NCBI GenBank assembly: GCA_017889625.1
Contig: JAGGAD010000060.1
Location: forward strand, 1 to 42,511
DNA from: Bacillota bacterium
GTDB taxonomy: Bacteria; Bacillota; Negativicutes; Sporomusales; CTSoil-080
DNA: 42,511 bases
Direction: 5' to 3'
Of the stretch, positions 1 through 42,511 are shown in pieces. The notes beneath the pieces are model-generated. The model was not told the origin of the DNA, ran no database searches, and was given only the letters and a program-made list of their open reading frames with translations. How positions within the stretch are numbered: the first letter of the stretch is position 1; each line of letters opens with the position of its first letter. Both the position numbers and the translations under genes were made by a program.

Positions 1-80
1 AAAGCGCTGCCGCCTAGTTGGCACAGCGCTGATAAAGCGAGTGCTATTAAGGGGTGACCGTCCGTTGGGACGGCTTTTTT
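1..80 (+). terminator. Hairpin and rho-independent terminator of an upstream transcript
   Basis: CCGTCC (58-63) pairs with GGACGG (68-73) across a 4-base loop and is followed by six T at 75-80, a textbook intrinsic terminator on the + strand. A second hairpin at 3-30 (AGCGCTG with CAGCGCT) lies just before it. No open frame leads into it, so this may be the 3' end of a gene or structured RNA that begins left of the window. The RNA family was not recognised. Confidence 0.7.
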
Positions 81-199
81 GCGAGCGGTCGTCCGTGTAT
101 TCACGGATGGTTTCGTTAAGATGGGCTATTGAATGCTAATCAATGGTGTATACTGTAAATAATTGATGTTCTTATTGAACTTTAGCTGGAGGTAGAATA

Positions 200-1501
200 A
201 TGACAGAAGAATTGAATTTTGCACAGCAGCTTATCGATTTTATTTATGAAAGTCCGACCGCGTTCCATGCGGTGAGTACAGTGAAGGATATTTTAAGTAA
301 TTGCGGTTTTAGGGAAGTTAAAGAAGCGGACCCTTGGAACCTTGAACAGGGCGGTAAATTCTTTGTTACAAAGAATGATTCAGCAATTGCCGCGTTTGTT
401 TTGGGAACGGGAAATATAGAAGAGTGTGGCTTCAAAATAGTGGGAGCACATACGGATTCGCCGAGCTTTAGAATTAAACCGGCACCGGAGATTGCCAGTG
501 AAGGCAGTTATGTTAAGCTTAATACGGAGGTATATGGCGGGCCAATATTAAATACTTGGCTGGATCGCCCCCTGGCGGTGGCTGGACGAATTACTGTACG
601 CAGTGAAGATATATTGTATCCAGAAACTAGACTGGTGAATATCAGAAAACCAATCCTTATTATTCCTAATCTCGCTATCCATATGAACAGAGAGATCAAT
701 AAAGGGGTGGAGCTTAACGCGCAAAAGGATCTGCTGCCGCTGATGGCCCAGGTAAATGAAAGTTTAGAGAAGGGCGATTATCTCTTAAATGCTATTGCGG
801 AAGAATTAAAATTGGCGGTAGATAGTATTATCGATTTTGATTTATTTCTTTATGAATATGAAAAGGGAACTATCATCGGACTTAATAATGAATTTATATC
901 TTCGGGAAGATTAGACGATTTAGCGATGGTTCATGCGGGGATTGCGGCGCTTACTAGGGTGGAAGCTGTAGCAGCAACAAATGTTATGATTGCTTTTGAT
1001 AATGAGGAAGTAGGAAGCGGTACGAAACAAGGCGGCGATTCACAATTTTTTTCTAATGTATTAGAAAGAATCGTGCTTTCCCAGGGGAAAGGGCGCGAGG
1101 ATTTCTTTCGTGCCCTTGCGAAATCTTTTATGTTATCAGCTGATCTAGCGCATGCGGTCCATCCAAATCTGGGAGACAAGCATGACCCAGTACTTAGACC
1201 ATTTCTAAATAAAGGACCGGTTATTAAAATTAGTGCAAATCAAAGTTATACTACCGATAGTAATTCGGATGCGGTTTATGAAGAAATATGCAAAAAGGCG
1301 AGTGTGCCAGTGCAAAAGTTTGTGAATCGTTCTGATTTAAAAGGCGGTTCAACAATCGGGCCTATTTCTGCAACTCATTTAGATATACGGTCGATCGATA
1401 TTGGGAATCCAATATTGGCCATGCATTCGGTACGAGAATTAGCGGGAGTATTAGATCATACGTTTATAACTTCATCTTTTGAGGAATTTTATAAGCTGTA
1501 A
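200..1501 (+). CDS. apeB: M18 family aminopeptidase (aspartyl aminopeptidase-like)
   Basis: A cytosolic dinuclear-zinc exopeptidase that removes N-terminal, typically acidic, residues from peptides. The 433-residue length is normal for bacterial M18 enzymes. Metal-site motifs appear in order: GAHTDSP (His near residue 84), GRLDDL (bridging Asp), FDNEEVGSG (catalytic and ligand Glu), an ADLAHAVHPN segment, and a C-terminal AMHSVRELAG carrying the last His. No signal peptide is present. The ATG at 200 follows GGAGGT at a good distance. The gene appears monocistronic: the upstream transcript ends at a terminator near 75 and a long hairpin follows at 1613. The family is secure; the exact substrate preference is inferred. 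Confidence 0.92.
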   Translation: MTEELNFAQQLIDFIYESPTAFHAVSTVKDILSNCGFREVKEADPWNLEQGGKFFVTKNDSAIAAFVLGTGNIEECGFKIVGAHTDSPSFRIKPAPEIASEGSYVKLNTEVYGGPILNTWLDRPLAVAGRITVRSEDILYPETRLVNIRKPILIIPNLAIHMNREINKGVELNAQKDLLPLMAQVNESLEKGDYLLNAIAEELKLAVDSIIDFDLFLYEYEKGTIIGLNNEFISSGRLDDLAMVHAGIAALTRVEAVAATNVMIAFDNEEVGSGTKQGGDSQFFSNVLERIVLSQGKGREDFFRALAKSFMLSADLAHAVHPNLGDKHDPVLRPFLNKGPVIKISANQSYTTDSNSDAVYEEICKKASVPVQKFVNRSDLKGGSTIGPISATHLDIRSIDIGNPILAMHSVRELAGVLDHTFITSSFEEFYKL

Positions 1502-1612
1502 ACCTGTGAAATAGCTTTGTGGATATTCGCGGGTGTGAAAACTTAAAACTTTAAATATAATATGCAAAAAGTAGACTAAAAGGCAGTAAAGAGAAGCGTG
1601 AAATTATAATTT

Positions 1613-1650
1613 AAGCAGAAAGCTCGTCGTATTCGGCGAGCTTTCTGCTT
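1613..1650 (+). terminator. Long perfect hairpin after the aminopeptidase gene
   Basis: A 14-base perfect inverted repeat, AAGCAGAAAGCTCG (1613-1626) against CGAGCTTTCTGCTT (1637-1650), with a 10-base loop. The T tract after it is poor, but its place between two unidirectional genes fits a transcription terminator or 3'-end stabiliser. Confidence 0.6.
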
Positions 1651-1688
1651 TGGCAAGAAAAATAAAAATAGGAAAATAGTTATAGTTT

Positions 1689-1697
1689 TGCTATAAT
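1689..1697 (+). promoter_or_regulatory. Extended -10 promoter for the proline-rich peptide gene
   Basis: TGCTATAAT is a perfect extended -10 element (TGnTATAAT). It lies 42 bases before the TTG start at 1740. No good -35 hexamer is seen at 17 bases upstream, as is common for extended -10 promoters. Confidence 0.55.
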
Positions 1698-1739
1698 TAA
1701 CTTGCGGTTTATAAGTAAAAAATAAAGGAGAATGAAATT

Positions 1740-2024
1740 TTGAAAAAAATATCAACTTTAATACTATTTTTATTTGTTATGAGTTTAGCTACGATAGTAA
1801 GTGCTCATGATATTAATCAAGCAGGGGAAGCTCCTCAATATCAAATGCTAGATGCTAATGATGGGCAGCCGCCTGTTGATCCCACACATAAAAATAAGCG
1901 TCGGCGTCCAGCGCCACAGCAACCAGTGCCGCATAAACCGGCACCACATAAACCGGTACCGCATCAACCAGAACCACAGCAGCCGATACCACCGCAACCG
2001 GAACCGCCACAACCCAATAACTGA
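1740..2024 (+). CDS. Secreted proline-rich repeat peptide
   Basis: A 94-residue protein of unknown function. Residues 1-22 form a signal peptide (lysine-rich start, hydrophobic core, VSAH cleavage region). After a short acidic stretch, a basic RRR patch leads into a tail of about 40 residues made of Pro, Gln, His, Lys and Glu in units such as PHKPxPHxP and PQPEPP. The mature part should be extended and disordered, possibly a cell-wall-spanning or metal-binding segment (several His), but no domain is recognised. The TTG start is chosen because AAAGGAG lies 9 bases upstream, while the nearby ATG at 1732 reads only three codons. The gene has its own extended -10 promoter and is closed by a shared terminator at 2034. 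Confidence 0.7.
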   Translation: MKKISTLILFLFVMSLATIVSAHDINQAGEAPQYQMLDANDGQPPVDPTHKNKRRRPAPQQPVPHKPAPHKPVPHQPEPQQPIPPQPEPPQPNN

Positions 2025-2033
2025 AAATGAAAC

Positions 2034-2066
2034 AAAAGAATCCGCCGAATTTCGGTGGATTCTTTT
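2034..2066. terminator. Bidirectional terminator between convergent genes
   Basis: AAAAGAATCCGCCGAA (2034-2049) pairs with TTCGGTGGATTCTTTT (2051-2066), with one G-U pair. There is a T run on each strand. It separates the + strand proline-rich gene from the - strand gene ending at 2125. Confidence 0.8.
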
Positions 2067-2124
2067 GTTGAGATTGTTCAATTTTCCTAGATCGAACTAG
2101 GTGGCTAAGGTTGTGTGATTCGCT

Positions 2125-2343
2125 TTAGAATAAGGCTACCAAGTCACCTTGGGCTTTTTTCCAGATGTCATAGGTCTTTATTTCATTATCATTGATAATG
2201 TAGTAAACGTTGCTGCCGTCAACCGTTTCAGCCAATAAGTCGTATTCGGCGTTTTTCGTTAGGCCTAATGCCGCGTTATCTTCATAAGATATCCATTTAT
2301 CAGCTTCTTCCGGAGTATACTTAATTGTGAAATAGGTTCCCAT
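2125..2343 (-). CDS. Hypothetical 72-residue cytosolic protein
   Basis: A small acidic protein with no signal peptide, membrane span or Cys. Its start (GTYFTIKYTPEEADKWIS) and the alternating hydrophobic pattern suggest a small alpha/beta fold. GAGGTG lies 8 bases before the ATG, and a TATAAT-like element occurs about 80 bases upstream on the same strand (complement of 2424-2429). It converges on the shared terminator at 2034. I do not recognise the family. Confidence 0.6.
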   Translation of the reverse strand: MGTYFTIKYTPEEADKWISYEDNAALGLTKNAEYDLLAETVDGSNVYYIINDNEIKTYDIWKKAQGDLVALF

Positions 2344-2480
2344 TACTGCACCTCAATTGTATTTTTTAGCAGCATTGCAAGCAACAATTTGTTCCTTTTC
2401 AATAGCTGATAAATTATTTGAATATTATATCATGCTTTGGTAGTTTTTAATAGCAGCAAGCACTAGATTTCCAGAATGTA

Positions 2481-2509
2481 TTGACAGTAACAAACCGATA
2501 GGTTAGAAT
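2481..2509 (+). promoter_or_regulatory. Sigma-A promoter for leader RNA / HAD gene
   Basis: TTGACA (2481-2486), a 17-base spacer, and TAGAAT (2504-2509): a near-consensus vegetative promoter. Transcription should start near 2516, leaving about 260 bases before the HAD start codon. Confidence 0.8.
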
Positions 2510-2515
2510 TAAATA

Positions 2516-2683
2516 AATTTATAAAGCATTAATAATATTGTGCGGCAGAATATAGGATGGTGACATTAGGTTGGCCAAACCTTCAAAATTAGTTATAAAT
2601 TTTGGGGGGCAATTTCCTTAAAAATATATAATGATTTTGTGAGCCGAAACGACAAGCAGAGATTTGCGTTTTCGGTATTTTTT
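2516..2683 (+). promoter_or_regulatory. Structured leader or small RNA ending in a terminator-like hairpin
   Basis: Between the promoter and the HAD gene there is no open frame of note. A near-palindrome lies at 2568-2582 (AGGTTGGCCAAACCT). A hairpin at 2644-2675 (CCGAAACG with CGTTTTCGG, plus CAA/TTG inside) runs into a T-rich tract (2676-2683). The arrangement fits either an attenuated 5' leader or a stand-alone RNA of about 165 nt. No known riboswitch consensus was recognised. Confidence 0.45.
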
Positions 2684-2776
2684 GTGCCAAAATTTGGTGA
2701 TGCTGTTTGATGAATTGTTGGAGGCTCATAGGCGTGGCTACTGTAGTTTAAATTTTATTAGGAGTTGAAGCTTAAT

Positions 2777-3649
2777 ATGGGGTTGAAGTTGATTGTATCA
2801 GATTTAGATGGAACACTACTTGATTCTAAGCAACGCGAAATAAGCTCGGTTAACGCTGATGCTCTCAAAGCGGCTCAGGATGTCGGGGTAAAGTTTGTGG
2901 TCGCAACCGGACGGCCATACGGCAATGCGCTGGAGATTTGCCGACGGGCCGGATTGGAGGCTCCATACATCATTTCTAATCACGGTGCGTTTGTTCACAC
3001 GAATGATGGACAGTGTATTCATGAGGCCGGTTTGGATATAGCACCGCTAACAAGAGCGCTGGACTGGCTAAATGTAAATGCATACTATTATTCGATTGGT
3101 ACTGCCAAGTGTACTTATTTACCGGTTAGTGCCATTAAGCGGTTAAGCAGCGAGTTTGATCGGGTTAATAATTTTGTTGATGCGGCGTTAAATAAGGAGA
3201 AACTTAAGGAACGGGTGGCGTGGTTGTCGGCGGCTAAAGATGCGCAGTTAGTTGAAAATCTGGACTGGATTTTTCGTGAAAAAGTTAGTGTTGGCCATGT
3301 GACGGCCGTTGCTATTGATGCCGTTAAACTACAAACCGGGCGGGATTATTTTAGCGCTTTTCAAGGTATGGCAATGACGATGGCTAGTGTGGATAATTTT
3401 GAAATGGTTCATCCGTCGGTGTCGAAGGGCAATGCGCTGGAAATTTTAGCCCGACACCTAGGAATTTCGCTAGAGAAGGTAATGGCGATTGGGGATAATT
3501 ATAACGATATTTCGATGCTTAAAAGAGTCGGAATAAACGTAGCTGTCGGCAACGCCGAGCCGGCAGTAAAAGCGTGTTGCAAATATGTAGTGCCTACTAA
3601 TGATGATAATGGAGTGGCTCATATTGTCACTCAACTGCTGGCAGGCTAG
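2777..3649 (+). CDS. Cof-type HAD-IIB family phosphatase
   Basis: A cytosolic Mg-dependent phosphatase of the haloacid dehalogenase superfamily, subfamily IIB (Cof/YbiV/YwpJ type), which usually acts on sugar phosphates or cofactor intermediates. All four motifs are present: I SDLDGTLL (nucleophile Asp) near the N-terminus, II VATGRP, III VSKGNAL (Lys), IV GDNYNDISML (metal Asp). The cap domain sits between motifs II and III. Length is about 290 residues, normal for the family. ATG 2777 is preferred over the in-frame TTG at 2765 because AGGAG (2760-2764) abuts the TTG. Expression probably depends on the long leader upstream. Substrate cannot be told from sequence. Confidence 0.9.
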   Translation: MGLKLIVSDLDGTLLDSKQREISSVNADALKAAQDVGVKFVVATGRPYGNALEICRRAGLEAPYIISNHGAFVHTNDGQCIHEAGLDIAPLTRALDWLNVNAYYYSIGTAKCTYLPVSAIKRLSSEFDRVNNFVDAALNKEKLKERVAWLSAAKDAQLVENLDWIFREKVSVGHVTAVAIDAVKLQTGRDYFSAFQGMAMTMASVDNFEMVHPSVSKGNALEILARHLGISLEKVMAIGDNYNDISMLKRVGINVAVGNAEPAVKACCKYVVPTNDDNGVAHIVTQLLAG

Positions 3650-3700
3650 CTTTCCAGGGGCATTTTGTTAATGGAATAATTGAATTGAAGAGAAGAAGCG

Positions 3701-3736
3701 GGGAAAGCTTGGGGCGGTTTCCCTGTTTCTTTTTTT
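3701..3736 (+). terminator. Rho-independent terminator after HAD gene
   Basis: GGGAAA (3701-3706) pairs with TTTCCC (3718-3723), followed by a T-rich tract to 3736. Confidence 0.7.
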
Positions 3737-3838
3737 ATGCTAGACTAAGGGGAGAAGGCAGGGGATGATGGACTGCCGACTGACAACAATTTTTGGTTAT
3801 GGCTGGATAAGAAATGAAGCTGACTAGAGGATGTAACG

Positions 3839-4753
3839 ATGAAGATATTATATAACCGGTTCAAGAAATATCCAAATAGGAGGCCGCATCAGGTGCTTCC
3901 GGTGGACAAGCTTAATCTGAGTGACATGCTAAATGCCGAGACGTCAAAAGTGGTATGGTTCGGTCATTCCACAGTTTTTATGCAAATCGAAGGCATGACT
4001 ATATTGTGCGATCCGGTTTTTTCTAATCTTTTTTGGCTATTTTCCATTTTTACCGGTAGGCGGTTTACAGAACAATTGCCGCTCGCGCCGAAGGAGTTTC
4101 CGAAAATAGATGTTGTTTTGTTGTCGCATGATCATTACGATCATTTTGATCGTTATTCTATTATGAAAATAAAAGATAAAGTGCAACAGTTTTGTGTTCC
4201 GCGCGGGGTTGGCGCACGACTTCGGAACTGGGGGATTGTAGATGAGAAAATTACCGAGTTTACCTATGGGGAAACTTTGGCGATTAAGGCGTTGATTTTT
4301 GCCTGTACGCCGAGTCGACATTTTTCTGGAAGAACCTTGTTTGATCGAAATAAGACATTATGGTGCTCTTGGGTAATTACCGGTAAACAGAATAATGTTT
4401 TCTTTAGTGGCGATGGAGGTTATGGCACTCATTTAAAGGAAATTGGCAAAAAATATGGTCCATTTGACTTAACGTTGATGGAATGTGGTCAAGGCAATAA
4501 AGCTTTTAGGAATATTCATATGGTTCCGGAAAAGGTAGTACAAGCCCAAATCGATCTGCAGGGGAAGATTATGGTGCCAATTCACTGGGGGAGCTTCAGT
4601 CAATCGAATATTGACTGGACGAATCAAGTTGAACGGCTGCTTAGTGAAGCGGAAAGACGGGAGATAAAAGTTGCTACACCGCGAATTGGGGAGGTTGTCG
4701 TGATTGGGGCGGCAAGGTATCCATGCTCAGCTTGGTGGCGAGAACTAAAGTAG
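3839..4753 (+). CDS. Metallo-beta-lactamase-fold hydrolase (UlaG / NAPE-PLD-like)
   Basis: A 304-residue member of the beta-lactamase-fold superfamily, in the branch with UlaG-type lactonases and N-acyl-phosphatidylethanolamine phospholipase D. The metal-binding HxHxDH signature is SHDHYDHFD. Further ligands are suggested by TPSRHFSGR, FSGDGGYG (bridging Asp) and VPIHWGSF (last His). The early WFGHSTVF and CDPVF segments are typical of this branch. No signal peptide is present, so it is probably cytosolic. The ATG at 3839 follows AGAGGATG. Only 49 bases separate it from the solute-binding protein gene, so the two and the kinase may be co-transcribed. The substrate is not predictable. Confidence 0.88.
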   Translation: MKILYNRFKKYPNRRPHQVLPVDKLNLSDMLNAETSKVVWFGHSTVFMQIEGMTILCDPVFSNLFWLFSIFTGRRFTEQLPLAPKEFPKIDVVLLSHDHYDHFDRYSIMKIKDKVQQFCVPRGVGARLRNWGIVDEKITEFTYGETLAIKALIFACTPSRHFSGRTLFDRNKTLWCSWVITGKQNNVFFSGDGGYGTHLKEIGKKYGPFDLTLMECGQGNKAFRNIHMVPEKVVQAQIDLQGKIMVPIHWGSFSQSNIDWTNQVERLLSEAERREIKVATPRIGEVVVIGAARYPCSAWWRELK

Positions 4754-4802
4754 TACGGTAATTTTACTAAAAATATCGATATGATTTACGAGGAGATATT
4801 AT

Positions 4803-6131
4803 ATGAAGTGCACTTATCGACATATATTATTGATTGTTTTTATAGTTTTGTTTTCTTTATTCACTTCAAGTTGTGCCAAGCCACAAACCGTGTCGCCAAA
4901 CGCTCCGGTAGAGGATAAGAAACCGGAATTGAATGTCTGGATTTTCTTTGATCAAAACACACCCGGTACCCATTATCTTGATTTGTGGAAATCATTGGGG
5001 GAGGAACTTGGCTATAATGTAAATGTTAAGACCTTTGCCTCAGAAGAGTTGAAATATAAGTTAAGAATTTCGTTAGCTTGCGATGAGCTTCCAGATATCT
5101 TTGCGGTATGGGGCGGGACTTTTCCCGACTTTTTATTAAATGCCGGGGCCTGTTTACCGGTACAAGATTATATAAACAATTCGGGCTTAAATTATAAGAA
5201 GTCTTATTTGGTTCCTTATTCTGATGGAAATAACTACATCATTCCTTGCCTGGTCGAAGCGTATGCCGTAACGTTCTACAATAAATCATTAATGCAGAAA
5301 ATAGGCGTAGAGCCGCCAAAAACTTGGAATGAGCTAATGAACTTAGTATATACAGTCAACGCTTACAATAAAGAACACCAAACAAACTACGCTGCCATTG
5401 AGCTTGGCGACAAAGATAGTTGGCTGGGAGAATTACTATATGATATGATTGTAAATCGAATTGACCCCTATGCATTTGACAAGCTAAGGGCCGGTAAAAT
5501 AAAATTTACCGATAAGGTTTTTTTAGATGCAGCTTATAAGGTAGTAGAACTTGTGGATTCAGGTGCTTTTCCCAGGGATTATCTAGAAACTGGTGAAGTG
5601 GAGTCAATTCATAATTTTGTTCAAAACAAGTCTCTCTTATTGCCGCATCAATCCACTATTGTTTATCACTTGATTGAAAATATGGGCAATGATTCAATTG
5701 GACTAATTCAGTGGCCTAATAGTGGTTCGAAGCCTGACTTCGATTATGGTCATTATTTAATCGATATTAATCATACTTTGAAGCCGGGTCTGTGTATTAG
5801 TCGAAAGACCGCACATAAAGACGAAGCTGCTAAGTTATGCCTGAGGTTTTCGGAAGAAGTGAACAAAATAAACGTTACGAAATACGGCTATATTAATCTT
5901 ATGGCGGATAATAAATTGACGCCTCCTAATGATCCGCCTCTTCCGGTAAAAGAATTTACAACCATGGTAGATGAGGCAAAGTATTATACAAGCTTTTGGT
6001 ATTCGATATTGCCACAAAACGAGGCCGATGAATGGCGAAGTCTTACTAAAAAACTATTTGCAAAAGCAATTACCCCTGAGAAATTTATTGAAGCGGGGGC
6101 AAAGCATTTAGCTTATTTGCCGAAGGAATAA
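4803..6131 (+). CDS. Extracellular solute-binding lipoprotein (ABC family 1)
   Basis: A 442-residue family 1 extracellular solute-binding protein, usually the sugar receptor of an ABC importer. The N-terminus has a hydrophobic signal and a Cys after TSS (residue 24) that fits a lipoprotein site, so the protein should be anchored outside the membrane. Typical segments are a WIFFDQNTPG start to the mature domain, PDIFAVWGG, the hinge-region VEAYAVTFYNKSLM, and GVEPPKTWNELM. GAGGAG precedes the ATG by 8 bases. No permease or ATPase gene is nearby. A YesM-type kinase starts 20 bases after its stop, so it may serve as the ligand sensor of that kinase rather than, or as well as, a transport receptor. 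Confidence 0.9.
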   Translation: MKCTYRHILLIVFIVLFSLFTSSCAKPQTVSPNAPVEDKKPELNVWIFFDQNTPGTHYLDLWKSLGEELGYNVNVKTFASEELKYKLRISLACDELPDIFAVWGGTFPDFLLNAGACLPVQDYINNSGLNYKKSYLVPYSDGNNYIIPCLVEAYAVTFYNKSLMQKIGVEPPKTWNELMNLVYTVNAYNKEHQTNYAAIELGDKDSWLGELLYDMIVNRIDPYAFDKLRAGKIKFTDKVFLDAAYKVVELVDSGAFPRDYLETGEVESIHNFVQNKSLLLPHQSTIVYHLIENMGNDSIGLIQWPNSGSKPDFDYGHYLIDINHTLKPGLCISRKTAHKDEAAKLCLRFSEEVNKINVTKYGYINLMADNKLTPPNDPPLPVKEFTTMVDEAKYYTSFWYSILPQNEADEWRSLTKKLFAKAITPEKFIEAGAKHLAYLPKE

Positions 6132-6151
6132 TTGTAGCTGCAGGGGGTGTT

Positions 6152-7987
6152 TTGTTGACCTGGAATAAGAGCGAAATCCATTTGTTTCGACAGTTTAAAA
6201 ATAAAATTGATTTTCGAATGAGATTATTTTTAACTTTTCTTACAATTGGGCTTCCAGTATTATTGATTATTTCAGCCGGTTTCTATTATTTTCTTAGTAG
6301 AAGTGCTCAAGGTGAACTGATAAATTCGTTGACGATTACCATGGAGCGGTTGAGAAATCAGGTGGAATTGGTAACTAGTGAGACTGAAAATTTATCAAGA
6401 AATATCATTTATGACAAGGATGTTCAGGTTTTATTGCAAAAGGCGCGGAGCGGAGAAAAATATCCCAATAATAGTGATGTCAGTTATTTTATTAATAGCT
6501 TTATTATAAATCGAGAGTATATAAATAGTGTTGTGCTAATGAGTGAGAATACGGTTATATTTTCTACGGAAAAAGCATATACAAATGTTTCAACAATAAA
6601 CCAGATACAAAAGAAATGGTGGTTTTCGCAGCTTGGCGAGGAAACGAAACCTTATAGTTGGTATGGACATGCTTTATCTGAAACAAAATCAGAGGAGTTT
6701 AAAAGTAATGATGTAATATTGACCCGAGTGATTCGAAGTTTGGAAGATTATAAAATACCCATTGGAAGAGTTATGATTTATATAAATAAAAGTTATGTAG
6801 ATGGAATCTTAAAGGATATAGGATGGGGTAGTACGACAAATGTTTGGATTATTGATGAGAATAATCAAGTAATTTTGAAGAACACACCGGTGCGGGATTA
6901 TTCCTTCCTTTTTGATAAGATTATAGCAACAAACGACGTTCAAATTATTGAAGTGAATAATGAAAAATATGTTGTGGGGAAAAAACCATTTAAAAACAGC
7001 GGTTGGCAGTTACTAGTTGCCACACCGTTTACCGAGGTTAATGACAATATCGTTTCAGTTAGGAATCAAATGATTATGGTTGCGGGTATTGTAATGCTTA
7101 TTCTTTTGTTTATGGCTGTTTTTCTCGCCGGTAATATGGCAAAACCTATTCATACCTTGTCAAACATGATGGATTTATACCATGGGGGACATTCCAAGGG
7201 AGAAACTTTAGCATTAAACGTTAATGATTATAATTCCCGAAAAGACGAAATCGGGGCTATGTACCGATCGTATCAACGGCTTGTTAACCGTACCGAAACT
7301 CTAATAAAAGAAATTTATATCAAGGATTTAGAAAAAAAGGATGCGGAACTGGCGCTTTTGGAAACTCAGATTAATCCCCATTTTTTATATAATACGTTAG
7401 ACTGTATCAATTGGATGGCCTTGGCCAATGGTGATGAAAGAATTAGTGAAATGGTAACAGCTTTATCCGATACTTTTCGGTTGAGTCTCACCAAAAACAA
7501 TGGCTCATTTATCGACCTGGAGCATGAGTTACAGTATATCGAAAGCTACTTAACTATTCAGAAGTTACGGTTTGGTGATCGACTTACCTGTAACTATGAA
7601 ATTGAAGAAGCTGCCAGAAAATTAAAGGTAGTTCGGTTTGTTTTGCAGCCGATTGTAGAAAATGGTATTAAACATGGTATCAGCCTTTCGGAGGGACCCG
7701 GAGTTATTGATATTAAAGTTCAAGTTATGGGAGAAGTTTTGTATATTACAATATTAAATGATGGTGCTAATATTGATTTAGGGCAAATGGAGAAACTCCT
7801 GGAATTTGATGTAAATAATACTGAGTATCTTTCTTTTGAAAGTAAGGGTTATGGTATCCAAAATATCAACCGAAGAATTAAAATTATTCACGGTATGGAA
7901 TACGGTATACAATATAAGATCGTGGACAAAGTGCGAACGGCATGCATTATCCGTTTGCCGAAAACCATACCGAATTTGATCGAGTAA
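6152..7987 (+). CDS. YesM-type sensor histidine kinase
   Basis: A 611-residue membrane kinase. It has a transmembrane helix near residues 25-48, an extracellular Cache-like sensor to about residue 305, a second transmembrane helix (MIMVAGIVMLILLFMAVF), HAMP, then the His_kinase domain with QINPHFLYN (phospho-acceptor His about residue 410) and a HATPase domain with PIVENGIKHG (N box) and GYGIQNINRR (G box). Start is TTG (6152 or 6155) after GGGGGTG. It follows the solute-binding lipoprotein by 20 bases, which argues for one operon. Its partner regulator is encoded convergently at 8067-9647, separated by a bidirectional terminator, an unusual split because YesM/YesN pairs normally sit in tandem. 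Confidence 0.92.
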   Translation: MLTWNKSEIHLFRQFKNKIDFRMRLFLTFLTIGLPVLLIISAGFYYFLSRSAQGELINSLTITMERLRNQVELVTSETENLSRNIIYDKDVQVLLQKARSGEKYPNNSDVSYFINSFIINREYINSVVLMSENTVIFSTEKAYTNVSTINQIQKKWWFSQLGEETKPYSWYGHALSETKSEEFKSNDVILTRVIRSLEDYKIPIGRVMIYINKSYVDGILKDIGWGSTTNVWIIDENNQVILKNTPVRDYSFLFDKIIATNDVQIIEVNNEKYVVGKKPFKNSGWQLLVATPFTEVNDNIVSVRNQMIMVAGIVMLILLFMAVFLAGNMAKPIHTLSNMMDLYHGGHSKGETLALNVNDYNSRKDEIGAMYRSYQRLVNRTETLIKEIYIKDLEKKDAELALLETQINPHFLYNTLDCINWMALANGDERISEMVTALSDTFRLSLTKNNGSFIDLEHELQYIESYLTIQKLRFGDRLTCNYEIEEAARKLKVVRFVLQPIVENGIKHGISLSEGPGVIDIKVQVMGEVLYITILNDGANIDLGQMEKLLEFDVNNTEYLSFESKGYGIQNINRRIKIIHGMEYGIQYKIVDKVRTACIIRLPKTIPNLIE

Positions 7988-8018
7988 AATATCTTTCAGG
8001 TTTGAATGGTTATAAAAA

Positions 8019-8062
8019 GGGGGCTGTTGCATTAACGAAAAAATTCGTTGGCAACAGCCCCC
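8019..8062. terminator. Bidirectional terminator between kinase and regulator genes
   Basis: GGGGGCTGTTGC (8019-8030) pairs perfectly with GCAACAGCCCCC (8051-8062). An inner repeat AACGAA/TTCGTT (8034-8049) extends the stem. It lies between the convergent kinase stop and regulator stop (8067). Confidence 0.8.
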
Positions 8063-8066
8063 TTGT

Positions 8067-9647
8067 TTAATGTTGCTTACGATAATTAGACAAACTAACC
8101 CCGGTATGTCGTTTGAAGATTTGGGAGAAATAAGCGTAATCATTATACCCAACAGTTGCGGATATTTCATACATTTTCATATCGGTATTAGATAGATAAT
8201 ATTTGGCTTTTTCAATCCGTAAGTTAGTAACGTAATCAATGAATGTAATGTTCAGCTCTTTTTTCAGCAAATCACATAAATAGTTTTTGCTGATATGAGT
8301 ATGTTCGGCCACGGTGGAAAGAGAAATATTTTCATTGAAGTGATTTTGAATATATTGGATTGCAGCTAAAATTGTCTTGGAAGGAGCAAGCACACTTTGA
8401 GAGTTTATTAAATCGGCAAGGGCATCAGCTTTTTCTACAAGTAGTTTTCTAAGGTGCGCAGTGGTCGGACAGAGCCGCTTTAGACGTTCTATTTTCAGTA
8501 AATCCCTAGTAATGTGCTTATTCTGCGAATCGTATTTATCTTGAAGTTGATACATTCTGATCATTACTATAATTGCCATACTATACATAAAATCTTTATA
8601 TATTGAAACTGTGGGAAGATTTAAGATGGTTTCGATAGAGGACAACAGTTTAGCTTTATCATTGGCGAAGATCGATAAAAATAAACTTTCTACTTCTGAA
8701 TAGGGGAAATAGGTGGTTGAATCTACTGAGAAAAGGTTGTCCATAGGCGGCGTATTGTCATTCAAATTTGTACCTGAAGTTAAAATGAATTCATCACATT
8801 CAGAACCGGCAAAGAATAGGTTGTACATCGAAGAATGTAGTTGACTAACTCCTGCCAGCAGTTTTAAACCATGATTATTTTTTCCCTCAGTATATTGGCG
8901 AACTTTGTTCAAAAAGTTTTCCTGCAAGAAATTTTCTTTATTCAGGTCATACATATAGAAATATAAGTACTCATCAGTATAAAATTCTTCAATGAAGCCA
9001 TAGCCTTGCATGTGTTCTTTAAATTCACTGATTAGTTTCTCAATAATGGATATGTAATCGTCTTCTACATAGATCTCGTCAATGACAAACTTTACTAATA
9101 TAAAATTAGTATTAGCAAAGCAGAAACCTAGCTGATCGTATAGAGCTTGTATGGTTGTGTCTAAAGCATCACCGTGTTCCATAAGCATTGTGAAAAATTT
9201 ATTTTTGAGGATAGAATAGTTTGACAGCATCGCATTAGTCAACGTTTTTAATTGTTCTTCGGAGCTTAATTCAGCTTCGATTTTTTTATGCATGGCGGTA
9301 AGCATTGCTTCAAAATCTTTTTTTCGAATCGGTTTCAATAAATAATCACTAATTCCTAGTTTTATTGCGGTTTGAGCGTAGACAAAATCATCATGTCCAG
9401 ATAAAACCACGATTTGAGATTGAGGTAAGAGTTGCTTGGCTTTGGCGGAAAACTCCAGGCCATCCATATGAGGCATTTTAATATCTGTGATAATCAAGTG
9501 GGGCGATAGAGCTTCAATTTGGTCTAAAGCTTTTAGGGGATTAGTAAACGTACCAACTATTTGGAATTGGTAATTCTCCATTTTAAATATCTTTTGAATG
9601 CTATTTAAAACAATTTCCTCATCATCGACAATAATAAGCTTGTACAT
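8067..9647 (-). CDS. YesN-type response regulator with AraC DNA-binding domain
   Basis: A 526-residue cytoplasmic regulator. The N-terminal receiver carries the acidic pair (IIVDDEE), the phosphorylated Asp in LIITDIKMPHMDG (residue 55), and a Lys in YLLKPIRK. A long linker domain of about 280 residues follows. The C-terminus has two AraC/XylS helix-turn-helix units (SLSTVAEHTHISKNYLCDLL and the signature YEISATVGYNDYAYFSQIFK). ATG 9647 is chosen because GGAGG lies 5 bases upstream. The in-frame TTG at 9659 overlaps that site. By position it should be phosphorylated by the kinase at 6152-7987 and respond to the ligand of the neighbouring binding protein. Its targets are not visible here. Confidence 0.92.
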   Translation of the reverse strand: MYKLIIVDDEEIVLNSIQKIFKMENYQFQIVGTFTNPLKALDQIEALSPHLIITDIKMPHMDGLEFSAKAKQLLPQSQIVVLSGHDDFVYAQTAIKLGISDYLLKPIRKKDFEAMLTAMHKKIEAELSSEEQLKTLTNAMLSNYSILKNKFFTMLMEHGDALDTTIQALYDQLGFCFANTNFILVKFVIDEIYVEDDYISIIEKLISEFKEHMQGYGFIEEFYTDEYLYFYMYDLNKENFLQENFLNKVRQYTEGKNNHGLKLLAGVSQLHSSMYNLFFAGSECDEFILTSGTNLNDNTPPMDNLFSVDSTTYFPYSEVESLFLSIFANDKAKLLSSIETILNLPTVSIYKDFMYSMAIIVMIRMYQLQDKYDSQNKHITRDLLKIERLKRLCPTTAHLRKLLVEKADALADLINSQSVLAPSKTILAAIQYIQNHFNENISLSTVAEHTHISKNYLCDLLKKELNITFIDYVTNLRIEKAKYYLSNTDMKMYEISATVGYNDYAYFSQIFKRHTGVSLSNYRKQH

Positions 9648-9659
9648 AAAGGCCTCCAA

Positions 9660-10139
9660 TAATAATTAGAAAGATGCGAATATATTAAAACATATGAATA
9701 TATTAAATAAAATCATAAGAAACTACAATATTAAAGTATAAGACTTTTCTGTAAAATATGAAATAGTTATAGAAAAAATAATAGGTTTAAGGGTAACTCT
9801 GGAAATCAATATATATGAATTAAGTAGGGTTAGCGGCTAATGATAAATGTAATAGTTTGAGTCATATAAAGGGAGGTGAAATATATGGACCAGGTTCAAA
9901 GTGTAAAAGCGTATACGGATATGCCCTATATGTGAATTAATGAACATGGACAATTAGATTTATCATTTGAGAAAAATAAGCAATGGAAGCAATCTTACTT
10001 ATTATATCATATCAATCTGAATTAGAATGTCCCTAGGCCTATATTTTGAAGCTGTAAAGGATAGAACAGAACGCGTGTATGTACGAACGGGGGTTTCCGT
10101 TTAATCTTTAGTTAAATATAAGAATAACAGGAGGAAGCT
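9660..10139 (+). other. 480-base AT-rich intergenic region
   Basis: The region between the divergent regulator and MFS genes is strongly AT-rich and holds no substantial intact gene. The only coding-like trace is a short frame with an excellent ribosome-binding site at 9885 (listed separately). A weak hairpin (AACGG/CCGTT near 10086-10101) precedes the MFS ribosome-binding site. No convincing -35/-10 pair was identified. Confidence 0.5.
9885..10025 (+). pseudogene. Short coding remnant or leader peptide with strong RBS
   Basis: GGGAGGTGA lies 7 bases before an ATG that reads MDQVQSVKAYTDMPYM and then TGA at 9933. Past that stop the frame stays open for another 29 codons (INEHGQLDLSFEKNKQWK...) to TAG at 10023. 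The strong ribosome-binding site and continued open frame fit a small gene interrupted by a Trp-to-stop change (TGG to TGA), or the start of a larger lost gene. A true 16-residue leader peptide for the MFS gene is possible but less likely. No family is recognised. Confidence 0.35.
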
Positions 10140-11303
10140 ATGAAAAATTTAAAACTAACAAAATTTAATATTTTTACAATATTATTAATACCATTTGTGT
10201 GGATATATGAGCTATCTGTAGTTGCTCCTATTTTAGGTTCAGTAGCAGCGGCATTTCCTGATGCTTCAACTTTCCAATTACAGCTAATTGTTATTATGCC
10301 ATTTTTTGCATCAATTCCGATGAGTGTAGTTGCAGGAAAGCTAGCGGAAAAATTTGATAAGAAGAATCTGATCCTCGTGGGACTGGCGATTTATGGTGTT
10401 GCTGGTATGTTGCCGTTTTTAGCTCAAACTATGAGTCAGATTTTAATTGCTAGATTGATTACAGGTATTGGTGTTGGCCTGGTACTACCGTTACCGAATG
10501 CATTGATTGCAGAACATTTTACGGGGACGCAAAGACAAAGAATGCTGGGCTTAGCTACTGGTGTAGCTAACATTGCCAATGTGCTTGATAGTATTGCAGT
10601 AGGCTTCATTCTATTGTATGGATGGAGATATCCATTCTTATGTTTTGCCATTTGTCTTGTTATCATGGCTATTGCTATATTTGGCTTGCCAAAATCTGCC
10701 CCCAATAAGCAGGCTGTAGTTGATGTAGTAGATAATCATTTGGCAAGTAAAAGTATTCCCAAGATTGTGTATGCATTAGTTGGGTTTATGACAATTAACT
10801 GGATGTTCTTCGCCTTTAACATTGAAAACATGGCTTTGTTTATGACTACGGAAAGTATCGGTTTGCCGTGGATGATTGGGATCGCAGTTTGTTTGCCAGG
10901 CGGCGCCAGCATTATATCTGGAGCAATTTTCCCGAATTTCTATAATAAAACGAAAAATTATCTGGTTTTCTTATCGATAGCTATTTTTGCCATTGGCTAT
11001 GTAACTTTATATTGTGCACACGACTTTGCAGTTCAATCGGTGGCTAACATTTTAATTGGACTTGGTTCAGGAATGCTTGCACCTTACATTTTAAATTTAA
11101 CCTCACAAAAAGTTGAGCCGGCTCATAGAGATGCTGCCTATGGTCTTGTAACAAGCGGTATTCATATGGGATTCTTATTAGCGCCATTTGTTCAACTTAT
11201 TATGGCAACTATTTCAGGAAATGAATCATTCAGATTTTTATATGGAGCTTCAGCTGCAATCTTGATTGTTTGTACAATTGTTTTGGGGTTGTGTGTAAAC
11301 TAG
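10140..11303 (+). CDS. MFS transporter
   Basis: A 387-residue inner-membrane transporter of the major facilitator superfamily with twelve predicted hydrophobic segments. The loop after helix 2 carries the family motif in the form GKLAEKFDKKNLI, and RLITGIGVGLVLPLPNALIAEHF matches the helix 4-5 region of drug/metabolite antiporters (DHA type). AGGAGG precedes the ATG by 5 bases. A terminator follows at once. Neighbours are a chemoreceptor and an aromatic C-C hydrolase module, so an aromatic or organic-acid substrate is conceivable, but that is inference. A deleted second copy of the same gene lies at 13616-14081. Confidence 0.88.
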   Translation: MKNLKLTKFNIFTILLIPFVWIYELSVVAPILGSVAAAFPDASTFQLQLIVIMPFFASIPMSVVAGKLAEKFDKKNLILVGLAIYGVAGMLPFLAQTMSQILIARLITGIGVGLVLPLPNALIAEHFTGTQRQRMLGLATGVANIANVLDSIAVGFILLYGWRYPFLCFAICLVIMAIAIFGLPKSAPNKQAVVDVVDNHLASKSIPKIVYALVGFMTINWMFFAFNIENMALFMTTESIGLPWMIGIAVCLPGGASIISGAIFPNFYNKTKNYLVFLSIAIFAIGYVTLYCAHDFAVQSVANILIGLGSGMLAPYILNLTSQKVEPAHRDAAYGLVTSGIHMGFLLAPFVQLIMATISGNESFRFLYGASAAILIVCTIVLGLCVN

Positions 11304-11308
11304 TATTA

Positions 11309-11343
11309 AACCCGCTAAAACTAAAAGTTGAAGCGGGTTTTTT
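11309..11343 (+). terminator. Terminator of MFS gene
   Basis: AACCCGC (11309-11315) pairs with GCGGGTT (11333-11339), with T continuing to 11343. The same terminator is duplicated at 14092-14126 with the MFS copy. Confidence 0.8.
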
Positions 11344-11543
11344 ATCCATCTCGAACACCATTTAGTAGTGAGTGAATTTTTTACCACGTTGTCCTTTCCA
11401 GCAATTCGGGTTTGGACCAACATCTGAACTATTCAAATGCCACAATTTAAGAAAATTAAGAATAAGCTCTTAGCAAAATCAATAGCACACTCTAATTAAT
11501 TAGAATGAATAGTAGCATTTAAACAAATTAAAGGAGATGCACT

Positions 11544-13589
11544 ATGTTTAAAAGAGTAATTCGTAGTATGTTTGCAAAGATTTCTCTAGTTGCAATTATT
11601 TGTATGGTAATACCAATGATTGTTAGTACTTTTTTTGCGAGTATTTATTCAGCTAGTATCATTGAAAGTAAAATAACTAATTCTTTAACTAGTACTGCCA
11701 ATGAAAAGAAAAATCAATTGGAAGTGGCGTTTAAAGAACTGGCTGATATTACTCAGTCAAATGCAAATGATAGTTATATTGTCGATTTTTTGCAAGAAAC
11801 TGCGTTAACTAATCAGATTGATAAAGCAAAAATGGCTAGGATATCCAATAATTTGACGAAAAAATTTAATAATGCAAACGGCTTATATGAAAATATCTTT
11901 ATTTCATGCAATGGGGAAATTTTTATTGATGGCACTGGTGGCAAATCGGTGGGGCATAAAAATAGTGATGAACCATGGTTTAATCCGGTAATGAGTTCTT
12001 TAAACCATAATTCATATATTGCCGATCCGATAGTTTCACCAATTACAGGTATGCCAGATATAGTAATCGCGTGTCCTATTGTGGATGATCGCACCGAGCG
12101 AATTCTAGGAATTTTTGTTTTGCCAATCGAATTAAATACGTTAACTAAAAGTATTGTTGCAGATAATTCAGCAATGCAGCAGAATACACTGCTCATGACA
12201 TCGTCAGGATTAGTAGCTTCTTCCGGAGATTCGTCGAAAATTCTTACATTGGATTTTAGTAAAGCGGAAGGGGATTTAAATCAATTTTTTAGTTTAATTA
12301 AAAGCAATAACAGTGGGATTGGTAGCTTTACATTAGATGGCCAAAAATGTATTGCGGCTTATATTAAATCCGATAGACTAAATATGTATATTGTTACGTA
12401 TATGCCAATAACTCAATATATGGCGGATATCAATGAACAAAAGTATATTATGCTCTTGATAATGATTGTTAGTATAATTATTGCTGGTTTGGTAATCACA
12501 TTATTTTGTTATCGGCTTACGAAACCGTTGGCTAAGCTTGAGTGGGTGGCTAGTCGGATTGCTGATGGGGATCTTAGTATTACGCAAATCGAAGTTACAA
12601 CTAAAGATGAACTTGGGCGATTAGCGCGGGTATTTGAACTTATGGTGCAAAATTTGCGAGAGTTGACGCGGCATATTAGCGGATCATCCGAACAGATTGC
12701 CGCTTCTTCTGAACAACTAACGGCAAGTGCCGATCAGGCGGCACAGGCAGCAAGCCATGTGGCTGATGCTACTAATGAAACGACATTAGGGGTTGAGCGT
12801 CAGGTAAAGGTGGCTGATAATACGTTGTCTGTAATGCAAAATGTTACGGCAGAGGCTAAAAAAGAAGCAGTTGAAACAAGAAATGCTGTCGATATAGCAA
12901 TAAGTGCGGTTGTGGCGGCTAGTGAAGGAAATAAAACTGTCACTACGGCTATTACTCAAATGGATAATATCCGGCAGACGGTCGATAATTCTTCAGTGGT
13001 AATAGCTGAGCTTGGTGAGCAGTCGAAAGAAATTGGAAAAATTGTTGAAACAATTTCTGGTATTGCCAGTCAGACAAATTTATTGGCTCTTAACGCTGCC
13101 ATTGAGGCCGCTAGGGCGGGTGAGCAGGGACGTGGCTTTGCGGTAGTTGCTGAGGAAGTGCGCAATTTGGCAGAACAATCCCAAGCTGCTGCGAAACAGA
13201 TTACCGAGCTTATTAGCAATATTCAGCAAAAGACGAATGAGGCAGTTAACGTTATGTCCAGCGGGACACAGGAAGTTAGACGGGGCACCGAAGTTGTAGA
13301 CAAGGCCAGACAGTCGTTTATGGATATTGAACGTCATGTAAAGAAGGTCGCGGAAATTTCAGAGGGGGTAGCTAATTCCCTAAGCCAGCTTGAGGTAAGC
13401 AGTCAAGCTGCGCTTGAACAAGTTAAAGAATCCGAACATATCAATAAAGATATAGCTGGTCAATCGCAAAGCATTTCTGCGGCAACCGAAGAGCAATCAG
13501 CATCGATGCAGGAAATAGCTGCTTCCAGCCAACATCTGTCAAACTTAGCTGAAAAATTGCAAGAGGCTGTGGCAAAGTTTAAATTATAA
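11544..13589 (+). CDS. Methyl-accepting chemotaxis protein
   Basis: A 681-residue transmembrane chemoreceptor. Helix 1 is near residues 10-35, followed by an extracellular Cache-type ligand domain (residues about 40-290, with PWFNPV and [16 protein letters not shown] typical of dCache), helix 2 (about 303-325), HAMP, and a cytoplasmic signalling domain containing the hairpin tip [20 protein letters not shown] and [10 protein letters not shown]. The C-terminal stretch [19 protein letters not shown] is typical of methylation helices. AAAGGAG precedes the ATG. No che genes are nearby, so it is an orphan receptor. Lying between the MFS gene and its deleted copy suggests that a segmental duplication brought these pieces together. 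Confidence 0.93.
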
Positions 13590-13615
13590 AGGTAACTGCT
13601 CCGATAAGTAGACGT

Positions 13616-14081
13616 ACAAAATTTAATATTTCTACAATATTATTAATACCATTCGTGTGGATATATGAGTTATCTGTAGTTGCTCCTATTTTAGGTTCAG
13701 TAGCAGCGGCATTTCCTGATGCTTCAACTTTCCAATTACAGCTAATTGTTATTATGCCATTTTTGCATCAATTCCGATGAGTGTAGTTGCAGGAAAGCTA
13801 GCGGAAAAATTTGATAAGAAGAAGCTGATTCTCGTGGGACTGGCGATTTATGGTGTTGCTGGTATGTTGCCGTTTTTAGCTCAAACTATGAGTTAGATTT
13901 TAATTGCTAGATTGATTACAGGTATTGGTGTTGGGCCTATGGTCTTGTAACAAGCGGTATTCATATGGGATTCTTACTAGCACCATTTGTTCAACTTATT
14001 ATGGCAACTATTTCAGGAAATGAATCATTCAGATTTTTATATGGAGCTTCAGCTGCAATCTTGATTGTTTGTACAATTGTT
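13616..14081 (+). pseudogene. Deleted duplicate of the MFS transporter gene
   Basis: Nucleotides from 13616 closely match 10158 onward of the intact MFS gene with only scattered substitutions. The copy is dead: a one-base loss in a T run near 13760, a C-to-T change making TAG near 13893, a deletion of about 660 bases joining GTGTTGG directly to GCCTATGG near 13935, and a 16-base deletion that removes the normal stop codon. The MFS terminator is duplicated with it. The similarity points to a recent duplication. Confidence 0.9.
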
Positions 14082-14091
14082 ACTAGTATTA

Positions 14092-14126
14092 AACCCGCTA
14101 AAACTAAAAGTTGAAGCGGGTTTTTT
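14092..14126 (+). terminator. Duplicated MFS terminator
   Basis: AACCCGC (14092-14098) pairs with GCGGGTT (14116-14122) and is followed by T to 14126. It is the copy of the hairpin at 11309-11343 and lies just past the end of the convergent gene at 14140. Confidence 0.75.
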
Positions 14127-14139
14127 CTATTGCTACATT

Positions 14140-14688
14140 CTATTCATTAAAGGAGTTAAGCCAATCTTTACCTAAAGCTAATTTACAAAAGAAACCGCTT
14201 ACGTTAACAAGTATATATGAAAGTACAATTCCATAAGCAAAAAATGCTATTAGTTGAATTGATCCTATCGAAGATACATTTGAAGGTTTTATTAAAAAAA
14301 TGAAAAGCGATTCAACAAACCCTATCAAAACACATGGAACCATTCCGAATGGGGTTTTACCTAATAGAATTAGATGAATTGCTAATATACCAAAAATTAA
14401 AGCGGTAGTTAATATACCAAAAACCATAGGCATAGGTAAGCCGTTCATAATAGCTGCTAAGTAAAAAAATGCAATACCCCATAGAATTCCACTTAAAAAG
14501 CTTAAAAACATCGCTGGTAATAGTTTTTGCGAACCGCCAAAAGAGAAAAACAATATTAATGGTATAAATATCATCCAAGTATAAGGAGCGTATGAAGTTA
14601 AAGCTTGAAACGGTATTAACAATACTGTAACCAAAATTGCGCCAATTAGAGCTTGAATAAAAATAGCTTTATTTTTTGTTGAGCTCAT
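14140..14688 (-). CDS. DUF1097-like inner-membrane protein
   Basis: A 182-residue very hydrophobic protein with about five to six predicted membrane helices (for example ALIGAILVTVLLIPFQAL, a central MPMVFGILTTALIFGILA and FFAYGIVLSYILVNVSGF). Length and helix pattern resemble the DUF1097 family (E. coli YcdZ type), whose function is unknown. It lies downstream of the PhlG-like hydrolase on the same strand, separated by 176 bases that hold a large hairpin, so it is probably the second gene of the sigma-54-driven unit. A role in moving the hydrolase's substrate or product across the membrane is inference. AGAAAGAAGGATT precedes the ATG. Confidence 0.65.
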   Translation of the reverse strand: MSSTKNKAIFIQALIGAILVTVLLIPFQALTSYAPYTWMIFIPLILFFSFGGSQKLLPAMFLSFLSGILWGIAFFYLAAIMNGLPMPMVFGILTTALIFGILAIHLILLGKTPFGMVPCVLIGFVESLFIFLIKPSNVSSIGSIQLIAFFAYGIVLSYILVNVSGFFCKLALGKDWLNSFNE

Positions 14689-14733
14689 AAAATTAATCCT
14701 TCTTTCTTGTGGACAAATGTCAGTAATTATACA

Positions 14734-14808
14734 AGCGTGTATAACTATTCAGCATAAGAATATTAATCATAATGCAACGTGCGCATTAGCTGAATAGTAA
14801 TACACGCT
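14734..14808 (-). promoter_or_regulatory. Large intergenic hairpin between hydrolase and membrane-protein genes
   Basis: AGCGTGTATAACTATTCAGC (14734-14753) pairs with GCTGAATAGTAATACACGCT (14789-14808): 20 bases with one mismatch. The 35-base loop contains a smaller inverted repeat (AATGC...GCATT). There is no T tract. It may act as a partial terminator or RNA-processing element that sets the ratio of the two products, or as a DNA site. Confidence 0.6.
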
Positions 14809-14864
14809 ATTAAGAATAGAACTTTATTGATTTTTTCTAAAAAGTCTTATTCATTATTATAAAT

Positions 14865-15680
14865 TCAGAACCAATTATCTTTTTCTTCTGAATAGACATC
14901 AGGTAAAATGCGTGCTAGGTTTGAAAATTCTTTAACATTGTGATTAAGCAGACAAACAGGGCCAATGGCAGGAATTTTAACACCATCAGGGATACATTTA
15001 ATTGGGTCTCCATTTATAATTTGCCAACCAAACCAAAAACGTGAGCGTAGTTCGGAACCACCGGCTACAGGACGTAAAAAGTGCGTCATAACTACAGGTA
15101 CATCTGGCATGTTTCCACTGCCGATGACTTTGACGTTTGCACAGCATAGTGCATTGCAAGCGTTTGTACCAATTTTACTCATATCGTAGCCAAGATCCGA
15201 TGGTTTTTTAAACTCGATACGAAGTAAGTCAACACTGCCAGTACCGATGTCTTCCCAAATGTTATGAATACTTCCCCAATGACGTTCCTGCATAGAAAGA
15301 CTCATATCTCTGGAATGAGCAGGGTCATCTAAATATATATCATAGTGGTCCTCGTTGTCCCAAATTGCATAGCGCAGACGGTCAATTGCATGCCATGCAA
15401 ACCACCAATCAAACATTTGACCATCTACATTTGGGAAAAATGTACGGTTTGCGATTAGCGCGGTACCATCTTCTAGCAACCACCAGCCAAATTCTCCCGG
15501 CAAATCACCGGGCTTAAACAGATCGTTTCTGTTTTGAATATGTAGTGCTGTTGCATTATCGTAAGGTTCTGGGGTAATCATATCGAATTTTTCTTTTGGC
15601 CCCGTTATGCATTTTTGTTCATAATACTTGAAATAGCTTTTTTCTCGGTCGTTGTTCGTTACAGGAACCTTTTTTGTCAT
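14865..15680 (-). CDS. DAPG hydrolase (PhlG)-like C-C bond hydrolase
   Basis: A 271-residue soluble protein resembling the PhlG family, zinc hydrolases that cleave a C-acyl bond of 2,4-diacetylphloroglucinol. Family-like features are WFAWHAIDRLRY (His97 as candidate zinc ligand) followed by WDNEDHYDIY, QERHWGSIHNIWEDIG (Glu132, His134), VVMTHFLRP (His200) and LLNHNVKEFSNLA (His247, Glu251). No signal peptide. The upstream start region has GGAGGC before the ATG. A sigma-54 type promoter lies 114 bases upstream on this strand and a sigma-54 activator is divergent. The true substrate is unlikely to be DAPG itself; another acylated phenolic or beta-diketone is inferred. Confidence 0.75.
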   Translation of the reverse strand: MTKKVPVTNNDREKSYFKYYEQKCITGPKEKFDMITPEPYDNATALHIQNRNDLFKPGDLPGEFGWWLLEDGTALIANRTFFPNVDGQMFDWWFAWHAIDRLRYAIWDNEDHYDIYLDDPAHSRDMSLSMQERHWGSIHNIWEDIGTGSVDLLRIEFKKPSDLGYDMSKIGTNACNALCCANVKVIGSGNMPDVPVVMTHFLRPVAGGSELRSRFWFGWQIINGDPIKCIPDGVKIPAIGPVCLLNHNVKEFSNLARILPDVYSEEKDNWF

Positions 15681-15793
15681 TATTATTGCCTCCGCTGTAT
15701 TATTGATAGAGTTGATTTTACTAAAGACTATAATAGATGAGAGTGCACTCCTTTCTATTTAATGGTTTAAATGAATATTTAAATAAATAAGAA

Positions 15794-15810
15794 TTGCAAA
15801 AACTATGCCA
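15794..15810 (-). promoter_or_regulatory. Sigma-54 (-24/-12) promoter of the PhlG-like gene
   Basis: On the - strand the sequence reads TGGCATAGTTTTTGCAA, matching the TGGCAC-N5-TTGCA consensus with GG and GC exactly 10 bases apart. It points toward the hydrolase start at 15680 and lies in the intergenic region shared with a sigma-54-dependent activator gene, which strongly supports function. Confidence 0.8.
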
Positions 15811-15914
15811 AAATTAATGCGTTCTCAAGCTGGCTTACTTTCTGCCGGTTTTATAAAAAAACAAAACTTACTTAATGAGTTTATGTAAATTAATTAGCCT
15901 ATTGCATAGACAAA

Positions 15915-15931
15915 TGTATAAAATATTTACA
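15915..15931. promoter_or_regulatory. Candidate upstream activator site
   Basis: TGTATAAAATATTTACA is a near-palindrome (TGTA...TACA) about 105 bases upstream of the -24/-12 promoter, a usual distance for an enhancer-binding protein. It also overlaps the region just before the activator's own promoter. Only the symmetry and position support it. Confidence 0.35.
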
Positions 15932-15937
15932 ATTTTA

Positions 15938-15966
15938 TTGACTGTAAACCATTAGGTAATTACTAT
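15938..15966 (+). promoter_or_regulatory. Sigma-A promoter of the sigma-54 activator gene
   Basis: TTGACT (15938-15943), a 17-base spacer, and TACTAT (15961-15966), pointing to the activator start at 15990. The leader would be very short. Confidence 0.65.
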
Positions 15967-15989
15967 AGACTTAAGGGGGAATATGCATC

Positions 15990-17411
15990 GTGCATTTTGA
16001 CTTTACTTTAGAAGAAATTCAAACACGCAATGGAATTTTAGATAAGCTTTTAGATATAGCATTTGATGCTGCTATCATAATTGATAAGGATGAGCGGATT
16101 ATTTATTGTAGCAAGGGATCAATAGAACTTGTAAACTCGAAAAAAGCAGATATTATAGGTACGCATATCAGCGCTATCGATTCTGAATCGCCTTTTGAAC
16201 AGGTTTTAAAGAGCGGTAAACATGAAACCGGAGTTATGGTCATTATTAATGGCAGAAAGTGCATGACTAATCTTATTCCGATTATTTCAGGCGGGAAAGT
16301 GATCGGCGTACTAGGAATGGTGTTGTTTCAAAGTTTGACTAATTTAAAAAATATTTTAGCCAGTATGACCCAATATACTGAGTCAGAATTTAAAAATATA
16401 TATGACATAATAGCGCGAGTGGATTCAAACTATACTTTTAATGACTATATTGGTGAAAGCCGCCTTATCAAGGATATGTTAAAAGAATGCAGAAGAGCAT
16501 CAAAAACTAATTATCCTGTTTTGATAATTGGTGAAACGGGAACAGGAAAAGAAATTTTAGCAAACGGATTCCATTCAGAGAATATGAAATCGTTCACTCC
16601 TTTTATAAAAATTAATTGTACAGCTATACCCGATGATTTACTGGAATCTGAATTATTTGGATATGAAAAAGGTGCTTTTACAGGTGCTGTAGCTGCAAAA
16701 AAAGGAAAATTTGAGTTGGCTGCTAATGGAGCAATTCTTTTAGATGAGATTGGTGATATGAATTTAAGGTTACAAAGCAAGTTGCTTAGAGTGTTAGAGG
16801 AGAAAGAGTATGAGCGTATTGGCGGAAACAAGCTATTACCGCTTAATTCGCGAGTGTTTGCCGCTACTAATCGAGATTTAAGGGAACTATGTAGGCAGGG
16901 CAAGTTTCGGGAAGATTTATATTATAGGTTAAATACCATTGAAATCAAGGTTCCACCGTTAAGAGCTAGAAAAGAAGATATCCCGCTTCTAGTCAAGCAT
17001 TTTATTCATAAAAATCAATTGGATATATCCTTATCTAAGGATGCCTTAGAAATATTGAGTCAATATGATTGGCCGGGAAATGTACGTGAATTACGTAATG
17101 TAGTTAACCGACTGAGTATTAATTATGATGAGAAATTGATTGGGGCAGAGCAGGTAATGCAAATTATCCCCCATAATGCGGAATTGCCGTATGATACAGC
17201 CACCAAATATCAACTTAATTCGCTAGCCGCGGAAAATTCACTGGAGACTCAAGAAAAAAACATAATAATAAACGCTTTAAAATATTGCAATTACAATATT
17301 TCTTCTGCCGCTAAAGAACTTAAAATTAGCCGGGCTACTTTATATAATAAAATAAGAAAATATAATATCATTCTAAACAAACAAATATTGCTTAAGAAAA
17401 ATTTTGTATAA
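15990..17411 (+). CDS. Sigma-54-dependent transcriptional activator (PAS, AAA+, Fis-type HTH)
   Basis: A 473-residue enhancer-binding protein. An N-terminal PAS-like sensor (about residues 15-125) is followed by the AAA+ domain with Walker A GETGTGKE, the sigma-54-contacting loop GAFTGA (in EKGAFTGAVAAKKGKFE), Walker B GAILLDEIGDM, and arginine-finger region FREDLYYRLN. A C-terminal Fis-type HTH follows (SSAAKELKISRATLYNKIRK). The GTG at 15990 follows AAGGGGGA; the ATG at 15982 is out of frame and stops quickly. It is divergent from the PhlG-like gene, which has a -24/-12 promoter, so it most likely activates that gene in response to a small molecule bound by the PAS domain. Confidence 0.93.
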   Translation: MHFDFTLEEIQTRNGILDKLLDIAFDAAIIIDKDERIIYCSKGSIELVNSKKADIIGTHISAIDSESPFEQVLKSGKHETGVMVIINGRKCMTNLIPIISGGKVIGVLGMVLFQSLTNLKNILASMTQYTESEFKNIYDIIARVDSNYTFNDYIGESRLIKDMLKECRRASKTNYPVLIIGETGTGKEILANGFHSENMKSFTPFIKINCTAIPDDLLESELFGYEKGAFTGAVAAKKGKFELAANGAILLDEIGDMNLRLQSKLLRVLEEKEYERIGGNKLLPLNSRVFAATNRDLRELCRQGKFREDLYYRLNTIEIKVPPLRARKEDIPLLVKHFIHKNQLDISLSKDALEILSQYDWPGNVRELRNVVNRLSINYDEKLIGAEQVMQIIPHNAELPYDTATKYQLNSLAAENSLETQEKNIIINALKYCNYNISSAAKELKISRATLYNKIRKYNIILNKQILLKKNFV

Positions 17412-17549
17412 GTACCGGCTGATCTTCTAGCTCGTGCCCTTGGAAAAAGGAAATGAGCCAATATAAGGGCTTGTTCGATTATTAGTACTGATATTTACCG
17501 TTATTCATAGGCTTATAAATCGCTTGGTTTCGCCTATATAAGGGGGACT

Positions 17550-17588
17550 AACTACCGAATTTATTTCCGGCGAATAAATTCGGTAGTT
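17550..17588. terminator. Bidirectional hairpin between convergent genes
   Basis: AACTACCGAATTTATT (17550-17565) pairs perfectly over 16 bases with AATAAATTCGGTAGTT (17573-17588), loop of 7. It separates the activator gene from the convergent gene ending at 17626. Confidence 0.7.
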
Positions 17589-17625
17589 TCAGTATTGGTA
17601 ATTTCGTCAACCGCAAGCATACGGG

Positions 17626-18174
17626 TTAATAAGCATGCTCAACCCAGCTGCTGGATTTGGCAAAAGAATATTGATAAGTGTCTTTAATTTCGAGGTTGGT
17701 GATTTTGAATCCATCACCAGGCGGGTGGCCCGGTAACGAAATGAATATATTTTGCATGGTATTCTGCAATATCTCAGCCGATTTTTCTTTGTCGAGTTCT
17801 TGTTCGATGAGCATTTGCTTAAAATCGCCGGTGCTTGACGCAGTCATTTTTACCAATCCGGTATAAGGGTGTGACGGGTTTAGCGGATTCGGCAAACTTA
17901 CTTGCATTACATATGTATCGCCGATGTTAAACTCTTGCCCTAAAAAGTAGGGATTATGCAAAGGTGATATATCTTTTGCCATACTGAGGTTAATAAAATT
18001 GTCATTTTCCGCAAGAGAGTTCAAGTAGTTGCTGATTGAAGTGCGCGCTTTTTCGTCAGCGCAGTTGACGATTTTTTGATAGCTATCGAAGCGGTCCGTC
18101 GCGTATTTTATTTTTATTCCTTTAGCGAGTTCGGTTAGAGCTACCTTAAATTCGGCCGGTAAATTGTTATTCAT
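17626..18174 (-). CDS. Hypothetical protein, probably missing its 5' end
   Basis: The first ATG gives 182 residues of unknown function. The same frame is open for 60 further codons upstream (to 18354) and reads like protein (for example FKPAWTQNETAKYQVI and TINITVIKKTDTGYIFEF), but contains no ATG, GTG or TTG. The expected signal peptide and start are absent. The frame is cut off exactly where the upstream gene ends (stop at 18351-18353), which suggests a deletion joined the tail of one gene to the body of the next. The remaining protein could still be made from the internal ATG, but no good ribosome-binding site precedes it, so it may be a pseudogene. No domain is recognised. Confidence 0.55.
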   Translation of the reverse strand: MNNNLPAEFKVALTELAKGIKIKYATDRFDSYQKIVNCADEKARTSISNYLNSLAENDNFINLSMAKDISPLHNPYFLGQEFNIGDTYVMQVSLPNPLNPSHPYTGLVKMTASSTGDFKQMLIEQELDKEKSAEILQNTMQNIFISLPGHPPGDGFKITNLEIKDTYQYSFAKSSSWVEHAY

Positions 18175-18350
18175 GTCAAAGTCTTCACACTGGAACTCGA
18201 AAATATACCCAGTGTCAGTTTTCTTAATTACCGTAATATTGATGGTCGAAGAAACCGATTCGGTTTTAACGTTTTTTGTTTTGTTTTTAATAACTTGATA
18301 TTTCGCTGTTTCATTTTGCGTCCAAGCAGGTTTAAAGCTTAGTGCTCTAG

Positions 18351-19076
18351 TTAATTAGTTATCGCCCGAAATCGATCTATTGCCCGCTGAAAGATGTGCT
18401 CGGTCATTTCCAGCGGTTTTTTGTCCGTGCCCTCGCGCATATCTAGCAAACTCCATACTTTTTGTTGATTATTACACGTTTCTAGAGTAAATTCCACTCC
18501 GGCGTGACCCACGTTATCATTATGAGCCGGGACTACGGTGTATCTCGTAACTGGGACTTGAACTGCCTTGGTGGTGTAAGATGTCCCGCCGCGTGGTAAA
18601 AATATTGGTACGCTAACGTAAGTTGTCTGAAACTCCACATAAGAACGGGTACTTTTTGGTACAGCTACTTGAGTTGTTGTCAGGGCCTTGATGTTAATTT
18701 TGAGGACAGCATCAGCCACCAGGGGCGCGTATTCTCGCAGCGTTTCATAATATTTGGCGTTATCGTCAACCCGCAGTTGTTCTATATCCGTATTAATAAG
18801 TTTGCCGATATTGTCTTCGAGTTGGCTGGGGGAAATAAAATGGACCCGTTGGTTAGAAGATTGGGAAATTTGTTTATTAAGCAGATCGTCCAACTTTTTG
18901 TTGTCATCATCATTTATGGTAATATCGCTATTTGCTGAAAGCTGAATGAGAACCGTCTTAATTGTTGTAAAGTTAAAGGCCTTTTCTTGCCATTCGTCTT
19001 TTTTTTCTTCGGCTGAGCAGGTCAGGCTAATAAAGAAAACGAGGCAAAGCCCAACGAAAAGTATTTTCCGTACCAT
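18351..19076 (-). CDS. Hypothetical secreted protein
   Basis: A 241-residue protein with a clear signal peptide (MVRKILFVGLCLVFFISLTC, then SAEE). The Cys at residue 20 follows a plausible lipobox-like stretch but a standard cleavage after SA is equally likely. The mature domain begins with FTTIKTVLIQLSAN, continues with a helical acidic region and a beta-rich segment with repeated Val-Pro and Thr (VSVPIFLPRGG, VQVPVTRYTVVPAHN). I do not recognise the family. GGAAGTGG precedes the ATG. It runs into the truncated gene 17626-18174 without a gap. Confidence 0.65.
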   Translation of the reverse strand: MVRKILFVGLCLVFFISLTCSAEEKKDEWQEKAFNFTTIKTVLIQLSANSDITINDDDNKKLDDLLNKQISQSSNQRVHFISPSQLEDNIGKLINTDIEQLRVDDNAKYYETLREYAPLVADAVLKINIKALTTTQVAVPKSTRSYVEFQTTYVSVPIFLPRGGTSYTTKAVQVPVTRYTVVPAHNDNVGHAGVEFTLETCNNQQKVWSLLDMREGTDKKPLEMTEHIFQRAIDRFRAITN

Positions 19077-19217
19077 TTAACCACTTCCTTGAATTTATTT
19101 CCATTTATATTAATTGTAGCTTATTATAAGTGGACGGACAACAGCTGCTGCTAAGCTAATACTTGGCGACAACTTGATTTTGTGGTTAACTGACAGCAAA
19201 CGATATAAGTTGATTAT

Positions 19218-19246
19218 TTACCAGAATTGTCCATAAATGTTATAAT
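19218..19246 (+). promoter_or_regulatory. Promoter of TPR gene 1
   Basis: TTACCA (19218-19223), 17-base spacer, TATAAT (19241-19246). The spacer and -10 (CCATAAATGTTATAATTAA) are conserved in front of TPR genes 2 and 3. Confidence 0.65.
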
Positions 19247-19253
19247 TAAAGGT

Positions 19254-19297
19254 AATTAACCCATATTTATGGGTAGTTTTATAAATATGGGTTAATT
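19254..19297 (+). promoter_or_regulatory. Perfect 17-base inverted repeat in the TPR gene 1 leader
   Basis: AATTAACCCATATTTAT (19254-19270) pairs perfectly with 19281-19297 around a 10-base loop. It starts 8 bases after the -10 box, so it lies at the very 5' end of the transcript. It is absent from the leaders of TPR genes 2 and 3. It could stabilise or attenuate the mRNA, or be an operator. Confidence 0.55.
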
Positions 19298-19342
19298 CCA
19301 GGGAGTAGATGCGTTTCTAATATAAGTGAAAGGCGAGGTTAT

Positions 19343-20281
19343 ATGATAAATTTAAAGAAAAATCAGTTAATATCGTTTTGTTTTGTGCTCGTAGCTATAT
19401 TGTTGTTGTCTACGATAGTTAGTGCTGAATCCAAATTATCGGCTGGAGAGTGGAGGATAAAGGGAGAGCATTTTGTAGAAGTGGAAGATTATGATAATGC
19501 TGTATTGGCGTATAATGAAGCGGTTAAATTAGAACCGAAAAATGCAAAAATATACAACAATTTAGGTGCTATTTATATTGTTAAGGGACAAAATGACTTA
19601 GCTATTGCGGATTTCAAAAAAGCGATTGAACTAAATCCGCAATTTGCCGATGCATACAATAATCGTGGTGTTGCCTATTCACATAATGGAGAAAATAATA
19701 TGGCAATAAAGGATTATAACAAAGCTATTGAACTAAATCCAAAAAGTGCAGATGCCTATTGTAATCGGGGAAATTATCATTCCAAAACGGGTCAAAACGA
19801 CGTAGCGATTGCCGATTATAACAAAGCTATTGAACTAAATCCACAAGATTCAAAAGCATATTACAATCGAGGAACTATGTATGTGCACAAGGGAGAATGC
19901 GATTTAGCAATAAATGATTATACAAAAGCTATTGAGTTTAGTCCACATATGGCAGACGCTTATATGAATCGTGGCATAATCTATTCTAATAAGAAACAAT
20001 ATGATATGGCAATAACGGACTATACAAAAGTTATTGAACTAAGATCCCAAGATGCAGGTGCTTATATGAATCGGGGAAATGCCTATTCTGATATGGGCCA
20101 AAATGACGCAGCTATTGCCGATTATAACAAAGCAATTGAACTAAATCACCAATATGCAGATGCTTATTTTAATCGGGGAAATTATTATTCTAAAGTGGGT
20201 CAAAGCGACGTAGCGATAGCAGATTACAGCAAAGCAATAGAACTAAATGTGCTTATGCTAATAAAGGGCAAAACGATGTAG
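19343..20281 (+). CDS. Secreted TPR-repeat protein 1 (3' end frameshifted)
   Basis: 312 residues: a signal peptide (residues 1-27, ending VSAES), a lead-in shared with the two downstream paralogues (SKLSAGEW...DNAVLAYNEAVKLEP), then about eight 34-residue tetratricopeptide repeats of the form YNRGxxYxxxGxxDxAIxDYxKAIELNP. These form a right-handed helical scaffold for protein binding, here outside the membrane. A small deletion near 20250 removes the start of the next repeat and shifts the frame. The product therefore ends with the unrelated residues LMLIKGKTM instead of the conserved C-terminal cap, which is still readable in another frame to 20478. TPR genes 2 and 3 follow in tandem. Confidence 0.8.
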   Translation: MINLKKNQLISFCFVLVAILLLSTIVSAESKLSAGEWRIKGEHFVEVEDYDNAVLAYNEAVKLEPKNAKIYNNLGAIYIVKGQNDLAIADFKKAIELNPQFADAYNNRGVAYSHNGENNMAIKDYNKAIELNPKSADAYCNRGNYHSKTGQNDVAIADYNKAIELNPQDSKAYYNRGTMYVHKGECDLAINDYTKAIEFSPHMADAYMNRGIIYSNKKQYDMAITDYTKVIELRSQDAGAYMNRGNAYSDMGQNDAAIADYNKAIELNHQYADAYFNRGNYYSKVGQSDVAIADYSKAIELNVLMLIKGKTM

Positions 20282-20478
20282 CTATTGCAGATTTCACAAA
20301 AGCTATTGAACTAAAACCCCAATATGCAAATGGTTACCTTTACAGAGCAAAAAGTTTTCATGCCTTGGGAAGAGAAAAAGAGGCAATACGCGACTTTGAG
20401 TTGTTTCTCCAATATATCCCTTCTGATGATAAGAGAGTAGAAGAAGTGAAAAGAATAATTGCTAATTATCAAGGATAA
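20251..20478 (+). pseudogene. Out-of-frame C-terminal cap of TPR gene 1
   Basis: Read from 20251 this frame gives AYANKGQNDVAIADFTKAIE and then the conserved cap (SFHALGREKEAIRDFELFLQ, EEVKRIIANYQG) found at the ends of TPR genes 2 and 3. It is the lost 3' end of the gene starting at 19343. Confidence 0.85.
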
Positions 20479-20529
20479 CACATAAAAATTAATGGTAGGT
20501 GAGTGGGGGCATTATACTATATCCCTCGT

Positions 20530-20840
20530 CTATAAATCCAATTCTACCAATACTTCACCGCTTTTTTGGACGGTGATTTTTTTTGCCAGGTTAAAGACTA
20601 GGCCGCGTTTTTCGGGGGTGGTAAATTGGCCCATTCAGCGGGGAGATTGTGGAGGCGTGATAGAATTTCTTTAACGTGGTCGCGTTTAAGAGGGAGTGGC
20701 GTGTGATGTTCGGTAGTTTGTAAGGCGGTTTTGCGGTCGGTCAGGGCTTTTATTCTGACGGTAACTATTTCGGCGGCGATGGTGGCGTTTTCGAAGGTGG
20801 TATACCAGCGTTCTAGTTTGTTGTCGATTGTTGAAAACAT
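20530..20840 (-). pseudogene. Remnant of serine recombinase 3' end (copy A)
   Basis: The - strand encodes residues matching the C-terminal ~110 residues of the intact recombinase at 25730-27172 (RWYTTFENATIAAEIVTVRI and KALTDRKTALQTT here). It carries an in-frame 12-base deletion and a frameshift before the end. The part before about residue 370 of the recombinase is missing and replaced by the promoter of TPR gene 2. On the + strand it supplies the TPR gene 1 terminator. Confidence 0.85.
20555..20584 (+). terminator. Terminator of TPR gene 1 (inside recombinase remnant A)
   Basis: TCACCG (20555-20560) pairs with CGGTGA (20571-20576) and is followed by eight T. Confidence 0.75.
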
Positions 20841-20841
20841 T

Positions 20842-20870
20842 TTACCAGAATTATCCACAAATGTTATAAT
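20842..20870 (+). promoter_or_regulatory. Promoter of TPR gene 2
   Basis: TTACCA (20842-20847), 17-base spacer, TATAAT (20865-20870), nearly identical to the TPR gene 1 and 3 promoters. Confidence 0.65.
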
Positions 20871-21156
20871 TAAAGGGAATTGATTGTTAAAAAATATAGA
20901 GGGTTAGTGCTATAGACGTACTTGGTTAGGTGGAAATATACGACGTGGCCGGGATTAGATATGTTTATACTGTAAACGAAAGGCTGTGGGTTGTATGGAA
21001 AGTTTTAAGAAAAATCAGTTAATGCTGTTTTTTACGTTGCTCGTATCGCTTTTATTGCTGTCTACTATAGTCAGTGCTGAATCCCAATTATCCGCTGGCT
21101 AGTGGCGCGCGGAGGGAGCGCATTTTATAAATGAGCAAGACTATGATAAGGCGTTA

Positions 21157-22356
21157 TTGGCGTACAATGAAGCGGTAAAATTAGAGCCACAAAATGGAGA
21201 TGCTTATATAGTTCGTGGTATTATCTATGTTGAAAAGAAAGAATATGATCTGGCGATAGCTGATTTTACCAAAGCTATTGAACTAAAGCCACAAGCTGAA
21301 ATTGCTTATAGAAGTCGAGGTCTAGCCTATTGTGATAATGGAGAATACGATTTAGCAATAGCGGATTATACCAAAGCTGTTGAAATAAAGCCGAAAAGTG
21401 CAGATACGTATATGAATCGGGGTATTTGCTATATAAAAAAGGAACAATACAATCTGGCGATAGCGGATTTTACAAAAATTATTGACGTAAATCCAACAAA
21501 TTCGGTGGCTTATATGAATCGGGGAAATGCTTATTCCAAGGAAGGGCGAAATGATTTAGCTTTTGCCGATTACGATAAATCATTAGAGCTAAATCCACGA
21601 AATGCTGTAGTATATTACAATCGAGGAAATATTCATTTGCATAAGGGAGAATACGATTTAGCAATAGCTGATTCAACTAAAGCCATTGAATTAGATCCCC
21701 AAAATGCGGAGGCTTATATGAATCGGGCCAGTGCTTATTCTAACGACGGGAGAAATGACTTAGCTATTGCGGATTTCAGCAAAGTATTAGAGCTTAAACC
21801 GCAAGATGGGAAAATGTATTATAATCGGGGAACTGTTTATTTGCATAAGGGACAAAACGATTTAGCGGTAGCTGATTTTACCAAAGCTATTGAGTTAAAT
21901 CCACAAGCTGAAATTGCTTATAGAAGTCGCGGTATAGCCTATTGTAATAATGGAGAATACGATTTAGCAATAGCGGATTATACAAAAGCTATTGAATTAG
22001 ATCCTAAAAATGCAAGTGCATACCATAATCGTGGTCTAGCCTATAATTATAAGAGGCAATATGATCTGGCGATAGCGGATTATACAAAAGCTATTGAAGT
22101 AAATCCGCAAGATGTAGCTGCTTATATGAATCGAGGAAATTCTTGGGATGACAAAGGGGAAAAGGACAATGTTATCGCCGATTACAACAAAGCTCTGGAG
22201 ATTAATCCGCAAGACGCAGAAATATATTTCAATCGAGGAAGTATCTATAAGTACAAAAAACAATATGATATAGCGATAGCAGATTATACAAAAGCTATTG
22301 AGTTAAATCCACAAATGGCAGTAGCATTATGTAATGCGTGGTCTAGCCTATTATGA
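21157..22356 (+). CDS. TPR protein 2, N-terminal open piece
   Basis: 399 codons open after the nonsense codon at 21100, from a possible internal ATG without an evident ribosome-binding site. It contains about eleven 34-residue TPR units (for example YDLAIADFTKAIELKPQ). It lacks the signal peptide, so any product would stay in the cytosol. It ends out of frame with ALCNAWSSLL. It is part of the broken gene 20995-23491 and is probably not a functional gene by itself. Confidence 0.5.
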   Translation: MAYNEAVKLEPQNGDAYIVRGIIYVEKKEYDLAIADFTKAIELKPQAEIAYRSRGLAYCDNGEYDLAIADYTKAVEIKPKSADTYMNRGICYIKKEQYNLAIADFTKIIDVNPTNSVAYMNRGNAYSKEGRNDLAFADYDKSLELNPRNAVVYYNRGNIHLHKGEYDLAIADSTKAIELDPQNAEAYMNRASAYSNDGRNDLAIADFSKVLELKPQDGKMYYNRGTVYLHKGQNDLAVADFTKAIELNPQAEIAYRSRGIAYCNNGEYDLAIADYTKAIELDPKNASAYHNRGLAYNYKRQYDLAIADYTKAIEVNPQDVAAYMNRGNSWDDKGEKDNVIADYNKALEINPQDAEIYFNRGSIYKYKKQYDIAIADYTKAIELNPQMAVALCNAWSSLL

Positions 22357-23491
22357 TAAAGGAGAAAATGACTTAGCGATAGGGGATTACAATAAAGCTG
22401 TAGAACTAAACCCGCCAATGGTAGAGGCATACAATAATCGCGGACTTGCCTATTCTAATAAAGGGGAAAGGGACAGAGCTATTGCCGATTACAACCAAGC
22501 CCAAGAGATTAAACCGCAAGATTCAAGAATATATTACAATCGAGGACTTGATTATTATCGTAAAGGAGAAAATGGTTTAGCGATAGATGATTATACAAAA
22601 GCGATCGAACTAAATCCACAAATGGCCGAGGCATACGATAATCGAGGAAATGCTTCTTCTAATGAAGGGAAATATGACAGAGCGATAGCTGATTACAATA
22701 AAGCTATAGAACTAAGCCCGCAAATGGCACAGGCATACAGTAATCGAGGACTTGCCTATTCTAATAAAGGGCAAAACGACGAAGCTATTGCCGATTACAA
22801 TAAAGCGATCGAACTAAATCCACAAATGGCAGAGGCATACGATAAGCGAGAAAATGCCTATTCTAATAAAGGGCAAAACGACGAAGCTATTGCCGATTAC
22901 AATAAAGCGATCGAACTAAATCCGCAGATGGCAGTGGCATATTATAATCGAGGTAATGTTTATTTTGATAAGGGAGAATATGATATAGCAATAGCGGATT
23001 ATACCAAAGCATTAGAGTTGAATTTGCAAGGGCCAAAAACATATTACAATCGTGGTATCGCCTATGATAAAAAGGGTCAATACGATCTGGCGATAGCAGA
23101 TTATACAAAAGCGATCGAGTTAGATTCGCAATATGCATATGCATACAATAATCGTGGTATTGCCTATGCTAAACAGGGTGAGTATGATACGGCGATAATA
23201 AATTATACAAAAGCGATTGAATTAAAGCCACAATATGCAAATGTTTATAGCAATCGAGGCAAAGCTTATTTTCAAGCAGGCAAAAGTGACTTAGCGATAG
23301 CAGATTTCACAAAAGCAATTGAACTAAATCCACAAATTGCAGAGGCTTATTTAGGCAGAGCAATAAGTTTTCATGCCCTGGGAGAAGAAAAAGCGGCAAT
23401 AAGCGACTTTGAGTTGTTTCTCCAATATATCCCAGCTGATGATAAAAGAGTAGAAGAAGTGAAAAGAATAATTGCTAATTATCAAGGATAA
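22334..23491 (+). CDS. TPR protein 2, C-terminal open piece
   Basis: 385 codons in the frame following the shift near 22334-22356, with about ten TPR units and the conserved cap (FHALGEEKAAISDFELFLQ, EEVKRIIANYQG). There is no signal peptide or clear ribosome-binding site at its ATG. Several consecutive repeats are nearly identical in nucleotide sequence (for example around 22780-22920), as expected after repeat expansion. It is part of the broken gene 20995-23491. Confidence 0.5.
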   Translation: MRGLAYYDKGENDLAIGDYNKAVELNPPMVEAYNNRGLAYSNKGERDRAIADYNQAQEIKPQDSRIYYNRGLDYYRKGENGLAIDDYTKAIELNPQMAEAYDNRGNASSNEGKYDRAIADYNKAIELSPQMAQAYSNRGLAYSNKGQNDEAIADYNKAIELNPQMAEAYDKRENAYSNKGQNDEAIADYNKAIELNPQMAVAYYNRGNVYFDKGEYDIAIADYTKALELNLQGPKTYYNRGIAYDKKGQYDLAIADYTKAIELDSQYAYAYNNRGIAYAKQGEYDTAIINYTKAIELKPQYANVYSNRGKAYFQAGKSDLAIADFTKAIELNPQIAEAYLGRAISFHALGEEKAAISDFELFLQYIPADDKRVEEVKRIIANYQG

Positions 23492-23540
23492 CATATAAAA
23501 ATTAATGGTAGGGGAGTGGGCATTACACTCTAGTCTTCGT

Positions 23541-23703
23541 CTATAAATCAAATTCTACCAATACTTCACCGTTTTTTTGGACGGTGATTTTTTTTGCCAG
23601 GTTAAAGACTAGGCCGCGTTTTTCGGGGGCGGTAAATTTGGCCCATTCGTTGGGGAGGTTTTGCAATATGGAAAGGATTTCTTTCGCGGGGGCGTGGTTT
23701 TAT
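23541..23703 (-). pseudogene. Remnant of serine recombinase 3' end (copy B)
   Basis: A shorter copy, about the last 50 codons of the recombinase gene, lying directly after TPR gene 2 in the same orientation as copy A and the intact gene. It breaks off at about 23703, where sequence matching the region upstream of TPR gene 1 (compare 19085 onward) begins. Confidence 0.8.
23566..23595 (+). terminator. Terminator of TPR gene 2 (inside recombinase remnant B)
   Basis: TCACCG (23566-23571) pairs with CGGTGA (23582-23587), followed by eight T. Confidence 0.75.
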
Positions 23704-23844
23704 TAAAGCACTCCCTTTAATTTATTTCCATTTATATTAATTGTAGCTTAGTATAAGTGGACGTACAACAGCTTCTGCTAAGCCAATACTTGGCGACAAC
23801 TTGATTTTGTGTTTAACTAACAGCAAAATATATAAGTTGGTTAC

Positions 23845-23873
23845 TTACCTGAATTATCCATAAATGTTATAAT
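23845..23873 (+). promoter_or_regulatory. Promoter of TPR gene 3
   Basis: TTACCT (23845-23850), 17-base spacer, TATAAT (23868-23873), in the same conserved context as TPR genes 1 and 2. About 130 bases separate it from ATG 24001. Confidence 0.65.
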
Positions 23874-24000
23874 TAAGTAGATTTGAATTTGGTAAAAAAT
23901 ATAGAGGGTTAGTGCTATAGACGTACTTGGTTAAGTGGAAATATACGACGTAAGCCTGGATTAGATATGTTTACACTATAAACGAAAGGCTGTGGGTTAT

Positions 24001-25680
24001 ATGGGAAGTTTCAAGAAAAAACAGTTAATACTGTTTTCTACTTTGCTCGTATCTCTTTTAATGATGTCTAATATAGTTAGTGCCAAATCCAAATTATCCG
24101 CTAGCGATTGGTTTGTAAAGGGAAATCATTTTGTAGAAGCGCGAGACTATGATAATGCTATACTGGCGTATAATGAAACGGTAAAATTAGAGCCGAAAAA
24201 TGCATATGCCTATATAGTTCGTGGTATTGTCTATGGTGAAAAGAAAGAATATGATCTGGCGATAGCTGATTTTACCAAAGCTATTGAACTAAATCCACAA
24301 GCTGAAATTGCTTATAGAAGTCGCGGTCTAGCCTATTGTGATAAGGGAGAATACGATTTAGCAATAGCGGATTCAACCAAAGCTATTGAATTAGAACCGA
24401 AAAAAGCGGAGGCTTATATGAATCGGGCCAGTGCTTATTCTAACAAAGGGAGCAATGACTTAGCTATCGCAGATTTCAGCAAAGTATTAGCGCTAAAACC
24501 ACAAGATGGCGAAACGTATTATAATCGAGGTTATGTTTATATATCTATAGGACAACTTGACCTAGCTGTTGCAGATTTAACCAAAGCTATAGAACTAAAT
24601 CCGCAATTTGCAGCGGCATACAATAATCGAGGTGTTGCCTATGCTAAAATTAAACGATATGATTTGGCGATAGTAGATTACACTAAAGTAATAGAGTTAA
24701 ATCCGCAATTTGTAGGTGCTTATATGAATCGGGGAAATGCTTGGGCTGATAAAGGGCAAGACGACGAAGCTATTGCTGATTACAATAAGGCACTGGAGAT
24801 TAATCCGCAAGACGCAGAAATATATTTCAATCGAGGAAGTGTATATAAGCACAAGGAAGAATATAATATGGCGATAGCAGATTATACAAAAGCGATTGAG
24901 TTAAATCCACAAATGGCAGCAGCTTATGTAAATCGGGGTAACGCTTATTCTGATAAAGGACAAAAAGATGTAGCGATAGCAGATTATACAAAAGCTATAG
25001 AACTAAATCCACAAATGGCGAAGGCATACGATAATCGTGGTATTGTCTATTATAATAAAGGGGATTACGATGTAGCTATCGCAGATTTTAATAAAGCAAT
25101 AGAGCTAAATCCGCAAATGGCAGATGTATACCATAAGCGAGGTCTTGCCAATTATCATAAAGGCCAAAAAGATGAAGCGATAGTAGATTACACAAAAGCA
25201 ATAGAACTAAATCCACAAATGACAATAGTTTATGCAGATCGAGGTTTTGCATATTATGAAGAAGGGCAAAATGAAGAAGCGATCGCAGATTTTAATAAAG
25301 CAATAGAGCTAAATCCACAAGGGGCAGAGGTATACAATAATCGGGGTAGTGCTTATAAGGATAGAGCACAATATGATATGGCGATAGCAGATTTGAACAA
25401 AGCAATAGAACTAAATCCGCAATATACATATGCCTATATAAATCGAGGAATGGTTTATGCTAATAAAGGGCAAAATGAAGAAGCTATAGCAGATTACACT
25501 AAAGCAATAGAACTAAGTCCGCAAATTGGCGATATTTACTTTCTTAGAGCAATAAGTTTTCATGCCTTGGGAAGAGAAAAAGCGGCAATAATCGACTTTG
25601 AGTTGTTTCTCCAATATGTCCCTTCTGGTGATACAAGGGTAGAAGAAGTGAAAAGGATAATTGCTAATTATCAAGGGTAA
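24001..25680 (+). CDS. Secreted TPR-repeat protein 3 (intact)
   Basis: The only undamaged member of the trio, 559 residues. A signal peptide (to about residue 28, ending VSAKS) is followed by the shared lead-in and about fourteen TPR units with consensus AYxNRGxAYxxKGQxDxAIADYxKAIELNPQ, then the C-terminal cap FHALGREKAAIIDFELFLQ. Expected role: extracytoplasmic protein-protein interaction scaffold; partner unknown. ATG 24001 is preferred over the in-frame GTG at 23992 because it aligns with the starts of the paralogues. Its terminator lies inside the 3' end of the recombinase gene on the opposite strand (25755-25784). Confidence 0.88.
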   Translation: MGSFKKKQLILFSTLLVSLLMMSNIVSAKSKLSASDWFVKGNHFVEARDYDNAILAYNETVKLEPKNAYAYIVRGIVYGEKKEYDLAIADFTKAIELNPQAEIAYRSRGLAYCDKGEYDLAIADSTKAIELEPKKAEAYMNRASAYSNKGSNDLAIADFSKVLALKPQDGETYYNRGYVYISIGQLDLAVADLTKAIELNPQFAAAYNNRGVAYAKIKRYDLAIVDYTKVIELNPQFVGAYMNRGNAWADKGQDDEAIADYNKALEINPQDAEIYFNRGSVYKHKEEYNMAIADYTKAIELNPQMAAAYVNRGNAYSDKGQKDVAIADYTKAIELNPQMAKAYDNRGIVYYNKGDYDVAIADFNKAIELNPQMADVYHKRGLANYHKGQKDEAIVDYTKAIELNPQMTIVYADRGFAYYEEGQNEEAIADFNKAIELNPQGAEVYNNRGSAYKDRAQYDMAIADLNKAIELNPQYTYAYINRGMVYANKGQNEEAIADYTKAIELSPQIGDIYFLRAISFHALGREKAAIIDFELFLQYVPSGDTRVEEVKRIIANYQG

Positions 25681-25729
25681 CACATAAGAATTAATGGTAG
25701 GGGAGTGGGCATTACACTCTAGCCTTCGT

Positions 25730-27172
25730 CTATAAATCAAATTCTACCAATACTTCACCGTTTTTTTGGACGGTGATTTTTTTTGCCAGGTTAAAGACTA
25801 GGCCGCGTTTTTGTTCGGTGGTAAACTCGGCCCATTCGTTTGGGAGATTGTGTAGGAGTGATAGGATTTCTTTAACGTAGTCGCGTTTAAGAGAGGGTGG
25901 CATGTTATGTTCGAGCCTGCGTACGGTAGTTTGTAAGGCGGTTTTGCGGTCGGTCAGGGCTTTTATTCGGGCGGTAACTACTTCGACGGCGATGGTGGCG
26001 TTTTCGAAGGCGGTATACCAGCGTTCTAGTTGTTTGTCGATTGTTGAAATTTCGTCGTGGAGGGCCGTTTGGTTTGGGGTATTGTCAACCGGCTGGAAGG
26101 CTTGGCCGACTAATTCTTTTATTTGTTCGGGGTCAAAGGAGTATTCGCTCAGCTGTCGGATAACTTTAGCGTTAATTTCGCTGGCGGAATGGTAGGGGCT
26201 GCTGCAGTACTCCGGGGCCATGGCTTTAAAGCCGGCGCGGCCATAGCAGATGTAGTAAAAGTTTTTTCCCGAGGCGTTGGCGCTATGCCAGCTGCGGGAT
26301 TTAAACCGCATCCTGGCACCGCAATTGCCGCACCAAATTAGTCCGGTGAGAAGGTTGGTGTCAGCTTTAATTGGTATTGGGGTGGAGCGTTCGGCCATAA
26401 GGTTCTGGGCTTTTTCCCAGGTGGCTAGGTCGATAATTGCGGCATGCTGTCCGGGATAGTGCCGGTCTAAGTGTTTAATTAATCCGGCAATGAAGGGGGA
26501 TTTTAGAATGCATTTAACTTGGTCTTTGGTCATTGTGCCTGATTTTTGACTTTTGAACCCGAGGCTGGTTAGTTCATCGGCCAGGGCTTGAAAGCCGTAT
26601 TGTCCGGAGAGGTATAGGTCAAAGGTTTGTTTTACCGCTTCAGCCTGGATGGGGTTGATTACAAGGCTTTTAGTTTTTTTATCGTAATCATAGCCGTAAG
26701 GGATACCGCCGCCAAAGCGGCCTTGGCGGGCGGCTTCTTTTTTTCCCATGCGGGTGCGTTCGATAATGGTTTCGCGTTCTAACTGGGCAAAAACGGCTAA
26801 GACTCCGATCATTGCCCGGCCTGCCGGAGTGGAGGTATCGATGTTTTCGGTGACGGAGGAAAAGCCGATGTTGTGGGGGGAAAAAACATCTTCAATCAGG
26901 TGGAGAACATGTTGTTGGCGGCGGGAAAGACGGTCTAGTTTCCAGACGATAACGGTATCGAAAGCGGCTTCGCGGGCATCGGTGATCAGGCGGGCCATGT
27001 TTGGCCGGGATAAGTCTTTGCCGCTGTAGCCATCGTCGATATAGTAGTCGTAGATTGTCCAGCCTTTAGCGTGGCAGTAGGAGATAATCCGGGACTTCTG
27101 AGCCGGAATGGAAATGTTTTGTTCAGCTTGTTCATCGGTTGAAACCCGGATATATGCGGCTGCGGTGGGCAT
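25730..27172 (-). CDS. Large serine recombinase (site-specific integrase)
   Basis: A 480-residue DNA recombinase with the layout of phage and transposon serine integrases. The resolvase catalytic domain has nucleophile Ser11 in YIRVSTDEQ and the Arg cluster in WKLDRLSRR. The recombinase domain follows (IPYGYDYDKKTKSLVINPIQ). A zinc ribbon has Cys pairs (CGNCGARM, then YYICYG and a later Cys), and a C-terminal coiled-coil region ends with KKITVQKNGEVLVEFDL. AGGAGAACG precedes the ATG. It is G+C-richer than the TPR genes next door. It is the likely integrase of the neighbouring prophage remains, though the att sites could not be fixed. Its 3' end overlaps the TPR gene 3 terminator and is present in two further truncated copies. 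Confidence 0.93.
   Translation of the reverse strand: MPTAAAYIRVSTDEQAEQNISIPAQKSRIISYCHAKGWTIYDYYIDDGYSGKDLSRPNMARLITDAREAAFDTVIVWKLDRLSRRQQHVLHLIEDVFSPHNIGFSSVTENIDTSTPAGRAMIGVLAVFAQLERETIIERTRMGKKEAARQGRFGGGIPYGYDYDKKTKSLVINPIQAEAVKQTFDLYLSGQYGFQALADELTSLGFKSQKSGTMTKDQVKCILKSPFIAGLIKHLDRHYPGQHAAIIDLATWEKAQNLMAERSTPIPIKADTNLLTGLIWCGNCGARMRFKSRSWHSANASGKNFYYICYGRAGFKAMAPEYCSSPYHSASEINAKVIRQLSEYSFDPEQIKELVGQAFQPVDNTPNQTALHDEISTIDKQLERWYTAFENATIAVEVVTARIKALTDRKTALQTTVRRLEHNMPPSLKRDYVKEILSLLHNLPNEWAEFTTEQKRGLVFNLAKKITVQKNGEVLVEFDL
25755..25784 (+). terminator. Terminator of TPR gene 3 (inside recombinase 3' end)
   Basis: TCACCG (25755-25760) pairs with CGGTGA (25771-25776), followed by eight T on the + strand. 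It lies within the recombinase coding region. Confidence 0.75.
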
Positions 27173-27542
27173 AGTCGTTCTCCTTTGCCGGTTTTATGGG
27201 CGGGGCTATTTTGACAAAAAGTTGCCACTTTTGGCCTAGGTAGGTGTATTAAAATTGTATTAGGAATTTTAGTTATAAGTAAGAAATGTGATTAAATCTA
27301 GGTTTGGGATTTAATTAAATATATGCAAAATGTGCTTGACATTATATCCATAAATGTAAAATAATGAAAACAAAGAAATTGGATTATTGAAGTTGGTGTG
27401 ATTTGGCGAAACTGACCGGGAACACTAAGCCTGACGAATAATAAGTTGCTAACAGCGGAAAAGTATGTGGAGCCATTGTTGGGAATATCATAGTATTGGG
27501 ATGGAAATGATTGAGCTGTAGGAATAATTGCGGAGGGGTGAG
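27173..27542 (+). promoter_or_regulatory. Intergenic region at the prophage left side
   Basis: 370 bases between the divergent recombinase and NrdD-tail-like genes, with no intact gene. TTGACA at 27336-27341 followed 15 bases later by TAAAAT is a candidate + strand promoter. Its surroundings (ATCCATAAATGT) resemble the TPR promoters' spacer. No repressor gene or clear operator was found. The phage attachment site may lie here, since serine integrases usually have attP beside their gene. Confidence 0.4.
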
Positions 27543-27887
27543 ATGATGACCGGAAATTCTAACGGAATACGGGTAGATTATCCTGACAATATGAGTGAGG
27601 CGGAGATGGGTTATTACGCAACGCTAGGGAAAGAGGATTGGAAGAGGCAGGGGAAAAGTTTAGGTATCCTGGGGAAAATAGTGATAACGCTGGATGGCGG
27701 GGATGTGGTAATAAGTCCATTGTCGCATATAACGCGAGTGCGGCGAATTACCGGGTACTTGGGTACGGAGGATAGTTTTAATGATGGTAAGTTGGCGGAG
27801 CTTAGGGACCGAGTGAATCATGATGATGGTGAACTCAATTATCCAAGTCGGGAAGACCGGGGAAAATTAACCACGGGGTTAAGATAG
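27543..27887 (+). CDS. Stand-alone protein resembling the C-terminal tail of anaerobic ribonucleotide reductase (NrdD)
   Basis: About 114 residues. The C-terminal half, RVRRITGYLG followed by FNDGKLAELRDRVNHD, closely matches the glycyl-radical loop and final helix of NrdD (RRxxGYLxxxxxFNxGKxxExxxRVxH). The NrdD active-site Cys and the four zinc-binding Cys are absent: the protein has no Cys. The N-terminal half has NMSEAEMGYYATLGKEDW and a beta segment KIVITLDGGDVVISPLS. It could be a spare radical-domain part, like GrcA for pyruvate formate-lyase, or a small phage protein that borrowed the fold. ATG 27543 (or 27546) is preferred over TTG 27528 because GGAGG (27532-27536) lies between them. 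It stands first on the + strand of the prophage and has its own terminator. Confidence 0.65.
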   Translation: MMTGNSNGIRVDYPDNMSEAEMGYYATLGKEDWKRQGKSLGILGKIVITLDGGDVVISPLSHITRVRRITGYLGTEDSFNDGKLAELRDRVNHDDGELNYPSREDRGKLTTGLR

Positions 27888-27898
27888 AACAGGCAAGG

Positions 27899-27919
27899 CC
27901 CGCGTTAGCGGGTTTTTTT
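27899..27919 (+). terminator. Terminator of the NrdD-tail-like gene
   Basis: CCCGC (27899-27903), 4-base loop, GCGGG (27908-27912), then seven T. Confidence 0.8.
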
Positions 27920-27943
27920 ATGCAAAAAACCAGGCGGGACATA

Positions 27944-27965
27944 GAAAAACCGCCCGGAGGCGGTT
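27944..27965 (-). terminator. Terminator of the small - strand phage gene
   Basis: AACCGCC (27948-27954) pairs with GGCGGTT (27959-27965). Read on the - strand the stem runs into a T tract (complement of A at 27945-27949). Confidence 0.65.
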
Positions 27966-28214
27966 AATCTTCTGACCATTTAATTTTGTGATTGTTTATT
28001 TCCAGGGCATAATCAAAGGCGGCTTCAAGGTGGGCTTCGATTTCGGCATTATAAAGGTGGCTTCGGCAAAGGCCGGCAGTTGGCAGACCATTTGATCGGC
28101 TCGGGAGTAAACGGCGGTAAGCAATTCGGCGGGGAGGTTTTTGATTGCGGCCAGGTAGGTAGTGCCGCATCCGGTATATTGACCATCAACAGTGACTTTA
28201 AACAGTTTAATCAC
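27964..28214 (-). pseudogene. Small phage gene with a frameshift
   Basis: On the - strand, ATG 28214 gives MIKLFKVTVDGQYTGCGTTY and continues as coding-like sequence to about PAFAEA. The sensible continuation (HLYNAEIEAHLEAAFDYALE, ending KIKWSED at 27964) is in the next frame. One base lost or gained near 28045 explains this. The repaired protein would have about 82 residues; its function is unknown. GGAGTG lies before the ATG. With the split terminase it is one of two single-base frame changes inside 1.4 kb of the prophage. Confidence 0.6.
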
Positions 28215-28305
28215 TCCTCATGTTTTGAATATGCGTCAGTTATTGATAGTATGACACAATTTTATTTTTGCCACAAGTTTACTCAAAGAAAAGCGGGGTG
28301 ACAAC

Positions 28306-28779
28306 TTGCCAAAGATAACAGAGGAAATAGGTAATATGATCATGGGGTTGTGCCTTACGCATTCCAACCGGCAAATTGAGGCTACGCTTGCCAGTCATGG
28401 GATAAAGGTGTCAAGGACGACAATTGGCAAATTTATTAAGGAGACCGAGCGGGAGCGGGTCGTGCCGACGAAGGAAGCCGCCAGTGAATATATTAAGAAA
28501 ACGGTTATGGCTGATCTTGAAATGTTGGAGGACATGCGTGATCAATTGAATGCCTGGCGGCTGGGCCGGGATGAGAACGGCGAACCGATTAAGTTAAGGG
28601 TAACGGAAAAGCTGATGGTAATTGACCGGCTTAACCGGGTTATCGCGATGCGTTTTGAGCGGTGCGGCGTTAATGAGGAGGACGAAGAGACGGCGATGGA
28701 TTTTAACTTGTTTGATAAGGAAGAGCGGAGGCGGTTGCTTGATGAATACATTAATGGTAGATCGGGCGCTGATGATTGA
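28306..28779 (+). CDS. Phage terminase small subunit-like protein
   Basis: 157 residues. The N-terminal part has a helix-turn-helix-like pattern (NRQIEATLASHGIKVSRTTI), as in DNA-recognition domains of terminase small subunits. The rest is helical and charged with an acidic C-terminus (VNEEDEETAMDFNLFD). The assignment rests mainly on position directly upstream of, and overlapping by 38 bases, the terminase large-subunit gene. TTG start after GGGGTG. In phage packaging the small subunit binds the pac/cos site and feeds DNA to the large-subunit motor. Confidence 0.7.
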   Translation: MPKITEEIGNMIMGLCLTHSNRQIEATLASHGIKVSRTTIGKFIKETERERVVPTKEAASEYIKKTVMADLEMLEDMRDQLNAWRLGRDENGEPIKLRVTEKLMVIDRLNRVIAMRFERCGVNEEDEETAMDFNLFDKEERRRLLDEYINGRSGADD

Positions 28780-29404
28780 AGCGTGGGCTAATAAGCCGGC
28801 GAAGTTTATTGACGAATGTATAGTGACGCGCGATGAGGCGGACGAGGGGCGGGTAAAGCCGTTTCCTAAGTTGGAGTATCTTTATTGTGTGGATAAGTGT
28901 TTTACTCAGTATAATATACTAGCGATCCCGAAAAGCCGCCGGATGTTGATGACCTGGCGGCTTTTAGCGTTAATTTTGTGGGAAGGGTTATTTAATTCTA
29001 ATTGGACGATATTTGTTCAGTCGAAGAAGGCGGCGGACAGTGCGTATTTGCTGGGTGATGACCGGATAATGTTTATGTATAACCACTTGCCGAAGGGGTA
29101 TCCGTGGGCCAAGGTTAATCGCAAGATAAGGGATAATGATGGCCGAGGGTATGAAACTATTCAGTTAGCGAACGGCACGAGTTTCTATGCGATAGCCGAA
29201 GGGCCGGACCAATTGCGGCAATATACTGCCAGCCGGGTATATTGTACTGAGATGGCGTTTTGGGATAAGGCCGAGGATACTTGGAAGGCGCTGCGCCCGA
29301 CCATCCAGGGTGGGGGGAAGATTGTTATTGACTCCAGCGCAAATCCGGGCTTTTTCCAGTGGCTAGTGGGAGAGGATAACAATGCAGGGCATAACCGAAT
29401 ATGA
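28742..29404 (+). CDS. Terminase large subunit, ATPase part
   Basis: About 220 residues forming the packaging-motor ATPase domain: a Walker A-like segment AIPKSRRMLMTW, a Walker B-like YCTEMAFWD with catalytic Glu, and the coupling motif IDSSANPG. Start ATG 28742 (MNTLMVDRAL) follows GGAGG by 10 bases and overlaps the small-subunit gene. The frame stops at 29404, just after the coupling motif. The nuclease part is encoded in the next frame from 29382. Together they make a normal-length terminase (about 478 residues). The split is either a single-base frameshift, a +1 recoding site, or a true two-gene terminase. Confidence 0.8.
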   Translation: MNTLMVDRALMIEAWANKPAKFIDECIVTRDEADEGRVKPFPKLEYLYCVDKCFTQYNILAIPKSRRMLMTWRLLALILWEGLFNSNWTIFVQSKKAADSAYLLGDDRIMFMYNHLPKGYPWAKVNRKIRDNDGRGYETIQLANGTSFYAIAEGPDQLRQYTASRVYCTEMAFWDKAEDTWKALRPTIQGGGKIVIDSSANPGFFQWLVGEDNNAGHNRI

Positions 29405-30176
29405 TCATAATGGGGTGCAGGTGCTGCGGGTGCATTATTCGGCGGATCCGGCCAAGGATAATCCTGAATGGGTAGCGGAGCAGAAAAAAGGGACTACGAC
29501 CGCCGCGTGGGAACAAGAATATGAGATTAATTTTAATTATTTTTCTGGCCGACCGTGGTATCCAGAGTTCCGCCGGGACTTTCATGTTGCGAAAGATCCC
29601 ATCCGGCCAGTGGCGGGTCGCCCAATCGTGCGCGGCTGGGACTATGGGCTGACGCCGGCGACGTGTTTCTGCCAGACTACGGCCAAGGGTCAGATGGTGA
29701 TATTGTATCCGGAACTGCAGTCGACGGACTGTGGTATTTTGGCGCATGGCCAGGTGGTTAAGGCGGAGGCGGTTAGTTATTTCCCGGGGTATGAGTTTAG
29801 CGATTATGGTGATCCGGCGGGCAATCAGCGCAGCCAGAATGATGAGCGGACGGCGAATGATCTGTTGCAAAGCGAATACGGTATTGTGGTGCTGCCCGGC
29901 CCGGTGGCGGCAATGGCCCGTTGGGAAGCGGTACGGAAGAAGTTAACTAGTTTGACGCCGGACGGTCAGCCGATGTTGTTGATTGATCCGCGCTGTACTT
30001 GGATCATTGGTGGCTTTACCGGGGGCTATCACCGTAAAGAGGTAGCGGGGGTGCTGCTAGAGGAACCGGACAAAAATGAGTATTCGCACATGATGGATGC
30101 GGTGGGCTATGTCGCGGCGTCGATTTTTAATGTTGCGAAAAAGCCCTGGCGGCATTTGGTGGGGGCTAGGTTGTAA
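29382..30176 (+). CDS. Terminase large subunit, nuclease part
   Basis: 264 residues forming the RNase H-like headful nuclease domain: IVRGWDYGLTPAT with the first metal Asp, FSDYGDPAGNQRS with a second Asp, and NEYSHMMDAVGYV with the last Asp. It begins with the linker VQVLRVHYSADPAKDNPEWV, which in full-length terminases follows the ATPase domain. ATG 29382 overlaps the ATPase frame by 23 bases and has GGGAGAGG 6 bases upstream, so separate translation is possible. The gene stops at 30176; the portal gene, normally next, lies 5.2 kb away. Confidence 0.82.
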   Translation: MQGITEYDHNGVQVLRVHYSADPAKDNPEWVAEQKKGTTTAAWEQEYEINFNYFSGRPWYPEFRRDFHVAKDPIRPVAGRPIVRGWDYGLTPATCFCQTTAKGQMVILYPELQSTDCGILAHGQVVKAEAVSYFPGYEFSDYGDPAGNQRSQNDERTANDLLQSEYGIVVLPGPVAAMARWEAVRKKLTSLTPDGQPMLLIDPRCTWIIGGFTGGYHRKEVAGVLLEEPDKNEYSHMMDAVGYVAASIFNVAKKPWRHLVGARL

Positions 30177-30256
30177 GGCGGTTTCCGGTTTTTCATGCTG
30201 CTGATGGTGCATTTGTTATTGCGATCTATAATTCATAGTAAAAGCTTCGTGAGAAG

Positions 30257-30306
30257 ACGTGGGGACGTTGGTTGTGTTTTGCTAACAACAACCAACGTCC
30301 CCACGT
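30257..30306. terminator. Strong 19-base inverted repeat at the phage/host-DNA junction
   Basis: ACGTGGGGACGTTGGTTGT (30257-30275) pairs perfectly with 30288-30306 around a 12-base loop. It lies between the terminase gene and the convergent small gene ending at 30336, so it can terminate both. The T tract is only three bases on either side. Its size and GC-rich palindromic form also fit a dispersed REP-like repeat. Confidence 0.65.
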
Positions 30307-30335
30307 TTGGGTCAGCTAAAGGAGTGACTGGACTA

Positions 30336-30542
30336 CTAGCCACCAAGCTGTACGTTTAAACCATACTGCTCAAAAAGATTCTTTATCTGTTCTTGACGTT
30401 CCGGCGGAATAGGCTCAGCCTTTAGCTTATACTCTTTGCTAAGTTGTTCATATTTTACATTGACGTATTCATGAACCGCCATAATGTCTACTCTTTCTAT
30501 GGATTTCAGAGCGCCTAATAGCTTTGCTTTGGCACTCGACAT
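30336..30542 (-). CDS. 68-residue protein coupled to the PFL-like gene
   Basis: A small charged protein (begins MSSAKAKLLGALKSIERVDI; PIPPERQEQIKNLFEQYG near the end), probably all-helical, with no Cys, signal peptide or membrane span. Its ATG overlaps the stop of the PFL-like gene in TGATG (30544-30540), so translation is coupled and the two products are probably made in equal amounts. It lacks the Cys residues of the iron-sulfur small subunits of hydroxyphenylacetate decarboxylase, and it contains no glycyl-radical loop. Most likely a small accessory subunit of the PFL-like protein; function unknown. Confidence 0.7.
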   Translation of the reverse strand: MSSAKAKLLGALKSIERVDIMAVHEYVNVKYEQLSKEYKLKAEPIPPERQEQIKNLFEQYGLNVQLGG

Positions 30543-32911
30543 CAGACATCCTCAAACTCCATTCTAGCAATAATATCGTTTTGCAATTCGGGGCTTAGTT
30601 CCACGAAATATGAACTAAATGTAGCTACTCGCACCAATAAGTCTTTATACTTTTCGGGATGTTGTTGTGCATCTTTAAGAGTAGCCGTGCTGACAATATT
30701 AAATTGTACCAGCATACCTCCGGTTTCACAGAAGGTTCGGATAAGAATGGCCAATTTTTGCAATTTAGCTGCATCTTTTAAAGCCCCAGGACTAATTTTC
30801 ATATTTAGAACTGAACCGTTAGTTAATCTCGAATGATCAAGTTTTGCTACGGACATCATAGTTGCTGTCGGGCCGGAAACATTTCTGCCTTGATGTGGTG
30901 AAATGCCACCTTCAGAAAGAGCTTCCCCGGCTTTTCTGCCGTCAGGCAAAGCACCGACTGAATATCCCAGCGGAATGTTTGCGGTAATTGTCGCTGCTGC
31001 TACGTTGGATATTGCTCCCGCGACTCCCGGCACTTTGGCTGCAAACTCACTGCCCATAGAAAGTATGTCATTGACGATGGAATCAACGTAATCATCATTG
31101 TTACCGAATTTTGGCGTGCTTTCTAAGATGTGGAGAATGGCAGCTTCACCATCAAAGTTCTTGTCCAACGCCACAAGAAGTTTATCCATGGAAATTATTT
31201 TATCTTCAAATACTGCCTTTTTAATGGCTGCTAACGAATCGCCTACATTAGGCACTCCACCTAGCGATACCGCGTAAGTGATATACGGAGCTGTTCCGCC
31301 GCTGTTAACGTCAATTCCTTTTTCTATACAGCCATGCAACAAGGCAGATTGGAATGGGCATGGGGCGAAGTCAGCGTAAAGTTGTTTATCAGTGTTTTTA
31401 AACATAAGTGCTACTGGCAATAAAGCTTCCAGTTGTGTTTTGAATGCCTGCCAAACGTCTTCGTATGAAACAAAATTTCTTGGATCGCCGGTTTTAGGGC
31501 CAATTTGTTCGCCGGTTTGCCGCCAAACACCATTGTTTAATGCTAATTCTAGCATTAGGGGGGTATTCACTATTCCGCCAGGGACATCTAAAGAGTACCC
31601 GGGGATTGTTGGGGTGTTACAGCCGGTTATAGAATAGCTTCGTGCCCATTCTAAAGGTTTTCCATCAATCATAAGTTGGGTAATAACGGTTTCGTCACTT
31701 ACAAATTTGACTTTGCCGCAAAGCGCTTTTGCAACCTCACAGGCCTTCAACACAAAGGCTAGCGGAGTTTTTTTATGGATTCGTACTACTATATCTTCCG
31801 AGTTTAACGCAACTTGTTGTTCTGCATCAAGAAAAAGGTAGGAAAGTTCGTTTACAGCATCTTTACCATCTGGAGATAAACCACCCAACGTAATAGTTGC
31901 TGCCAAACTAAACCCGCAGAAACACCTTACCAATTCGGAAGAATAAGGATTTACCGGACCGTTCAATTTAATAAATAGGAGAGCGATTAAATCCAAAGCT
32001 TGTTCATTGGTAATTTGCCCGGCTTCAATATCTTTTTTGTAGAAGGGATATAGATACTGATCAGGGCGCAAAAAACCTATTCCGGTACCCCAGCCTTCGA
32101 TCATAACTATTACCAGTGTAAACCACGTAGCTTGTACTGCTTCACGAAAATTTCGCGCCGGATTATTCGGAACATTGCGACAAATTGCGGCGATTTCTTC
32201 AAGCTCCGCTTTTCTTTTAGGATTAGTTTCTTTTTGGGCTAATTCAATGGCTGCATCGGCATGGCGCTGAGCAAAAGTTAAAGCTCCATCCAACATAATA
32301 TTTATAGCGGTTAAAAATTGATATTTTTTTAAATCTTCGATGAAGGCAAGATTTAATTTATTCAATTCTTGATCCACTTGGGCTTTTATTCCGCTTAGCC
32401 CCAGCGTAAGAATTTTGTAATAATCAATACTGACGTGACCAAAGTATTGATTATTACAGCAAAAGGCACCGCCGCCTTGAACCACACCATTTAATTTTAA
32501 GGCAGCCTCAGGTATTCTTGAGTTCCATTTATCGGCTAACGATTTTCCCTGCCAATAGTGGGCGATTTCTTTCATTTTACTTATTTCTTCAGCAGTTAAG
32601 GGAACAAACCGATCCCACTCTCTTGTTGACAATAGTTCGCCTTCTTTGCCATACCAGCCTGCGTTAAGTTCAGGCGTTAAGGCTCCAGCCCGAAGCTTAC
32701 TAGTAGGCATACCAATAATCAGTTCGTCGTCTTCAATGACAATTGGCATTTCCTTCAAGACTTTGGCTACTGCTTTAGCTTTTCTGATTACTTCTGGTTG
32801 GCCCTCAGTTTCCTTGTAAGACTGGGTTAAGAGGTACCCACGTTCCACGCAGATCTCCGGCATAGTAACCATTTTTTCTCTTAATGTTTTTATTCTGGCT
32901 GATAGTTTCAT
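30542..32911 (-). CDS. Pyruvate formate-lyase-like (glycyl radical enzyme family) protein lacking the radical glycine
   Basis: 789 residues from ATG 32911 (MKLSARIKTL). This start is preferred over ATG 32917 because AAGGGAG lies 8 bases before it. The protein covers the whole PFL-like domain, with GHVSIDYYKILTLGLSGI, a GIGFLRPDQYLYPFY segment, the thiyl-Cys motif SITGCNTPTIPG (Cys about 431), and GYSVGALPDGRKAGEALSEG before the C-terminal domain. The ending LLVRVATFSSYFVELSPEL aligns with the family's RVxGYxxYFVxLxxEx, but the invariant Gly is Thr (codon ACA, 30620-30622) and the Tyr is Phe. The frame continues normally to the end, so this is not a frameshift. No radical-SAM activase gene is in the window. 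It forms an operon with the 68-residue gene and is divergent from a LysR regulator. Either an inactive or repurposed homologue, or an enzyme completed in trans. Confidence 0.88.
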   Translation of the reverse strand: MKLSARIKTLREKMVTMPEICVERGYLLTQSYKETEGQPEVIRKAKAVAKVLKEMPIVIEDDELIIGMPTSKLRAGALTPELNAGWYGKEGELLSTREWDRFVPLTAEEISKMKEIAHYWQGKSLADKWNSRIPEAALKLNGVVQGGGAFCCNNQYFGHVSIDYYKILTLGLSGIKAQVDQELNKLNLAFIEDLKKYQFLTAINIMLDGALTFAQRHADAAIELAQKETNPKRKAELEEIAAICRNVPNNPARNFREAVQATWFTLVIVMIEGWGTGIGFLRPDQYLYPFYKKDIEAGQITNEQALDLIALLFIKLNGPVNPYSSELVRCFCGFSLAATITLGGLSPDGKDAVNELSYLFLDAEQQVALNSEDIVVRIHKKTPLAFVLKACEVAKALCGKVKFVSDETVITQLMIDGKPLEWARSYSITGCNTPTIPGYSLDVPGGIVNTPLMLELALNNGVWRQTGEQIGPKTGDPRNFVSYEDVWQAFKTQLEALLPVALMFKNTDKQLYADFAPCPFQSALLHGCIEKGIDVNSGGTAPYITYAVSLGGVPNVGDSLAAIKKAVFEDKIISMDKLLVALDKNFDGEAAILHILESTPKFGNNDDYVDSIVNDILSMGSEFAAKVPGVAGAISNVAAATITANIPLGYSVGALPDGRKAGEALSEGGISPHQGRNVSGPTATMMSVAKLDHSRLTNGSVLNMKISPGALKDAAKLQKLAILIRTFCETGGMLVQFNIVSTATLKDAQQHPEKYKDLLVRVATFSSYFVELSPELQNDIIARMEFEDV

Positions 32912-32981
32912 GTACATTTCTCCCTTGCCAAGTACATTGCTGAATTACTATAATTAGTATAATAAAATTAATTGTCCTTGT

Positions 32982-33002
32982 ATAATAAATAGAAGTTATT
33001 AT
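32982..33002. promoter_or_regulatory. Inverted repeat between PFL-like and LysR genes
   Basis: ATAATAA (32982-32988) and TTATTAT (32996-33002) form a perfect 7-base dyad in the AT-rich divergent promoter region, of the size and symmetry of a LysR-type binding site. No other support. Confidence 0.35.
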
Positions 33003-33049
33003 CGTCATTGCGAATTGTTATCAGAGTTTAATAACAATTTAGGAGGGCC

Positions 33050-33997
33050 ATGGTGGAGATTCGGCAACTTAAATATTTTATTTTTTTAGCAGAAAAACTT
33101 AATTTCACACTTGCTGCAAAAGGTCTGTATGTTACTCAACCCTGCCTAAGCCATCAAATTGCTGAGTTGGAAAAATTTTTAGGTGTTAAACTTTTCCTCC
33201 GCGACAAGCATTCGGTTCTACTTACTGCCGCTGGAGAAGCAATATTAAAAGAGGCTAAAACCATTGTTGCCAAAGCGGAGTCGATGATACAGATTGCCCG
33301 TCAAGCAGAAACAGGCACCATCGGTAATCTGAATCTTGGCTTTTTAGGATCGGTAGAACGGCAATTTTTGCCTCAGTTAATTTCCCGATTCCGTCAAGGT
33401 TATCCAATGATTGAGCTAACTTTAAAACAACATATACACCTTAATTATTTAGATCAAACTCTTTATAATGGCGAAACAGACATTGCAATAACGTTAAAGA
33501 GTAAGCAAGATATTTTGCCTTTATTAAATTATAGGCGGATTTACGAAACAAGAGATGCGCTGGTTTTAGCGGCTAATCATCCGTTAGCTGAAAAAGTAGA
33601 GGGCCAATTTTCGCTTTTGAATAGGGAAATGCTGTTCTATGTTGACCGTAATGGATCGAGTCGGGGCTTGGATACTATACTGCGGCTTTGTACTGAGCGG
33701 GGCGTTAGCCCAAAAGTACAGTTAGTACCAGATATGCAAACGGTGTTAACACTGATAGAATCTGGCGGTGGATTTTCAATTCTCCCGCGGGCGGTTCTTG
33801 AAAATTATTCTAGTCCCCTGTTGAGGTATATTGATATTGAAGGAATAGATGCCATTGTCGAGATAGTCGCTGCGTGGCGAAGTGATAACCATAACCCTTC
33901 GCTTTCTTTATTTATAGATGAGCTTGAACTGCAAGTAGCTCAAGCAGATTCAAAAGCTTACAAGGGGCCGGTGTTTATGTCCCCCTGCCCAAAATGA
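33050..33997 (+). CDS. LysR-family transcriptional regulator
   Basis: A 315-residue regulator. The N-terminal winged helix-turn-helix (RQLKYFIFLAEKLNFTLAAK, then TQPCLSHQIAELEKFLGVKL and LTAAGEAIL) is followed by a linker helix and a periplasmic-binding-protein-like effector domain (GNLNLGFLGSVERQFLPQLI onward). AGGAGG (33041-33046) lies only 3 bases before ATG 33050, so the in-frame GTG at 33053 may be the real start. It is divergent from the PFL-like operon with 138 bases between the start codons, the classic arrangement in which the regulator controls the divergent operon and itself. The inducer is unknown. Confidence 0.92.
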   Translation: MVEIRQLKYFIFLAEKLNFTLAAKGLYVTQPCLSHQIAELEKFLGVKLFLRDKHSVLLTAAGEAILKEAKTIVAKAESMIQIARQAETGTIGNLNLGFLGSVERQFLPQLISRFRQGYPMIELTLKQHIHLNYLDQTLYNGETDIAITLKSKQDILPLLNYRRIYETRDALVLAANHPLAEKVEGQFSLLNREMLFYVDRNGSSRGLDTILRLCTERGVSPKVQLVPDMQTVLTLIESGGGFSILPRAVLENYSSPLLRYIDIEGIDAIVEIVAAWRSDNHNPSLSLFIDELELQVAQADSKAYKGPVFMSPCPK

Positions 33998-34261
33998 GAC
34001 AAACATGATAGTTCTGTTCGGTTTATTTAGGCTATGGACTATTTATTTTAGCCCAATATTTAACAACACATATTAAGCGATTTGCAAAATGAATATGCTT
34101 AGCTCTTGAGAATAAATATGGGTTAGGTGTGTTGCACGATAAGTTATGAAGAAGTTGGCCAGTTCCACTCTAAATTAAGGAAGGAAAATAAGTTCATAAA
34201 TAGAATGTTAAATTATGGAAAATTAATTTAAATATAGGAGCATAAAAGATGGGGGATTTTT

Positions 34262-35077
34262 GTGAAAAAAATTCTATTAAAGGTATTAACCGGAACAATA
34301 TTGCTGGCTTTTTTATTTTTTTGCCATAATACCAGGGTTAATGCAGCCCTAATTACCAGAACACTTGACAATGACACCATACTATTGCCGCCTGGAGTAA
34401 TGGCAGTGACTAACTGGTGGGCAGCAGGTCCGAAATTTAAGAAGGGAACGGTTGTTACTATAAATGAGCATGGCGAGGTTCTTGAAGGTACCTTAGTGAG
34501 TGCCGCATTTTTTCATATAGGTGTAGCACCACAACTTGGGTATTTGGTATCTTCGGATTGGGACCGTAACGATGTATCGCACAAAGTTCCGTTTCAGGAT
34601 AGGATAAGATTCAATGATAAGGGAGAAGTAATAAAAGGTACGATCGGTTCCTGTACAGAAATTCCGCTTAATCAAGTATGTCTTGTGGAACTAGCCGCGC
34701 ACACTGAAGTCAGCTTTTATGATAACGGAAGGTTACAATCAGGAACATTACAGAATGATACTTATTTACGTCCGGTTGGTTGGTTGCAAATTTTAACTCA
34801 AAATTACATTGATAATGTCGTATATCCGGGAGTGGATGATTATAAGAACGGGCCTCGAAATGATAAAGGTGAAGTTACCTATAGTATCGAGTTTCCTGGG
34901 TTTGTTGAATTTAAGAGTAGGACACAATTTGAACTAAATGATAAAGGCGAAATCACTAAGGGAACGTTAAATAAAGATGCTAAACTGTTATCGCCAGACG
35001 GTATTAAACTTTATGTAGCTGGTACGATGGTAGACTTTGATGACAATGGTGTTGTGGTAAAAGCTTCGAAAGAGTAA
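34262..35077 (+). CDS. Secreted beta-repeat protein
   Basis: 271 residues: signal peptide (hydrophobic residues about 8-22, ending VNA), then four or five imperfect copies of a unit of the form Phe/Tyr-x-Asx-x-Gly-x-Val/Ile-x-x-Gly-Thr-Leu (for example FNDKGEVIKGTI, FYDNGRLQSGTL, LNDKGEITKGTL, FDDNGVVVKA). These resemble MORN/YwqK-type beta-hairpin repeats, probably forming an elongated beta structure outside the membrane. GTG start after GGGGGA. It lies inside the host-like insertion between the terminase and portal genes and has no evident link to the phage. Function unknown. Confidence 0.65.
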   Translation: MKKILLKVLTGTILLAFLFFCHNTRVNAALITRTLDNDTILLPPGVMAVTNWWAAGPKFKKGTVVTINEHGEVLEGTLVSAAFFHIGVAPQLGYLVSSDWDRNDVSHKVPFQDRIRFNDKGEVIKGTIGSCTEIPLNQVCLVELAAHTEVSFYDNGRLQSGTLQNDTYLRPVGWLQILTQNYIDNVVYPGVDDYKNGPRNDKGEVTYSIEFPGFVEFKSRTQFELNDKGEITKGTLNKDAKLLSPDGIKLYVAGTMVDFDDNGVVVKASKE

Positions 35078-35195
35078 GCAGCTTCGGTTTTGGCATATAT
35101 GAACGATTAGCTGCGAACAAACCAAGGCCGCTGCCTTTGATTAAGGATGTGTACAGAGTTTGTCGCAAATATGTCACTTTTGCCAACTGAGTCAA

Positions 35196-35280
35196 TGCTA
35201 TAATCGTATTACAGAATTACTTGCTCAATAAAATAATGTCAGTTTCGCCAAAACCTCTTGGAAATGTCCGGGGGGTTTTT
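35196..35280 (+). ncRNA. Possible short transcript or leader upstream of the portal gene
   Basis: TGCTATAAT (35196-35204) is an extended -10 element. About 45 bases further, AAAACCTC (35250-35257) pairs with GGGGTTTT (35272-35279) and ends in a T run, an intrinsic terminator. The product would be an RNA of about 70 nt with no open frame. It may be an attenuated leader of the phage head operon or chance. Confidence 0.35.
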
Positions 35281-35344
35281 AATTTGCTCTGAACCATATT
35301 TGAAAAAGATCCTGTCAGGGGATGCGTTGTGAGGAGGTGATTAG

Positions 35345-37507
35345 TTGCTTAGTGAGGCGCAGAAGGAACAAATCATGTTGGATTTAAAGCCGTCGCTTGA
35401 CGATGCTAATCAGTATTATGAGAGTTATCTTGAACCGAAGTATTTGGAGCGGCAGAATGTGCTTGATGCCACGGCTGAATATTACAATCAGAAGTACCCG
35501 GCTTTGGCGAAGATGCCATTGACGACGAGCGAAGTATACGACACGATTATGTGGATTATGCCAGCTTTGGTTGAGATTTTTTCGGCTTCGGATGAGGTGG
35601 TGTGTATTCAAGGGCAGAACGCGGAGGATGACACGCGGGCGAAGAAGGTGCAGGAGTTAATCAATTATCAGGTGGAGCGGCTCAATGATGGGTTTATGGT
35701 CCGGTATTATTGGATGTTGTCGGCGTTAGCGATGAACATTGGGTTTATGAAGGTTTCGTGGGTTCAGCACCGGGAGGTGCGGGAGAAAAGGGCGGTGCTG
35801 AATGAGCAGGGACTGTGGGCTTTAGAGGAAAACCCTGAGGTTACGATTAGCGAGACTGAGGTAGTTTCCCAAGGCGACGGGGTGAGGGTGACGACAATTT
35901 ATTCGGTCAAGTACGAGGAAACTATTGTTACGGAGAACCGACCGCTGGTGGAATGTCTCCCAGTTACGGAGGTGCAGTGGGCATCTAATGCCAAGCGGCT
36001 GAAGGAGGCGCAGTTTGTTAAGCACAAAGTACGGCGGACGATTGATTATCTGAACCGCAAACAGCGGGAGGGGGTATATTTTGATATTGACAAGGCTAAG
36101 GAGGAAACTGGGGCGGCAGTAACAGATAGTTATGAAAATGAGCGGCGGAACTACGTTAAGGAAATAGATTATGGCACGGATGATTTAAGGCGGGAGATAA
36201 CGATTGACGAGTGTTATTGCCAATATCCGTTGGCTGAGAATTTCGAAGCGACTGATGAATTGCACGACTGGATATTTACGGTTGCCGGGGAACGGGTATT
36301 GATTGGGGCGCAGTATAACAATATGGGGCGGCGCCACCCGATTATTGAGCTTTTGGCAATGCCTGATCCGTGGAATGTTGTGCCGGATAAAGGGATTATT
36401 GAATTGTTGGCGGAGATTCAGCATATCAACGTGGCGATGACCAGGCTGGTGGTCCGGCATTTGCTGGTGAGCAATGAGGGGCGGCGGTTTGTCAATAAGC
36501 GGATTGTTGACCAGGATGATTTGATTAATGAAGCAGCGGATATTGGGGTGGAAGGGAGTCCCCGGGAAGCGGTTATGGCGATGCCGACTACGGCACTAAG
36601 TCCGGCGACAATGCCGTTTTTGGAGTATATGCAGAGCAGGCTGCGGCGGACGATTGGGGTCAGTGAGTATAATACGGGGACTGATGCTAAAGCGCTTAAT
36701 CCTACGGCAACAGGAGTGACGGCGATAATCGAACAGGCTAATAAGAAGATTAAGTTAATTGCCAGGGTGATGGCTGAAACCGGTTATGTGGAAATGTATC
36801 GGTTTTTGATTGCGTTAAACCAGCAGTATCCGAGTAAGAAACAGTATATTCGCCTGTTGAATGAAGATATAGAGATCGACTCGTCCGACCTTGAGGGTAA
36901 GCTGGATCTTGTGGTCAATGTCGGGCTTGGTAATACCAATAAACAGCAGGAAATCGAAGCGACCCAGCTTATTCTTGCTACTTTGGAAAAGCTGGGGACG
37001 ATGTTTCCGGGGATGGTGACGCCGGATAAAGCTTATAATTTGGTCAAGCTGCTGTTGGAGCAGATGGGACGCAAGAATGTTGATGAGTATATAAATTCCC
37101 CGGAAGTCATGCGAAAGTTTGCGGCGATGCAGGGCCAGGACAAAAACGCGGCGGGGGAGGAATTAACAAAACATGTTTCAACTGCATTCCGGGATATGCC
37201 GATACCGGCGCAGATTCAGATCATGCAAAAGCTTGGTTTGATGGTTATGCCGGAGGATTATGTCGAAGATGCCAGGCTGAAAGCTATGATCGAAGTCCAG
37301 TTAAAGAAGGGGGGTGAAGCGTTTGGAAACCAGCGATCGGCGGCTCGAACGTCTGCAGGGCCAAATTCAAGCGGGGCAAGCGGCAAAAATGGCATTGCCG
37401 TACCTGGAGTGGTTGATGGCGGGATTGGAGGACAAGTGCCAGCAAGGAATCCGAACCGCGCCGGTGGCGGAACTACCGCGGTACCAGGCTCAGTTAGTGG
37501 TGTATGA
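35345..37507 (+). CDS. Phage portal protein (P22-like)
   Basis: 720 residues, the size of P22-type portal proteins that form the dodecameric ring through which DNA enters the capsid. Typical parts are an N-terminal helical region with YDTIMWIMPALVEIF, a central RRHPIIELLAMPDPWNVVPD segment, and the helical barrel region NPTATGVTAIIEQANKKIKL. TTG start with a near-perfect GGAGGTGA 8 bases upstream. The last ~65 residues are a Gly/Ser/Pro/Ala-rich disordered tail that overlaps a second gene in another frame (37314). It is separated from the terminase genes by the 5-kb host-like insert. Confidence 0.85.
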   Translation: MLSEAQKEQIMLDLKPSLDDANQYYESYLEPKYLERQNVLDATAEYYNQKYPALAKMPLTTSEVYDTIMWIMPALVEIFSASDEVVCIQGQNAEDDTRAKKVQELINYQVERLNDGFMVRYYWMLSALAMNIGFMKVSWVQHREVREKRAVLNEQGLWALEENPEVTISETEVVSQGDGVRVTTIYSVKYEETIVTENRPLVECLPVTEVQWASNAKRLKEAQFVKHKVRRTIDYLNRKQREGVYFDIDKAKEETGAAVTDSYENERRNYVKEIDYGTDDLRREITIDECYCQYPLAENFEATDELHDWIFTVAGERVLIGAQYNNMGRRHPIIELLAMPDPWNVVPDKGIIELLAEIQHINVAMTRLVVRHLLVSNEGRRFVNKRIVDQDDLINEAADIGVEGSPREAVMAMPTTALSPATMPFLEYMQSRLRRTIGVSEYNTGTDAKALNPTATGVTAIIEQANKKIKLIARVMAETGYVEMYRFLIALNQQYPSKKQYIRLLNEDIEIDSSDLEGKLDLVVNVGLGNTNKQQEIEATQLILATLEKLGTMFPGMVTPDKAYNLVKLLLEQMGRKNVDEYINSPEVMRKFAAMQGQDKNAAGEELTKHVSTAFRDMPIPAQIQIMQKLGLMVMPEDYVEDARLKAMIEVQLKKGGEAFGNQRSAARTSAGPNSSGASGKNGIAVPGVVDGGIGGQVPARNPNRAGGGTTAVPGSVSGV

Positions 37508-37592
37508 TGAAATTTTAGTCAAGATTAAGGCCGATATAGCAATAGGTGAGGCCAAATACAGAGAAATAAGGAGAATTCAAGATGGAGGATAA
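37314..37592 (+). CDS. Small helical phage protein overlapping the portal gene
   Basis: 92 residues, GTG start directly behind AAGAAGGGGGG. The sequence is strongly amphipathic-helical (RRLERLQGQIQAGQ, QAQLVVYDEILVKIKADI) and looks like genuine protein. It overlaps the portal reading frame for 194 bases in a different frame and its 3' end overlaps the scaffold gene start by 11 bases. Function unknown; its position fits a small head-assembly or connector accessory protein. The portal frame over the same bases is low-complexity, so this frame is probably the more constrained one. Confidence 0.65.
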   Translation: MKRLETSDRRLERLQGQIQAGQAAKMALPYLEWLMAGLEDKCQQGIRTAPVAELPRYQAQLVVYDEILVKIKADIAIGEAKYREIRRIQDGG

Positions 37593-38676
37593 ACGATGGG
37601 GGCAATCGCTTGAACTGCAACTTTTTGCAGCGGAGGCCGCCGCCACGGATACTGCGGTGGAACTAGAAGCCCCGGATAGTATCGCTGAACCAGAAGAACA
37701 GGGGGCGGCTGAGCAATTTGCGATTGAGCTAAAGAACGGACAGCGGCGCGTGGTGCGGGTGCCAGAAGAGGTTAAACCGAGACAAGAGAACCCGGCCGAG
37801 GAAGGTGGCGTGGGTAAAGAACCGTCCAATGAGGAACCGCCGCAGGCGGAGCTGGCCAAGCAAGCTGAGCCAACTGATAGGCCACCCGAATATACGGTGG
37901 AGGAAATAACGGTGGTCAATGATATCAGCAAGCTTGACCCAAACCGAATACCTGAAGCTCTCCGGGGGTTGTATACGGCTATGGTAGCGGGAATAAGCCG
38001 GAAGTTTCAGGAGGTTGCGGGGGAAAAAAAGGCGCTGCAGGAAATGGCGGATAGTTTGAGGAAGCAGGACGCGAAAGAGGCTAAGGCTAAGCCCAGCGAG
38101 GTGTACGAGGCTGAGGCCAAACGGGTTAAGGACACTATTGCCAAGATGTTCGGCGTTGATTTGGCGGATTTGCCGGAAGCAACGCATGACTGGCCGCAGG
38201 CGATGCAGGATGCGTATAATGATGGCCGGGCGTTTCTTAGGCAACAGCGGCAGGCCCGCGAGACTAAGGAGCAGCAGGCAAAGCAGCAACAGGGGTTTGT
38301 GCGCCGGGTGTTTGATGAGTTGAAAGCCGCTGATGCGGAGGCGTTTGAGTATGCGGTGGGTAAGATTCAAAATAAGGAGCTGCTGGAGAAGGACAGCCAA
38401 GAGGTGGCCCAAGCGTTGTTAAAGGGTGACAAGGAGCCGGCGGTCAAGTTATTTAATCGGCTGCGTGACGAGTTTCGCGGCGTGGAGAAGAGTCCGGCGG
38501 AAGAGCCTAAACAGCCGCCTAAGGCTCCGGCACTTGAGAAGAGCGGTAAGCAAATTGAACAGCCGAAACCAAATAAAACCGCACTTGATGCGGCTTTTTT
38601 TGATAAGTTTAAGACCGCCTCACCGCAAGATAAAGTAAAGATGATCGGTGAATGGCGGAGAAGGCAAGGAGGATGA
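37582..38676 (+). CDS. Putative phage scaffolding protein
   Basis: 364 residues, highly charged. An acidic Glu/Ala/Pro-rich first third is followed by long helical and coiled-coil stretches (ISRKFQEVAGEKKALQEMAD, RQQRQARETKEQQAKQQQ) and a short conserved-looking C-terminus (FFDKFKTASPQDKVKMIGEW). Composition and place between portal and major capsid genes are those of internal scaffolding proteins, which guide capsid assembly and then leave. AGGAG lies 8 bases before the ATG. Confidence 0.7.
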   Translation: MEDKRWGQSLELQLFAAEAAATDTAVELEAPDSIAEPEEQGAAEQFAIELKNGQRRVVRVPEEVKPRQENPAEEGGVGKEPSNEEPPQAELAKQAEPTDRPPEYTVEEITVVNDISKLDPNRIPEALRGLYTAMVAGISRKFQEVAGEKKALQEMADSLRKQDAKEAKAKPSEVYEAEAKRVKDTIAKMFGVDLADLPEATHDWPQAMQDAYNDGRAFLRQQRQARETKEQQAKQQQGFVRRVFDELKAADAEAFEYAVGKIQNKELLEKDSQEVAQALLKGDKEPAVKLFNRLRDEFRGVEKSPAEEPKQPPKAPALEKSGKQIEQPKPNKTALDAAFFDKFKTASPQDKVKMIGEWRRRQGG

Positions 38677-38680
38677 ATAA

Positions 38681-39562
38681 ATGGCTAGTTTAACTACTTA
38701 TGTTGCGGTCGGCAATAAAGAGGATGTTACCGGGTTGGTAACGATGATTTCCCCGGAGGAAACGCCGCTGTATTCGATGGTGGGGCAGGGGAAAGCGGTG
38801 GCGACGACTCATTCCTGGTTGAATAAGGCACTGCGGGCTGCCAAGACCAATACCGCGGTTGAAGGGGGGGAGCTTACGTATGAGGCGGCGAAGGCTCGAA
38901 CCCGGACCAGCAACTATACCCAGATTTTTCAACAAGGCTATAGCGTGACCGGGACTCAGGAGGTTGTTGCCAAATGGGGCGGGATCGAATCTGAAATCGA
39001 CGAAGCGATGGCGGATGCATTGAAGGAACTGGCGCTGGATGTTGAACAGGCCTGGTTTACTTCGGCCAGCGCCGAGGATGGCGATACGTCGACGGCCCGG
39101 ATAGCCGGCGGTCTGCCGTACTTTATCAGTACGAATAAGCAGTCTAATAGCACAACCCGCGCTTATACGGAGACGTTGTTGAAAGAAGCCCTGCAAGCTT
39201 CGTGGGAGGCGGGGGGCGTGCCTAAGTATGTGTTCCAATCCGGGGATAACCAGAATATTGCCAATGCGTTTATTACTAATATAAATGTCAATGTGGATGC
39301 AAAATCTAAAACGGCTTATTCAGCCGTTGATGTGTATGTGTCGTCGTTCGGAACGGTTAATTTTATCCCGCATCGGCAAATCGGCAATACGGATGTGTTT
39401 GTGCTGGATACGCAGTATCTTTCGACTGATTTCCTGCGGCCATTCAAGGATACGCCGTTGCCGAAAGCGACTGACGCTGAAGCGCATAACATTTTGGGTG
39501 AACTTACTTTTGTCTGTAAGGCCGAGGCGGCGCAAGCGTGGATTACGGACCTTAATACTTGA
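38681..39562 (+). CDS. Major capsid protein (SU10/DUF5309-like, HK97 fold)
   Basis: 293 residues. The start SLTTYVAVGNKEDVTGLVTM followed by ISPEETPLYSMVGQGKA is typical of the DUF5309/SU10-type capsid family, as are YTQIFQQGYSVTGTQEVVAK and the C-terminal GELTFVCKAEAAQAWI. This protein builds the icosahedral shell. AAGGAGG lies 8 bases before the ATG. It is the last recognisable phage gene: no head-completion, tail or lysis genes follow, so the prophage is truncated here. Confidence 0.85.
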   Translation: MASLTTYVAVGNKEDVTGLVTMISPEETPLYSMVGQGKAVATTHSWLNKALRAAKTNTAVEGGELTYEAAKARTRTSNYTQIFQQGYSVTGTQEVVAKWGGIESEIDEAMADALKELALDVEQAWFTSASAEDGDTSTARIAGGLPYFISTNKQSNSTTRAYTETLLKEALQASWEAGGVPKYVFQSGDNQNIANAFITNINVNVDAKSKTAYSAVDVYVSSFGTVNFIPHRQIGNTDVFVLDTQYLSTDFLRPFKDTPLPKATDAEAHNILGELTFVCKAEAAQAWITDLNT

Positions 39563-39915
39563 TGCTACGGACGGGAGCAGGCGCTAACTGCGCTGAATAG
39601 CAGAAATATGTGTTGATTGTCGGAGTTTCAGCTGACGCCGCGCGTCTATTGATTGTGTTCAATTTACAGTCGTTATCGGCCGGTTTTCTCGGTGGAGTGC
39701 CGGTGACAAGAATATACAAAACGTGAGAGCACCTCATAAATGAACGAGCTGCTCTCACGTGTCGGTGCTGTCAAGGTGGGTTTTAGGCGTAATAATCTTA
39801 TTTTGTTGAAGTTTAATCAACAAGGAGCGCCGCGCTAAATTAGAGAGGGTGGTCCAGTAATTTACCTTTAATACAATATATGGTAATATAAATACTAGTC
39901 AAGAAGTTTTTTTGG
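39563..39915 (+). other. Non-coding stretch at the right end of the prophage
   Basis: About 350 bases without a convincing gene. The left part keeps the G+C-rich character of phage DNA and the right part (from about 39840) is AT-rich like the host, so the phage/host border probably lies between. A hairpin is listed separately at 39721-39760. Confidence 0.5.
39721..39760. terminator. Hairpin after the capsid gene
   Basis: ACGTGAGAGCA (39721-39731) pairs perfectly with TGCTCTCACGT (39750-39760). There is no T tract, so it may be a terminator-like or REP-like palindrome. Confidence 0.45.
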
Positions 39916-40716
39916 GTGATGGATATGAGTGATGTCTTTACAAAGTTTAAAATTAGAAAAGTTGTATTGATATACGTTCTAGTTCCGCTTATTATTGGGC
40001 TGATGAACCATGGTCTAAAGTGGGATGCCCAATTAGAAGAGCTGTTCTGCAATCTAATTATCATATTGTATTTCGTCAAAGAAATAGATGATAAACAAAT
40101 TCTGGTGAATGTATATAAAGATTTTTTAGTCAAATTTGATTGGAAAATAATAATTCAAATGTTGGCGGTAATGCTATTTCTGCTAGGGGTTGTTTTTGTA
40201 ATTGTGTATGGGTTGGAACAATGGTTTCCTAATATAGGTGGAGAAATAGATAAGACTTTGTCTAAACATTTTCATACAGCTTCAACATTTTCTAAAATTT
40301 GTTTAGCAGTTAGAGTTTCGTTAATTACACCGATTGTTGAAGAATTGATATTTCGCGGAGTAATGCTTAATCGTTTGTCACAAAGATGGGGAGTGAAAGC
40401 TGGCATTGTTATTTCTTCGCTGCTGTTTGCTCTTATCCATGCTGAACCATTTGGTAAAGTTTTTTTTGCAATATTTATGTGTTTACTATATCTTAGTACG
40501 CGAAATATCCTCTTTCCGATAATGGTTCATTCGCTAAATAACCTAATTGGGGTAATCGTGCTTTTGACTTTGCCAGGGAATACTACAGTAATTGACGGAG
40601 CGGTTGATGAAACTGTTTTGTTGTGGGTAGGGCTGTTTTTAATAATAATCACGCTGCCGATTGTAATAAAGTTCGTTAAGCAGACTTGGCCCAGAGATCA
40701 GCGGGTGCTAGATTAA
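39916..40716 (+). CDS. CPBP family intramembrane metalloprotease
   Basis: 266 residues with about seven hydrophobic segments. Signature motifs of the CPBP/Abi family are EELIFRGVMLNRL (Glu-Glu and Arg), SLLFALIHAEPFG (His), and VHSLNNLIG (His, Asn), which form the membrane-embedded glutamate protease site. Members take part in prenyl-protein-type processing, bacteriocin self-immunity or stress responses; which applies here is not clear. The GTG at 39916 is the longest start; ATG 39919 or 39925 is equally possible. Its stop codon overlaps the stop of the convergent butyrate kinase gene (40713-40716), with no terminator between. Confidence 0.85.
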   Translation: MMDMSDVFTKFKIRKVVLIYVLVPLIIGLMNHGLKWDAQLEELFCNLIIILYFVKEIDDKQILVNVYKDFLVKFDWKIIIQMLAVMLFLLGVVFVIVYGLEQWFPNIGGEIDKTLSKHFHTASTFSKICLAVRVSLITPIVEELIFRGVMLNRLSQRWGVKAGIVISSLLFALIHAEPFGKVFFAIFMCLLYLSTRNILFPIMVHSLNNLIGVIVLLTLPGNTTVIDGAVDETVLLWVGLFLIIITLPIVIKFVKQTWPRDQRVLD

Positions 40717-41783
40717 GTTAAAGCGTACTCATGCGCCGTTTCTTCACCGCGCAATACTCTTAGTGCGCCCAGCGCCAATGATTCCATTTCATTTTCGCCT
40801 GGGGAAACATGGAATGGCGCGATAAACTCGACCCGTTCTTTAACCAAATCGGTCAACAGTTTGGAATGGGCCAACCCGCCTGTTAAGATTATTCCGTCAA
40901 CTTTGCCGTTTACTACTGTGGCCAAATCACCAATGGCCTTTGCGATCTGATAAGCCATCGCGTGAAACACTAATTCTGCTTTCTTGTCGCCGGCTGTTAT
41001 TCTTTCTTGGATTTCAATCGCATTATTTGTTCCAAGATAAGCGACTAAGCCGCCTTTACCGCGCTGCATTTTGCGCATAGTGTCCATATCGTACTTGCCG
41101 GAATAACATTCATCAATAAGTGAACTGCAGGGGACACGGCCCGCGCGTTGCGGCGAAAAAGGTCCTTCATCGTCAGGTATCACATCGATCATTCGACCAG
41201 AGTGGTGGATGCTGACAGTAATGCCTCCACCCAGATGAGCAATAATAAGATTAAGGGAGGCGTAATCTTTGCCTAATTGTGCCGCTAGCTTTCGTCCCAC
41301 CGCCCGCATATTCAAAGTATGAGCGTAGCTAACTCGCGGAATTACCGGCATCCCGGATATTCGAGCAATATCTTGTAACTCGTCGACACAAATAGCATCA
41401 TAAATATATACCGGGATAGACATGGATTTTCCAATCTCATAACCAATAGGCGCGGCCATGTTTGCCGGATGCTGTGAGGTTGGGCGATTGATTAGAGTGT
41501 CGACCATCGCAGCATTAACTCGGTAAGCTCCGCCTTTCAGTGCCCCCAGGTTTCCGCCACGAGCCACTATCGCAGATAATTCACTTACGGTTACGTTGTT
41601 TTTTGCTAAGAAAGTTAGTACGGCATCTTTACGAAAATCGTACTGTTCCACAATTGATTTGAATTTAGCCAGTTCCGCACTTGAATGTTCAATATTCTGC
41701 CGAAATTGTTCTTTTTCATTTTCAAATAAGGCTATTTTGGTTGAAGTTGAGCCGGGGTTGATAGCAAGAATTTTATAAGTCAT
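40713..41783 (-). CDS. buk: Butyrate kinase
   Basis: A 356-residue cytosolic enzyme of the acetate/butyrate kinase family that interconverts butyryl phosphate plus ADP with butyrate plus ATP, the last step of one butyrate pathway; branched-chain acids are also used. ASKHA-fold motifs: ILAINPGSTSTKIALF (phosphate 1), ARGGNLGALKGGAY, IIAHLGGGITVSIHHSGRMI, GPFSPQRAGRVP and GIILTGGLAHS (adenosine). ATG 41783 (MTYKILAINPG) is chosen because GGGAGAG lies 6 bases upstream. The in-frame TTG at 41798 overlaps that site. No phosphotransbutyrylase gene is in the window; a downstream or distant ptb is expected. The stop overlaps that of the CPBP gene. Confidence 0.93.
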   Translation of the reverse strand: MTYKILAINPGSTSTKIALFENEKEQFRQNIEHSSAELAKFKSIVEQYDFRKDAVLTFLAKNNVTVSELSAIVARGGNLGALKGGAYRVNAAMVDTLINRPTSQHPANMAAPIGYEIGKSMSIPVYIYDAICVDELQDIARISGMPVIPRVSYAHTLNMRAVGRKLAAQLGKDYASLNLIIAHLGGGITVSIHHSGRMIDVIPDDEGPFSPQRAGRVPCSSLIDECYSGKYDMDTMRKMQRGKGGLVAYLGTNNAIEIQERITAGDKKAELVFHAMAYQIAKAIGDLATVVNGKVDGIILTGGLAHSKLLTDLVKERVEFIAPFHVSPGENEMESLALGALRVLRGEETAHEYALT

Positions 41784-42046
41784 TAGCATCTCTCCCAAAA
41801 TTGAATAATGTAGGAAGCATTTCTAACGGTGACCTGCATCGATAAAAAACATTGATTTTCATAAGTTGCTTTTAATTAGTTTCATCACTAACTATTTTAT
41901 CCGAAATTATCCATAATGTACATAATTATATTTTATTGTTTTTTCGATTGCCTTGTTAATTTGTTATAGGCTGCGGTTTGGGTTACTAATTTGATGAACT
42001 AGGAATAATTTCTGGTTTTGTTTTGGCGGGGTAATGGTGGAGTTAG

Positions 42047-42499
42047 CTAACCAATGTTTATAATAAAGCCGGTTTTAATTCCTTTAATAAAACCGGCTCG
42101 CTCATAAAAATTTAGCGTTTGCTCTTTTTTTGAGCCAGTCAGCAGCATTACCTTATAACAGTTGTTTTTCATAGCAATTTCAACTGCTTGGTGTAATATT
42201 GCGGTACCATAGCCCTTGCCGCGATAACTGGGGTCGGTTATGACGTTTTCAATTAAAGCGTAGGGACGCAAATTTCTCGTCAGGTTTTTTATTATTGATA
42301 GGGTGCAGGAGCTGACCAAGCCGCTGTTATCTTCGATTACCAAATAGTATAAATGGGGATCGTTATAAATTTCATTCCAAAGTTTTTTTAGATGTTCGTG
42401 GTTAATAACATCAGGATCGTCTGGATGTAAATGTTGATATAGTTTAAGCAATTTTATCAGTTCATCATACCTTATGAGTCTTACAGGAGGTATTGACAT
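42047..42499 (-). CDS. GNAT family N-acetyltransferase
   Basis: 150 residues with the Gcn5-related fold. The acetyl-CoA-binding motif A is ENVITDPSYRGKGYGTAIL (Arg-Gly-Lys-Gly-Tyr-Gly), followed by CYKVMLLTGSKKEQTLNFYE and RAGFIKG (motif B). The start MSIPPVRLIRYDELIKL is plausible, but only 12 bases of upstream sequence are in the window and no ribosome-binding site is visible in them, so an earlier start is possible. Substrate unknown. Confidence 0.88.
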   Translation of the reverse strand: MSIPPVRLIRYDELIKLLKLYQHLHPDDPDVINHEHLKKLWNEIYNDPHLYYLVIEDNSGLVSSCTLSIIKNLTRNLRPYALIENVITDPSYRGKGYGTAILHQAVEIAMKNNCYKVMLLTGSKKEQTLNFYERAGFIKGIKTGFIINIG

Positions 42500-42511
42500 A
42501 TAAATTCGCTC

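Follow-up and report, generated by a model that had tools for sequence, protein, structure and literature searches.

The gene at 30542-32917 on the reverse strand of the window (the whole 42,511 nt stretch of DNA analysed here) is best read as encoding a threonyl radical enzyme (TRE). Its predicted product is an oxygen-sensitive radical enzyme with threonine where its relatives, the glycyl radical enzymes (GREs), have glycine. The assignment is made from residues, spacing and fold, not by alignment with the FpTRE sequences of Flavonifractor plautii. The evidence lies in the sequence, the clade to which the protein belongs, its conservation, its modelled fold, a remnant of an activase gene beside it and further activase copies in trans. 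Taken as a whole, the explanation that a radical at Thr764 would generate a thiyl radical at Cys431 for carbon-heteroatom cleavage, after activation in trans, is given a probability of about 0.8. The features concerned are as follows.

30542..32917, reverse strand: putative TRE homologue of the GRE superfamily, 791 aa (Pfam PFL-like and Gly_radical; AlphaFold2 fold)
30620..30622, reverse strand: codon ACA of Thr764 (789-aa numbering), at the glycyl radical position (alignment with GREs and TREs)
31619..31621, reverse strand: codon of the catalytic Cys431, in TGCNTP (invariant in 75/75 aligned sequences)
30336..30542, reverse strand: 68-aa C-terminal remnant of a TRE activating enzyme (NCBIfam NF043069 match and alignment)
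33050..33997, forward strand: divergent LysR regulator (Pfam HTH_1 and LysR_substrate)
34262..35077, forward strand: secreted protein, in the inserted cassette (no Pfam or PHROG match)

A conserved threonine at the radical position

The ORF is intact and continuous in frame, with 791 codons counted from the first ATG; a second ATG at 32911, better placed behind a GGGAG motif, is the likelier start and gives a product of 789 aa. The Pfam matches are a single unbroken PFL-like domain (604.6 bits) and a single Gly_radical domain (100.2 bits). The C-terminal loop is LLVRVATFSSYFVELSPELQNDIIARMEFEDV, with the radical-loop core RVATFSSYF. Here RVATF has Thr in place of the catalytic Gly of the RVxG[FWY] fingerprint, and ACA encodes Thr764 at the position where a canonical GRE has Gly. 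The ORF and Pfam results bear out the preliminary description of this gene as regards the ACA codon, the PFL-like length, the TGCNTP motif and the continuous frame. They also agree with its argument that a frameshift does not explain the Thr; this is ruled out by the continuous frame and the unbroken Pfam domains. A sequencing or point error can likewise be ruled out, since the Thr is common to eight other sequences with differing synonymous codons.

Fu and colleagues (2024; PMC11528403) described AAREs, homologues of GREs whose radical position is occupied by Ala, Ser or Thr, and list 71 TREs. EPR established that radical-SAM activases install alpha-carbon radicals on AAREs, and a threonyl radical was seen on both FpTRE1 and FpTRE2 of F. 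plautii (PMC11528403). The T770G variant of FpTRE1 exchanged deuterium with solvent only when the Cys was present, supporting a thiyl intermediate (PMC11528403). These published demonstrations of radical formation and thiyl competence concern class members other than the window protein, whose own activity is inferred. The earlier view that the Gly is essential does not hold for TREs, and the non-radical function suggested earlier is unlikely, given the threonyl radical shown in this enzyme class (PMC11528403).

Conservation was assessed in a 75-protein alignment and tree that took in nine Thr proteins and 66 GREs, the FpTRE1 and FpTRE2 sequences not being in the tree. Thr occupies the radical position in all nine Thr proteins, which form a single clade (SH-aLRT 100) accounted for by one change on the tree; Gly is present in the other 66 of 66. 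The remaining eight members are as follows, with identities to the window TRE.

C84:9255-11609: second TRE of the same genome, 65% identical, loop RVSTYSAYY
C58:33481-35841: third TRE of the same genome, 55% identical, loop RVATYSAYY
G001, a congener: Thr protein, 56% identical
G002, same family as the host: Thr protein, 67% identical
G402, same phylum as the host: Thr protein, 63% identical
L045, Syntrophaceae MAG: Thr protein, 61% identical
L047, Clostridiales Family XIII MAG: adjacent pair of Thr proteins, 47% identical

Homologues at 41% identity or less to the window TRE have Gly in all cases whose loop was read. The Thr codon is ACA, ACC or ACG, depending on the clade member; because it drifts synonymously while the Thr stays, the residue appears to have been fixed by selection on the amino acid. 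Other residues are fixed specifically in the clade, e.g. Asn677 (Asp in GREs) and Leu397 (Gly in GREs). The Cys-Thr spacing is 332-333 across the nine TREs, a spacing that some GREs share. The preliminary description had proposed a family of its own, with a radical residue other than Gly, a proposal that Gly in sister sequences would have undermined and a clade sharing both Thr and the Cys motif would support. With Thr monophyletic and kept through synonymous codon changes in 9/9 clade members, and with the Cys invariant in 75/75 sequences, the result favours a family on each count.

TREs are rare, with one further TRE genome in a spread of 398 genomes of the phylum, and none beyond the known one among 291 genomes of the Family XIII class. 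A virus-borne TRE family was also considered and ruled out, as none of the viral contigs in IMG/VR was found to carry a TRE when scanned with the TRE alignment.

The activase remnant and proposed activation in trans

In five relatives of the window locus (C58, G001, G002, G402 and L045), a full activase gene directly follows the TRE gene, 5-71 bases behind its stop codon (ORF coordinates). In the window this place is taken by the 68-aa ORF, which corresponds over 62 residues to the C-terminal end of GRE activases (NF043069 positions 237-299, E 5.9e-8). Against the full C58 TRE activase it shows 72% identity, over residues 241-305. It lacks the radical-SAM motif, the CX3CX2C cluster motif falling in the missing part. 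Its ATG overlaps the TRE stop codon and lies behind a GAGG motif. As the relatives' TREs stand directly before full activases, we infer an internal deletion that joined the end of the TRE gene to the activase C-terminus. Substitutions in the stub (pN 0.14-0.23, pS 0.68-0.94) indicate a protein-coding past, and therefore either the activase loss is recent or the stub has been kept.

The ORF had been viewed previously as a 68-residue partner of the enzyme, but the NF043069 match and the identity to the C58 activase identify it as a degraded activase C-terminus. An HPAD- or BSS-type small subunit was ruled out, as the ORF matches activase C-termini and carries no Cys. One could also imagine a split activation system, in which the fragment, coupled in translation to the TRE and maintained as a small protein, docks on the enzyme and either recruits the C58 or C84 activase or regulates activation in trans by it, but this is improbable. 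The earlier statement that no activase accompanies the gene stands in so far as no intact one is adjacent; it does not extend to the adjoining remnant, or to the two full TRE activases elsewhere. Every AARE of the 2024 paper lies near a radical-SAM activase, an observation and not a definition (PMC11528403). At the window locus only the remnant is adjacent, and the lack of a linked intact activase counts against the favoured explanation. It does not exclude membership of the TREs, because linkage is not part of their definition.

The host genome (3.3 Mb, 98% complete) encodes three TREs, in the window, on C84 and on C58. It also encodes two full-length TRE activases, one beside the C58 TRE and the other at C84:47511-48428, which are 75% identical to each other and both retain the CX3CX2C motif. 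The C84 activase sits without a TRE among genes for an SLH porin, an MFS carrier, a further SLH porin, a further MFS carrier and a chemoreceptor-like sensor; the corresponding block in G002 retains the TRE, in the order activase, TRE, sensor, MFS carrier, porins. The stretch with this C84 activase, the adjoining MFS carrier and the chemoreceptor-like sensor, from which the TRE is missing, is L147:5124-8432 (G000:C84, about 45.1-48.4 kb). The host therefore has a TRE without an activase (window), a lone TRE (C84, 9.2 kb) and an activase locus that has lost its TRE. Because TRE-only loci occur together with an activase-only locus, it is likely that activases are shared between the TREs of this genome.

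The proposed sequence of events is that the window TRE's own activase gene was deleted down to the stub, and that the full activases at C58 or C84 would activate the enzyme in trans. By abstracting the alpha-hydrogen from Thr764, the radical-SAM activase would leave a threonyl radical on the backbone. This would pass to Cys431 as a thiyl radical, which could then start cleavage of a carbon-heteroatom bond in a small substrate.

The presence of three TREs in one genome, with the weak interaction reported between FpTRE1 and FpTRE2 (PMC11528403), might also suggest that the window TRE is a non-activated heterodimer partner of another host TRE, with a structural or regulatory role. The chance of this seems small: both F. 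plautii TREs were activated separately (PMC11528403), and the window TRE retains every residue for radical chemistry, whereas nothing would keep such residues in a silent subunit. Very improbable indeed is a pseudoenzyme completed by a stand-alone glycyl radical domain of GrcA/YfiD type, the completion in trans raised in the preliminary description. The C-terminal domain does resemble GrcA, as in all GREs. However, the Thr is conserved by selection and not drifting, and a PF01228 search of the 98%-complete host genome brought up, besides the three TREs, a single full-length GRE with Gly (C60) and, weakly, C19 (23.9 bits), with no GrcA-like stand-alone domain among the matches; GrcA complementation was rejected on this ground.

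Genomic setting and state of the window copy

The stub, the TRE, the LysR regulator and the secreted protein make up a cassette (30336-35077). The C58 TRE likewise has a divergent LysR gene. The cassette sits in a prophage remnant (25730-39562), between its terminase and portal genes. A related prophage, L151, has the terminase and portal genes only about 280 bases apart, which indicates that the cassette was inserted into the prophage head module or arose by a rearrangement. A 12-base direct repeat (30238 and 35057) was considered as an insertion mark and dropped, being at about chance level in 6 kb.

The remnant itself contains a serine recombinase, terminase, portal, a 364-aa ORF and a major head protein. 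Its terminase large subunit is split over two overlapping frames (28622-29404 and 29382-30176), and in 25730-39562 no tail genes were seen before host-like genes resume. A perfect 19-base inverted repeat with a 12-base loop lies at 30257-30306, between the terminase gene and the activase stub. Elsewhere in the window, 20598-20858 appears to encode a fragment of the serine recombinase C-terminus; it would be a second partial copy, 5 kb from the first and beside TPR-repeat genes.

Compared with six other TREs, the window TRE has pN of 0.20-0.29 with pS saturated. Of 204 alignment columns otherwise invariant among TREs, it departs from 5.9% (1.5-9.4% in the other eight), and its end branch (0.38) is close to that of the G402 protein (0.35). 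This pattern shows purifying selection on the gene and, with the conserved residues, argues against the earlier suggestion of a catalytically dead protein. The window copy bears no mark of decay; a very recent loss of function may nevertheless have occurred.

Such a loss would make the gene an incipient pseudogene, with its activase gone, situated in a decayed prophage and no longer activated or expressed, in which the ORF has not yet decayed. The activase deletion, the interruption of the prophage head module by the cassette and the fact that this is one of two host TREs without a linked activase are all consistent with that reading, which is unlikely but deserves some weight. On the other hand, the ORF is full length with Cys and radical loop intact, the branch length is normal and codon-level constraint is strong. 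The activase remnant itself keeps an open frame with low pN, and two activases remain in the genome. Activation in trans is the preferred reading, and the window copy would be an active enzyme.

Fold, possible reaction and relation to known systems

The AlphaFold2 model of the window TRE (pLDDT 91.6, pTM 0.92) has a TM score of 0.96 to glycerol dehydratase. Among solved structures, glycerol dehydratase, propanediol dehydratase and CutC are closest to it, the nearest being 1r8w (Z 55.1, rmsd 1.5 over 777 residues). The modelled fold can be identified with confidence as that of the GRE eliminases. These enzymes use a Glu two residues after the catalytic Cys. That position is Glu in 51 of the 66 GREs, whereas each of the nine TREs has Thr, Ser, Asn or Gln there; it is Thr433 in the window TRE, so that an eliminase mechanism is not assured, and this too counts against the favoured explanation. 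The diol-binding His281-Ser282 pair of glycerol dehydratase is replaced by Thr276-Gly277. With both the Glu and the His-Ser pair substituted, the window TRE is probably not a diol dehydratase, although His159 is retained.

Our guess, made with low confidence, is catabolic carbon-heteroatom cleavage of a small acid or amine. Genes for an MFS carrier, SLH porins and a sensor lie near TREs of relatives. In the G402 region (L136:319-9951) the TRE and activase have nearby genes for a 3-keto acid cleavage enzyme, a protein resembling carnitine dehydrogenase and a DddP/M24-like hydrolase, and an apparent 3-keto acid cleavage enzyme lies some 8 kb from the TRE in G002; these cleavage-enzyme neighbours are a possible lead to the substrate. 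Separately, the lone C84 TRE (L040:2741-11612, G000:C84) follows, on the same strand, what appear to be genes of a polyamine ABC transporter and one for a putrescine aminotransferase that scores above the NCBIfam cut-off.

TREs were recognized only in 2024 and most known AARE sequences are from gut metagenomes; the host genome contributes three paralogous TREs and two activases. Two host TREs lie apart from any activase and one activase locus has no TRE, which provides a natural test of activase sharing. The operons of relatives, with their MFS carrier, SLH porin, chemoreceptor-like sensor and 3-keto acid cleavage enzyme, offer leads to the substrate.

Among characterized enzymes, the B12-independent glycerol and propanediol dehydratases (1r8w, 5i2g) are closest in fold (Z about 55, 36% identity), and His159 and Cys431 are conserved. 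The window TRE differs from them in its radical residue, Thr and not Gly, and at the dehydratase residues His281, Ser282, Glu435 and Asp447, to which its Thr, Gly, Thr and Pro correspond. The GRE eliminases CutC, HypD and HpsG share its domain order, and it scores 500-605 bits on their NCBIfam models, far below the equivalog cut-offs (1000-1100); the radical residue and the residue two after the Cys also differ.

Family XIII MAG region L047:4522-10358 has an activase followed by two adjacent TREs, resembling the arrangement in the 2024 paper, and also contains glyoxalase-like and alcohol dehydrogenase-like genes and an apparent ABC transporter.

The window TRE resembles FpTRE1 and FpTRE2 in having Thr at the radical position and an eliminase-like fold. 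Its C431/T764 spacing of 333 equals that of C437 and T770 in FpTRE1 (PMC11528403), and the host encodes a TRE activase of the CX3CX2C, ferredoxin-containing type. F. plautii has two adjacent TREs and one activase, whereas the host has three dispersed TREs and two activases, and the window TRE has only the 68-aa remnant in place of an intact neighbouring activase. Judged on these features, the window TRE belongs to a class already published in 2024, and the unusual part is the orphaned-activase arrangement.
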